From contig JAKAPZ010000004.1 in NCBI GenBank assembly GCA_021822985.1, forward strand, positions 1 through 51,908: DNA of 51,908 nucleotides, in the 5' to 3' direction. The position numbers and the translations under genes are program-made. Below, one piece after another: positions 1 through 51,908 of the stretch. The notes beneath the pieces were generated by a model. It saw only the letters and a list, made by a program, of their open reading frames with translations. It searched no databases and was not told where the DNA came from. The number at the start of each line of letters is the position of its first letter. Within the stretch, counting starts at the first letter, position 1. Source of the stretch: Thermoplasmata archaeon. Its GTDB lineage: Archaea > Thermoplasmatota > Thermoplasmata > Thermoplasmatales > Thermoplasmataceae.

Positions 1-1047
1 CCTGATGAACCTGTTCATAAGATCATTGTTTTCGCTTACAAGCTGGGAAAGTGTCTCATAAAATATGCTTGACTCTGAAACGTTATTTGTATCCATATAT
101 TCCATTATGGCATCAAGTGCCTCGTTCTGATCCACATCACCTGTCACTGCAAGATCAAAGTATGCCTCTGCAAGGGAATTGAAGTAGATCGATATTCTGT
201 CGTTACCTGCTTTTTCATGGAATTTCAGGCTTTTCAGGGAGTCGTTTATATGCCTTCCCTTGCTTGAAAGGGCCCCTGCAATGCCCCACAGAAGCTTGTC
301 TGTAGAATTGGATAATGGAATGGATGGTGAGGATACGGCATCATCAATGTCGATGATATTTTCCATGCCTTCCAGATTCTTCATATTTTCCGGGAAAGTC
401 ACGGATATGAATGTGTCAGAGTGGTTTCCCTCCAAACAAGTTGAGTATGAGAACCATATGCCATCAGGGAAGAAATGCTCCATACCCCAGAGTGAAGAGA
501 GCCTGTCTTCAATGGATTCCGCTTTAAACAGGATTCTCCTGCTGTTTTTTATTGTGTTAAGCAGTTCATATATGATATTTCTCTTATTCAGGTTTGTTTG
601 CGGAACATTACTATCAGGATCAATTTCAGGAGATGCCTCGGGGAGAGGTATGAAACCCCCTCCTGAATTGAATCTCTGAAGATCAGTGATAGAATTGATT
701 CCCTTAAGGTGGAGTTCGTCAACTTTCCTGAAATTTTTTCCCGTCCTGATGAAATCGCCCGGGTTCATGATGATGAAATGGCTGTACATTGCCCCATTTC
801 TTCCATATGCATCCTTTCCGATGTTCTTTGAATAGTTGAATGCGAGTTTTCCTGATGGAAGCTCAAAGAACCTGTTGCATTCCTTAAATGTTGCCATGTT
901 GTAAGGGTTCACCGTGCTGTGGGAATCGATAAATGCAAGATCACTGCCTGATATGCCCTCACTGTGCGTGACCATCTGATAGCCCTTCTTCATGCCCCTC
1001 TCAATCCAGCCATATATGATCTGGCTTGCTTTCACTGTTTCACTCAT
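1..1047 (-). CDS. GAP1-like (GTPase-associated protein 1, N-terminal domain type) protein, partial, runs off the left edge
   Basis: Read by hand: open from ATG at 1047 (minus) to base 1 (349 codons); MSETVKASQIIYGWIERGMKKGYQMVTHSEGI...GKDAYGRNGAMYSHFIIMNPGDF resembles the GAP1-N pattern (GYQ..a.s.Gi ... GRyGnyysHalv). ATGA overlap with the upstream GTPase stop (1044-1047). Missing from the ORF track because it has no stop in the window. Confidence 0.7.
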   Translation of the reverse strand, partial: MSETVKASQIIYGWIERGMKKGYQMVTHSEGISGSDLAFIDSHSTVNPYNMATFKECNRFFELPSGKLAFNYSKNIGKDAYGRNGAMYSHFIIMNPGDFIRTGKNFRKVDELHLKGINSITDLQRFNSGGGFIPLPEASPEIDPDSNVPQTNLNKRNIIYELLNTIKNSRRILFKAESIEDRLSSLWGMEHFFPDGIWFSYSTCLEGNHSDTFISVTFPENMKNLEGMENIIDIDDAVSSPSIPLSNSTDKLLWGIAGALSSKGRHINDSLKSLKFHEKAGNDRISIYFNSLAEAYFDLAVTGDVDQNEALDAIMEYMDTNNVSESSIFYETLSQLVSENNDLMNRFIR

Positions 1048-2660
1048 AATCCATTCACCTCAGCTATCCACTGCACGAGGGAAGTGAAATCCTTGTTGAA
1101 TGTCGGATCAAACACTATATCCTTCCTGCCCCCTTCCAGTATATCAAGCTTAGGAACTATGTCTCCGTCAGGTGAACGTTCTGTTTTCACGCAGATCTTG
1201 AATGCTGTGAGATTTCTTGACAGCTTCCTTGATTTCTTTGCAGTATCCCTCATATATTCAAGAAGCTGTGCTGCAGACTTGTCCGCAACTGCATCCGGGA
1301 GCATGTCAGCCTTGGAAAATATGAATGCGATCTCAACATTCTTCTTTCCATATCTTGCCGAGAAAAGTGCCTGAAGAACCCTGCTGTATGTCACGTCAAG
1401 ATTTCCCCAGTTGGAATACTCAGAGCAGTCAACCATTATGACATATGCCCTTGCAAGGAGCATGTACTCAAATTTTGTGCCCCTGAATCTTGCCCTGATC
1501 TCCTTGGAAGTCCCCTTAAAATCGTCAAAATGTTCCCCCGCAATGTCATTTATCCTGAAATGGGCCCCTTTTTTGCCTAGCAGTCCATTCTTTATAAAGT
1601 GGAATACCACTTCTCCCACTGTATCTTTCTGCGTCAGGTCAGGAAACCTGTGCTCGAGAAGTATCTTTCCAATATATTCTTCCAGAAGTTCCATGCCGGG
1701 ATCCACTGAACTTTCCATCTTCGTGACTTTCTCTATATCAGGCATGAACTTGTACAGATACGAAAGGAATGTAGTTTTTCCTGAACTGGGCGGGCCGGAC
1801 ATCACAATCGTGTTTTCGTAATCGGCTATTCTGATCCTTTCGGGATGTGCGCCCGAAACAGACTGAGAACCTGATGGATTGCCAGATGACTGGACTTTCT
1901 GCGCCGCATTTGCATCGGGTTTCTGTTCCATCTTTTTACCGCTCTTCATCTGAATGTATCTTGATTGCCTGAGGCCAATCCTGGAAGCGAATGAAAATAT
2001 CATGATTTCGAACATCATCAGGAACACTGCACTTGTGAAGTTCGAACTGGATACCAGAATGGTGATTGAAAAAATCATGAGAAATGGAATCCCCACCTCT
2101 TTCCTTGAACTCGAAGCTATGGCGCAGAATGCTGCTGTGAGGAACATAAGTGCCCACAACTGTATGAATATGCTTAACACTCCAGCCATGGTGAAAAATA
2201 TGAAATTCCAGTATGCGATCAGAATTGAAAACGGATTAGATGTGGCATTCCCTATTGGTGATCGTATAAAATCAGTCATAAAAAATATGAAGGAAGAGAA
2301 CATCAGCCCAATTCCAGTGAAAAAGGCCATGACAGAGTATTTCCCGGAAGTCCCGAATCCATCTGCAAACTTCATGGTTTGCCTCTTGATTCTGCTTGAA
2401 GCTGATTCCGAGGAGAACATGAAGAACCAGCCTATAAACGGAATCAATGAAAGGAACAGGTACAGCCCAAGTCCGCTGATGCCCCTCAAAAGTTTTCTGT
2501 GCTCAGGGAAAGCAGCAATATCCGATGTTTTTTTCACCATGGAAATTCTTTCAAAGGATAATATGTACCATATTGTGATCACAAGAAACATGAGAAGAGA
2601 AAAGAAGAAAAGCACATTCGGGGAATTTGATGTTGCCATTAAGGGGGCCATGCTGCTCAT
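1044..2660 (-). CDS. Membrane-anchored P-loop GTPase (TRAFAC / 'double-GTPase'-like) with N-terminal multi-TM region
   Basis: Walker A GPPSSGKT, DxxG-like NDIAGEHF, G4-like FSKADMLP; about 5 hydrophobic segments in the N-terminal ~230 aa. Confidence 0.75.
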   Translation of the reverse strand: MSSMAPLMATSNSPNVLFFFSLLMFLVITIWYILSFERISMVKKTSDIAAFPEHRKLLRGISGLGLYLFLSLIPFIGWFFMFSSESASSRIKRQTMKFADGFGTSGKYSVMAFFTGIGLMFSSFIFFMTDFIRSPIGNATSNPFSILIAYWNFIFFTMAGVLSIFIQLWALMFLTAAFCAIASSSRKEVGIPFLMIFSITILVSSSNFTSAVFLMMFEIMIFSFASRIGLRQSRYIQMKSGKKMEQKPDANAAQKVQSSGNPSGSQSVSGAHPERIRIADYENTIVMSGPPSSGKTTFLSYLYKFMPDIEKVTKMESSVDPGMELLEEYIGKILLEHRFPDLTQKDTVGEVVFHFIKNGLLGKKGAHFRINDIAGEHFDDFKGTSKEIRARFRGTKFEYMLLARAYVIMVDCSEYSNWGNLDVTYSRVLQALFSARYGKKNVEIAFIFSKADMLPDAVADKSAAQLLEYMRDTAKKSRKLSRNLTAFKICVKTERSPDGDIVPKLDILEGGRKDIVFDPTFNKDFTSLVQWIAEVNGL

Positions 2661-4504
2661 ATGGTATCTGCCTCCGCTTCCTGCCTGAAGACCTCATCTC
2701 CCTGCACGGTGTCAAGCTTCCCGAAACCTTCCTTCTCCATCTTTTTCCATATCATAGATATTTCAGTGTCATCAATACCTGTCTGCTTCATAATAGTCCT
2801 CTTCCTCACAATGCCTGCTGTTCTCGATTCCTCTTCTGTAGCCTCTATTATCTTTCTGTAGTGTTCATCCTCGACACTTTCCTTTCCGCAGATCATCCTT
2901 GCTGCACGCGCAAGATGCATATCATTTCCATTGTATATAATGCTGCCATCTTTCATATCCATCAGCACTATCATTGAATTTCCTGAAGATAGCGCAATTC
3001 CCTTTGGATTTTCCACAGCCTTCACCACTTCCTCAGAGAAGCCTATTGGAGATGCGGCCACACACATCATGAATGATTCCTCTCCTGAGGAATTGTGCAG
3101 CATTGTCCCATAAATTTCAGCCAGATCCGTCATGTCAAAGGGCCTCGCATCTATTCCGGGCTCTTCTTTCAGCTTGCTGTCATGTGCATGATACATCAGA
3201 AATATTTCCATGCTCATATCATGCTTCAGGAAACTCTGCTCCCTTATCTTAAAGTTCAGGGATGTGGATATATTTTCATTCGATGATGAAAGCGTATTCC
3301 TGATGCTGTCAGTGATTTCCCTGATGTCCCTGTTCTTCATGTGGATATTGCGCCCATATGAAGGTATGAAAAGGGATGTGTTTCCCATCTTCTTCAGTGC
3401 ATCAGACAAATTCTGGAAAAATTGTGTCCTTCTTATAATTGCGGTGTCCAGATTGCATATCTCACCTGTGCTCCCTGTTTCCCCATTTTTTGCACCTACA
3501 AGGTTGATTGCCTCAATGATGGCCATTGGGCGCTTAATCTTCTCTGCAATGAACTTGTCTGCACGTGAAATGAGTCCGTCAATTCTTGATATCTCCATGT
3601 CCATAAGGGATTTGTTCCTTTTCAGTTCCGGATCCCTGAAAAGCTGAAGCCTCTCCTCCCTGAGCTGATCCAGAACCGATTCCATCTCGTTCCCCATTCT
3701 TGAAAGGGAATTCAGGCAACCCGCAATGTCCTTCCTGCCCAGTTCATCCACATTTCTCTCCATTGCAAGGTTTGCGATCTCCATGGAAGATTCCATGACT
3801 TCACTCATCTCTTTGCTGTTGATCTTTTCTGCGAGGGCCCTTTCTGCTTCCCTCCTCTTGGATTCCATCCTCACTATGCCCTTCATGGAATTTTCATAGT
3901 TGAGGAAAAGTTTCCTTACCTGCCCAGGTTCCTTCTGCAGGTATTTGACAACTCCTTCATTGATCTTCTGGAGCCTTAATTTGTACCTTTCATCCATGGC
4001 AGCATGCAGGGAACTCCTTATGCCTGAATCTGAATGTTCCTCCATAGAACCCATCAGATCTTCAGTGTTCTCCTGGCACCATTCCTTTATGAGCGGATAA
4101 ATCCTGTCATCCTCATTCATGAGTATGCTGCATATGTCATCACTGTTCAGCTGATCGAGCCTTGTGAATTTTTCAAGGTTCTCTATTGCTTCATATTCCT
4201 TCTGGTTGAACATGCCGGTGATCCTCCTGGTTTCAGGATCCTTACTGTTTTCCCCAACGCTTTTCATTATGGAAAGCGCTATCTTTCCGATGGAAAGCTG
4301 AAAGTTTGAGAGTGCACTCTGGAATGCCTGGTTTCCGAGATTCTGCTGGCAACCGTTCCTCATAAGCCCGTTAAGCGATTCCAGTTCTCTCAGAAGAGCC
4401 TTCCTTGATGTGATCTCCATGCCTGATAACTCATTCAAATCCCTGGAAGACTCTTCATAGGATCTGCGCAACAATGAAATGCAATCTCCATTCATTCCTG
4501 ACAT
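2657..4504 (-). CDS. Large coiled-coil protein of unknown function with C-terminal winged-helix-like tail, operonic with the GTPase
   Basis: ORF 2657..4618; likely start MSGMNGD at 4504 (or MFVF just upstream). Stop overlaps the GTPase start (2657-2660). Confidence 0.65.
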   Translation of the reverse strand: MSGMNGDCISLLRRSYEESSRDLNELSGMEITSRKALLRELESLNGLMRNGCQQNLGNQAFQSALSNFQLSIGKIALSIMKSVGENSKDPETRRITGMFNQKEYEAIENLEKFTRLDQLNSDDICSILMNEDDRIYPLIKEWCQENTEDLMGSMEEHSDSGIRSSLHAAMDERYKLRLQKINEGVVKYLQKEPGQVRKLFLNYENSMKGIVRMESKRREAERALAEKINSKEMSEVMESSMEIANLAMERNVDELGRKDIAGCLNSLSRMGNEMESVLDQLREERLQLFRDPELKRNKSLMDMEISRIDGLISRADKFIAEKIKRPMAIIEAINLVGAKNGETGSTGEICNLDTAIIRRTQFFQNLSDALKKMGNTSLFIPSYGRNIHMKNRDIREITDSIRNTLSSSNENISTSLNFKIREQSFLKHDMSMEIFLMYHAHDSKLKEEPGIDARPFDMTDLAEIYGTMLHNSSGEESFMMCVAASPIGFSEEVVKAVENPKGIALSSGNSMIVLMDMKDGSIIYNGNDMHLARAARMICGKESVEDEHYRKIIEATEEESRTAGIVRKRTIMKQTGIDDTEISMIWKKMEKEGFGKLDTVQGDEVFRQEAEADTI

Positions 4505-4592
4505 GCAATCAGTGAAAACAAACATATATATGTTTTCAATGATTATATTGGGGTGCCGGTATTGAAATATTTTTTGCTGATTCCGGAATATA

Positions 4593-5738
4593 ATGACAGT
4601 GAAGGGTGTTGCATCCATGAATGATAAGGGGCAGGATTACGGAAGGATACGGGAACTCCTGAGGCAGGGCATAGAGTTTCAGGCATCGGGAAAGAAAGAG
4701 GAGGCCTCTGCACTGTATGAGGAGGCACTCCGGATTCTTGGCACATATTATGCCAGTGCAGATGTTTTCAGGAAGGAAAGAATAAAAAGGCAGATGTCAG
4801 GGCTCCAGAAGGCCATAGATGGAATGAAGATCAGTGAAAAAGGCAAAACTTCATCCTGGAAGGAGGGGGAGGATATCATAAAGGAACTTGGCCTCACCAT
4901 CACGCACGGGGAAGGGCCCACAATGAGCCAGGTCGCAGGCATGGACGCCCTCAAAAATGAGCTGTTCCTGAAGATCATATATCCGATGAAGTTTCCTGAA
5001 CTTGCAGAGGATTTCAATGTTTCACCCGGAGGCGGGTTCATTCTCTACGGGCCCCCGGGAAACGGGAAAACGTTCATAGTGAGGGCCCTTGCAAGAGAAA
5101 TAGAGATGAATTTCATATATGTCAATCCGGCAACACTCATGAGCCAGTGGTTCGGGAATTTTGAGAAGAATATCTCGCTTCTCTTCAAAGCCGCAAAACT
5201 CCTTTCTCCAAGCATACTCTTCTTTGATGAGCTGGACAGCCTCTTCCCCTCAAGGGACAGATCACAGAGCGATGCATCAAGGAGGGGCGTTTCACAGTTC
5301 CTCAACGAGATTGGAGGATTCACATCAGGACAGGGGAAACCGGTCATACTGCTTGGCGCAACAAATGTTCCATGGCAGCTTGACGAAGCAGTCACGAGGC
5401 CGGGAAGGTTTGACAGGCTCATCTATGTTCCACCGCCTGACAGGACTTCAAGGGAGAGCATCGTGAAAAACTTCATGTCCGCAGTCAGCAGGAAGGGAGA
5501 TATTGACTACAGTTCCATTGGAGAAAAAACAGTGGGATACAGTTCCGCAGATGTGGAATATTTGTGCAGGCATGCATGCCAGAACGTATTCCAGAGGGCA
5601 ATAGACAGGTCGGACAATGATATTGTGGCAACCGATGATATAATGAAAGCGATGACAGTGATCAGGCCATCCATCAGTGCTGAAACCGTCAAGAAATACG
5701 AGAAATACAGGGATATGAAATCGGGCACATCAGTCTAG
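4593..5738 (+). CDS. Vps4/CdvC-like AAA ATPase with N-terminal MIT-like helical domain
   Basis: GPPGNGKT, ILFFDELDSLF, GATNVPWQLDEAVTRPGRFD; N-terminus RIRELLRQGIEFQASGKKEEASALYEEALRIL is MIT-like. Start at 4593 or 4617. Confidence 0.8.
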   Translation: MTVKGVASMNDKGQDYGRIRELLRQGIEFQASGKKEEASALYEEALRILGTYYASADVFRKERIKRQMSGLQKAIDGMKISEKGKTSSWKEGEDIIKELGLTITHGEGPTMSQVAGMDALKNELFLKIIYPMKFPELAEDFNVSPGGGFILYGPPGNGKTFIVRALAREIEMNFIYVNPATLMSQWFGNFEKNISLLFKAAKLLSPSILFFDELDSLFPSRDRSQSDASRRGVSQFLNEIGGFTSGQGKPVILLGATNVPWQLDEAVTRPGRFDRLIYVPPPDRTSRESIVKNFMSAVSRKGDIDYSSIGEKTVGYSSADVEYLCRHACQNVFQRAIDRSDNDIVATDDIMKAMTVIRPSISAETVKKYEKYRDMKSGTSV

Positions 5739-6254
5739 CCTGTCGTAGAACCAGTAAGCATCCCATGGTGCTATGATCAGTGCGTCCCCTTCCCCTGCAG
5801 CGCCGTCAGTAAGTTTTCCGTAAACGCACATTCTCCGCTCCTCGAAAAGGAACTCATATTCCTTTCTCATGGCTGCGGAGTAGAAGAGGAAGAAAGCCCT
5901 GTAAAGGGAATACGTTATTTCTGAATTTAGGGAATCCATGTCCCTGCTGTTTGCCTCCACATATTTGGATACTGTCTCGAGCCCAAGATCAAGAACCTTC
6001 TTCTTGATCTGCATCTCGCTGCTGATCTCTGCCTGTATGGTGGATGGGGATGTACATTCAACGCTCAGTATGGGTATCATTGGATTCTCATCGCTCACTG
6101 CATTGATGATCTTTTCCGTGTTCTGCCCCATGGCTACAAAAACTCTTTTCGGATCTATGCCTTTCACATACTTCATGAGTTTCTTCAGATCCCCACTCTC
6201 TGAATTTTCTCCCATGTTTCCGTATGCTATAACAGTACAACCCATCAAGATCAC
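5730..6254 (-). CDS. Hypothetical protein
   Basis: 174 aa ORF between fttA and the AAA gene; no recognised family. Confidence 0.5.
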   Translation of the reverse strand: MILMGCTVIAYGNMGENSESGDLKKLMKYVKGIDPKRVFVAMGQNTEKIINAVSDENPMIPILSVECTSPSTIQAEISSEMQIKKKVLDLGLETVSKYVEANSRDMDSLNSEITYSLYRAFFLFYSAAMRKEYEFLFEERRMCVYGKLTDGAAGEGDALIIAPWDAYWFYDRLD

Positions 6255-8177
6255 CTAATAGAGCCTTATTGTTTCAAGATTTTTCAGCGCATGGGCCTCT
6301 ATGCCGAATTTCTGCCTGAGCTGTTTTGCGAAATCCTGTGCAGATTCGCTCTCCCCATGATTCACGATTACCCTGTTCGGCTTGGGTGCCATTGTGCTTA
6401 TGTAGCCCATGAGCTGTTTCTTGTCCGAATGGCCCGAGAAACCTTCCGCTGTCTCCACATTCATGCTTATCTCGTATTTTGTCTGCTTTCCGCCATCGCT
6501 CAGGGTTATTTCTCCCGAGCCCCTCTGGATCTTCCTTCCAAGCGTTCCCTCGGCCTGATATCCCACAAAGACCAGGGAATGCTTTGGAGAGAGAACCCAT
6601 GACCTGAAGTATTCCATCACGGGGCCCCCGTTCATCATTCCTGATGTTGCGAGTACGACCTTGCTCTCGGTAGAATCACAGATGTCCAGCCTCTGTTCCC
6701 TTGTTTCAACCTTCCTGAATATCTTGTGCATGAACGGGTTTTCCCTCTTCTCCATTATGCGTTCCCTGAGTGTCCTGTTGAGGTATTCCGGATAAGCTGC
6801 ATGTATTGCAGTGGCCTCCATTATCATTCCGTCAAGGTATACGGGCATCTCTTCTATCTGGCCTGTGCTTACAGCCTCTTCCAGAACCATCATGACCTCC
6901 TGGCTTCTTCCAACTGCAAACACTGGTATCAGGACTGAACCGCCCTTCTCGAAGGTTCTCCTGATTATGGATACCAGAATTTCAGAGGCATCCTTCCTTG
7001 CCTTGTGATAGTCATTTCTTCCTGCATAGGTGCTTTCTGTCATGAATGTTTCAACCCTTGGGAACTTGTTGTTCGCCATGTTGAAAAGCCATGTTTTTTC
7101 AAATTTCACGTCACCGCTCAGCACCACGTTGTAAAGTCCCTCACCGATGTGAAGGTGCACGGATGACGAACCCAGAATGTGGCCCGCGTTGTAGAATGTC
7201 AGCCTGACATCAGGCGTTATGTCTGTTGTCTCATTGTATTTTAGCACAACAGTTCTCTTCAGCTCTTCCCTTATGTGCTTTGAATCATATGGTGATTTGT
7301 GCCCTTCCGCATGGGCCACCTTGATGAAATCGTTCTGGAGCATTATGGACAGATCCCTGGTGGGCTGTGTCATGTAGATGGGCCCCTCGTATCCGTACTT
7401 GTAGAGCATGGGGACCATTCCCGAATGATCGAGATGTGCATGTGTCAGAACTATGGCATCCAGTGAAGAGAATGGCTGAATCTCAGGCAGGTACAGATAG
7501 GGTGAGCCTTCCCATGGCTTGTCCCCTGCAGTGTTCGTGTTCATCATTCCACAGTCAATCAGTATCCTGGAATTGTTTGTGGAAACGAGTGTAGCACTTC
7601 TGCCCACCTCCCTGTGCCCTCCAAGGGCAGTAAGCCGCACCCATGGATCTCCGGGCATTGTGGGAGTGTTAAGCTTTATGCCGAGGCTGTTCAGGAATTT
7701 CTTCCTCTCCTCCTTCTCGTCCCTTAGGAATTCCCTGACCTCCTTAACTGTCCTTGAATGCATGGGAGGGGCCCTGACTATTCTCGGGGACCATCCCGTT
7801 TCACTCTTGAGTGATCGGATGTAGCCTGAATCCTTATGGGAAACCACTGATGGCTCTTCAAGCTCAATGACAACTTCCCCTGTGTCATGCTCAAAATATA
7901 CATCCTTCAACTGGGCATCCTCAGGGATGATGGCCTCTATCTTCTTCCTTGCTGTGCCTTCATCTCCCATTATGGACTGATCCGGCCTTATGGCAATTCT
8001 TCTTCTGATCTCCTGTGCAACCTTCCTGGCAATGTCGTCACGTTGGGAAAATAATTCCTCATTCTTTGTATATACGATGATGTTTGGACCCTCGTATACT
8101 ATGTCCGTTATTCCGTTGTCTGGAAACAGCCTGTTAAATATAGATCTGACTTCCTCTACATAATCCTTGTAAACCAT
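6255..8177 (-). CDS. fttA: FttA / aCPSF1: KH-domain metallo-beta-lactamase beta-CASP ribonuclease, transcription termination factor
   Basis: HAHLDHSG, GGHREVGRSATLV, MTESTYAGR, VIVNHGESESAQDFA motifs; N-terminal KH-like region. ATG at 8177 preferred over TTG at 8192. Confidence 0.95.
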   Translation of the reverse strand: MVYKDYVEEVRSIFNRLFPDNGITDIVYEGPNIIVYTKNEELFSQRDDIARKVAQEIRRRIAIRPDQSIMGDEGTARKKIEAIIPEDAQLKDVYFEHDTGEVVIELEEPSVVSHKDSGYIRSLKSETGWSPRIVRAPPMHSRTVKEVREFLRDEKEERKKFLNSLGIKLNTPTMPGDPWVRLTALGGHREVGRSATLVSTNNSRILIDCGMMNTNTAGDKPWEGSPYLYLPEIQPFSSLDAIVLTHAHLDHSGMVPMLYKYGYEGPIYMTQPTRDLSIMLQNDFIKVAHAEGHKSPYDSKHIREELKRTVVLKYNETTDITPDVRLTFYNAGHILGSSSVHLHIGEGLYNVVLSGDVKFEKTWLFNMANNKFPRVETFMTESTYAGRNDYHKARKDASEILVSIIRRTFEKGGSVLIPVFAVGRSQEVMMVLEEAVSTGQIEEMPVYLDGMIMEATAIHAAYPEYLNRTLRERIMEKRENPFMHKIFRKVETREQRLDICDSTESKVVLATSGMMNGGPVMEYFRSWVLSPKHSLVFVGYQAEGTLGRKIQRGSGEITLSDGGKQTKYEISMNVETAEGFSGHSDKKQLMGYISTMAPKPNRVIVNHGESESAQDFAKQLRQKFGIEAHALKNLETIRLY

Positions 8178-8218
8178 GCAATTTACACCCAAAAAAATTA
8201 TTTGTTATAATAGTGTAA

Positions 8219-8854
8219 TTAAAGATTCAATTTTAATTTTTTTATTTTGTCAAGCACTTCAGATTCCTGAAGCATCCTGAAACCCTGTTCTTTGGTTATC
8301 ACTGCGACATCAATCATTCCGCCAGATGCTGAATCTCTTGACTTTGCAGCAGTTACACCTCTGATGACCAGATCTATTCCTTCCTCAACGCTCATATCCT
8401 TCCTGTACATTGATTCAAGAACTCCGTAGACGAATGGTGAACCGGATCCTGTGCTCACGTATGTGTCCTCAACTGAGCCGCCTGCTGCATCAACTGAAAA
8501 GACGTGAGGCTTTGTGTCCATACCTGCAACAAGTATCTGCACCATGTACGGGTAGTATTTTGTCTGGTTAAGTATGTTTGAAAGAAGCGTTGCTGCTGCA
8601 GATATTGGCATGTTTATCTTTCTCTGAAGCCTGTAGAGTTCCAGTTCTGCCTTCATATATCTGACCAGTACCTGTGCGTCTCCAACGAGACCAGCAATGG
8701 TCATTCCAGTGTAAGTATCGATCTGGAAAAGCTTCTGCCCATCCTTATGAGCTATGAAATGATCCATGGTAACTCTTCTTTCCGTTGCCATTACCACGGC
8801 ATCCTTCAGGGTTATTGCAACAGTGGTAGTACCTGTCTTCTTTACGGTCTCCAT
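8219..8854 (-). CDS. psmB: Proteasome subunit beta
   Basis: [30 protein letters not shown], closely resembling Thermoplasma PsmB; start METVKK at 8854 preferred. Confidence 0.97.
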
Positions 8855-9161
8855 TAATTTCACTCCAGTTGACACAATCATCATTCAATATTAAATACTT
8901 TTTAATTTTTGAGCAGTGTTCGATTGAATCTGCACGTGCATTTGCAAAAAACATGTGAGATTCTGCCACATTTTGCATTTAATGCATGCATGAAGAGAAA
9001 TGTTCTGCAGAGATGCATGAACCTGTAAAAATACATATTAAGCGATGTTTCCTGAAGGAATTGTTTCATTTATGACCCGGCGGGGCAAAGAACACGGAAT
9101 ACGTATTTAACGAAATTTCATACTTGAATAGATTATTAATACAGTTTTAGCATATTGAATT

Positions 9162-9584
9162 ATGGTCCTCACGGCAGAAGATATAATGAAACCGCTTCCT
9201 GCTTTCATTTCAGGAGATACCACTGTGGAGAACGCAACTAAGATGATGGCAGAGGGAAAACGCGGATACATACTTGTTAGTGAAAACGGGACTCTTAAGG
9301 GGATTGTCACAGAGTGGGATTTCATACAGAAGGTTCTCGCCAAAAATGTGAATCCAAAAGAAATGAAGGTGTCTGAAATAATGTCCACCGATATTATCAG
9401 CGTCACTCCCGAAACCCCAACCAGAAAACTCACATTCATTATGACCCAGAAGGGAGTCAGGAGAATGCTCGTCGGAACTGGCGGAAGGTACGTTGGCATA
9501 ATAACCTCAAGGGACATAATCAGCATATTCAACGACTATGCAGAGGTTGTGGAAAACATAGCTGCAAAATACGGCATCATCTGA
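9162..9584 (+). CDS. CBS-domain pair protein
   Basis: Two CBS repeats (GTLKGIVTEWDF; GGRYVGIITSRDI). Confidence 0.9.
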   Translation: MVLTAEDIMKPLPAFISGDTTVENATKMMAEGKRGYILVSENGTLKGIVTEWDFIQKVLAKNVNPKEMKVSEIMSTDIISVTPETPTRKLTFIMTQKGVRRMLVGTGGRYVGIITSRDIISIFNDYAEVVENIAAKYGII

Positions 9585-9715
9585 TTTTTCTTTTTCAATT
9601 CGGAAGGGGCCCCTCAAAGGTGAAGTTTGATAGTAATGACTATGATTTCCGAATCGGGTCTGTTTTCACCTGTCATAGATTTTAAAATAAATTCTCCCCT
9701 TTGCGGAATTATGAC

Positions 9716-10450
9716 TCACGGGTTTAGCAGGAACTGATTCATCAGATCGGACACTTTCTTTGGATGAGATCTGAATGGGACATGTTCTCCCCCTTTTATG
9801 AGCTCAAACCTGCAGTCTTTTATTCTTTTCGAAAATTCCTTCCCGAATTCCGGATCAAGGATATAATCCTCCTCGCCCCACAATATGAACACAGGAAAAT
9901 CTATCCTGTCTATGGCATCCTGGCTGATCTGGAAATCCTCCGGTTTTGATGACTGCACCATTTCATAAAGAATCTTTGAATAATTTTCGTTTTCCCTCGT
10001 AAATTCTGTAAACAGGTTTCCCAAACCTTCAGCAAATCTCCCATCGGAAATAGGAACCACGCCTGCAGGATCAATCAATATGGCTTTTTCAGGCTTTCTG
10101 TACAATGAGAGTTCCATTGAAATCCACCCGCCCATTGAACTCCCGGCCAAAAAGTATTCATGGATTCCGAGATGATCCATCAATTCCACTATTGCTTTGC
10201 ACTGGAATTTGATCATATCACCTATGCCTCCCGGGGATGCATGCATATCTGGGATCGGAGACTCTCCGTGGCCAAAGAGATCTATGCAGATTATCTCAAA
10301 GGATGGATCGAGAATTTTCACAACCTCTTCCCATATTTCCGATGAAGCTGTAAATCCATGTATCAGGATCAGTTTTTTTGTTCCCGGCCTGTGCAGATAG
10401 GAGATCTTTCCTCCAGAACTTTGAAAGAATAGCCTGTTCATTTTTGGCAA
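9716..10450 (-). CDS. Alpha/beta hydrolase
   Basis: LIHGFTAS, GSSMGGW nucleophile elbow, GGEHVPF. Confidence 0.9.
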   Translation of the reverse strand: MPKMNRLFFQSSGGKISYLHRPGTKKLILIHGFTASSEIWEEVVKILDPSFEIICIDLFGHGESPIPDMHASPGGIGDMIKFQCKAIVELMDHLGIHEYFLAGSSMGGWISMELSLYRKPEKAILIDPAGVVPISDGRFAEGLGNLFTEFTRENENYSKILYEMVQSSKPEDFQISQDAIDRIDFPVFILWGEEDYILDPEFGKEFSKRIKDCRFELIKGGEHVPFRSHPKKVSDLMNQFLLNP

Positions 10451-10663
10451 TTTTAAACCCCATAAATAAGGATTTTGCTTTCACTGTGCTTCACAGCTGA
10501 AACTCATGATTGTTACGGGTGGCACACATACTTTTATTGAATCCGGAAATCGGTGATTTCAGGGCATTGGTTGTCATTATGCATTGGTATATATAAAAAA
10601 ACTCTCTTTAGCCTATATATTATATGTACGCAAATATTAAAAGAAGAGGAAACATAATGTTGC

Positions 10664-11983
10664 ATGTTCAAAGAATTGGACGAAAGCAAAGTCAGGAGAA
10701 TACACCTCAAAATAACGGCACTTTCCTCTGGCGGAAACTTTCTCGATGGGTACGATCTTGCAATTATCTCTGTGGCCATTCTTCTGCTTACGCCCGAATT
10801 TTCCCTTACTTCAGGTGAGCAGACACTTCTGCTTGGCTCAACCCTTATTGGAATGGTATTCGGGGGAATCATTGGAGGGCATCTTGCTGACAGGGGAGGA
10901 AGGAAACTTCTGTATATGTGGGACATGCTTTTCTTTATTGTCTTTACCATACTCACAGCCTTATCAACCTCACTCACGGAAATACTTGTTTTCAGGCTGC
11001 TTCTCGGTGTCGCCATAGGTGCGGACTATGCCATTAGCCCCACAATTATTTCAGAATATTCCCCCGCAAAACAGAGGGGAAAACTTCTCACCATAAATGG
11101 AGTTTCATGGTTTGTCGGTGCTGCCTTTTCATATCTTGCAGGCTATTTCCTTTCCCCGTTTGGTGATATAGGATGGAGGCTGATGTTTCTTGCAGGCATC
11201 ATACCTGCAATCATAGTTCTTGCACTCCGTACTTCAATACCGGAATCACCTCGCTGGCTCATGAAACAGGGAAAAACGGAGGAGGCAATGAAGTCTCTGG
11301 AGACTGTTGTAGGCTCACAGGCGACCGTTGAAAAAATAAAGCATGAAAAGCCGCACATACGGGAACTCTTCAGGGGCAGATACCTGAGTGCCATACTTTT
11401 CGTATTCACATTCTGGTTCATTCTTGATGCAGTTACTTATGCACTGGCCCTTGAGGGGCCCTCAATCCTTCAGCTGAGCTTTGGCCTGAGTTCAGCACAG
11501 GCATCCGGAACCGCTTCAGTGATTGCCATGCTTGCTATTATTGGTGCAGTTATGACTTTCTTTGCCATCGATGTTGCGGGCAGGCGTAAAGTCACAATGT
11601 TCGGATTTATTGGAATGATAGTGACACTTTTGTTGGGGGCCTTTTCCCTGATCTATTTCAAGAGTCTCATTGCGATCATTCTCATCTTTGTGCTTTTCGA
11701 GATAAGCGAGGAGTTTGGCCCGGGAATCACAAGTTCAATCTATCCACAGGAACTCTTTCCCACCAGCATAAGGGCCACTGCTCAGGGGCTTGGAACAACA
11801 GTAAGCAGGATAGGTGCCCTGGTGGGAATATTCTCATTCTCTTTCCTGGCAGATGTTTATGGATATGGAGTCGGATTACTCTACCTTGCAGTTCTTTCCC
11901 TGATCGGAATATTAGCAACAATAGTCTACAAAGTTGAACCTATGGGTAAATCTCTGGAAGAAGTGTCGAATGACACTTCCTGA
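10664..11983 (+). CDS. MFS transporter, sugar-porter-like
   Basis: 12-TM-like; GGIIGGHLADRGGRK, SPRWLMKQGK, PQELFPTSIRATAQG. Confidence 0.9.
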   Translation: MFKELDESKVRRIHLKITALSSGGNFLDGYDLAIISVAILLLTPEFSLTSGEQTLLLGSTLIGMVFGGIIGGHLADRGGRKLLYMWDMLFFIVFTILTALSTSLTEILVFRLLLGVAIGADYAISPTIISEYSPAKQRGKLLTINGVSWFVGAAFSYLAGYFLSPFGDIGWRLMFLAGIIPAIIVLALRTSIPESPRWLMKQGKTEEAMKSLETVVGSQATVEKIKHEKPHIRELFRGRYLSAILFVFTFWFILDAVTYALALEGPSILQLSFGLSSAQASGTASVIAMLAIIGAVMTFFAIDVAGRRKVTMFGFIGMIVTLLLGAFSLIYFKSLIAIILIFVLFEISEEFGPGITSSIYPQELFPTSIRATAQGLGTTVSRIGALVGIFSFSFLADVYGYGVGLLYLAVLSLIGILATIVYKVEPMGKSLEEVSNDTS

Positions 11984-11985
11984 TT

Positions 11986-12684
11986 TCATCTTCCCAGAAG
12001 TTTGAGGACAGTGTCAGGCCTGTCCGATGCTATTGCATCCACGCCAAGATCAATCAACTTTTTTATTTCATCAGCTGTGTTGGGAGTCCATACGCTGATC
12101 TTGATTCCTCCGGCGTGGCACTGATCAATGAAATCTCTGTCCAATCCTTCATAGTACATGGACAGGGTATCGGACTTGCAGGCTACAGCAATCGATACGG
12201 GATCCACAGGCAACCCTGCAAGAAGGGCCCCTGTTTCCAGATTGGGAATGAGTTTCTTCAAAGCCAGGATTGCCCTGTGATCAAAACAGATGATTATTAT
12301 TCTCTTCAGAAGTTCTGGGTTTGACTGTAAAAGTTTTACAATTTCAACTACAGTTTCAGAGGCCTTGATCTCCACTACCAGGGTTATTTTCAGTTCGTCT
12401 ATGACCTCCTGCAGTGTTGGAATGGTTTCTCCACCGTTCAGCCTTATGCCCTTGATCTCCTCAAGGGTCAAATCCGATATGTTTTTCTCAATTCCTGCCA
12501 CCCTCTTGAGATCTGGATCATGCATGATCACAAGTTTGCCGTCCCTTGTCAGGTGCACATCGCACTCTATTGCGTCAACGCCGAGTTTCTCAGCATTCCT
12601 AAAAGCTGTGAGAGTATTCTCGAAAAAAAGTTCGGCCCCTCCGCGATGAGCTATTACAAAAATATCCTTCTTCCCTTCTGTCAT
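11986..12684 (-). CDS. Glycerophosphodiester phosphodiesterase
   Basis: IAHRGGAELFFENTLTAFRNA, ECDVHLTRDGKLVIMHDPDL; start MTEGKK at 12684 preferred over GTG at 12729. Confidence 0.93.
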   Translation of the reverse strand: MTEGKKDIFVIAHRGGAELFFENTLTAFRNAEKLGVDAIECDVHLTRDGKLVIMHDPDLKRVAGIEKNISDLTLEEIKGIRLNGGETIPTLQEVIDELKITLVVEIKASETVVEIVKLLQSNPELLKRIIIICFDHRAILALKKLIPNLETGALLAGLPVDPVSIAVACKSDTLSMYYEGLDRDFIDQCHAGGIKISVWTPNTADEIKKLIDLGVDAIASDRPDTVLKLLGR

Positions 12685-12799
12685 TTTCACTCGAAGTTTA
12701 AGTGTTTCAGGATTTATAATTTTTCCCACTTTTTAATAATGGGATATTTCAGGAAAATAAGAAATTTAGAGTTGTTTTGAGTTAAATAACCATGTGATA

Positions 12800-13420
12800 T
12801 CACATCAGGATGTGCCTGTAGAGTTCTATGAGATCCTGGACATCTCCCCTGCAGTATCTCAGGAAAGAATCTCTGGAATTTTTCCATGTCCACACTATGG
12901 CATCCCCCTTGGACATGCCGGGAATTTCAATTTCATCCTTGCTTCTAAGAAGATTTAGTCCGGAATACTCTGGAGCATTCACAACCTTCTTCAGGCTCCT
13001 GATCCTGTATTCCCCGCTTAGAGTTGCGCCATGCAGTGCACATACATACATCATATCCAGCATATATGATGTGCCAAAATAGTACTTCATGGGCCAGAAC
13101 TTGTCACCAAAGGACATGTTCACAGTATTCATGCTTATGAGTGGAATATCATAGGAAGTGTGGTTGTATCCGATTATGACCTGTGGCTTGTATTCATCCA
13201 TCATGACAGAGAGTTTTCCTATGAGGTCTATCTGATCATCATGATCATAATTTCCCGTGAAAATTTCCGTATAGCCATCTGTGGTGGCCATGGATATGGC
13301 AATTATCCTTTCATTCTGCAGAAAACCTCTGGTTATCCATGTCTCAAGATCCAGTGCCATAATTCTTGTGCATCCTGAAACCATGGATTTTATTCTCTGA
13401 AGTTCTGAACCATAGTTCAT
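12800..13420 (-). CDS. Stand-alone PolB-type 3'-5' exonuclease (RNase H fold)
   Basis: ALDLETW, IIGYNHTSYDIPLI, YCRGDVQDLIELY exonuclease motifs without a polymerase domain. Confidence 0.8.
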   Translation of the reverse strand: MNYGSELQRIKSMVSGCTRIMALDLETWITRGFLQNERIIAISMATTDGYTEIFTGNYDHDDQIDLIGKLSVMMDEYKPQVIIGYNHTSYDIPLISMNTVNMSFGDKFWPMKYYFGTSYMLDMMYVCALHGATLSGEYRIRSLKKVVNAPEYSGLNLLRSKDEIEIPGMSKGDAIVWTWKNSRDSFLRYCRGDVQDLIELYRHILM

Positions 13421-13459
13421 GATTACTAAATGTAATATGTTATATGAGAATATTCACCT

Positions 13460-13843
13460 ATGAAAGTGTCAAGAAGAGAGTATAATGAAAGTGGGGTTGA
13501 TCTTCACAAGCTTGCTTCCACTGTGGAGAGATTCTTCATCGAAGAGGGATTTGTTGTGAAAGTTGCAGAGAACCATGCCGTTGCAGTTATACAGGCAAGG
13601 AAAGGGGGAATCTTCAGGACACTTCTGGAAATGGACAGGGGCCTGACGGTCGTGATTGAAATCAAGAATAAATCAGTCCATATCAGCATGGGAGTTGCAA
13701 AGATCATGGAAAATATTGACTTGAATCAGGTTATCCATGCGCAAGATTCAATTTTTATAAAAATTCCGGAGGCCCTGTGGGCCTATGAGACGGAACATCA
13801 CCTGTGGAACTACATGGAGATGTTCATGGAACTTGGATACTGA
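13460..13843 (+). CDS. Conserved hypothetical protein
   Basis: 127 aa ORF in an intergenic position. Confidence 0.6.
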   Translation: MKVSRREYNESGVDLHKLASTVERFFIEEGFVVKVAENHAVAVIQARKGGIFRTLLEMDRGLTVVIEIKNKSVHISMGVAKIMENIDLNQVIHAQDSIFIKIPEALWAYETEHHLWNYMEMFMELGY

Positions 13844-13849
13844 GAAAAT

Positions 13850-14737
13850 TTACCATTTTTTCCCGGTTATTCTCTCATACATTTTTCTGTAAAGATCAGA
13901 AACCTGCAGAACCATTTTATCAGGAAGTGCAGTTATATCAGGCTCCTTGAGATTCTTCTCCCTTGCAGAATAAAGTTGATCATGATATCCGATTTCCCTG
14001 TAATACTGCCTGACCATTTCCTTGGAGAGTTCCACTATATTTCCGTTTCTGTATTCTGATTCCTCCCAGAACCTGTCCTCGTCAGCGGTTCCAAAAGTGT
14101 CCACCACGCATATTTCCCTCTCAAGTCCCATGGCAAGCTCCTTTTTGCCATCTGCATGAATCAGCCCCCTCTTCCCGACTTCGGACTGAATTCTCCTGTC
14201 AATGCGCAGGATCAGTTCCTTTATCTCCATGACCTCATATCTGTCGAGCCCGCCGATGCTCATGGCCTCTTCCATATCAAGGGGCCTGTCTGTTTTTTCG
14301 AACTTTGTGGTCATTTCGAAGTATGGATCCTCAAGCATCTGCCCATGTTCAGGCATTTTGCTGAATCCCAGTTCCCTGTAATCGACCTTTCCGCTTTTGA
14401 TCCTGTCCATGAAGCTCCCTGCAACATAATATCTCATCACGAACTCAAGCGGTACCAGATAGTCGATCATGAATTTTGAACCGCTGTTCTCGAATATCCT
14501 GAATTTTTTCACGACCATCTCATTTTTTCCCTTTTCCTCTATGAAATGATTTGCTATCCCCATTTCATTGAGAGTCCTGAACCAGAAGGAAGAGGTTCTG
14601 CAGATGGAGGCCCCCTTGTCGGGAATCATGACAGGAATGATCTTGTCAAAAACGGATATCCTGTCTGAAAATTTGAACAGAAGTGAATCGCCGTTATCAT
14701 ACACATCCTTTACTTTTCCGGTTCTGATGAGATTCAT
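13850..14737 (-). CDS. purC: Phosphoribosylaminoimidazole-succinocarboxamide synthase
   Basis: LIRTGKVKDVYD, FSDRISVFD, EFVMRYYVAGS. Confidence 0.95.
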   Translation of the reverse strand: MNLIRTGKVKDVYDNGDSLLFKFSDRISVFDKIIPVMIPDKGASICRTSSFWFRTLNEMGIANHFIEEKGKNEMVVKKFRIFENSGSKFMIDYLVPLEFVMRYYVAGSFMDRIKSGKVDYRELGFSKMPEHGQMLEDPYFEMTTKFEKTDRPLDMEEAMSIGGLDRYEVMEIKELILRIDRRIQSEVGKRGLIHADGKKELAMGLEREICVVDTFGTADEDRFWEESEYRNGNIVELSKEMVRQYYREIGYHDQLYSAREKNLKEPDITALPDKMVLQVSDLYRKMYERITGKKW

Positions 14738-14839
14738 ATTTCAACATAGAACGAGTATAAATTAACATTTCTGTGCATTAATTATTATCTTAAATACATA
14801 ATTAGTAAGGTTCTAATATTGAAATGAAATTACTCAACA

Positions 14840-15775
14840 ATGATCGATCTGTATAATCCACAATATGAGGGACTTTATCTTGCCCTTATAACTTCATACC
14901 TCCTTGGAATTATACATGGAGTCACGCCGGATGAACATACATGGCCCATAACATTCTCATATTCGGTGGGAAGCTACAGCATGAAGGGAGGATTCAGGTC
15001 AGGTCTCGTATTCTCCACGGGATTCACGCTCCAGAGGGCATTCCTTTCAGAAATTGCATATCTTTCCCTTGCAGGCATATTCATGACTGCGGCTGCATTC
15101 GGAATAACATATATTGCAGTGGGTGCAGCAATGGCTGCGGCAGGCATATACATATATTTCAGGAAGACAAATTTCCACATACACATAATTTCCCATTATA
15201 TGGAGAAACTTGCGGGAATTCATCAGAAACACCCTGAACAGGAGCATATGGAGAATATACACAAGGTTAACCCTGTAATGCATGACATGAAGCCCATACC
15301 TGCAAAAATGGCATTCGTCCATGGACTCATTGCCGGTTTTGGGTTTGGTGCCTTTGCACTCATAATATATACTGTGCTGGCCCCTTCCATGCCTAACGCA
15401 TATATTGCATTCCTTCCGGGCCTTCTTTTCGGACTGGGGACCATGACCATGCAGGTGATTTTTGGGGTTGCCTTTGGTGCGTGGATGGGTAGGAAGAAGT
15501 ATCTCACAAAGGAGAACATTGAATTTGTCGCAAGATCCATCAGCAGGAACACGCTTCTCTATGGCGGAATTGCCTTTATCATATCAGGCATGATCATACT
15601 CATATTCCCCCAGATACTGAACATGGCCATAATCACCCCCATCTACGTTCACAATCTTCATGGGCTGGGAATTGGATTCTTCATCGTGATATTTGCAGTT
15701 CTGATAGTGGGATTTGGTTCATACTTCAGCGCAATGAGGAAAGTTCTTTCTTCCGGGAATGATAACATATCCTGA
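14840..15775 (+). CDS. Multi-TM protein with NicO/RcnA/UreH-like metal-transport motif
   Basis: GIIHGVTPDEHTWPI in TM1 and a His-rich loop (HIHIISHYMEKLAGIHQKHPEQEHMENIH). Confidence 0.55.
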   Translation: MIDLYNPQYEGLYLALITSYLLGIIHGVTPDEHTWPITFSYSVGSYSMKGGFRSGLVFSTGFTLQRAFLSEIAYLSLAGIFMTAAAFGITYIAVGAAMAAAGIYIYFRKTNFHIHIISHYMEKLAGIHQKHPEQEHMENIHKVNPVMHDMKPIPAKMAFVHGLIAGFGFGAFALIIYTVLAPSMPNAYIAFLPGLLFGLGTMTMQVIFGVAFGAWMGRKKYLTKENIEFVARSISRNTLLYGGIAFIISGMIILIFPQILNMAIITPIYVHNLHGLGIGFFIVIFAVLIVGFGSYFSAMRKVLSSGNDNIS

Positions 15776-16058
15776 CATTTCAGACACTCAACATGTAAAA
15801 TAACCCTGCATTGTCTGCTTTTGAATGCTTTGAAAAGACTGTAAAATTTAACTAAGTATGTTTCAATAATTATGATGGAGAGAAATAACAAATGTTTAAG
15901 TACATTTGAGATACTCCACACTTAAGTAAAAGTGTTGACATTCATAGATAGTTTAGGTTTTGTTGTGATCTGTATGAGATCGATGACAATCATAACAGAG
16001 ATCGTAAAATAACTATTGCGTGTATGTGCAAGTTATTTGTGAAGGTGATGAGTGAAAA

Positions 16059-16364
16059 ATGACAGTTGAATTTAATAATACAGATGATCGAGATTCAAAT
16101 GGCAATGTAAAATTTAAAGATAAAGAACAACCATTTCAAAATTCCGATAATCCAATCATTGATCGAAGGAAATCTAGGTTACATAATAAGTTACGCACAA
16201 AAACTGAGGAATTCCAATGCCGTTCTTGCAAGCACAAAATTGTTAAGCTAAATACTGAAAGATTGAGGATAAAATTTCTGCATAAAAGTGAAAATGGTAG
16301 GTTGTCAAAAAAGTGCCATGTGCATGAATGCAATTGCAATATACCGTCAATCAGTTACACATAA
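16059..16364 (+). CDS. Small zinc-ribbon-like hypothetical, possible remnant
   Basis: CRSCKHK ... CHVHECNC cysteine pattern; degenerate AT-rich surroundings. Confidence 0.3.
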   Translation: MTVEFNNTDDRDSNGNVKFKDKEQPFQNSDNPIIDRRKSRLHNKLRTKTEEFQCRSCKHKIVKLNTERLRIKFLHKSENGRLSKKCHVHECNCNIPSISYT

Positions 16365-16762
16365 GGATTAAGAAATGTGAACTAACTATGGAAAAGACAA
16401 TAAGGAAGGTGTGAAACGCTAGAAAATGACCACTTTGCATGTTCCATAAAATTTATCGTATAGCGTATTGATGAGATTCTTGATGTCAATCCCACCGTAA
16501 GGTTGATCATTCTTCTCAATGGCAATACATTGGCAGTTCCTTAGAATCCCTTTCAGTCAGTATGAATACTGCGTTTAACCTAATACACTATTCTTGGTAG
16601 AACATATTATCCACTTTGTTGGGAAAAAATTTTTTACAGTTTGCATTGAACTTCAACGAGTTTGTTTGGTTTTCACTCATAAACAACAATAAATTCTATT
16701 GGTTTTTACATTCAATAGAGGATTTCTAAAAACTTCCCTACAGAACACAGTAACATTTATTC

Positions 16763-17616
16763 ATGAAACACGCATGTTACGGTATGAGTGGCCTGTTTGA
16801 TCATGCTCTTAAAGAAAAATACAATAGCATGAAGATTAATGACCCATTGCCATTCATCAGGAGTGCCATTGACTGGGATTCTTTCACACCATTGCTGAAG
16901 GATCTGTACCACAATGATACAGATAATGGAGGAAGGCCAAACATTCCCGTGAAAACCATGGTAAAGGTATTGTTTTTGCAGAGCATGTACAACATGGTGG
17001 ATGAACAGGCGGAAACACTCATCCGGGATCGCATATCATTCATGAATTTTCTCGATTATCCGGATCAGTTGCCTGATGCAAGAACTATATGGCACTGTTC
17101 AGGGAAAGACTCTCGAAGACGGGAAGGGATCGTATAATATGGAACGAATTGCAAAGACCGATGGAATCTAAAGGGATCAATGTGAAAAAAGGATCAGCGC
17201 AGGATGCTACATTCATCACTTCAGATCCCGGACATGAGAAACATGCAGAGAAGAGAGAGGAAGGCAAAACAAGAAGATCAAAGGACGGAACATTCGCGAA
17301 GAAGAACAACAGGACATATTTTGGGCATGATCCAAAAGGCATCAATGATACCATGGATCGAAGGGTAAGGAATCATGATCTGTCCGTTGAATCAGTCAGG
17401 AGAATCATAAGAATTTCACGAAAGAGATCCCTGGTGGAATATCCATGTGCCATAATGAAAAGAATAATTTCATTTTTCACATGTCATGAACACTCTTGGA
17501 AGAGGTGTGAGGGTGAAGTTCATGTTTGCATGTTTCGCATACAACATGCATGCACTGAAAATCATACAAGGACAGCGTTAGCTATGAAAATTCACAGTGA
17601 AAATGGAAGGAAATAA
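16763..17616 (+). pseudogene. IS5-family-like transposase, frameshifted remnant
   Basis: N-terminal ORF 16763..17137 (GRPNIPVKTMVKVLFLQSMYNM...LPDARTIW) continues in another frame (LFRERLSKTGRDRIIWNELQ ... KRSKDGTFAKKNNRTYFGH), then degenerates. Confidence 0.75.
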
Positions 17617-17863
17617 CAATAAAGATAGCAGTCATGGTTAATGCTTCAGTGTTATTTCATTGAATTAATGGGTTTTGTGCCGATATTCTCACAGATCGTT
17701 GGCATTCGGGTAGAAAATAGAAACCCTCAATAAACACCGTATCCAGATATTAGTCTTTTATGATAATAAATCCATAAATCAATGAAAGAATCTTGTTAAA
17801 CATGCTGAGAGTGTGCAATTCTGGAAGATAATTAATACAAGTAGGAAATATCATGAAGTTCCT

Positions 17864-19138
17864 ATGATAAAACTCATTCTTGGATTGCAGTTTGGTGACG
17901 AGGGAAAGGGAAAAATTACAGATTTTGTCTCCGACGAAAAATCGATTCTTGTCCGATACAATGGAGGCACCAACGCAGGCCACACAGTGGTAACCGAGAA
18001 GGGTAAATTCAAGTTCCACCTTCTTCCTGCGGGCTCACTCAGGGCAAAATCCGTGGTGCTTGGAAATGGTATGGTGATCGACCCTGCAGCTTTCATAGAG
18101 GAGTTGAGGGAAATCCAGAAGGAAAACCTGTCACTTGACGTGAGGATCAGTTCAGCTGCCTGCGTTGTCACAGACATGCACAAGTACATCGACAGGGAGC
18201 AGGAGAAGATCAGGGGAGACATGAAGATCGGAACCACCTCCCATGGCATAGGGCCCACATATGAGGAAAAATATTCAAGGAACAGCATAAGAATTGGAGA
18301 TCTTGCGAACCTCGAGATAATCCAGAGAAAACTGAGACTCATAAGGGAAATCAGGTATTCCGAGATCAAGGACTCACCCTACATGAATGATGATAAATTA
18401 ATGGAAATGGCCGGAAATCTGCATAAAACATGGGATACCATAGGAAAATATGTCTGCAGAACAGAGAGTTTCCTGATGGATGCAGTGAAGAACCATGAGG
18501 AGATGATCTTCGAGGGTGGCCATGGAGCACTCCTGGACATAGACTTTGGAACATATCCGTACGTGACATCCTCAAACACCATATCGGGAGCAATGCACAC
18601 AGGTTCAGGAATCTCTCTCAGGAAGGTAAATTCCATCATAGGCGTCGTGAAGGCTTATACATCCAGAGTCGGTGAGGGGCCATTCCCGACTGAACTTCAT
18701 GGGACTGAGGCGGATGATCTCAGGGCAGCCGGAGGAGAATACGGAACCACAACAGGAAGGCCCAGAAGGGTCGGATGGCTCGACATTCCTCTTCTGAGAT
18801 ACACCACGGAACTCAATGATGTTGATCAGCTTGCCATTACCAAACTGGATGTCCTCGGTGCCACGGAGAAAATAAAGATATGCACATCCTACGGAAAAAA
18901 TGTAATAAATCCGATCAATGCACTGCTTGGAAAGGAAAAACCGGAACCGCAGTACATAGAGCTTGACGGATGGGGGAAACTGGATGATGAGGAGATAAAA
19001 AAGATCATCCGGAACGGATATTCCTCAATGCCCGGGCAGATGAAAAACTATGTCGAGACTGTAGAGAGACTCGTGGGTAAACCTGTCAGCATAATTTCCA
19101 TAGGGCAGATAAGAGGAAGCACCATACAGAAAAATTAA
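17864..19138 (+). CDS. purA: Adenylosuccinate synthetase
   Basis: GLQFGDEGKGKITDF, RYNGGTNAGHTV; start ATG 17864. Confidence 0.97.
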   Translation: MIKLILGLQFGDEGKGKITDFVSDEKSILVRYNGGTNAGHTVVTEKGKFKFHLLPAGSLRAKSVVLGNGMVIDPAAFIEELREIQKENLSLDVRISSAACVVTDMHKYIDREQEKIRGDMKIGTTSHGIGPTYEEKYSRNSIRIGDLANLEIIQRKLRLIREIRYSEIKDSPYMNDDKLMEMAGNLHKTWDTIGKYVCRTESFLMDAVKNHEEMIFEGGHGALLDIDFGTYPYVTSSNTISGAMHTGSGISLRKVNSIIGVVKAYTSRVGEGPFPTELHGTEADDLRAAGGEYGTTTGRPRRVGWLDIPLLRYTTELNDVDQLAITKLDVLGATEKIKICTSYGKNVINPINALLGKEKPEPQYIELDGWGKLDDEEIKKIIRNGYSSMPGQMKNYVETVERLVGKPVSIISIGQIRGSTIQKN

Positions 19139-19206
19139 GCATCCCGTAACGTATACCTCATATGTGAGGCATTATTTAGAAATAATGTCAACCTTTACAC
19201 AATTAT

Positions 19207-21057
19207 ATGATTCTCAGTGAAAAGCAGAAGGGTGAAAAAGGGACGAAGGTTCTCATGCTGGGGAACGAAGCCATAGCAAGGGGCCTTATGGAAAATGGAA
19301 ACGGTTTCTCTGCAACGTATCCCGGTACACCCTCAAGCGAAGTTGGAAATACGCTTGAAAGGGAGGGAAGCAAAAACGGCACCTATTTCCAGTATTCAAT
19401 TAATGAAAAGGTTGCATATGAAGTAGCTTATGGTGCATCTCTCTCAGGACTCAGATCCTCTGTATTCATGAAACATGTGGGAATGAACGTTGCATCAGAC
19501 CCATTTGTCACTTCAGTTTATACCGGAATTGGAGCAGGAATGATCGTGATGGTAGCAGACGATCCTTCCATGTTCTCATCCCAGAATGAGCAGGACACCA
19601 GGAGATATGCAGATCTTGCCCATGCTCCTATGATAGAACCTTCAACACCTCAGGAATGCAAGGATTTTGTCAGATATGCATTCGAAGTTTCCGAAAAATA
19701 CTCCGTGCCTGTGTTATACAGGACATCCACAAGAGTCAGCCACATGAGGGCTTCGGTTGAGCTTGGAGAGATCCAGAATGCAATCAGAAAACATAACGAT
19801 GTGAAGGGAATGAGGGGAAACACAACCTCTCTGCCATCCAATGCAAGGAGACTGAAGAGTGAACTTCTCCACAAGATGTCCTCCCTTGGAGTTGATCCTG
19901 CATTTTCAGCCCTGAACAGAATAGAGAAATACGGAAACTCAAGAACAGGAATCATAACATCAGGTTCATCATACAACCAGGTCGTGGATGCCATATTCTC
20001 AATGGGCATCGACATGAATGTTCTGAAACTGGGATTGACCAATCCGATACCGCAGGAAATAGCGGAGAAATTCCTGAAAGAGAATGACCAGATTCTTGTT
20101 GTTGAGGAACTTGATCCCTATATTGAGACAAAGATCAGATCATACAGGGACATACTTGGAAAGGGTGCAGTCATACACGGAAAACTAGACAGGCATATGC
20201 CATGGCTCTATGAGATGACCCCTCACACTGTGAAGAATGGAATCCGCCTGATGATGGGACAGGAAGAGGAGAAGATTTCAACTCCAAAGCCCGGTTCAAG
20301 GCCGGATTTCTGTCCGGGATGCCCGCACAGATCATCCTTCTATACAATCAAGAGGGCATTGAAGCTTGCAGGTAAATCCAACACAGTTCTGGCTTCAGAT
20401 ATAGGATGTTATTCCCTCTCATATTATGAACCATATTCCACTGCAGATATAATGCTGGATATGGGGGCCTCCATATCGGTTGGAACTGGCATAAGCATTG
20501 CGACGGGAGAGAAGGTCGTTGCATTCATTGGAGATTCCACTTTCTACCACTCAGGCATAACCTCTCTGGCCAATGCGGTAAGATCAGGGGCCAACATGCT
20601 TGTTTTCATTCTGGACAACAGCACCACTGCTATGACGGGCCAGGAACCGACATTTGAGAATGATGCGGTTGTGAACGGGATGGAATTCAGGGGCATATCC
20701 CTTGAGAACATGATCAGGGCCTGTGGTGTGGAGAATCTCATAATTACCAACAGCTTTGATCAGAAGGAAATGATGAAAACAGTCACTTCCGCATTGAAGA
20801 ATGATGGCGTCACTGTCGTAGTATCAAAAGGAGAATGCGCACTCATAGACAGGAAGGAGAAGGCTGCAAGGGAGAAATACAGGGTTGATACGGAAAAATG
20901 CAGCTTATGCAGGAACTGTATAGATAACTTCCACTGCCCTGCAATCCAGCAGGACACAGAGGGCCATATATTCATTGATCCTGTTCAATGCGATGGATGC
21001 GGAATGTGTTCCGAGATTTATGTATGTCCCTTCAAGGCCATAGAGGTGGTACAGTGA
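19207..21057 (+). CDS. iorA: Indolepyruvate ferredoxin oxidoreductase subunit alpha
   Basis: FSATYPGTPSSEVG, FCPGCPHRSSFY, GDSTFYHSG, C-terminal ferredoxin Cys motifs. Confidence 0.95.
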   Translation: MILSEKQKGEKGTKVLMLGNEAIARGLMENGNGFSATYPGTPSSEVGNTLEREGSKNGTYFQYSINEKVAYEVAYGASLSGLRSSVFMKHVGMNVASDPFVTSVYTGIGAGMIVMVADDPSMFSSQNEQDTRRYADLAHAPMIEPSTPQECKDFVRYAFEVSEKYSVPVLYRTSTRVSHMRASVELGEIQNAIRKHNDVKGMRGNTTSLPSNARRLKSELLHKMSSLGVDPAFSALNRIEKYGNSRTGIITSGSSYNQVVDAIFSMGIDMNVLKLGLTNPIPQEIAEKFLKENDQILVVEELDPYIETKIRSYRDILGKGAVIHGKLDRHMPWLYEMTPHTVKNGIRLMMGQEEEKISTPKPGSRPDFCPGCPHRSSFYTIKRALKLAGKSNTVLASDIGCYSLSYYEPYSTADIMLDMGASISVGTGISIATGEKVVAFIGDSTFYHSGITSLANAVRSGANMLVFILDNSTTAMTGQEPTFENDAVVNGMEFRGISLENMIRACGVENLIITNSFDQKEMMKTVTSALKNDGVTVVVSKGECALIDRKEKAAREKYRVDTEKCSLCRNCIDNFHCPAIQQDTEGHIFIDPVQCDGCGMCSEIYVCPFKAIEVVQ

Positions 21058-21611
21058 CAGGATCATACAGGATAGCGGGAGTCGGCGGACAGGGAGTCAT
21101 CACCATGGGAAAGGCAATTTCCACAATACTCATGATGGAGGATCTTGATCCTGTAATGTCCGAGATACATGGGCTTTCCCAGAGAGGAGGAAGTGTTGTT
21201 TCTGACGTTAAATTCGGCGGAGCAAGATCACCCATACTCATGGAGGGAGACGCAGAGTTCCTGATTGGATTGAAAACATCAGAAGCAATTTCCAACATGT
21301 ACATTCTGAACAGTGAGGGCATCTGCATAGGAAACAGGATAAATCCGAACAGGGAAGAGGTTATCCTGGATATTGCGGAAGGGAAGAAGGTTTACTGGAT
21401 CGATTGCGAGTCCATTGCCGGGCCTGATGCCAGAAGCAGCGTGAACATGGTTCTTCTTGGATTTCTATGCGCTGCAGACAGCAGGATGCCCATAGATTCA
21501 GCCGTGAATTTCGTATCTTCCTCATTCAGTAGCAGTGTCTCAGAGAGGAATATTAAGCTGCTCAAAAAGGGTTACGAGGCAGGAAGGAAACTTATTTCGG
21601 ATCATAACTGA
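21054..21611 (+). CDS. iorB: Indolepyruvate ferredoxin oxidoreductase subunit beta
   Basis: YRIAGVGGQGVITMGK, SEIHGLSQRGGSV; GTG start at 21054 overlaps the iorA stop. Confidence 0.93.
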   Translation: MTGSYRIAGVGGQGVITMGKAISTILMMEDLDPVMSEIHGLSQRGGSVVSDVKFGGARSPILMEGDAEFLIGLKTSEAISNMYILNSEGICIGNRINPNREEVILDIAEGKKVYWIDCESIAGPDARSSVNMVLLGFLCAADSRMPIDSAVNFVSSSFSSSVSERNIKLLKKGYEAGRKLISDHN

Positions 21612-21664
21612 TCCGAATTCCATTTTACAAATAAAGTAATTAACATTGCGAGGATCAGATCAAT

Positions 21665-22177
21665 ATGACTGAAGTTATTGGCTCCATAGACAATGCTGGA
21701 AACCTGAAGGGCATTTATTGCCTCATTTTCACGAAAAGTGGAATACTCAAATTCGAGACAATGAGTCATAAGGAAGTAAAATTTGAAATGTACAAGGCCA
21801 GGATGATGGGTGGAGTGAGCTCATTTCCATCCGGCAGTGGATTGAACGCTTACAACATCCAGCAGGAACAGATGGAAAGCATGATACTTGAGAATTTGGG
21901 CAGGGGCCAGGATTTTGAGAATGATCTTGACAGTTATCTCGAAAAGAAGCCTGCAGAATATGAAAGCGTTTCCTATGAGAACATAATGGAAGCGGAACTT
22001 TCATCAGGAACTGCTCTCACACTGCCTCATGTTCTTTTCAAACTCAATGACGGGCATATGAAATTCCACCTCCTCCACGGGAATTTCCATGGAAGAGGCA
22101 AGATACCTGAAGATGTTTTCAAAAAATATGAAGATACTTTAAGATCCACACTTCAGGACAGGTTTGTCCTGAAATAA
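21665..22177 (+). CDS. Hypothetical protein
   Basis: 170 aa ORF, good coding character, no recognised family. Confidence 0.55.
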   Translation: MTEVIGSIDNAGNLKGIYCLIFTKSGILKFETMSHKEVKFEMYKARMMGGVSSFPSGSGLNAYNIQQEQMESMILENLGRGQDFENDLDSYLEKKPAEYESVSYENIMEAELSSGTALTLPHVLFKLNDGHMKFHLLHGNFHGRGKIPEDVFKKYEDTLRSTLQDRFVLK

Positions 22178-22238
22178 CCTGAAAAACTCTCTCCACGACC
22201 AAAACATAACATTTTATACATTTTAATGATTCCAATAT

Positions 22239-22826
22239 GTGGATAACCTTCAGGCAAAGCCATTCACGTTCGGCAGCATCGTAACTCCAAAATCATACGT
22301 CCTCTTCTTCCTCCCAATAATTGTGTGCGTGATTGCGGTTGCCATTGGAAACATAATATTCCTGGATTATGTGCATGTACTTTCAGGAGGAATATGGACT
22401 GGCATAGACCTGTTCATGGGTTTCATCATTGGCCCCGTCATAGGAAAACTGAAACCTGCAGCAAGGGCTGAAGTCATAAAGAATCTTGTGCCCTATATGC
22501 TGTTCTTCATGCCCTCCATAGCATCAGTTGCCGTGACTGCGGGTTACTACCTCGCATCATCAGAAGGAGTTTTCATCATAACCTCCCCTGCCATAATCAT
22601 AGCTGGAATACTTGTTATTTTGCTCATAATCCAGGGTTTCGGCATATTCATGCCCAATGAGGTGAGGATATTCCTTGAGCTTGGAAAGCCTGAACCTGAT
22701 GTGAATAAAATGACGAGGCTTGCAATGATGAATTTCAAGCTTTCTGGTTTGCAGGGTGCAATGCAGATCGCCCTGATCTTCATCATGGCGAACATTGCAA
22801 ACAACAACCTGTATCTGCACTTCTAA
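22239..22826 (+). CDS. Integral membrane protein (DUF2269/CopD-like)
   Basis: LDYVHVLSGGIWTGIDLFMG; about 4 TM segments; GTG start. Confidence 0.6.
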   Translation: MDNLQAKPFTFGSIVTPKSYVLFFLPIIVCVIAVAIGNIIFLDYVHVLSGGIWTGIDLFMGFIIGPVIGKLKPAARAEVIKNLVPYMLFFMPSIASVAVTAGYYLASSEGVFIITSPAIIIAGILVILLIIQGFGIFMPNEVRIFLELGKPEPDVNKMTRLAMMNFKLSGLQGAMQIALIFIMANIANNNLYLHF

Positions 22827-22845
22827 AAATTTTCACGAAAAGGAT

Positions 22846-24039
22846 TCAGATGAAATCCTTTCCGATCGTTTCCCTTGCTATGATCTGTTTCATTATTTCC
22901 CTTGATCCTTCTGCAAGCTGGAAAGATCTTATTCCCCTCAGGGCCCATTCCTCAGGGCATTCCTTTGAGTATCCGAATGCGCCATGCCACTGGAGTGAGT
23001 CATTTATGGCATCAAAAGCCCATGTTGTGGAGAGGAACTTTGCTTTTGCTACCTCCTTGCTCACCTGCATCCTTGTGTATTTTCCATGATTCTGCTCCTG
23101 ATCGTATACCCAGAGGGCCCTGTAACCCATGTCAAGGGCAGTTTCCATTCTTGCGGTGTGTTCAGCAACCTGGAACTGCAGTCCCTGGAATTTAGTCAGC
23201 GGTTTTCCGAATGCAACCCTCTGCTTCAGGTAGTCCACTCCCCTGCCTATGGATTCAAGTGCTGCGCCTGCGCTTATGACAGATATGAGTGCCCTTGCAA
23301 ACTCAAAACCTTCATGTATGATCTTGAACCCCTCATTCTCCTTTCCGATAAGATAGTCTGAAGGAATCTCCAGATCGTTTATCCTGAACGCACCCCAGCT
23401 TGAGCCTTCCCTTCCCATCTCCTCAAGATATGTCACATCAAGGTGTTTCTCCGAATAAGGCATGAAAAGAAGGGATGTGCCCCTGGTGCCTGATCTTGAC
23501 TGATCCGTCTTTGCAACTGTGACGAAACCTCCTCCATTCTCCTTTATGTCCCTGACCATGCTTATGTAACTCTTCTCTCCGCTGATCACATAACCGTTTC
23601 CTGTTTTCTTTGCCACAGTGGTCATGGATGCAACATCTGAACCGAAATTTGGTTCAGTTGATGCTATACCGATGAACTTCTTTCCCTTTGCCACATCCGG
23701 AAGGTATTCCTGCTTGAGGCTCTCCTTCCCGTATTTTGAAAGAAGGTATGACCATGCGTTGTCCACAAGGAAAAGCACAGGTATGGATACTGTGGGATCT
23801 GCTCTTCCGATCTCCTCCGCAACTATTCCTATTGATATGGGATCATAACCGGGGCCCCCGTATTTCTCCGGTACTGCCATTCCGAAAAGGCCCTGTTTGG
23901 CCATTCCCTTCATGATGGAATCAGGTATTCTTCTTGCCCTGATCATTTCCTTTATTTTGGGCTTGATCTCTCTTTCCGCAAATTCCCTGACTGCCTGCCT
24001 GAGTATGTTCTGCTCCTCCGTGAATGTATAATCGAGCAT
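22846..24039 (-). CDS. Acyl-CoA dehydrogenase
   Basis: FAEREIKP, AVPEKYGGPGYDPISIGIVAEEIGRADPT, IGIASTEPNFGSDVASM, C-terminal helical domain. Confidence 0.95.
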   Translation of the reverse strand: MLDYTFTEEQNILRQAVREFAEREIKPKIKEMIRARRIPDSIMKGMAKQGLFGMAVPEKYGGPGYDPISIGIVAEEIGRADPTVSIPVLFLVDNAWSYLLSKYGKESLKQEYLPDVAKGKKFIGIASTEPNFGSDVASMTTVAKKTGNGYVISGEKSYISMVRDIKENGGGFVTVAKTDQSRSGTRGTSLLFMPYSEKHLDVTYLEEMGREGSSWGAFRINDLEIPSDYLIGKENEGFKIIHEGFEFARALISVISAGAALESIGRGVDYLKQRVAFGKPLTKFQGLQFQVAEHTARMETALDMGYRALWVYDQEQNHGKYTRMQVSKEVAKAKFLSTTWAFDAINDSLQWHGAFGYSKECPEEWALRGIRSFQLAEGSREIMKQIIARETIGKDFI

Positions 24040-24225
24040 GAGGACTGTATTCCATAGAGTTATTTTAAACTGTAACTCTGCTGATTCTACATAATATGCA
24101 GATCCAGTTCTTCAATGATCTTCACAATTCTCTTTGGAATTTCTGTATTTTCTACTCATCCCTTACCCTAAGTTTATACGCCCTGCCCATATGCTCTATA
24201 ACATCACGTGACGAGTGTCTGCTCA

Positions 24226-24560
24226 ATAGACCATTATCCCTCAGCATGTTGATGTCGATAACCGTGAAATATGGCACAATGCCATATTTCCTTCCAAAGA
24301 TCAATGTAAGTTTCAGGGCAAGGGATGTAGAAGCATGGAAGAGAATGCTTTACAGTTTCATGGATGATACTCAATCATGGTTTGAACATTGTCACATGCG
24401 TTCCATATCGCAATGCGTGAATTCCATGATGAAGAGGAAAATGTCATTCAAGATAAGAAAAATACTGCCTCAGCTAAAAGGAACCGAGGAAATTCTAAAG
24501 ATAAACATGCAAAATCTGAGACAGTACAGTTACCTGAAACACACAAATCCGAACGCATAA
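24226..24560 (+). pseudogene. Transposase C-terminal remnant
   Basis: YFLPKINVSFRARDVEAWKRMLYSFMDDTQSWFEHCHMRSISQCVNSMMKRKMSFKIRK resembles DDE transposase C-termini; no N-terminal catalytic part. Confidence 0.6.
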
Positions 24561-24633
24561 GAGATTTCAGGGATATATCGGAAGAACAATTTTGCCCCAA
24601 AATCGCTAACCAACAAGATTTATATATAAATAA

Positions 24634-25767
24634 ATGTTACACTATATCATGCAGTTATTAGATATAAAACAAATTAAAAAACACACATTAATAGTATTTG
24701 TATTGATACTGTTGATATCCTTAGTATTCTTCTCGAGCATTAGCAGTGCGTCGAATATAACTAAGCAGTACCATTCAATTCCTTCGATATTGAATTATCA
24801 GAAAAAGGAAACTATGTTTCAATATTCTGTAAATGTAAATGGGCAAAAAAATTATGTCACAAGTTATCTCCAACCTATAAACAATTCTTATGTTGAAATA
24901 TGGACGGGAGTGTCTGAGAGCAAAAAAACACAGCCTAATAATTTAACCCCATATGTTTTTCCTATTTCTGAATTAGAGTTTGCTATTCCCACAAATAAAC
25001 AAGATTCGTTTAGAGTTCCACATAATAATGGTACTTGGAATGTTATAAGATTTGCAAAAGTGAATTCTTTGAATTTAATTGAATACAGTTCTGTTAGTGT
25101 TAGAAATGTGAAACAAGGAATAGATTATCATCTGAAGGTAGTCCTCGTAAAACATTCTGATAATTTAATGAATTATTTAGAAAAAAACAGAGCTGGTGGA
25201 GACTATTATTTTTTTGTACCACAGCTTATTCCCACACCCCGTAATTCAAATGAGCCTCGATCCCCTGTTACTTCCGTAATAACTCCCCCTCCTGGCGGAG
25301 GTGGAGGCATAGGTGGTATCGCCTATCTAAGTGAGAGAGATAATACCGCTTACAATTACCATATTTGGCATTTCGCCACAGTGTTATCAGTTAGTAGTTT
25401 CACGTTAGGAAGTTCAGGGTGGAGTTCCCAGTTAATTGCAGCAGTGGGAACGAACAATCCTTTTCATAACTGGTGGCTAAAATCAAAGTCAATCAGTACT
25501 TCAGAAAACAGTCAGCACACAGAAGTAACTGCAACAGGGCAAGCATATTTCTTTGGAATATTTCCACTAGGCCCCTTTGATTTATGGAATGCATTTCCTA
25601 CTGTTCAAGTACATATCTTTTCCAATGGAACGATGACTGCTTATATTCATGATCTTATAACCGGTATGACTGATACTGTAGTAGCTTTGCCATACGTTTG
25701 GAGTGATACAACTATATTCAATGGCCAATTTAACGGATATCAATATTCAGTACAATATATAGTGTGA
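24634..25767 (+). CDS. Secreted protein of unknown function
   Basis: Signal-like HTLIVFVLILLISLVFFSSISSASN; Pro/Gly linker PPPGGGGGIGG; AT-rich composition. Confidence 0.55.
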   Translation: MLHYIMQLLDIKQIKKHTLIVFVLILLISLVFFSSISSASNITKQYHSIPSILNYQKKETMFQYSVNVNGQKNYVTSYLQPINNSYVEIWTGVSESKKTQPNNLTPYVFPISELEFAIPTNKQDSFRVPHNNGTWNVIRFAKVNSLNLIEYSSVSVRNVKQGIDYHLKVVLVKHSDNLMNYLEKNRAGGDYYFFVPQLIPTPRNSNEPRSPVTSVITPPPGGGGGIGGIAYLSERDNTAYNYHIWHFATVLSVSSFTLGSSGWSSQLIAAVGTNNPFHNWWLKSKSISTSENSQHTEVTATGQAYFFGIFPLGPFDLWNAFPTVQVHIFSNGTMTAYIHDLITGMTDTVVALPYVWSDTTIFNGQFNGYQYSVQYIV

Positions 25768-26180
25768 AGGGAGAGAGATCTATAATGTATAAAGATAATA
25801 AAATAGGTGAAACAGGTAAAATTCAATCTGAGAAACAGACAAGATATAAGTACTACTGGTTGTTGTCAACAACCATTCTAGTGGTTACATTAATCACATC
25901 ACTATACCTTTTTCAACCATATATCAAGCAATATCCAGACAGTTACTTGACAATCTATGCGGTACTCACTGCAATATTTCTGCTCCTTCTTGTACCTGCA
26001 GTGTATGTACTTACTTTCAGAGTGATTCACACCAAATATTTGCTTGTCTATTTGGTGGCAATGCTATTTCTGATCGGTTTCTCGTTTGATATAGATGCTT
26101 TATTCTATATCCCGTGGGCTCTTGAACTTATATTTTTGTTTGTTTCAAAAAAAGATAATGAAAAGTTTTCAAAACTATAG
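25764..26180 (+). CDS. Small multi-TM protein, translationally coupled to the preceding gene
   Basis: 138 aa, about 4 TM; 4-nt overlap (25764-25767). Confidence 0.5.
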   Translation: MKGERSIMYKDNKIGETGKIQSEKQTRYKYYWLLSTTILVVTLITSLYLFQPYIKQYPDSYLTIYAVLTAIFLLLLVPAVYVLTFRVIHTKYLLVYLVAMLFLIGFSFDIDALFYIPWALELIFLFVSKKDNEKFSKL

Positions 26181-26200
26181 ATTCATAGCATTTTTTAACC

Positions 26201-26975
26201 TTAACTCCGCAACTTTTTAGGGAATATATTTGTTCCAAGTTGTTCATCCAGCTTTGCGGATGATGCAGGTATTTCCGACATGATGGATTTCTTCCCTTCC
26301 ACTATCTGGTAGACTCTGGAAAACTTCAGCAGCGCATCCTTCACCGATATTTTATTCGTGAGATCTGCCTCCCTGATCCTTACGAATATTGTATAATAAA
26401 GAAAGAGCGACAGGAACGATACGAAAAAATATCCCCTTATGGAATCTTCATCCCTCAGATATGACTTGTCATTTTCAAGCTCATTCTTCATGGCATCGAA
26501 TGCCTGCTCTATCTCCTCCCTCTGCTTGTACATCATGTATATGGATTCGGGCCCGTCCCTGATGTTTGAAAGTATGGAGATCTTTCCGAACATTTCAGAG
26601 GCCTTCCCATACTGATTCTGATTCCTCTTTCCTTCTGAAATGAGTGAGATGAAGTTGTTTGATTCTTCTGCCATGAGTGACTGATCCTGGAATACGTATA
26701 TCCTGTACCCGTCATGATTTGTGAATCCGCAGAGTATTCCCCTATCCCTGTACATGAAGCTGGATACAAGCTTCATTCCATAATCTGTGAGATCTGAATT
26801 TCTCCTGAGAGGCATGATGAACTTCATCTCCGTTGACATGATCTCTGCAAGATCATAGGATGCGAATCCCCTGTCAAGCACAAGTATCCCATGAAAACTG
26901 ATCTCATCCAGTATCTTCCTGAGAGATTTCACATCCCTCACACTACCGTCAATGGGCTTGAGGAATTTAGGAATG
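26201..26975 (-). pseudogene. IS1634-like (IS4 superfamily) transposase, 5'-truncated
   Basis: GSVRDVKSLRKILDEISFHGILVLDRGFASYDLAEIM ... YKQREEIEQAFDAMKN typical DDE C-terminal part; N-terminal residues of the ORF look non-homologous. Confidence 0.75.
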
Positions 26976-27346
26976 AATTCTTTGAGAAGAGAAAGAACAG
27001 GGAGGAGAGAAAGTTGAAAAACAGAATTAAAAAAAAAGGAAGTTGAAAGAAAATGTCTCATTTGAAGACGAAATATCTGTCCAAAATTAAGAGGCTCAGA
27101 TCAGAGAATAACTCTGTAAAATCAGGAGTTAGCACGAGACGATGATAATGAAAGTCATGAGGAAGTAGAATTTGAAAATGTTAGTTGCCTAATTATGTAA
27201 TCATATATACATTCCTATCAAGGAAAGTCTGTGTATCCCATCCTTAAGTCATGGTTTTTGCTGCTTTCCTCGAACAGATAACAACATTATAAAGAATAAC
27301 CTGAAGTGTAAATTCTCTGAAAAAAAGGAAATCTTATGATGAGAGT

Positions 27347-28282
27347 TCAAACATGATTCAGCATAGCCAGAGACGGATCCTTGCAGAGCAGTGAGACCCT
27401 GCTGTCCCTTCTCTCTGCGGTAACCTGATACCCAATCTTCTCGCCAAGTTCTGTGGTGAATGCCATTATGTCATCATGGGATGGCATGTTGTCCTCAGTG
27501 AGCCGGTCTATGGACTGCCCCACATGAACATATCCCTTGGACTCTATGAAGTGTGGATCTGCTATGGAATCCCATCTTGCGTATTCCTCAACATAGGGCA
27601 TGTTCACATCCTTCACCAGCGTGTGCCTAATGACTTTCCTTGTATCAAGAGAGGGCAGAAGTTCCATGGTCCTTGCAAAATTTTCCCACGCATTACCTAT
27701 GGATGGATTCAGCAGCCTGTTGAATATTTCCTTCGTGGGGCCCGCTGTGGTGACATAAAGCTGTGTTGGAAGAGGATCAAGCCTCTCAAGAACCATGGGA
27801 AGTGTTCCGTTTGTCACAAGGAATGTTGTGAAACCTCTCTTATGTGCTATCTCTATGAATTCTCCAAGTCTCGTATAAAGTGTGGGTTCACCCGTGAGGG
27901 ATATGGCAAGGTGCTTTGGCATGGAAGCCTCCTTCCATTTCTCGTCTGTGACCTTTGGATTGCCCCTGAACCCGGAGATGAGTTTCATATGGGCTTTTAT
28001 GCTCTCCTCAAGTATGAATTCGGGATCGTCCTCGTCTGCAATCTTCATGCTGTCAAATCCATTGAATCTCCAGCAGAAAGAACAGTTTTCCGTGCAGGAG
28101 TTCAAAGCAGGTGTCATCTGTATGCACTGGTGTGAATTTATGCCGTAAAATGTTCCCTTATAACAGGAGGGGCCCCCGGTCATCTCACTCTTTGTCCAGT
28201 GGCATACCTTAACGGCAGAGTGCTTGCCTACCAGGCCATAATGTTGTTTCCTGTAGACTTCAGCATATTTGTTTTCCATCAT
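27347..28282 (-). CDS. taw1: 4-demethylwyosine synthase (TYW1/Taw1), radical SAM
   Basis: YGLVGKHSAVKVCHWTK, CTENCSFCWRF, SLTGEPTLY. Confidence 0.95.
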   Translation of the reverse strand: MMENKYAEVYRKQHYGLVGKHSAVKVCHWTKSEMTGGPSCYKGTFYGINSHQCIQMTPALNSCTENCSFCWRFNGFDSMKIADEDDPEFILEESIKAHMKLISGFRGNPKVTDEKWKEASMPKHLAISLTGEPTLYTRLGEFIEIAHKRGFTTFLVTNGTLPMVLERLDPLPTQLYVTTAGPTKEIFNRLLNPSIGNAWENFARTMELLPSLDTRKVIRHTLVKDVNMPYVEEYARWDSIADPHFIESKGYVHVGQSIDRLTEDNMPSHDDIMAFTTELGEKIGYQVTAERRDSRVSLLCKDPSLAMLNHV

Positions 28283-28891
28283 AGGTTAAGGCAGACAATC
28301 CTTATTTAACTTTTGAGCAATTTTTTGTTGCTAAGAGCTCCAGTCAGTTCTGTGTATTCTTTCAGGGTATGAATGTACCTAAATACTTCCATCATGATCT
28401 TCATAGCCGATTTCCAATCAACGCTGAAATGTTGCACGCAGACTTGCCCATTAGAATGATGCCACTGGATGAAAGTGCGGTTTCCCAATTTCCATGAACA
28501 TTAAGTGATTTACTCTTCCAGCTTTCGCAGGGAGTACTCTGCTTCAAAATCTGCTTGTTGAGTTTCCTTCGATGTGAATTCTCACTGGCCCGAAAGTACT
28601 CTATCCTGCATGATTACTATAGGAAATTTCTACCTACATGAATGAATCGCGGATAACCACAATTCATGATGGGAAGAAGAGAATGCCCTGGCTGAGAAAT
28701 TGGTCCAACTGAACCATGATTCTCACCTGAACACCATCACCGATTTGTAATCTCTTCTCATCATGGCAGGCAAATTGGTACCAGATCAAGGGAATTTTCA
28801 ACTTGGAATAGTTAAGGATTAAAACCGATTAAATTTCATTTTTGTACCGTACAAATCTCAGGAATATATATAATATTGACATGATGCTTCC

Positions 28892-30675
28892 ATGGGCAGG
28901 GCGAAAGATATTTTCTTAAAGATCAGAAATATTGTCAACGGGAATGAAAAAAGGAAAAAGGCGATCATTGCAATGGCAATTGCAGCCGTTATAGTAATAT
29001 CCACTCTTGGTGTAATGACATTTGTTCTGGGGCCCAAACCATCTTATTACAATCCCGATATAAATCTTAATGTGAAATTCATATCTAATAACTCCGTTTC
29101 ATATAATGTGTATTCTCCGCAGGATCCATTCTTCATGACACACACACCATTCAACACATACAATATGTCAAACGTCACTGTTGACATATATGATCAATGC
29201 CTTCCTTTGAAAACCAGGGTGATCAATCCGTTAATGTTACAGGTTCAGTCACGAACAATTCCGTATATTCACAGATTTTCAACTCCACCGGTACAGGTTC
29301 CAATGGGCTGATAGTTGGAACATTCGACAATGCATTCCACAGGATAATTAATGAATACAGGGACATATACAGTTCTCCACAGGAAAAAACCATCTCGATA
29401 TCGCTGACCTTGCAGGCAGATTATCAGTTCGTATACCAGGGAAAAATGTATGTTTACACATACTACAATAATATACCATTCAACCCATGGAACAGTAGTT
29501 TCGGAAAGTCCAGATATTCTCCATACACGTTCAACTCCATGATATACTTCGATATGCAGAAACAGCCCATTGTGGCCCCTGTCAACACAACGAATGCATT
29601 GATTTACAGGGAACATCCAAACATACGGATAGGTGGAGGCGCTCCAGATTGCAACAATATTGTCAAGACTCATGTGTACCAATACTGGGGGCCCCTTCCG
29701 ATTATTATGGGGAATATACCTTTGAATTCGACAAGCAATTTGCCATTCTATTACAGTATTATTAACGGTAAATATCAGGTGTCATTCAGCAGTTCTGCTG
29801 TCACGACCTCGTCAACTCAGGAAGTGTCGTCACAGTTAAGCTCAACTAATAATGCGGCTTGGTCCGATTCTGCAGCTAATTTCATATATACTGGCTCACT
29901 TAATGGTATCCCTGCAAGTTCTTATCCCGCATATTTACAAAATGTGAGCATGATCGGATATGGGCATTTTGAATACCAGATAATTGTCACAACTACAACC
30001 TATCTATATGTTGGTGGTTCATACTGCGCATATGGAACCACAGCAACAACTGCAGTTATAAAACTGATAAATGGAAACAATGGAACATTTGATTATGAAT
30101 CAGGATATATTGTGAATCTTTTCAATGTGCCTGAAAATAATGCAAGCCAATTCATGAATTATAACTGGAAGCAGTTTTTTGATGCAGGACTATCTCAGGA
30201 TGCTTCTTATAATATACCTGCTAACAGCTATAAAGATGTGATAAATATTTCATTCCTTGCAAACAATTTCCAGACGACTGCAAGCAAGGCAGTGACATCC
30301 CTTGATAATATGGCATTGCTTTGGGCCGGGGTGTCCCTTGGACTGACAATTGCTGCCATTGCAGCAGCACCATTTACCGGCGGAACTTCCCTGCTTCTTC
30401 TTTCTTTTACCGCAGCAGGCCTCATCACATCTGGGGCAGCTTTGGGCACAGCCATAAGTGCAAATGTCATTTCATCTCAAAACCCTACCATGGAAGTTTC
30501 TACTGCGGAGAACAACATCACTACTTTAGAGTTTTCCAACCAAGTACTTCCATATGCAACCCCCAACAACATGATAGTGAATCTTTATCAGTGCGGATTG
30601 CCGGTAACACAATATATCAATGGTACTCCATACACGTATTACATCCAGTCACCATACATATATGCCTACACATGA
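28892..30675 (+). pseudogene. Secreted/membrane protein split by a frameshift (or two overlapping ORFs)
   Basis: ORF 28892..29311 (N-terminal TM) and ORF 29197..30675 in another frame; together they read as one extracellular protein with the frame change near 29190-29200. Confidence 0.5.
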
Positions 30676-30860
30676 CAGTGGACACAATTCTATAGAACGG
30701 TGTCATCTGACAAAATTATTTTTCTCCTTTTTTACACTTCGTGGTATAATTAACTTATTATATTGTTTTAATGGCAATTATCCCACAAAGAAAGTCAAGT
30801 CAATCTTAAAGTCCGTTCGCTGATTATACACATTTATTAATAACAATAGAATCAGATTTC

Positions 30861-31409
30861 ATGGGAAATGGAAGCCTATGGAATGAGATTTCATACGGAG
30901 ACAAGGTGCCTGATGAATTCATTGCAGTAATAGAAACCCCAATGGGAAGCAGGAACAAGTTTGAGGCAAACAAGGATGGCCCCGGAATTATTCTTGACAG
31001 GGTTCTTTATTCCTCTGTCACATATCCCGCAAATTACGGATTCATACCGAGAACATACTACGAAGACGGAGATCCAATAGATGTGCTTGTGGTATCCACA
31101 TATCCCCTTCCACCGGGAACAATCGTCAAGGCAAGGCCCCTTGGGACAATGCACATGATTGACGGCGGTGACAGGGATGATAAGATCATTGCTGTTGCTA
31201 CAAAAGATCCGCATTTCTTCCAAGTGAAGAACCTGAAGGATCTTGGCCCCCATTTCCTCCTTGAAGTGGAGAATTTCTTCACAACATACAAGATTCTCGA
31301 AAACAAGAAAACATCGGTGAACGGCTGGGGTGACATAGAGGATGCAAAGAAGCAGATCATGGAATCCATAGACAGCTATGATGAAAAATTCAGCCAGAAT
31401 CTACAATAA
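30861..31409 (+). CDS. ppa: Inorganic pyrophosphatase
   Basis: EFIAVIETPMGSRNKFE, YPANYGFIPRTYYEDGDPIDVLV. Confidence 0.96.
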   Translation: MGNGSLWNEISYGDKVPDEFIAVIETPMGSRNKFEANKDGPGIILDRVLYSSVTYPANYGFIPRTYYEDGDPIDVLVVSTYPLPPGTIVKARPLGTMHMIDGGDRDDKIIAVATKDPHFFQVKNLKDLGPHFLLEVENFFTTYKILENKKTSVNGWGDIEDAKKQIMESIDSYDEKFSQNLQ

Positions 31410-31435
31410 TTTTTTTTATCTGATGCTTATTCTGA

Positions 31436-32647
31436 TATACGAGAGTACCTGACATATCCGGATATACAAGCGATTTCTGGGCCGCATGCTTTGCTTCGGC
31501 TGCAAGATCCTTTGGGATTGGGGCCACATGGCCATTCCTTGCTATTTTCTTCACCTATTCACTGAAGATATCCATACTTTACGTTGGGTTCATATTCGGG
31601 GCTATGGCTCTCGTATCAATCATATTCTCGCTGATCGGAGGATACATCGGTGACACCATAGGCAGGAGATACACGATTCTCGCTGGAGGAATGATTGGTG
31701 TTGTTGCCTTTTACGGTGTGTATTATCTCTTCTCTGTCAACAGCGGGGCCCTTATCATCTCCATAGTGTTTGTGCTCTCATCCATTTCAGGGGCACTGGT
31801 TTTTCCTGCCTCCTCTGCTGTGGTTGCAGACACAACATCCAGCGAGATGAGGCGATCCGGTTTCGGAATATTCAGGGTGTTCACCAATATAGGCTGGGCA
31901 GTGGGGCCCATCATAGGATCACTGATATACAATTCGGGAGTGGAATACATTTTCCTCTTTGCATCCATCACATATCTTCTCCAGTTGTTCATTGTGTTCC
32001 TCTTCATGGATGAGACATCGAAGAAGATCGCGGAAAAATCAGGCAAAGAATTCATAAGCTATGATGCGAAACTCATACTGTTCTCCCTTGGGACATTCTT
32101 CCTCACCCTTCTCACATCCCAGTTCAATGTGACATTCCCAACCTATGCAACCCTGCAGGGAGGCGTTCCTGCCGCATCCATTGGATACATATATGCAGTG
32201 AACGGAACAGTGGTTGTGCTTGGGCAGATACCTGTGAACAGATTATTCAGAAGATTCTCTGATCTCCTGACAATGCAGATTGGTTCACTTTTCTATGCAG
32301 CCGGATATTTGACATGTGCATTCTCTGATTCCGTGCTACAGTTCATGATCGCAATGTTCATCATAACCATAGGAGAAAACCTGGCAAGCCCTGGCATAAA
32401 CAGCGTGGTCACGAAAATATCTCCTCAGGGAAAAACGGCAAGATACAATGGATTCAACTCCATGATCAATGCCACCGCAAGGGGACTGGGGCCCTCTGCA
32501 GGCTCATTCTTCCTTTACATATACTCATACAACGGAATAAGAACATGGGCATCCCTGGATATGTTTGCCGTCATTGCAATCATTCTGTTCATCTCTACAA
32601 GAAACCTGCTGGCAAGAGAATCAGCGGAAAGTACTGCGAAAGAATGA
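31436..32647 (+). CDS. MFS transporter; N-terminus extends upstream of the tracked ATG
   Basis: Frame open from 31436 and encodes GYTSDFWAACFASAARSFGIGATWPFLAIFF (TM1) before ATG 31604; no ATG/GTG/TTG in that stretch. Confidence 0.75.
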   Translation, partial: YTRVPDISGYTSDFWAACFASAARSFGIGATWPFLAIFFTYSLKISILYVGFIFGAMALVSIIFSLIGGYIGDTIGRRYTILAGGMIGVVAFYGVYYLFSVNSGALIISIVFVLSSISGALVFPASSAVVADTTSSEMRRSGFGIFRVFTNIGWAVGPIIGSLIYNSGVEYIFLFASITYLLQLFIVFLFMDETSKKIAEKSGKEFISYDAKLILFSLGTFFLTLLTSQFNVTFPTYATLQGGVPAASIGYIYAVNGTVVVLGQIPVNRLFRRFSDLLTMQIGSLFYAAGYLTCAFSDSVLQFMIAMFIITIGENLASPGINSVVTKISPQGKTARYNGFNSMINATARGLGPSAGSFFLYIYSYNGIRTWASLDMFAVIAIILFISTRNLLARESAESTAKE

Positions 32648-33545
32648 GGGATGCAAGGAATATTATTCCAATGAATGAGTTTGAATTGAGGAAGGAAACC
32701 CTGATGCTTCCGGGTTTTTCCGGATCTACAATCATATGCTGATAGATGATCAGTATGTATATGATGATGAGTGCAACAAGGTAGTAGTAGCTGTTTATGT
32801 AGATGAGCAGAAGCGTGAACAGCCCCAGTGTGATTGCATGCGTCATGGAAGAAATCATCATTCCCCTTTTCACTCCATACCGTGTCATGACAGTCTTCAG
32901 GCTGTTTCTCCTGTCATGTTCAATGTCGGGTATTGTGTAGATCATGTCGAAGCCTGCGATCCATATGCCCGTGGCAAGCACCAGTATATAGATTTCCGGA
33001 GATGACGGGAAAGAGGGAATCACCGCAAGGTATCCTGCCATCACACCCACTCCTATGGTCACACCCATGAAGAAATGCCTCCATGGCGTGATCCTCTTCA
33101 GGAAAGGATCTATTATGAAAAGTGCCAGAACGATAGGTGAGAGCATCAGTACAAAACTGTTTATGAAATACGTGTCGATCTCAAAAAGTGCCATCATGAG
33201 AGCAACAAAAAGAAATGCATTTCTGGTGCTTATTTTCCCGTTCACGAGACCCCATTTGCTCTTCCTCGGATTTGTCTGATCGTATTTCCTTCCCATTATC
33301 CTGTTCGTTCCCATGGCTGCTGCCCTTGCAATCGTTCCTGCAAGCAGCACCAGCACTATGACTCTTATTCCGGGAAAAGTTCCGGCAGCGATGAAACTGC
33401 CTGAAACTATGAATGGAAGATCGAACACAGTATGCTCAAGCTTTATGAAATCCACAAAGTTTCTTGCTATTGATTCCCGATGGACTTCCTCAGCTGATCC
33501 ACTCTTTCCTGTATATCCCTGCTCATTGTAAGTGCTTCCGGCCAT
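32595..33545 (-). CDS. ubiA: UbiA-family prenyltransferase
   Basis: RAAAMGTNRIMGRKYDQTNPRK, GFDMIYTIPDIEHDRR. Confidence 0.92.
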   Translation of the reverse strand: MAGSTYNEQGYTGKSGSAEEVHRESIARNFVDFIKLEHTVFDLPFIVSGSFIAAGTFPGIRVIVLVLLAGTIARAAAMGTNRIMGRKYDQTNPRKSKWGLVNGKISTRNAFLFVALMMALFEIDTYFINSFVLMLSPIVLALFIIDPFLKRITPWRHFFMGVTIGVGVMAGYLAVIPSFPSSPEIYILVLATGIWIAGFDMIYTIPDIEHDRRNSLKTVMTRYGVKRGMMISSMTHAITLGLFTLLLIYINSYYYLVALIIIYILIIYQHMIVDPEKPGSIRVSFLNSNSFIGIIFLASLILSQYFPLILLPAGFL

Positions 33546-34903
33546 TCCCTTTCATACCCCTCTGTTTTCCATTTCCTTGTTGCATCTATTCCCATTTTTG
33601 AACCCAGATTGAACAATGGAGATGCATGATCCAGGCTGTCTGTATGCGTGCCCGGTATAATAACCACATCCCGTGCAGGATCAATTCTCGTTGTCATTGC
33701 CCAGATGACCTCCTTCCTGTCATGAACATTCACGTCAGGATCCACCACAAGGACAATCTTGGAGAACATCAGCTGGCCCGTTCCCCATATGGAGAACATG
33801 ACCTTCCTTGCATGGCCAGGATATCTCTTCTTTATGGAAACAACCACCATGTTATGGAACACTGCCTCCTCCATGGTGTTCATATCAATGATTTCTGGTA
33901 TCTGGAGTCTCAGAAGAGGAAGGAATAGCCTCTCAATTGTCTTGCCTATTATCACATCTTCATGCCACAGCTTTCCCACTATGGTTGTGGGATAAACGGG
34001 ATTCTTCCTCTCAATTATTTTCTTAACATGAAATACAGGGAACTCCTCGGCAAGTGAATAGTATCCGGTATGATCGCCGAAGGGGCCCTCCATCCTCGTC
34101 TCTGCTGTATCCACATATCCCTCAAGGACTATTTCGGAATTCATCGGATATTCTATATTCACGCTCTGTCCCTTCACCAGATCCATTCTTTTCTTGCTTA
34201 TGAGGCCCCAGAATGAGAATTCATCAAGCATATCAGGAAGGGGTGCGACAGCAGAGAATATTGTGAGCGGATCTGTTCCAAGCGTGACGGAAACATCCAT
34301 GATCCTGCCTTTGCTCTCCTGGAAATTTCTTGATCCATCCTTGTGTATCTGCCAGTGCATGCCCATTGTTTCGGAATCGTACATCTGCATCCTGTACATC
34401 CCTGCATTCCTGATTCCAGTTGTGGGATCCCTCGTTATAACTACAGGCAGGGTCACGAAAGGTGCAGCGTCATCTGGCCATGTTTTGCATATAGGGTATC
34501 TTGAAAGATCAACCTTATCCAGAACTGTGTGGGTTGATGGCAATCTCTCATGAATCTTTGGCCTCAGTCCCGAAAGCTCCCTGAGCATTTCTATGCCCTT
34601 CATAATCATTGATCCGCTTTCTTTTGGAGGTTTTATGAGATTGACCATGTCATTTCCAATGGTCTCCGGGTTATTTCCCAGTATATCATTCATTCTCTCC
34701 TGTGTTGAAAAAATGTTTCCAATGACAGGCAAATCAGAACCTTTCACGTCGTCAAAGAGCATGGTTTTTCCCTTTCCTGTTCTCTGTTCCTCACTCAGCA
34801 TCCATGTGAGTTCCAGGTCACGATCTACGGGCTTATGAACCTCTAGAAGCTCTCCCTTCCTCTTCATTCCTTCAATAAAATCATGTATGTCATCATATGG
34901 CAT
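33467..34903 (-). CDS. ubiD: UbiD-family decarboxylase
   Basis: RNAGMYRMQMYDSETMGMHWQIHKDG, EGPFGDHTGYYS. Confidence 0.95.
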   Translation of the reverse strand: MPYDDIHDFIEGMKRKGELLEVHKPVDRDLELTWMLSEEQRTGKGKTMLFDDVKGSDLPVIGNIFSTQERMNDILGNNPETIGNDMVNLIKPPKESGSMIMKGIEMLRELSGLRPKIHERLPSTHTVLDKVDLSRYPICKTWPDDAAPFVTLPVVITRDPTTGIRNAGMYRMQMYDSETMGMHWQIHKDGSRNFQESKGRIMDVSVTLGTDPLTIFSAVAPLPDMLDEFSFWGLISKKRMDLVKGQSVNIEYPMNSEIVLEGYVDTAETRMEGPFGDHTGYYSLAEEFPVFHVKKIIERKNPVYPTTIVGKLWHEDVIIGKTIERLFLPLLRLQIPEIIDMNTMEEAVFHNMVVVSIKKRYPGHARKVMFSIWGTGQLMFSKIVLVVDPDVNVHDRKEVIWAMTTRIDPARDVVIIPGTHTDSLDHASPLFNLGSKMGIDATRKWKTEGYEREWPEALTMSRDIQERVDQLRKSIGNQ

Positions 34904-34917
34904 ATACCCTGAATGAC

Positions 34918-34973
34918 AAAAAAAGAAATAACATTTTGTTAAAAAAAAATAAAAATAAAAAAATGGTTTTTGG
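34918..34973 (-). terminator. U-rich transcription terminator candidate downstream of the thermopsin-like gene
   Basis: On the minus strand the stop is followed by TTTTTTTATTTTTATTTTTTTTTAACAAAATG..., a U-tract run typical of archaeal termination. Confidence 0.5.
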
Positions 34974-37900
34974 TTACTGTTTCTTTCTCATGAGCGGTGA
35001 CAGTACAAAGATTCCAACTAGAAGTCCCACTACTGCACTACCAACTGCTGCAGCAACAACTATGATTGTCGATGTTCCAGATACACTTACAGATGAGTAT
35101 GTTACTGCTATCTGTCCGTTTCCTGCTACAAAGATTGTGTTGTTGCTCGATCCGGTTGAGAACCCTGAAACACTTCCCACTGCGTAATTGACAGAACCGT
35201 ATGGAACTGACACAGTCAATGTGCTTGTGTTGCTGGTATACACATGGCCATTCACTGATACGGTCCATGATGTTCCGTTTGAGAGACCTGTTTCAGAGAA
35301 TGTCAGAGTATATGTTGCCTGTTTGAATGAGACTGATACTGTCGTGCTTGCACTTACAGATACAGATCCAGCCCCATTTGAAACCGTGTAACCGGTTGGA
35401 GCCATTACTGAATAGTTGTAATTGCCTGCAGGTGCGTTTATGGAAATGCTTGATGTGGTTGAAGAATATACATTCCCGTCAACATTGACAGACCAGGTTG
35501 TTCCTGAAGCAAGGCCAGTCTCTGAGAAAGTCAGTGTGTCAGTAGCAAGCATGTTTGGAGCATCCAGAACTATGAAGTATGAGGAAACTGTTGTCTGTGC
35601 CTGCCCGACTGAATATGTGCTGACCATATACAATCCGTATGGAATATTGTATAGTATCTCGCTTGAGGCAGAAGTACATGGCTGTAAGACTCCGTTAAGC
35701 ACAGGTGCCCATGAACTGCCACTGTTAGTGTTGAAAACTGTCAGGTCGCCTGTGAACAGATTAAAGTTCAGAGTTTCGTTTGAATGTATGCTGACTGTTG
35801 TTATGTTAACAAATGTGTACGGTTGTGTTGCATCGCCTGTCGAAGGGTTTGTCATAGATGATGAACTGTCTGTGGATTCCATTGTGAAGATTTGGCTGGA
35901 AGGCGCCTTTGGTGCCAGTATATCAAACAGAGGAACAGATGAAATTCCGGTTAATGCTGGATTCATGGTTACCATCAATCCATCAAATGTTACCACATAA
36001 TTTGAATTTATTCCGACGCTGCTCTGGACTAATGCTGAAGGAACGTTCAATGTGACATTTGCTCCGGGCAATATTAAAGGTGTGTTGTCTGATGCTCCTG
36101 TGGATATTACACCATTGTTTGTGTATGATCCAGCGCCATTATAGTTCCACCAGTAGTTGCCGTTGAGGTTGTCGCCACTGTAATTTGCAAATGCTCCTGT
36201 ATAGTAGTTGTAGTCACAGCTTAAGACAGTAATCTGTGTGATGAACTTATTTCCATGGAGTGATGTATTGTTTGAGAAGAGCATCAGGCCTGTAGGCGAT
36301 GATCCGAAAAGGAATAAGCCATAATAGGTGCTTGACAGTGGTATGCCATTGGTATTTGCAATGTCAGTGAAATTGTTGTCAGAATATAATATGTTGGCCT
36401 TGACATCCGGTGCGTTGTATGAGAATGCTCCCATGCTCCATACTGTGAAGTTGTTGTCGTATATGTTCAGATTTGTTGAGTTCCATGTTGTCAGTGTTCC
36501 CTCAAAGTAGCCAGACTGCTGGAATGAATACCATGAACTGAATATTCCATGTTCAACCTCAACGTTTGAGGAGTTGTATATCCACATGTTCATTCCGTTG
36601 GAAGTAGGAAGACCGTAGTAACCTGCTAGGAAGCCCCCCACTCCAGTATACTGGACATTCATTGAGAAATTCTCTATGTCTACGTACACATTTGTGTTGT
36701 ATATGAGGACGCCAGGGAAAGCGGGGAATACATAATCATTAATCTGTCCGAAAATTGTGTTCAACATACCAGCATGGGCATCGGCCATAATGACGTATGG
36801 TGAGGCTGATGTGCCTGCTCCTGAAGTTGCAACCAAAGCAGCCTGAGCATTTCCGTCAGCTATGATCGGTGTGTAGATTCCCATTGTTGCGTTGCTTGTG
36901 AAGTTCACATATGTATGACCGGTTGAATTCAATGATCCATCTGCAAAATTGTAGTAGTTAGAAAGGCCTTCCCATACGTATGAAGTAGACTTTGGCAGAT
37001 AATACACAAAGTTCTTTCCGTAATTGACAGAGGCCCAGTTCCAGAATCCCTGTGAAGCTAATGCTGAAGATTGAGCAACGAACATATATGAGTTTGTTCC
37101 ATGATTCAATTTAACATTGTATGTATTGAATGTTGAATTTGTTTCATTCCACATACCGTAGACCAATGAAGGCCCGCCTGTGAGTATGGCTGTTGTTCCA
37201 ACATAATGCACATCAACACCGACAGATGTTTCTCCTGTTTCTGATCCTATGTCATATGCATTTGGCACATTCTGGAATGTTTTGGTTGTTGTGTTGAAAT
37301 ACATGAGATTCATGCTACCGGATATGTTCATGATGGTTGCTGTGCTTCCTCCGCCTGGTCCGCCAACCATTATCTCTGCATCATAAGGTATGAATCCTGT
37401 TGGTGTCAGATTTGTTCCACTCACTAAGTAGTGAAGTGGTGCTGCGTTCGTTGAAGAGTTGAAAACTGCCTGATCATATGTTCCACTGACAACTCCGGTT
37501 TTTCCCTGAACACCGGTCAATGAATAGTTGAAATTCACTGCCTGTCTTCCGCCTACGAGTGATGTGTTAAGATACAGGTTGATACTGAGATTCGCGTTTG
37601 AAAGCTGATATGTTGGGCCAAGGACTATGTATGCGCCAGTGTAGGGATTCTGTACTCCTGAGCTGTGGTATATGGCGTTTTGTGACCAAGCTACTGAAGA
37701 TGAGGAGAAGTTCCATATGTTCAGATCGAAAGAAACCTGATGTGTTCTTGCAGAGTAGAAGATAACATTCTGTGTCCACATTGCATAACTTGAATTTCCA
37801 AACAGATTAACGTTATTCAAAACTGCATTGAGCTGGAATGTTACACCCTGTGGTGCTCCATCAGCCAGATTCATTGTCTGAAGCTGTGTGAGGTTGATGT

Positions 37901-38318
37901 GTGCTTCTGCAGCAGGGAAAGTGTAGTTTTGTGTACCTACTACTCCTGACTTGTTGTAGAGGCCATAGAAACCTATACCCATTGGTGCAGGTGACTGTGA
38001 ATAACCGGGTGTTATGTGTCCTGCCCTGATTCCACTCACACTTGCAAAGTTAGGAAGAAATACGTACTTCAGAGGTGTGTTGCTCTGGTTTGCCAACTCT
38101 ATGGCTCTGTGAGCCAGCTGGCTTCTTGAAATACCTGCTGAGGGGCTTGCTGTACTCCCAGATACAGGCGTAATAGTTTTCCCTGTGTTAACAACTGCTG
38201 GTGCGACGTTTTGTGACGTTGCAGCGGATGAGTTATTATGCAAAGGGATAACAAAAAGCGAGCCTGCTATCATAAGAGCAATCAAAAAAATTGCCAAAAT
38301 TGCTTTTTTGTTGTCCAT
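34974..38318 (-). CDS. Thermopsin-family (peptidase A5) modular surface protein with C-terminal TM anchor
   Basis: HITPGYSQSPAPMGIGFYGLYN, NYSLTGVQGKTG; NosD/beta-helix-like middle; two tandem LTFSETGL..G..W.V.V.G repeats; C-terminal TM and RKKQ tail; N-terminal signal. Confidence 0.8.
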   Translation of the reverse strand: MDNKKAILAIFLIALMIAGSLFVIPLHNNSSAATSQNVAPAVVNTGKTITPVSGSTASPSAGISRSQLAHRAIELANQSNTPLKYVFLPNFASVSGIRAGHITPGYSQSPAPMGIGFYGLYNKSGVVGTQNYTFPAAEAHINLTQLQTMNLADGAPQGVTFQLNAVLNNVNLFGNSSYAMWTQNVIFYSARTHQVSFDLNIWNFSSSSVAWSQNAIYHSSGVQNPYTGAYIVLGPTYQLSNANLSINLYLNTSLVGGRQAVNFNYSLTGVQGKTGVVSGTYDQAVFNSSTNAAPLHYLVSGTNLTPTGFIPYDAEIMVGGPGGGSTATIMNISGSMNLMYFNTTTKTFQNVPNAYDIGSETGETSVGVDVHYVGTTAILTGGPSLVYGMWNETNSTFNTYNVKLNHGTNSYMFVAQSSALASQGFWNWASVNYGKNFVYYLPKSTSYVWEGLSNYYNFADGSLNSTGHTYVNFTSNATMGIYTPIIADGNAQAALVATSGAGTSASPYVIMADAHAGMLNTIFGQINDYVFPAFPGVLIYNTNVYVDIENFSMNVQYTGVGGFLAGYYGLPTSNGMNMWIYNSSNVEVEHGIFSSWYSFQQSGYFEGTLTTWNSTNLNIYDNNFTVWSMGAFSYNAPDVKANILYSDNNFTDIANTNGIPLSSTYYGLFLFGSSPTGLMLFSNNTSLHGNKFITQITVLSCDYNYYTGAFANYSGDNLNGNYWWNYNGAGSYTNNGVISTGASDNTPLILPGANVTLNVPSALVQSSVGINSNYVVTFDGLMVTMNPALTGISSVPLFDILAPKAPSSQIFTMESTDSSSSMTNPSTGDATQPYTFVNITTVSIHSNETLNFNLFTGDLTVFNTNSGSSWAPVLNGVLQPCTSASSEILYNIPYGLYMVSTYSVGQAQTTVSSYFIVLDAPNMLATDTLTFSETGLASGTTWSVNVDGNVYSSTTSSISINAPAGNYNYSVMAPTGYTVSNGAGSVSVSASTTVSVSFKQATYTLTFSETGLSNGTSWTVSVNGHVYTSNTSTLTVSVPYGSVNYAVGSVSGFSTGSSNNTIFVAGNGQIAVTYSSVSVSGTSTIIVVAAAVGSAVVGLLVGIFVLSPLMRKKQ

Positions 38319-38447
38319 TGAGATTTGAAGTAGATTATTATATAAATATATTACTGACTGCGAAATTGCTTATATACCGCACATTAACTACCTTAATGAA
38401 TTTCATTTGCGCATGAACATTAAAATTTTGGAATGAGGGAATCATGC

Positions 38448-39329
38448 TCACTTGAAACGTGGCCCGTATTTTGAGTACATTTCCCTCAGGGTCTCATCAT
38501 CAATATGTGTATATATCTCAGTGGTTCCAATGCTGGAGTGGCCCAGGAGTCTCTGAATGAATCTTATATCTCCGCCATTTTTCAGTATCGTGGTTGCAAA
38601 GGTATGCCTGAGCGTGTGCGGAGTCACTTTTCTTCTTATTCCTGCTTCCCGGGCAAGATTCTTTATCATTCTCTCCACACTGACGGTGCTGTATTTTCCC
38701 TTCTTCCTGCTCACAAAGAGAAATTCGCTGCTTCTTCCCTGTTCTATCCTCCATCCTATGTAGTCTGTCAGGATTCCTGAGACGGATTCCGGTATGAGAA
38801 CAATTCTTTCCTTATCCCCCTTGCCATTTTCTATTTTTATGGAGCCTGTTGTCAGATCTACTGAATCAACCTTCAGAGAGCAGATTTCGCTCACCCTCAT
38901 TCCCGTATGTATGAGAAGGTTGACCATTGAAAGCAGAGTGATATCCCTGCTGCTTGCTTCAAGGAGTTTTTCAATTTCAGAATTGTTGAGATATACAGGT
39001 ATCTTCCTTGTTCTTCTGGGGGCCACAAGATTTGGTGGAGGTGACATTCCAAGTGTCCTGTACATGCATCTCGCTGCCTTGATTGCCAAATACTGGCTGT
39101 TCTTTGAATACTTCTTCTCAGTTGCGAGATAGAATTTGTATTTTTCTATGTCTTTTTCAGTGCATTCCGATGGAGTCTTTCCGGTGAACTGAAGGAAGAG
39201 GGATGACAGGAACAGATACTGCTTTACAGTGGCCTGGCTCCTCCTTTCAGAAATAAGTTTCTTCCTCATTGTTTCGAGATCAGCTTCCGGGGATGATTCC
39301 ATTTTATTCATAATATGTGAAGTAAGCAT
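38448..39329 (-). CDS. xerA: Tyrosine recombinase XerA
   Basis: HTGMRVSEICSL, TPHTLRHTFATTILKNGGDIRFIQRLLGHSSIGTTEIYTHI. Confidence 0.93.
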   Translation of the reverse strand: MLTSHIMNKMESSPEADLETMRKKLISERRSQATVKQYLFLSSLFLQFTGKTPSECTEKDIEKYKFYLATEKKYSKNSQYLAIKAARCMYRTLGMSPPPNLVAPRRTRKIPVYLNNSEIEKLLEASSRDITLLSMVNLLIHTGMRVSEICSLKVDSVDLTTGSIKIENGKGDKERIVLIPESVSGILTDYIGWRIEQGRSSEFLFVSRKKGKYSTVSVERMIKNLAREAGIRRKVTPHTLRHTFATTILKNGGDIRFIQRLLGHSSIGTTEIYTHIDDETLREMYSKYGPRFK

Positions 39330-39392
39330 AAAAAATTATGCAAAGCCTGAAAAAAACGGATACGTTTTTATGAGGCAACCGGATTTTCTTTC

Positions 39393-40358
39393 ATGAAGGG
39401 ATTTGTCATAGAAAAATTTGGACTGGAGAACCTCAAATTAATGGATGTGGAGGAGAGCGGAGAGGGGATAAAAGTTAAGATCATTATGGCTGCAATCAAC
39501 CCGCTGGACTATAATCTTGTGAACGGAAAGGTGGTGTATGGTGTCTCTCCAATGCCCCATATAGCAGGTTCTGAAGTTATTGGGGAAATAATGGAAGATG
39601 GCTTATCTGTAAAGAAGGGCCAGAGAGCCATGATATACAACAGGATTTTTGATTCTTCCTGCAGGATGTGCGTTTCCGGAAATGAACATCTCTGCATTCA
39701 CGGAGGACTCTGGGGTGTGGGAACAAATGGAGGATTCCAGGAATACGTGAGAGTTCCTGAAAAAAACCTTATCAAAATACCTGATCATGTGACGGATATA
39801 CAGGCAGTCTCAATTCCCATTGCTGCCCTGACTGCATATCATGCCTTAAAAAGATCCAATGCACATGCCGGGGAGAAAATACTCTTCTATGGAGCGGCAG
39901 GGAACACAGGAATGCTGGGAATGCAGATTGCAAATATCATGGGGCTTGATGTTTACGGTGTTTCCAACAATGAGATTGCAAAGGGATATGGAGCAGTAAA
40001 AATTTTCAGAAGAGATGAAATACCGGAAGACTTCACTGCAGACATAGTCATCAATCCAATGGGCGCAGCAGTTTTCCAGGATTCAATGAATCACCTTTCA
40101 AAGGGTGGAAGGCTTGTAACATTTGGAATCCTCACTGGAAGGAATTCTGAAATTGATATTGCCAACATCTACACTTCAGAAAAGAGCATAATTGGCTCAA
40201 CGGGTGGAACAAGGCAGGATCTTGAGGAACTTCTGGAAATAATGAGGAATCATCAGATAAGGGTACCGGTGGACAGTACCTTCAGGTTTGAGGAACTTGT
40301 TTCTGCCCTGAAGAGGCATGCTGAGAAGCATTCGGGAAGAATCATAGTGAAATACTGA
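39393..40358 (+). CDS. Zinc-binding alcohol dehydrogenase-family protein (MDR)
   Basis: HIAGSEVIGEI, C-x-M-C pattern, GAAGNTGMLGMQIANIMG. Confidence 0.9.
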   Translation: MKGFVIEKFGLENLKLMDVEESGEGIKVKIIMAAINPLDYNLVNGKVVYGVSPMPHIAGSEVIGEIMEDGLSVKKGQRAMIYNRIFDSSCRMCVSGNEHLCIHGGLWGVGTNGGFQEYVRVPEKNLIKIPDHVTDIQAVSIPIAALTAYHALKRSNAHAGEKILFYGAAGNTGMLGMQIANIMGLDVYGVSNNEIAKGYGAVKIFRRDEIPEDFTADIVINPMGAAVFQDSMNHLSKGGRLVTFGILTGRNSEIDIANIYTSEKSIIGSTGGTRQDLEELLEIMRNHQIRVPVDSTFRFEELVSALKRHAEKHSGRIIVKY

Positions 40359-41000
40359 TCAGATATTTTTCAGGATTCCAATCCTTTCCCTTATATTTCC
40401 ACCATATATGTAAGAGGCAGAAACAATAATATCCGTACCGCTTTCCTTCAGCAACTTTCCCGTTATATCCGTCACTCCGCCATCCACCTCTATACCCACA
40501 TGAGGAGCAATTTCATCTATGATCGCCCTCAATTTCCTGACCTTTTCAGGCGTTGATTCTATGAATTTCTGACCTGAAAAACCGGGATACACACTCATGA
40601 TCAGAACCATGTCAAGCCTTGCAAGAAAATTCTTCAGCACATCAACTGGCGTATCCGGATTGATGACCATCCCGATCTGCTTTCCCATTTCCTTCACTTT
40701 TTTATGAACGGTATCAAATTCGAATGGCGTTTCATAATGAAAATACAGGAGATCTGCACCGCTTTCGGCAAAACTCTCCCAGTATTTTCCAGGATCAAGG
40801 ATCATCATATGAGCTTCCAGATTGATATCTGTGACCCTCCGTATGGCCCTTACGAAATCTGCCCCTACAGTTATATTGGGCACAAAATTGCCATCCATTA
40901 TGTCAATGTGGAATGAATCTGCTCCTGCATCAACTGATTCAAGAATCTGTTCCCTGAGAATTTCAAGCCTGCAGGATATTACAGATGGTGATACCTTCAT
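40359..41000 (-). CDS. rpe: Ribulose-phosphate 3-epimerase
   Basis: DSFHIDIMDGNFVPNITVG, MSVYPGFSGQKFI, EVDGGV. Confidence 0.95.
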   Translation of the reverse strand: MKVSPSVISCRLEILREQILESVDAGADSFHIDIMDGNFVPNITVGADFVRAIRRVTDINLEAHMMILDPGKYWESFAESGADLLYFHYETPFEFDTVHKKVKEMGKQIGMVINPDTPVDVLKNFLARLDMVLIMSVYPGFSGQKFIESTPEKVRKLRAIIDEIAPHVGIEVDGGVTDITGKLLKESGTDIIVSASYIYGGNIRERIGILKNI

Positions 41001-41074
41001 CTTTTAGAATTGCAGAACTGTATTTATTTTTTCCATTATAATATGGGAAGAACTTCAAAACCCGAAAATAGGTG

Positions 41075-42217
41075 TCATGAAAGAAGTTTTGTTGACTTTG
41101 ATATCATTGCAATATTCCCTATAACTCTTTCCATGTCTTCATGCGTGAACTCATGTGCTTTCTTTGATCTTCTCTCCATATTCTTCAGCTTTTTTTCCCT
41201 GAGTGATTCGAACTTTTTCTCCTCAATGAATGCCTGATTCTTTGCAAGCATGTTGTATATGATCACAGCAAGTTTCCTTGCCATAGCTATCAGTGATCTG
41301 TTTTTTCCTATTCTCTTCTTCAACTTCATGTATGATTTCCTGAACATGGGAGAAAGCTTGATGAGTGTGTGGATGGAATTCACTATGAAGAATCTCAATA
41401 CAGAAGGGCCCATTTTGGTTATCTTTCCATACGATTCAACAGATCCTGACTGATCAATCCTTGGCACCAGGCCCGTGTATGATGAAAAATGATCTGCATC
41501 AGGGAATCTTGTTATATCACCTATCTCAGAATATATGCCAAGTGCAGTGTAATAGTCTATGCCAGGTACGGACATGAGTATTTTCACCTCAGCAATATCC
41601 CTTCCCATGGATGCCATCTGATCCTGGACTTTCCCGATCCTTTCAACAAGATTGCTGTATTGTCCCATCATATCCCCAAGTACAAATTTATCTGATTCTG
41701 CCAGTGATCGTGATTGATCAAGTATCTTTTCAAGTGAATGCTTCCCGAATATGTCTGATGCAGTTATAATTATGCCATTCCTTGCAAGAAGTGCATGAAC
41801 CCTGTTCTTCAGTGCAGTCATGTCCTCACCAAGCGATCTCCTGTATCTTATCATGGTTCTGAGGTCATCTATCTCCTTTGTGGGAAGATAGGATTCAGGA
41901 AGTTCACCCATTCTCAATAGTTTTGCAAGATTCCTTGCATCATTCCTGTCAGTCTTCTTTGTTGATCTGAAGATGATCCTGAGGGCCTTCGGATTCGCAA
42001 GATGTATCCTGAAGCCATTATCCCTCAGCAATATTGCAACGTATTTTCCTGTGGTGGATGATTCAACTGCAATCTCTGCATCTTTTGGGTATTTTTCCAT
42101 GAAACTGTTCCAGTTTTCTTCTGTATTGTTCATCTTGTATTCTTCCACTATGTTTCCATCTCCATCTGTCACGCAGATGGATTCACTAAGTTTATGCGCA
42201 TCAATTCCTATTATCAT
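41075..42217 (-). CDS. IS110-family transposase (DEDD recombinase)
   Basis: GIDAHKLSESICVTD, KKTDRNDARNLAKLL, C-terminal transposase_20-like SVPGIDYYTALGIYSEIGDITRF. Confidence 0.95.
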   Translation of the reverse strand: MIIGIDAHKLSESICVTDGDGNIVEEYKMNNTEENWNSFMEKYPKDAEIAVESSTTGKYVAILLRDNGFRIHLANPKALRIIFRSTKKTDRNDARNLAKLLRMGELPESYLPTKEIDDLRTMIRYRRSLGEDMTALKNRVHALLARNGIIITASDIFGKHSLEKILDQSRSLAESDKFVLGDMMGQYSNLVERIGKVQDQMASMGRDIAEVKILMSVPGIDYYTALGIYSEIGDITRFPDADHFSSYTGLVPRIDQSGSVESYGKITKMGPSVLRFFIVNSIHTLIKLSPMFRKSYMKLKKRIGKNRSLIAMARKLAVIIYNMLAKNQAFIEEKKFESLREKKLKNMERRSKKAHEFTHEDMERVIGNIAMISKSTKLLS

Positions 42218-42400
42218 TCTGCCACCTCACGTGGTAATTCCGGGAAATATATTGGCCGGTAACACACTACTATCCGTCTCTTTCGAGGCATGGTGTCGGT
42301 CCGTAAACTGTCAACCTATGATACGGGTTCGAAACCCAAGGAACAGATCGACAGCCTTTCCCGGACCCGTACTCCACACGTTATGGAATACGATCAAAAA
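42218..42400 (-). ncRNA. Candidate bridge RNA / seekRNA of the IS110 element
   Basis: Two structured modules: nested stems GGTCCG/CGGACC, CTGTC/GACAG and hairpin GGGTT-TCG-AACCC; second stem with a GAAA-capped CTC/GAG hairpin; internal-loop segments match the element ends and flank (see findings). Confidence 0.65.
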
Positions 42401-42465
42401 ACTTCTTTCATAGTAGTGAACAGAGGAGGCTTTAAAGCAACAGATATAAAATGGTATAAATAGTT

Positions 42466-42479
42466 GTTATACATATAAC
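42466..42479. promoter_or_regulatory. Inverted repeat GTTATA-CA-TATAAC just upstream of the AbrB-like antitoxin start; operator candidate
   Basis: Perfect 6-bp arms, 2-nt spacer, ends 6 nt before ATG 42485. Confidence 0.4.
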
Positions 42480-42484
42480 TTAAC

Positions 42485-42739
42485 ATGGAAAAGAAAACTA
42501 AAGTTGGGCCAAAAGGCCAGGTAGTCATACCTAAGGAGATCAGGGATAAAATTGGCATAAAGGAATACTCTGAAGTTATAGTGGATGTTTTCGATGATTC
42601 AGTAATTATAAGGAAACTGAAACCAGAATCTGTTTCATATGTTGATTATTATAGCACAACTTATTCCAGGAAGCTTAAAAAGAGAGTGGACATTAAAAAA
42701 ATCACTGAGGAACAGTATGAAAGGAACATATTACATTGA
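42485..42739 (+). CDS. vapB: AbrB/SpoVT-type antitoxin (VapB-like)
   Basis: KVGPKGQVVIPKEIRDKIGIKEYSEVIVDVFDDSVIIRK. Confidence 0.88.
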   Translation: MEKKTKVGPKGQVVIPKEIRDKIGIKEYSEVIVDVFDDSVIIRKLKPESVSYVDYYSTTYSRKLKKRVDIKKITEEQYERNILH

Positions 42740-43133
42740 CTCAAATGTTTTCCTGTATCCGGTTTTATACGAAGATCTGGAAGAATCTGAAATCGCAAAG
42801 AAAATACTCGCACAAATCGAGAGCAAGGATATACAGGCTTACACCTCAACTTTGACCTGGGATGAGGTTGCTTATGTTAGTGAAAGATTGCTGGGCAGAA
42901 CCGATTCTGTTGAAGTGAGTAAAAAGTTCATTAATTTCCCCTTCCTTCGTTTCATACCTATGGATGATGAAATAATGAGAAGAAGCCAGGTAATCAGAGA
43001 GAAATATCATTTAAAACCAAGAGACTCAATTCATCTATCATCCGCAATCGAACGAAATATCAATGAGATCATCACTGATGACGCGGATTTTGATGGAATA
43101 AAAGAAATAAAAAGAATTCCTTTAAAATCATGA
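42717..43133 (+). CDS. vapC: PIN-domain toxin (VapC-like)
   Basis: YYIDSNVFLYPVL, ...RDSIHLSSAIERNINEIITDDADFDGI; ATG 42717 overlaps the antitoxin. Confidence 0.88.
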   Translation: MKGTYYIDSNVFLYPVLYEDLEESEIAKKILAQIESKDIQAYTSTLTWDEVAYVSERLLGRTDSVEVSKKFINFPFLRFIPMDDEIMRRSQVIREKYHLKPRDSIHLSSAIERNINEIITDDADFDGIKEIKRIPLKS

Positions 43134-43351
43134 AATTGCTTTCCGATTTTCCTATTCATGATTAAAAATCAGGCTCACCAAACTTCCCTGCCAATATTTT
43201 TTCATTGACAGCGATATCTCAATTGAAAAGTGAAAACAATCATAAGGATCGGAAAAAAACTATAAAGCGCATAACTGCCATCAAATCCTAATAGATATAA
43301 AATAAAATTTTTCGCTGAAACATATAAATAGGAAAACATGTATACAAATTT

Positions 43352-43849
43352 ATGACCTCAAAGAATGACACAATATCTGGAAAGGATCCTGAAGAGGTTA
43401 TGAAAAAAATAATTGCGAAGTTGATTAGCACAAAACGCAGTATGATTGTAAAATATGAAGAAATCAAGGGAAAAAGCCACTACGACAATGCCATCAGAAT
43501 CCTTGAGGATCTTATAGTGATGGAGAAAAGGGACATACAGATACTTGAAAATACAGAGAACACTCCTCATATCAGGTACTCTCTGGCCTCAGGAAAGGAA
43601 TCTGATTATGAGATTGTGGATCATATCATAGGAGAGAGTGAGGAGATGAAGGGAGATGATCCGAGATCGATTCTTGCATGGAGCATTAACCAGACAGATG
43701 AAATTTACAAGATTGCGCAGATACTCAGTGAGGATTATGAAGACATGGAACTCAGCCTCCTGCTCAAAAATATAGCCGAGAATGAGATAAAGAGAAAGAA
43801 CAGGCTCAGCAAGCTGTACGACGACATAGTCAACATGGACTATTGGTAA
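43352..43849 (+). CDS. Helical ferritin/rubrerythrin-like protein, hypothetical
   Basis: Four-helix-like pattern with repeated E residues; weak family support. Confidence 0.45.
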   Translation: MTSKNDTISGKDPEEVMKKIIAKLISTKRSMIVKYEEIKGKSHYDNAIRILEDLIVMEKRDIQILENTENTPHIRYSLASGKESDYEIVDHIIGESEEMKGDDPRSILAWSINQTDEIYKIAQILSEDYEDMELSLLLKNIAENEIKRKNRLSKLYDDIVNMDYW

Positions 43850-43943
43850 TATTTTTTTCCATCTTCAACAGAAATTTCGCTCTTAAAGCAGAAAATATCA
43901 ATATTTTTGATAAAATTAATGAACTATAAGATTTTATACCTGC

Positions 43944-45497
43944 ATGGAAAGGGACATCCTGAAGGGTTCGACCGGCAGAACCATGAGGATTTTTATTTCT
44001 CTTTATCCCGTTTTCAGGAGATTCCAGAAGGACAGGAAAGAAGCCAAAAGGAACAGTGACGAGGCATGGAATTACAGGCGGGAAAGGAACGGGATGGTTG
44101 CTGTGGAGAGATTCATAGAACTGGGGCCCACTTTCATAAAATTGGGCCAGATACTTTCCGCAAGGCCGGACTTACTCCCAAAGGAATATGTGAGATCCTT
44201 TGAAAAACTTCAGGACAGTGTCCCTCCCGCTGATTTCAGGCTTGTCAGGCCCATTATTGAGAAAGAGATCGGAAAGATAGATGAAGTGTTTGAAAGCTTC
44301 AACCCGGATGCCATATCAGGGGCATCCCTTGGGCAGGTCTATGTTGCGAGATACAATGGAAAAGATGTTGCGGTTAAGGTGAACAGGCCCGACGCAGAGT
44401 ATATTGTGAAGAGAGATCTTGTGATTCTTGGGAGAATACTGAGATTTGCAAGGGGAAGGATAGAGAATTTCCTTTACATCAGCATCTCAAGCATAATGAA
44501 GGAATTCAGCGTGAGAGTCTTCGAGGAACTGGATTACAGGAAAGAGATGAGCAATGCCAACAGGATAAGGAAGAATATTGAGGGCAGGGAGAGAATCATT
44601 ATTCCTGAGGTCTATGAGGAAATTTCCACGTCAAAGGTACTGGTGATGGATTATGTTCCGGGCATCAAGATCACTGACAGGAAAACGCTTTTGGAAAAAA
44701 ACATAGATGTGAAGAAACTTGCCATGGATCTTGACACAGCCTTCATCAGGATGCTCCTCAGGGATGATATATTTCATGCAGATCCTCATCCCGGAAATAT
44801 CTCCGTTCTTGATGATGGAACCATGGTGCTTTACGACTTTGGAATGACAGGAGACCTGAACGATAAGACCAGATATCACCTGCTCTCGCTCTATGATGCA
44901 ATGACACGGGGAGATGTGGATCAGATGGCAGACGCACTCATAGGGGTGAGGGCCCTCTCCCCTGCGGCAAACAGGGGAGTAATAAAGAGATCCATGGAGA
45001 TCGCCATGGAAGGGCTTGCAGGAAAGAGGGCAGAGGACAGTGAAATAAGGCAGCTGCTTGAAATAGCGGATGGCGTTGTTTTTGAATTTCCCTTCAGGCT
45101 TCCCACATCGCTTGTTCTCTACATGAGGATGAGTTCACTTCTTGAAGGAATATGCCTGACACTTGATCCTGAGTTCAAGTTTGTAAAGGTGCTGCGGAAA
45201 CTGTTCATGGATGAGGGCCTGTTCAAAGAGCTTTATGCAAAACAGATTGGGACATTCCTTGAAGAGGCAGTAAGATCAGTTGAAGCGGGAGTTGCAATAC
45301 TTCCTCTTCTCAAGAGGGAACTTGAGAGCAGGGAAGAGGCAAGGCCCCCTGAGAGAAAAGCGAGGCTGGAAATGGCCCTTGCGGGCGGATTTGTTTTTAT
45401 TGCGGGAATATATGAACTCAGATACCAGTTCCTTCCGGGAACATTCATGATATTTGCAGGAATCGTTCTAATGGCTGCATCCATGAGAAAAAAGTGA
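43944..45497 (+). CDS. ABC1/AarF/UbiB-family atypical kinase
   Basis: FIKLGQILSARPDLLPKEYVRSFEKLQDSVPP, GASLGQVYVARYNGKDVAVKV, DDIFHADPHPGNISVLDDGTMVLYDFGM. Confidence 0.95.
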   Translation: MERDILKGSTGRTMRIFISLYPVFRRFQKDRKEAKRNSDEAWNYRRERNGMVAVERFIELGPTFIKLGQILSARPDLLPKEYVRSFEKLQDSVPPADFRLVRPIIEKEIGKIDEVFESFNPDAISGASLGQVYVARYNGKDVAVKVNRPDAEYIVKRDLVILGRILRFARGRIENFLYISISSIMKEFSVRVFEELDYRKEMSNANRIRKNIEGRERIIIPEVYEEISTSKVLVMDYVPGIKITDRKTLLEKNIDVKKLAMDLDTAFIRMLLRDDIFHADPHPGNISVLDDGTMVLYDFGMTGDLNDKTRYHLLSLYDAMTRGDVDQMADALIGVRALSPAANRGVIKRSMEIAMEGLAGKRAEDSEIRQLLEIADGVVFEFPFRLPTSLVLYMRMSSLLEGICLTLDPEFKFVKVLRKLFMDEGLFKELYAKQIGTFLEEAVRSVEAGVAILPLLKRELESREEARPPERKARLEMALAGGFVFIAGIYELRYQFLPGTFMIFAGIVLMAASMRKK

Positions 45498-45553
45498 GTT
45501 GGAATAATAATCTTTCTTAGTAAATTATATAATTGAAATAACAATTACGGTCC

Positions 45554-46003
45554 ATGGTGAACGAATTCCTTGAATCCCTGACTGGTGGCTACACACCCAT
45601 CAAGATAGTGAGATTTGCGGTAATGGTGTGTGCACTGCTTGATTCTGCGGCCCATCTCTATGCAACTCCCGCGGCATATCCCCTGATCACATTCTGGCTT
45701 GAAATAGAAGTTGCAGCTTTCATAATCATAGGTATTGTATTTCTCCTGGGTTTGAAAATGTGGTACATCCCCTCAATACTCTTCACGATTTTCAACCTGC
45801 TTGTCTACCTCATTTCAGGAGTTGTGGCAATTGCGCCATTGAACCCTACAGTGCTGTCCGGGCATGTGGATTTCCTGAATTACAGCTTTGGAAGGGCATT
45901 CTCCCTCGCAACATGGATATTCATAATAATTGTTGGAACGCTGCTCATAGACTATGACAAGGGTTCAGCCCTCAACACACTTCTCAGGAATGACGAGAAC
46001 TGA
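45554..46003 (+). CDS. Membrane protein of unknown function
   Basis: About 4 TM segments. Confidence 0.6.
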   Translation: MVNEFLESLTGGYTPIKIVRFAVMVCALLDSAAHLYATPAAYPLITFWLEIEVAAFIIIGIVFLLGLKMWYIPSILFTIFNLLVYLISGVVAIAPLNPTVLSGHVDFLNYSFGRAFSLATWIFIIIVGTLLIDYDKGSALNTLLRNDEN

Positions 46004-46772
46004 TCGGATGGATTATGAATGCCATATACCCGAGAATTGCGGCAGAAGTCCTGACGATCCAGTGAAAATTAACATCCTTTATTGAAAAATAATCTTTTTC
46101 AATTTCTTTCCATATATCTTTATTTTTCCTTTTGAGCTGGGCCCTTCCATAGCCATTCCAGAATGCCTGTTTCATTAATCCCCTCATGGATTCCCTTGCA
46201 TTGTGCGTTACCCTGCAGTCATTGCAGAAATATGCCCTGGCCCCTGAATTTATCAGCCTAATATTGAGATCAATGTCCTCTGCAGTTATGAGTGATGTGT
46301 CAAAACCGCCGACTTTCAGAAACATCTCCCTTCTCACTCCCATGTTCATTGAGGGCAGTGTGACCTCATGATCATGATAGAAAAGCTTCACCCTCTTCAG
46401 TGATGCATAATTTCCAGAACCGGATGTTTCCGTCAATCCCCATACAAGATCATTGCTCCCGAGAGAGGATATCATGCACGAGGCCCAGTTCTCTGCAGGA
46501 ACTGCATCACCGTCTGTGAAGAGAATATAATCCGCAACGGACATTGAAACACCGATGTTTCTCCCTTCACCCCTCGTGCATTCCTTTACCGTGTATCTGA
46601 CACCTTTAGGCTCAAATTCCTTCAGTATATCATGTGTACTGTCCGTGCTCCCTGCATCCACAACAATGATTCCACAGTGCAAATCCTGCGATACAAGGCC
46701 GTTCAGGAGATTGCGAAGATTTTTGCCCTCATTCAGGACAGTTATGACTATGTCCCCATCCTCTTTTCCCAT
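45984..46772 (-). CDS. Glycosyltransferase family 2
   Basis: VVDAGSTDSTHDIL, GEGRNIGVSMSVADYILFTDGDAVP. Confidence 0.92.
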   Translation of the reverse strand: MGKEDGDIVITVLNEGKNLRNLLNGLVSQDLHCGIIVVDAGSTDSTHDILKEFEPKGVRYTVKECTRGEGRNIGVSMSVADYILFTDGDAVPAENWASCMISSLGSNDLVWGLTETSGSGNYASLKRVKLFYHDHEVTLPSMNMGVRREMFLKVGGFDTSLITAEDIDLNIRLINSGARAYFCNDCRVTHNARESMRGLMKQAFWNGYGRAQLKRKNKDIWKEIEKDYFSIKDVNFHWIVRTSAAILGYMAFIIHPISSRHS

Positions 46773-46967
46773 CTAAACCCAGTCAGCCCTCTGAGCCTCT
46801 CTCTCTTTCTTGGTCTCTTTCTTGTACTTCTTATAATGCTCCTTGCATAGATGTACCTTGGTCAGTTTTGAGTCAAAGGAAAACACCTTTGAGGCAAGAT
46901 CCGCAGGAACTGTTTTGTGGTTATCTTCTTTGCAATCTCTCACCTGACATTTCTTATCTTCCGGCAT
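46773..46967 (-). CDS. Small basic Cys/His protein (zinc-binding-like)
   Basis: MPEDKKCQVRDCKEDNHKTV...VHLCKEHYKKYKKETKKEREAQRADWV; start at 46967 preferred. Confidence 0.55.
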   Translation of the reverse strand: MPEDKKCQVRDCKEDNHKTVPADLASKVFSFDSKLTKVHLCKEHYKKYKKETKKEREAQRADWV

Positions 46968-47154
46968 ATCTCTGTATAAACGAAATGCCATAATAATAAT
47001 TTCCATAATGCCAAAATTTTGCGAACCGGGCATCCGTTTTGACAAACGGCAATTTTGAAGAACTCCCAATTTGCTCATGGCCGGTAACAGTTATGCGGAA
47101 TGGTGAAACGTTCCGGCTATCATAACATGGAAATAACATGGAAAAATCATGCAA

Positions 47155-47479
47155 GTGGAGAATGCCCGGAGTAAGCCCCCTTCTGTTACCCTGCATTGCA
47201 GGCTGGCAGCATTCGACTAATGGCCTTTCAGCCTTCGTCCTACCCGATCCTCCGGGTGGCATCATCGGATCCGTTTGGACTTTCTCCAGCCAGGGCGGCT
47301 GTCCCATCGCCACAATGAAAATGTCATCCCTGCGGAATCATCCTGCTTCAAGGGGCGTATCATTTCTTTTGCCGTAGCCTTCCCTCTCGGGAAATGTGCT
47401 TCTGCTCAATGGCCTCCACCTCAGGAGGGGGGACTTTCCTCACTCCTAAGAGCGTGAGCTGCCCTCGGGCTTTCTCCAC
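47155..47479 (-). ncRNA. rnpB: RNase P RNA
   Basis: Minus strand GTGGAGAAAGCCCGAGGGCAGCTCACGCTCTTAGGAGTGAGGAAAGTCCCCCC ... AACAGAAGGGGGCTTACTCCGGGCATTCTCCAC; conserved GAGGAAAGTCC and ACAGAA..GGGGGCTTA; P1 ends GTGGAGAA/TTCTCCAC pair. Confidence 0.95.
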
Positions 47480-47629
47480 ATAAGATATGGCAATTCACAT
47501 TAATAATCTGTTGATGCTCTCCTGAGTCCCACTGGCTGCGCATTAACGCACTGATAAGAATTTCAGGCAATTGAATGTACCATTGCATATGTACCATAAG
47601 CTAGTTATTTTTATTTTTGATGAAAACCC

Positions 47630-49423
47630 ATGGACAAAACAATAATGGCCATGGTTGCCGTATCTCTTGTCATTCTTGGAGGTGTACCTCTGGCTATGGC
47701 TTCCAGCGGAACATCACCAACCATGTCAGTGAAGACATTTGGCGATTTTGCTGTTTCCTACAGTAATGGCACAGGATTTATAGGAACTGTAAATTACACG
47801 GGAGAAGACTACTCAACAGTGCTCAGCGACGGAATATTCCTCAATGGGAGTTCACCTGCAACAACTGCACTTTTGAACCAGACATCTTTTGACAATAACA
47901 ATGCATCAATGTTTGGAGTAGAGGAACCAGCTGGATTTGGGGTTATAACATATGCCAAGTCCACATCCGGGGCCAACATCAGCATTCATTCTATGGCATT
48001 CATTTCACTTGCAAAACAGAACGTTTCATTCACGAACATGATCTCAGGAACACCTGCAGGACAGGAATTCAGTGTTTTTTCAGGCATGGGAATTAATGTG
48101 AATATTTTCACAGTCCAGACTACAAGCTTCACGGGAATACTTGTGGTGGACGGGCATTCCTCAATGAACATGATGACACGCACGGTATCAGCACGGATGA
48201 ATGCAACCGCCACTCCTTACCCACTCTTCGCAATATTCATGACGTCCGGGGATATCAGTGAGAAAGTGGCCCAATATGAGGCTGGAAAAGAGCAGTTCAG
48301 GTACAATAACACAACAGGCCATGTTTCAGGCTACTTTGCAACATTCAACCTCACATCTGGCGGTTTCAATTCACTCTTCAACAACAGGACAAATACAGAA
48401 CTGATCAGTTCATTATCGGTTTCGGGTAACGGAACCATAGGAAAGGGTTATGCAGTAAGCGATATGGCAATGAACACACCAATCATAAAGGGATCACTGC
48501 TTGTCTACGCAAACCAGAGCTATATCCTTGCAGTCCACAACAATCCAGCAATACAGTCAGCAGTTGCCATAGACAATGCAACAGCAACAATTGTTGTTCC
48601 AACGGGCAGCAACATATCCCTGTTTAAAACCAGAAGTGGTTCTCTTTCAATCAATGCATCTGCAATGTCATCCAACTTCACAGTTCAGGAAGACACTGTG
48701 ATCGGGCTTGATCATGTGGTCAGGGCAGGAGCAATCAACCTTGTGGTATCAGGGGCAAACTTCACTGAACTCATAATGGTACAGGGAGGATCCGTGAATG
48801 TGAGCGGAAACACCATAAGAGTGAACAGCACGGGAATTGCAGTCATACATATGGTTGCACCGCCAGGACTTGATCATGCACAGTCTGCAATCAGGAGAGC
48901 AATACTCAACGGAAAGATTTCAGATCAGCTGTACTTCAACGGAACAACCTCGCTCAACAACATGACACTGGAATTCAACTCATCAGTCTCGCTGAACATA
49001 TCATCCCAGTCATCGGGCCATGCTTCCATAAGGGTCGGATCAAATAACGGAAACCACAGGGGAACAGACATAGTCATATTCCTTTCAAACCAGTTCCTGA
49101 AGGGTTCCACCACAGTGAAGATTACCTTTGACAACCAGTCCGTGGCAGTCAGTGCTGACTCGCAGATATTCAACGTGACAAGCGCAACAAGTGCTGCCTA
49201 TGCAGTGTTCAAGACACAGAATGGCCTGCTGGTGGTATTCCACATACCGCACTTCTCAAACCACACCATAGGAATCTCAGCAGTCCCGTCAACAACCACG
49301 AACTTAACTTCAGGTGGACTGGGCCCATACACACTGCCTATCCTCGGAATAGGAGCAATATTGATTGTTGGAGTTACAGTGGCCATGCTTGAGAGAAAAA
49401 AGAAACCAAAAAGTGAAGAGTGA
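47630..49423 (+). CDS. Secreted surface protein with C-terminal TM anchor
   Basis: N-terminal signal, many N-glycosylation-like NxS/T sites, C-terminal TM plus ERKKKPKSEE. Confidence 0.7.
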   Translation: MDKTIMAMVAVSLVILGGVPLAMASSGTSPTMSVKTFGDFAVSYSNGTGFIGTVNYTGEDYSTVLSDGIFLNGSSPATTALLNQTSFDNNNASMFGVEEPAGFGVITYAKSTSGANISIHSMAFISLAKQNVSFTNMISGTPAGQEFSVFSGMGINVNIFTVQTTSFTGILVVDGHSSMNMMTRTVSARMNATATPYPLFAIFMTSGDISEKVAQYEAGKEQFRYNNTTGHVSGYFATFNLTSGGFNSLFNNRTNTELISSLSVSGNGTIGKGYAVSDMAMNTPIIKGSLLVYANQSYILAVHNNPAIQSAVAIDNATATIVVPTGSNISLFKTRSGSLSINASAMSSNFTVQEDTVIGLDHVVRAGAINLVVSGANFTELIMVQGGSVNVSGNTIRVNSTGIAVIHMVAPPGLDHAQSAIRRAILNGKISDQLYFNGTTSLNNMTLEFNSSVSLNISSQSSGHASIRVGSNNGNHRGTDIVIFLSNQFLKGSTTVKITFDNQSVAVSADSQIFNVTSATSAAYAVFKTQNGLLVVFHIPHFSNHTIGISAVPSTTTNLTSGGLGPYTLPILGIGAILIVGVTVAMLERKKKPKSEE

Positions 49424-49431
49424 TCTTCACA

Positions 49432-50085
49432 CTATTTTTTTAAAATTTCAACATATCTAGCATATTTTTTTTCAGTTATGAGTTCTGCAGCTTTTACGGG
49501 TATGTAAAGGATATCGTTTTTGTGAAGGTAAAAATCACCTATGGAAGTGGCCACCGGCAGATACTCTGCAGTCACTGAGACCAGCCTCATGGGATCTGTG
49601 TCCACAGCCATCTCTTTCCCTGGCTCTGTTTTTTCATGTTCAGGCACCAAATTGACTATTTCCCCGACAGGCTCAATCTCCTCTTTTTGAGGTATATTTT
49701 TGACCTGGATCAGCCCGTCAATATAGAGGGACATCCTGTTGTGCATGTCCATTATGAAGACCTTTTCCTGGGACGTGAGCCGATCCATTATGCTTGAACC
49801 GATCTCAAAAAGGGAATCCCTCAGTATCTTCTCATATCTTTTCAGCAGGAAGTTCCTGAGATTTTTCTCTATAATGTCCCTCTTGTCCATGACCTTCCTG
49901 TACATATCAATCCTCTCAGGTGATATGTTGCTCCTTGCCATTTCATCAAGAGATTCTATTGCTTCTCTTGCCCTCTCGTAAAAATTTAGCTTGATCTTCT
50001 GAATCTGGACTGTTGCGGACTCCTGACGGTAATAGTCTCTGATCTCTCTCGCAACTTTGTCAATTTCAGAAGCTGTCAGGGTCAT
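49432..50085 (-). CDS. GINS-family replication protein (Gins51-like)
   Basis: Helical N-terminal domain (YYRQESATVQIQKIKLNFYERAREAIESL) and C-terminal small domain LPVATSIGDFYLHKNDILYIPVKAAELITEKKYA. Confidence 0.65.
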   Translation of the reverse strand: MTLTASEIDKVAREIRDYYRQESATVQIQKIKLNFYERAREAIESLDEMARSNISPERIDMYRKVMDKRDIIEKNLRNFLLKRYEKILRDSLFEIGSSIMDRLTSQEKVFIMDMHNRMSLYIDGLIQVKNIPQKEEIEPVGEIVNLVPEHEKTEPGKEMAVDTDPMRLVSVTAEYLPVATSIGDFYLHKNDILYIPVKAAELITEKKYARYVEILKK

Positions 50086-50121
50086 ATATATCTCATATAT
50101 TTTTTGAGTAGTTATTCTTTA

Positions 50122-50952
50122 TCATATCCTGAAGGAATTTTCACCAAAGAGTCTTTCCGGAATGCTGAAAAATGCTTCCCGAAGAAGTTTTTCCCCTTTT
50201 TCTCCGAATTCCTGCCTGATCCATTCTGCCCTTTTCGGCACTGCATCTGCAGGGAGATATTTTCCCGGATTAGTGGGATCATTTATATGATCTGTCTCAA
50301 GCATGAATGCCTTTCCCGAATCCATGGAATCACGTATTGCACTCCTGTTTGCAGGTACGGAAAAGACAAGATTCGAATCCAACAGCAGTGCCTGAGGCAT
50401 TGCATGATGCTTTACCACCATTTCCGGCTTCATTCCGTTTTTCACTGCCATTGTTTCGATCTCCCGTGCACCATCGGCATTCAGATCCTCAGTGTGCAGT
50501 ATCACGGGAATATTGCTGTCTGAACATTGAATGAATGCATATTCCATCACCCTGTTGCATGCAGCAATTATTTCGTGATCGACAGGGAAATGGGGCCTCC
50601 CGATTTCACCCACTGCATTTGCCTTACCCTCCCTGCAGAGTTTCACCGCAAGATCTATTCCTTTCCCTGCCATCTCCTCTCCTTCAGAGATATCCTTCCA
50701 CAATGTGAAAATGTCAAGCGGGTAGGGGCCAATGGTTATGATCACATCAATGCCCGATCTCTCTTTCACATCCTTCGCCATCCTGATGTGTTTTTCATAA
50801 AGATTCGCATAGTGATCTGAAGTGGCATCACCATGAACAGGCAGGTTGGTCAAATTGAGAGAAGTCCCTCCTGCTTTCCTGAAGATCATAACACTGTTCA
50901 TGTAATCATTATGGAAGTTGAGGTGGAAATGATTGTCAAAGATTCTTTCCAT
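50122..50952 (-). CDS. TatD-like metal-dependent hydrolase
   Basis: DNHFHLNFHND, AVGEIGRPHFPV, VILHTEDLNADG, FMLETDHIND. Confidence 0.85.
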   Translation of the reverse strand: MERIFDNHFHLNFHNDYMNSVMIFRKAGGTSLNLTNLPVHGDATSDHYANLYEKHIRMAKDVKERSGIDVIITIGPYPLDIFTLWKDISEGEEMAGKGIDLAVKLCREGKANAVGEIGRPHFPVDHEIIAACNRVMEYAFIQCSDSNIPVILHTEDLNADGAREIETMAVKNGMKPEMVVKHHAMPQALLLDSNLVFSVPANRSAIRDSMDSGKAFMLETDHINDPTNPGKYLPADAVPKRAEWIRQEFGEKGEKLLREAFFSIPERLFGENSFRI

Positions 50953-51134
50953 TTACGGCTCTCCGTGCATTGAGTCAATGGTGCGGGGATTAATCTATGT
51001 TTTCATGCATCGGAACATTGCTTAATGCCGGGAACTGCAAGATATGGATTCAAGCTAAAATTGCCACGGAAAATCGTGCCAAAAAATTAGAAAAGATTTA
51101 TTAGACAGAGAGATTAAGGGTTTACAGTGATAAA

Positions 51135-51839
51135 ATGCAGCAGGGACAGATGGCATATGATAGAGCTATAACAGTTTTCTCTCCTGACGGTAGACTATTT
51201 CAGGTAGAGTATGCGAGAGAGGCCGTAAAAAGAGGTTCAACTGCACTTGGATTAAAATTCAAGGACGGTGTTTTGCTGATGTCTGAGAAAAGGGCAAGAA
51301 GCAAACTCATGGAACAGAATTCCATGGAAAAGATCCAGCTTATAGATGATTTTGTCGGTTGCGTAACCTCCGGACTTGGAGCAGATGCCAGAGTGCTCAT
51401 AGACTTTGCAAGAATCGCCACACAGCAGGAAAAGGTCACATACGGATCAGTTGTTAACGTTGAAAACCTTGTTAAGAAGGTTGCTGACCAGATGCAGCAG
51501 TACACCCAGTATGGTGGTGTCAGGCCTTATGGAGTTGCCATAATATTTGCAGGAATAGATCAGGTGGGCCCAAGACTCTTCGATCTTGATCCGTCAGGCG
51601 TCATAAACGAATACAGGGCCACTGCCATAGGTTCAGGCAGAGACCAGGTTCTGAACTTCCTTGAGAAGGAATATTCACAGGATCTTGACGAGAACAAGGC
51701 CATAAAACTTGCTTTCAACGCCCTGAAATCATCCCTTGAAGAGGGTGGCGAGATGAAGATTCCGGAAGTTGCATCCATAAGGCAGGATGGAATTTACAGA
51801 ATTCTTACGAAAGAAGAGATAGAAAAGAAAATATCCTGA
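51135..51839 (+). CDS. psmA: Proteasome subunit alpha
   Basis: [35 protein letters not shown]. Confidence 0.97.
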
Positions 51840-51908
51840 TATTTTCCCTAAAAATTATGTTAGGGATTGGTAATTTTTCCAATACCCCAATTTCTCATAA
51901 AACTTTTT

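Follow-up and report, generated by a model that had tools for sequence, protein, structure and literature searches.

A predicted GTP-gated ESCRT module in Cuniculiplasma and its relatives

Genomic inference has led to the description of GAP1-N2 proteins and DO-GTPases as components of a conflict system (Kaur et al. 2020; PMC7159879). In bacteria, GAP1-N2 systems often include tubulins and have been read as regulating the assembly of cytoskeleton-like complexes; an FNIII-repeat protein is among their components (PMC7159879). GTPase systems were reported in a few archaea, Cuniculiplasma divulgatum being named without its systems being specified, and neither ESCRT-III nor Snf7 appears in the text of that paper. 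The Thermoplasmata passages of Makarova et al. 2024 (PMC10936438) call the ESCRT machinery of these archaea minimal and reduced and ascribe a minimal ESCRT system to C. divulgatum; the GTPase is not mentioned in those passages, and GAP1 is absent from the text of the paper. In passages on psp operons (PMC11237479), a DO-GTPase family protein is placed near PspA, an ESCRT-III superfamily member, in some bacterial operons and is predicted to act in membrane stress. We found no paper in the open-access literature that links DO-GTPase or GAP1 to ESCRT-III or Vps4. Here we describe a locus in Cuniculiplasma and its relatives at which two of these literatures, on Thermoplasmata ESCRT and on GAP1-N2/DO-GTPase, meet.

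The window, which is the whole 51,908-nt stretch of DNA that was analyzed, corresponds to contig C98 of an archaeal genome (G000) in 119 contigs, about 81% complete and probably from the Cuniculiplasma group of the Thermoplasmatales. Four open reading frames were confirmed, at 1-1047, 1044-2660 and 2657-4618 on the minus strand and at 4593-5738 on the plus strand. As stated in the preliminary description, the three minus-strand genes, which encode a GAP1 protein, a GTPase and a CC protein, are chained by 4-nt overlaps, and on rereading both overlaps proved real; the divergent placement of the AAA ATPase gene was likewise confirmed. The GAP1 gene is truncated by the window edge, so that positions 1-1047 encode the first 349 of 556 amino acids. 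The missing sequence left of base 1 was recovered from contig C67 of the same genome. Window bases 1-145 are identical at 144 of 145 positions to the first 145 bases of C67, read in reverse, and the GAP1 frame continues unbroken across the join (remainder at L003:2-769) to give the 556-aa protein. Beyond GAP1, C67 carries a gene for a 470-aa HEAT and Ig/FN3-like protein (HEAT-Ig; L003:770-2182, plus strand) and then a convergent gene for a 200-aa ESCRT-III protein (L003:2184-2786, minus strand). In the relative G158 (L062), a single contig carries genes for eIF6, a phosphoribosyltransferase, ESCRT-III, HEAT-Ig, GAP1, the GTPase, CC, Vps4, U174 and FttA, and another relative has GAP1, HEAT-Ig, ESCRT-III, the phosphoribosyltransferase and eIF6 in a row. 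The join is secure, because the contigs overlap, the GAP1 frame runs through and relatives have the same gene order. From the genes in the window, those on C67 and the whole locus on one contig in a relative, we derive a predicted six-gene module of ESCRT-III, Vps4, DO-GTPase, GAP1 and two adaptor-like proteins, HEAT-Ig and CC.

Pfam analysis of the 538-aa GTPase (1044-2660, minus strand), which is predicted to be membrane-anchored, gave matches to DO-GTPase2 (E = 2.9e-12) and DO-GTPase1 (E = 1.3e-6), both over cut-off, and a DO-GTPase model was matched by all 16 orthologues scanned. The motifs GPPSSGKT, NDIAGEHF and SKAD, as well as the preceding transmembrane segments, had been noted previously. 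All three motifs are present in the translation, and about five to seven hydrophobic segments lie N-terminal to a GTPase domain at about residues 285-490. The G1 (GPPSSGKT), D-x-x-G-E and T/SKxD motifs are conserved, apart from a few deviations among the most distant members. A search of the PDB with the GTPase profile returned mainly P-loop and transmembrane noise. The GAP1 gene lies directly downstream, with a 4-nt overlap. Its product matches Pfam GAP1-N2 at E = 3.1e-5 (24.5 bits, with the cut-off at 24), and 13 of 14 orthologues also match, several below cut-off, which supports the GAP1 homology proposed for this gene. A GAP1-M domain was found in 1 of the 14 (E = 0.004) and a GAP1-C domain in none of them. 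The helical C terminus gave a weak AP-2 beta-like match (E = 0.0036), which we do not claim.

The divergent gene (4593-5738, plus strand) encodes an AAA protein (Pfam AAA, E = 1.1e-36) whose closest models are CDC48/CdvC; it matches NCBIfam CdvC over its full length (E = 6.7e-55), below the cut-off of that model. It had been called an MIT-AAA, Vps4-like ATPase; the AAA assignment is certain, and MIT (E = 0.012) and Vps4_C (E = 0.014) are matched below cut-off. Just beyond the window edge, at the far end of the operon, stands an ESCRT-III gene, which ties the GTPase to a Vps4-type ATPase far more firmly than the window by itself could show. When the 18-member ESCRT-III profile was searched against the PDB, human CHMP3 ranked first (E = 5.7e-6). 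Snf7 was matched by 14 of the 18 members (best E = 1.5e-11); taken by itself, the protein of G000 falls below the Snf7 cut-off, and a related subunit from genus g67 exceeds it. The top eight Foldseek hits of its AF2 model (pLDDT 71) were all ESCRT-III structures, none below E = 0.001. By profile and model, the 200-aa protein is thus assigned to ESCRT-III. A conserved leucine in a short C-terminal helix could be an MIT-interacting motif. The AF2 model of the 470-aa protein (pLDDT 85) comprises a HEAT solenoid, one Ig/FN3-like sandwich (by Foldseek, without repeats) and a helical end; an adaptin-like reading was dropped, adaptin being absent from the top 50 fold matches.

The CC protein (2657-4618, minus strand; 653 aa as a maximal ORF, with orthologues in relatives) has a long helical region, an alpha/beta-looking region with an SPxGF motif and, possibly, a C-terminal winged helix, for which there were scattered weak helix-turn-helix matches and no PDB match. 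No family was assigned from Pfam or PDB searches. Orthologue alignments and, for CC, a TATA-like element indicate that the CC ORF is probably over-extended, with its true start at 4504 or 4495, and that vps4 probably starts at 4617 rather than 4593. The roughly 112 bp between the revised starts (4505-4616), read directly from the sequence, form a divergent promoter region for the CC operon and vps4 that is conserved in relatives. Within it lies the palindromic TATA-like element GAAAACAAACATATATATGTTTTC (4514-4537), which is near-identical in two relatives. At seven loci, a gene for a protein of about 275-286 aa precedes vps4. One member, when scanned, had no family match, and the alignment had no PDB match; a degenerate ClpP-like fold, suggested by inspection of the sequence, was unsupported.

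In order to assess co-conservation, we compared 77 genomes of the family. Orthologues of the CC protein were found in 18 of them, and the GTPase is present in exactly the same 18. These carriers belong to five genera and comprise all 12 Cuniculiplasma genomes together with members of four other genera, each represented by one to three species; within these four, presence varies between species. At every locus read whose contig extends far enough, the GTPase, GAP1 and CC genes adjoin ESCRT-III-like and Vps4-like genes. Across the five genera, the set occurs in no fewer than three gene orders and in several chromosomal or flanking settings. ESCRT-III and vps4 flank a CC-GTPase-GAP1-HEAT-Ig operon in the window, G158 and G143; in G148, GAP1, HEAT-Ig, ESCRT-III, vps4 and CC follow one another and the GTPase gene faces them; and the loci of genus g67 have ESCRT-III-like genes in other orders. 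Together with the sequence, this comparison shows that the six parts have been inherited and moved together. GAP1 homology and co-conservation, the two points on which the preliminary description had staked its reading, were therefore both found. The GAP1 profile matched 7 of 390 sampled genomes of the phylum, all of them module carriers, and 14 loci in a named species collection, in Thermoplasmata (MAGs) only; the GTPase profile had no match in a genome-contig collection. In the genomes searched, the module is restricted to one archaeal family, with 12 of the 18 carriers in one genus, and many orthologues fall below the Pfam cut-offs for GAP1-N2, Snf7, MIT and Vps4_C. Judged by identity to locus L065, the motor parts evolve slowly (ESCRT-III and Vps4, 57-58%) and GAP1 and HEAT-Ig fast (29%), with the GTPase at 40% and CC at 33%; the neighboring FttA is 82% identical.

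The same family harbors a second kind of ESCRT locus. Thermoplasma- and Ferroplasma-like genomes have vps4 and no GTPase, and an ESCRT-III gene was detected in some of them. Their vps4 is adjoined by a gene of about 150 aa, which we take to be the published arCOG07400 barrel protein, identified by its position beside Vps4 only. The barrel gene is present in 22 genomes, one of which is among the 18 module genomes and has it at a separate locus; this near-exclusion among the 41 genomes with any of these genes has a Fisher p of about 2e-8, ignoring kinship. The module-linked Vps4s of the window and of genera g1, g9 and g5 form their own clade (support 100/99), apart from the barrel-type Vps4s; the Vps4s from genus g67 and from second loci fall outside this clade, several on long branches. 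Searches for the barrel protein found none in G000, at about 81% completeness, and none in the single-contig genome G067 (1,938,699 bp), which belongs to the same genus and carries the module. The statement that C. divulgatum has a minimal ESCRT system, as worded in the passages concerned (PMC10936438), would thus be incomplete, at least for G067, which we take as that species.

Our preferred interpretation, held with reasonable but not strong confidence, is that the locus encodes a six-gene, GTP-gated ESCRT membrane-remodeling module. The GTPase would sit in the cytoplasmic membrane and switch on nucleotide exchange, and GAP1 and HEAT-Ig would set that switch on sensing a signal, either foreign or from the membrane. 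The CC protein would bridge to ESCRT-III, which would polymerize on the membrane, and Vps4 would then remodel and disassemble the polymer. The Cuniculiplasma group consists of wall-less, acid-loving archaea, whose envelope might by this means be sealed, budded off or protectively restructured under damage or attack. Envelope repair, budding or defense, rather than routine division, is the best reading of its use. The contrast between slowly evolving motor parts and fast-evolving GAP1 and HEAT-Ig fits such a division into output and sensor.

The same parts can be read, more doubtfully, as a defense system of the GAP1-N2 kind with ESCRT-III/Vps4 as its effector, in which viruses, toxins or episymbionts would be sensed by GAP1 and HEAT-Ig, and ESCRT would be released by the GTPase so that the membrane is sealed or sacrificed. 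The match of the core components to Kaur's GAP1-N2 systems, the patchiness outside Cuniculiplasma, the rapid evolution of GAP1 and HEAT-Ig and a transposase-like gene adjoining one module copy (L069:11518-12387) all point this way. However, a variable toxin-like effector is absent, ESCRT-III and Vps4 being constant and conserved, and presence in 12 of 12 Cuniculiplasma genomes resembles that of a core function. PADLOC, moreover, gave no match for GAP1 and only weak or generic P-loop/AAA matches for other window proteins, with no specific system. It is very improbable that two unrelated systems adjoin here by chance, since orthologues of all parts adjoin in many genomes. Module genes do lie on both strands, and Thermoplasma and other family members have ESCRT-III/Vps4 but no GTPase, but the set is kept through at least three gene orders, several flanking settings and five genera, and both the separate Vps4 clade and the near-exclusion with barrel-type ESCRT tell against coincidence.

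Sulfolobus divides by means of archaeal ESCRT-III/Vps4, which makes a Cdv-like cell-division machine with added GTPase control worth weighing, although we regard it as improbable. In passages of PMC10936438, Thermoplasmata ESCRT is proposed to serve division in organisms that lack FtsZ. All 18 module genomes encode FtsZ, which ESCRT therefore need not replace, and genus g3, which is without FtsZ, carries barrel-type genes. Because some archaea have both FtsZ and Cdv, this makes a part in division no more than less likely; a dedicated role is unlikely, because every carrier has FtsZ and, within four of the five genera, the module is present in some species and absent from others.

On the interpretation we prefer, that of a GTP-gated module, the locus suggests a GTP-controlled version of the ESCRT previously described as minimal in these archaea. 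It shares Vps4 and ESCRT-III homologues and the archaeal family with the system in the Thermoplasmata passages of PMC10936438, but it has a GTPase, GAP1, HEAT-Ig and CC instead of the barrel protein, and the Vps4s of the window, g1, g9 and g5 stand in their separate clade. The Cdv division system of Crenarchaeota likewise has ESCRT-III and Vps4/CdvC homologues; module carriers differ in also having FtsZ and in the attached GTPase and GAP1, and no CdvA was noticed among the genes read at the locus. The psp operons, in the passages cited (PMC11237479), share a DO-GTPase family protein by name and an ESCRT-III superfamily member, but this is the bacterial PspA, and those passages mention neither Vps4 nor GAP1.

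The closest likeness is to the GAP1-N2 systems (PMC7159879). Both have a DO-GTPase, a GAP1-N2 gene directly downstream and transmembrane segments; the lone Ig/FN3-like sandwich of HEAT-Ig may be compared with their FNIII-repeat component, and a second GTPase paralogue occurs in some module loci. The neighbors of some relatives include HSP70/GrpE/DnaJ or kinase/phosphatase genes, which recalls two of the three themes in that work. The module differs in being archaeal, in having ESCRT-III and Vps4 where those systems have tubulin or other components, in carrying just one Ig/FN3-like domain, borne on a HEAT solenoid, and in its new CC protein; a zinc ribbon is not reported on its GTPase. The preliminary description had called an archaeal, membrane-anchored GAP1/GTPase pair beside an MIT-AAA ATPase unusual; C. 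divulgatum had already been named by Kaur et al. We suggest only tentatively that an ESCRT directly controlled by a membrane GTPase switch serves as an immune or repair system, in which GAP1 and HEAT-Ig sense damage to the membrane or contact with something foreign and ESCRT-III polymers seal or shed membrane; if so, it would be the ESCRT counterpart of the tubulin-carrying bacterial systems. As a cultivated, wall-less organism, C. divulgatum offers a place to test GTPase control of ESCRT-III. By analogy, a common logic is plausible because ESCRT-III is also a polymer, and partners that form filaments may be a general target of GAP1-type GTPase switches, tubulin in bacteria and ESCRT-III here.

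Between the CC gene and vps4, seven relatives carry an uncharacterised gene encoding 272 to 286 aa (L029:14177-15037, L060:10281-11129, L063:8000-8839, L064:2633-3451, L065:10113-10940, L067:419-1246, and L068:10722-11552, where L numbers denote loci in related genomes). The proteins from these seven loci split into two divergent groups, and the gene is absent from the window. At three of the loci, the HEAT-Ig and ESCRT-III genes also flank another gene (L029:4959-7355, L060:1045-3441, and L063:15694-18090), whose 798-aa product is a second DO-GTPase-like protein; about 15 membrane segments are predicted in it. In a relative's genome, G143, the module is directly adjoined by a second ESCRT-like gene group (L030:11153-14156), the products of which are 192, 214, 394, and 193 aa, the 394-aa product being Vps4-like.

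Within the window, a gene convergent with vps4 overlaps its 3' end by 9 bases and abuts FttA (5730-6254). The 174-aa product is fast-evolving, is also found in several relatives, and had no Pfam family match. Archaeal RNase P RNA was located on the minus strand at 47160-47474 (Rfam RF00373, 176.7 bits).

DnaJ-, GrpE-, and HSP70-type genes adjoin the module in C. divulgatum-type genomes (L029:17231-20000, L060:13574-18174, and L063:1251-5809; Pfam assignment was made for L029 only among these three). These genes resemble the HSP70/GrpE theme described for GAP1-N2 systems in bacteria (Kaur 2020), and they may simply be the housekeeping chaperone operon. In g67, another genus of the same family, vps4 is adjoined by a protein kinase gene at two loci (L070:2-1832 and L072:16168-17739) and also by a calcineurin-like phosphatase gene at the former (within L070:2-1832). 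Kinase/phosphatase genes likewise occur in some haloarchaeal ESCRT loci and some bacterial GAP1 systems.

What the first reader, a model, noticed from the sequence alone, without database searches (positions are those of the whole stretch)
42218..42424. IS110 element carries a candidate bridge RNA whose loops match its own ends and insertion flank
Seen directly (+ strand coordinates). Module 1 is nested: GGTCCG 42298-42303 with CGGACC 42362-42367, CTGTC 42308-42312 with GACAG 42350-42354, hairpin GGGTTCGAAACCC 42325-42337. Module 2: ACAC (42262-42267) with GTGT 42293-42296, capped by CTC/GAG 42278-42287 with a tetraloop (GAAA in the RNA). Guide-like matches: (a) CACTACTAT 42265-42273 in module 2 is the exact reverse complement of ATAGTAGTG 42410-42418 at the element's left end; (b) GGTGTC 42292-42297 on the other side of module 2 is identical to GGTGTC 41071-41076 at the right end; (c) GAACAGA 42341-42347 in module 1 is identical to the host flank/junction 42418-42424; (d) weaker, ACCTAT 42314-42319 is the reverse complement of ATAGGT 41068-41073 at the other junction. 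Known bridge RNAs pair one guide with the bottom strand on the left and one with the top strand on the right, for donor and target; (a)+(b) reproduce the donor logic and (c)+(d) the target logic. A programmable recombinase RNA in a Thermoplasmatales-like archaeon would be a new case worth testing.
Basis: partly seen in the sequence, partly recalled or inferred. Interest (0 to 1): 0.85.

Follow-up and report, generated by a model that had tools for sequence, protein, structure and literature searches.

The report
Archaeal jumping gene with guide RNA
An archaeal insertion sequence carries its own two-part guide RNA that matches both its landing site and its own ends; comparison with relatives confirms the pairing and shows that the whole gene-plus-RNA block points opposite ways between the same ends in two sister groups.

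Summary
Every reported sequence and coordinate is present, and the RNA is a genuine bridge-RNA-type guide by comparative evidence. A covariance model of the window RNA finds relatives, mostly next to IS110 transposases, in 23 of 117 genomes of the order. Across 53 distinct RNAs, 28 of 31 pairs show compensatory change. Loop 1 covaries with the insertion flanks in the clade (p about 1e-4 left, 2e-3 right, non-redundant set), and loop 2 with the element's own ends. Two sister-species genomes lack the element at this site. The transposase keeps the catalytic residues and is related to IS621 and ISCro4.

RNA-guided IS110 elements are known, so this is not a new mechanism. It is a variant: an upstream RNA and IS110-type guide order, but a 14-bp subterminal inverted repeat typical of IS1111. 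Its sister clade has a homologous RNA, also upstream, but with guides and ends in the opposite order (p<5e-5; IS110 order not significant). The simplest reading is one inversion of the RNA-plus-gene cassette between the inverted repeats, which would convert IS1111-type into IS110-type guide order. Expression and activity are untested.

The parts
41072..42417 (-). whole IS110-family element (about 1.35 kb); minus-strand order LE - bridge RNA - transposase - RE
   Evidence: ends conserved across copies at unrelated sites; element absent from the syntenic site in G056 and G052
41075..42217 (-). IS110 DEDD recombinase/transposase, 380 aa; D6, E52, D90, D93 and S257 align with IS621/ISCro4 catalytic residues
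   Evidence: Pfam PF01548 and PF02371, NCBIfam NF033542, PDB matches 9t56 ISCro4 and 8wt6 IS621
42254..42395 (-). bridge RNA core (covariance-model match, 142 positions, 173.5 bits)
42369..42391 (-). 5' stem-loop GTATTCC...GGAGTAC
   Evidence: all 7 pairs show changes on both sides across relatives (helix 1)
42298..42367 (-). target-binding module: GGTCCG/CGGACC outer stem, CTGTC/GACAG inner stem, internal loop, GGGTTTCGAACCC hairpin
   Evidence: helices 2-4, compensatory changes
42341..42347 (-). left target guide TCTGTTC (identical to the left flank 42418-42424)
   Evidence: clade covariation p=3e-4 fixed register, 5e-5 with one-base shifts, 1e-4 non-redundant
42314..42319 (-). right target guide ATAGGT (reverse complement of the right junction 41068-41073)
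   Evidence: clade covariation p=5e-4, 0.002 non-redundant
42262..42296 (-). donor-binding module: ACAC/GTGT stem capped by a CTC-GAAA-GAG hairpin
   Evidence: helices 5-6
42292..42297 (-). left donor guide GACACC (identical to the right end 41071-41076)
   Evidence: homologous guide covaries with the corresponding end in relatives: GACAT/ATGTC, GACAC/GTGTC, GATTT/AAATC, GACCT/AGGTC
42265..42273 (-). right donor guide ATAGTAGTG (reverse complement of the left end 42410-42418)
   Evidence: relatives ATAGAAG/CATAGAAG and ATAGGAG/CATAGGAG
42398..42411 (-). left subterminal inverted repeat ATGAAAGAAGTTTT
   Evidence: read directly
41077..41090 (-). right subterminal inverted repeat AAAACTTCTTTCAT
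   Evidence: read directly
42417..42418 (-). left junction dinucleotide, reads CA here; [CT] in most relatives
41070..41071 (-). right junction core dinucleotide CT
   Evidence: all right junctions of the clade read GACAC[CT]

Best explanation
The minus-strand region 42395-42254 encodes a bridge RNA (seekRNA) for the IS110 recombinase directly downstream of it. Inferred mechanism, from the solved IS621 system: the recombinase binds the RNA. [quoted passage not shown] Loop 2 pairs in the same way with the joined ends of the excised circle. The two are recombined at a core dinucleotide, CT in most of the clade, without target duplication. Shown here by comparison: the RNA fold, coupling of loop 1 to insertion flanks, coupling of loop 2 to element ends, mobility, and intact catalytic residues. 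Inferred: transcription, RNA-protein binding, cleavage and strand exchange. The element has IS110-type guide order with IS1111-type long subterminal repeats. Its sister clade has a homologous RNA, also upstream, with the opposite guide order relative to the ends, most simply explained by inversion of the RNA-plus-gene cassette between those repeats.
For: Structure: 96.3% of pairs kept in 7 close relatives, with 7 pairs changed on both sides. In 53 distinct RNAs, 28/31 pairs show double changes, 351 doubly changed cells against 109 in shuffles and 30-60 in slid controls. Target: left guide and left flank 42 matches against 29.3 expected, p=3e-4; right guide 41 against 30.7, p=5e-4. The left-guide peak lies on the core-aligned register, and the reversed-order control gives no p below 0.02 over 24 unadjusted tests. 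Donor. Mobility: two sister genomes lack the element at the syntenic site. Protein. Orientation: sister clade, reversed order p<5e-5 on both sides, IS110 order p=0.05, 0.15 and 0.999; one switch on the transposase tree.
Against: No transcript or activity data. The window has one full copy in its genome, so its own guides cannot be tested on several sites. Its right target guide matches only 4 of the 8 bases scored beyond CC. Two members (L008, L012) have weak left-guide matches. The left core reads CA, not CT. Flank sets are small (11 left, 7 right) and were curated by hand.
Confidence: 0.93

Rival explanations
1. The conserved hairpins are a cis-acting leader or attenuator controlling transposase expression, and the transposase itself reads the target; guide-like matches are coincidental.
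For: The RNA lies immediately upstream of the transposase start, as a leader would.
Against: A leader predicts no coupling of loop bases to flanking host DNA, yet both sides of loop 1 covary with flanks in the clade and, in reversed order, in the sister clade; loop 2 covaries with element ends.
Confidence: 0.04
2. The opposite guide order in the sister clade came not from one cassette inversion but from independent re-arrangement, for example relocation of the RNA from downstream to upstream of the gene in each clade separately.
For: More distant archaeal IS110 elements in the same order carry the long non-coding region downstream, so relocation did happen at some point.
Against: RNA, gene order and end sequences are homologous in both clades and differ only in which end carries GTGTCATG and which carries CTACTATG or CTTCTATG; the two clades are sisters with one switch (support for the window clade only 81/90).
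Confidence: 0.3
3. The element is a decayed, inactive copy whose guides only record a past insertion.
For: Single full copy in its genome; the left core reads CA and the right guide matches its flank only partly.
Against: Intact 380-aa frame with all aligned catalytic residues; a right-donor-guide change unique to this copy matches its unusual left end.
Confidence: 0.2

Closest known systems
IS621 and ISCro4 bridge recombinases (IS110 group; PMC11208160, PMC11208158; PDB 8wt6, 9t56)
   Same: DEDD + Tnp recombinase, RNA in the left end, 5' stem-loop plus two internal-loop modules in target-then-donor order, same strand logic of guides, CT core in most of the clade
   Different: protein only distantly related (41-46 bits); 14-bp subterminal inverted repeats instead of 2-3 bp; right-guide match longer in some relatives (L012: 10 nt contiguous including CC)
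IS1111-group elements with seekRNA (PMC11187229)
   Same: long subterminal inverted repeats with asymmetric extensions; the sister clade also has 7/3-bp extensions and IS1111 guide order
   Different: RNA upstream, not downstream; the window clade has IS110 guide order
ISEc21 (IS110 type, PMC11187229)
   Same: upstream RNA, bottom-strand match 5' of the top-strand match
   Different: IS110-type elements there lack long subterminal repeats

Membership tests
IS110 family (recombinase) | DEDD RuvC-like domain plus Tnp domain with catalytic serine | tested here: met
   D6, E52, D90, D93, S257
bridge RNA | conserved fold with two internal-loop modules | tested here: met
bridge RNA | loop 1 guides covary with insertion flanks | tested here: met
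bridge RNA | loop 2 guides match and covary with element ends | tested here: met
bridge RNA | RNA is expressed, bound by the recombinase and required for recombination | not testable with these tools
   no expression or biochemical data
IS110 group | RNA in the left end, upstream of the gene | tested here: met
IS110 group | guide order: bottom-strand pairing 5', top-strand pairing 3' | tested here: met
IS110 group | short (2-3 bp) or no subterminal inverted repeats | tested here: not met
   14-bp perfect repeat 42411-42398 and 41090-41077
IS110 group | CT core on both junctions, no target duplication | tested here: inconclusive
   right CT, left CA in the window; CT in most relatives; empty sites G056 and G052 show no sign of a duplication, but the intergenic alignment is divergent
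IS1111 group | RNA downstream of the gene | tested here: not met
   upstream
IS1111 group | long subterminal inverted repeats | tested here: met
   14 bp
IS1111 group | reversed guide order and 7/3-bp extensions | tested here: not met
   not met in the window clade; met in the sister clade
any curated Rfam RNA family | match at the gathering score | tested here: not met

The most novel reading that the evidence does not exclude
A single inversion of the RNA-plus-transposase cassette between its subterminal inverted repeats converted IS1111-type guide order into IS110-type order within one archaeal lineage, and both orientations are functional because the RNA acts in trans. This would offer a simple route for the reversed guide order that separates the two known groups.
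Probability: 0.5. Interest if true: 0.65.

Novelty: new variant of a known kind. Interest (0 to 1): 0.55.

Why it matters
Bridge RNAs are being developed as programmable DNA-insertion tools. This archaeal family is undescribed in Rfam and in the papers read here, and comes with dozens of naturally reprogrammed guides. Two sister clades with homologous RNAs but opposite guide polarity are natural material for asking how the IS110 and IS1111 arrangements are related, a question that published work answers only by noting that the order is reversed.

Tried and rejected
Rfam at permissive threshold: nothing relevant (weak mir-645 and bxd_5 hits are chance). Protein search of genome contigs gave only a distant Micrarchaeota relative; viral contigs gave none. 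Phylum- and class-wide RNA searches added only two genomes. Group 2 was first read in the IS110 guide order; some left-flank matches looked suggestive but fail the permutation test, so that reading was dropped. Matches of the model on the opposite strand of its own loci (15-20 bits) are mirror images of the hairpins. A structure prediction was not run because the PDB sequence match already places the protein.

Full report
Observation. The minus strand from about 42417 to 41072 is a complete IS110-family element: left end, a non-coding region, a 380-aa transposase (42217-41075) and a right end whose last bases overlap the stop codon. In RNA sense the guides are TCTGTTC (left flank), ATAGGT (reverse complement of the right junction), GACACC (right end) and ATAGTAGTG (reverse complement of the left end).

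Protein. The transposase carries PF01548 and PF02371, passes the NCBIfam cut-off for 'IS110 family RNA-guided transposase', and aligns with ISCro4 (9t56) and IS621 (8wt6) with D6, E52, D90, D93 and S257 in the catalytic positions (residue numbers counted by hand on that alignment).

Relatives. The genome (unnamed, 1.41 Mb, 81% complete) has one full copy. Within its order 61 of 117 genomes have related transposases. Close relatives (59-73% identity) share the non-coding region and the ends [CT]ACT(ACT)ATGAAAGAAGTTTTTTGAT ... CTTTCATGACAC[CT]. A covariance model from seven of them finds the RNA in 23 of 117 genomes of the order, upstream of the transposase where one is present, and in two further genomes of the class. 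The seven-sequence alignment keeps 96.3% of pairs with seven doubly changed pairs. The wider alignment of 53 distinct RNAs has double changes in 28 of 31 pairs, far above shuffled and slid controls. That alignment was fitted to the model, so it leans towards the structure; the seven-sequence alignment was not, although the structure was written from one of its sequences.

Target guides. For eleven elements of the window clade the seven bases before the core in loop 1 match the left flank better than swapped flanks do (p=3e-4 in a fixed register, 5e-5 with one-base shifts), and the 3' side matches the reverse complement of the right flank (seven elements, p=5e-4). Removing near-duplicates leaves p=1e-4 and 0.002; the left-guide signal peaks on the core-aligned register, and the opposite order shows nothing convincing (24 tests, lowest p 0.022, uncorrected). 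L012 is the clearest right guide: CCTTGTGTGC on both sides. These sets are small and the flanks were set by hand, which is the main weakness.

Donor guides. In the wider family the two sides of loop 2 change together with the element ends: GACAT with ATGTC, GACAC with GTGTC, GATTT with AAATC, GACCT with AGGTC; ATAGAAG with CATAGAAG and ATAGGAG with CATAGGAG (read from the table, no permutation test). The window has a right-donor-guide base that differs from its relatives (AGTAGTG against AGTAGAG) and a left end reading CACTACTATG; the changed base restores an unbroken 9-base match. L004, L005 and L008 have a similar left end without that change, which is unexplained.

Empty site. In two genomes of the same genus (G056, G052; 85-90% identical flanks) the flanking epimerase gene and MazE/PIN gene pair sit side by side without the element. 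The short intergenic alignment is divergent, so the exact core cannot be fixed from it.

Orientation. In a second, larger clade (transposases about 42-47% identical to the window's for most full-length members) a homologous RNA is also upstream of the gene, but the ends are exchanged: left end [AG]ATGTCATGAAAAAAGTT, right end AACTTTTTTCATAGA[AG]. In these, the 3' side of loop 1 equals the left flank and the 5' side is the reverse complement of the right flank (25 and 16 elements, p<5e-5 each), while the IS110 order fails (p=0.05 and 0.15; right side 0.999). Counting the core, their extensions outside the repeats are 7 and 3 bp, the values reported for IS1111, and their guide order is the one reported for IS1111 (PMC11187229). 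The window clade has the IS110 order. On the transposase tree the two clades are sisters separated by one switch (81/90 and 95/96 support). Since ends and RNA are homologous and only their relative orientation differs, inversion of the RNA-plus-gene block between the inverted repeats is the simplest reading; it is inferred, not shown. More distant archaeal relatives have the non-coding region downstream.

Known and new. RNA-guided IS110 recombination, the two-loop RNA and its location are established (PMC11208160, PMC11208158, PMC11187229), and the last paper notes exceptions to the RNA-location rule and says IS1111 elements are abundant in archaea. New here are an RNA family absent from Rfam, the mixture of long subterminal repeats with an upstream RNA and IS110 guide order, and the sister clade with the opposite polarity. 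Two searches of the open-access library found no description of these, but subscription papers and preprints were not searchable.

Noticed in passing
L059 and L079 (G069:C3, about 651640-651975), also G072:C58: A window-type element and a sister-clade element lie head to head with left ends abutting (CATGACATCTACTATG).
   Followed up: partly
L063 (G056:C55) and L081 (G052:C5): Relics at an orthologous site: left end plus half of the RNA joined directly to a right flank (ACACCTTTTGAGC) that, in L063, still fits the right target guide.
   Followed up: partly
L085 and L086 (G397:C20, C2), L062, L067: Bridge RNA matches without an IS110 frame directly downstream; either decayed copies or non-autonomous elements.
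   Followed up: no
window 42485-43133, +: Overlapping MazE-type antitoxin and PIN-domain genes start about 65 bp from the insertion, divergent from the element.
   Followed up: partly
window 47160-47474, -: Archaeal RNase P RNA, 176.7 bits.
   Followed up: no
window 38448-39329, -: Tyrosine recombinase (Phage_integrase) about 1.7 kb beyond the right end of the element.
   Followed up: no
L032, L047, L049, L051: Distant archaeal IS110 elements whose conserved region extends about 260 nt downstream of the gene, an IS1111-like layout.
   Followed up: partly
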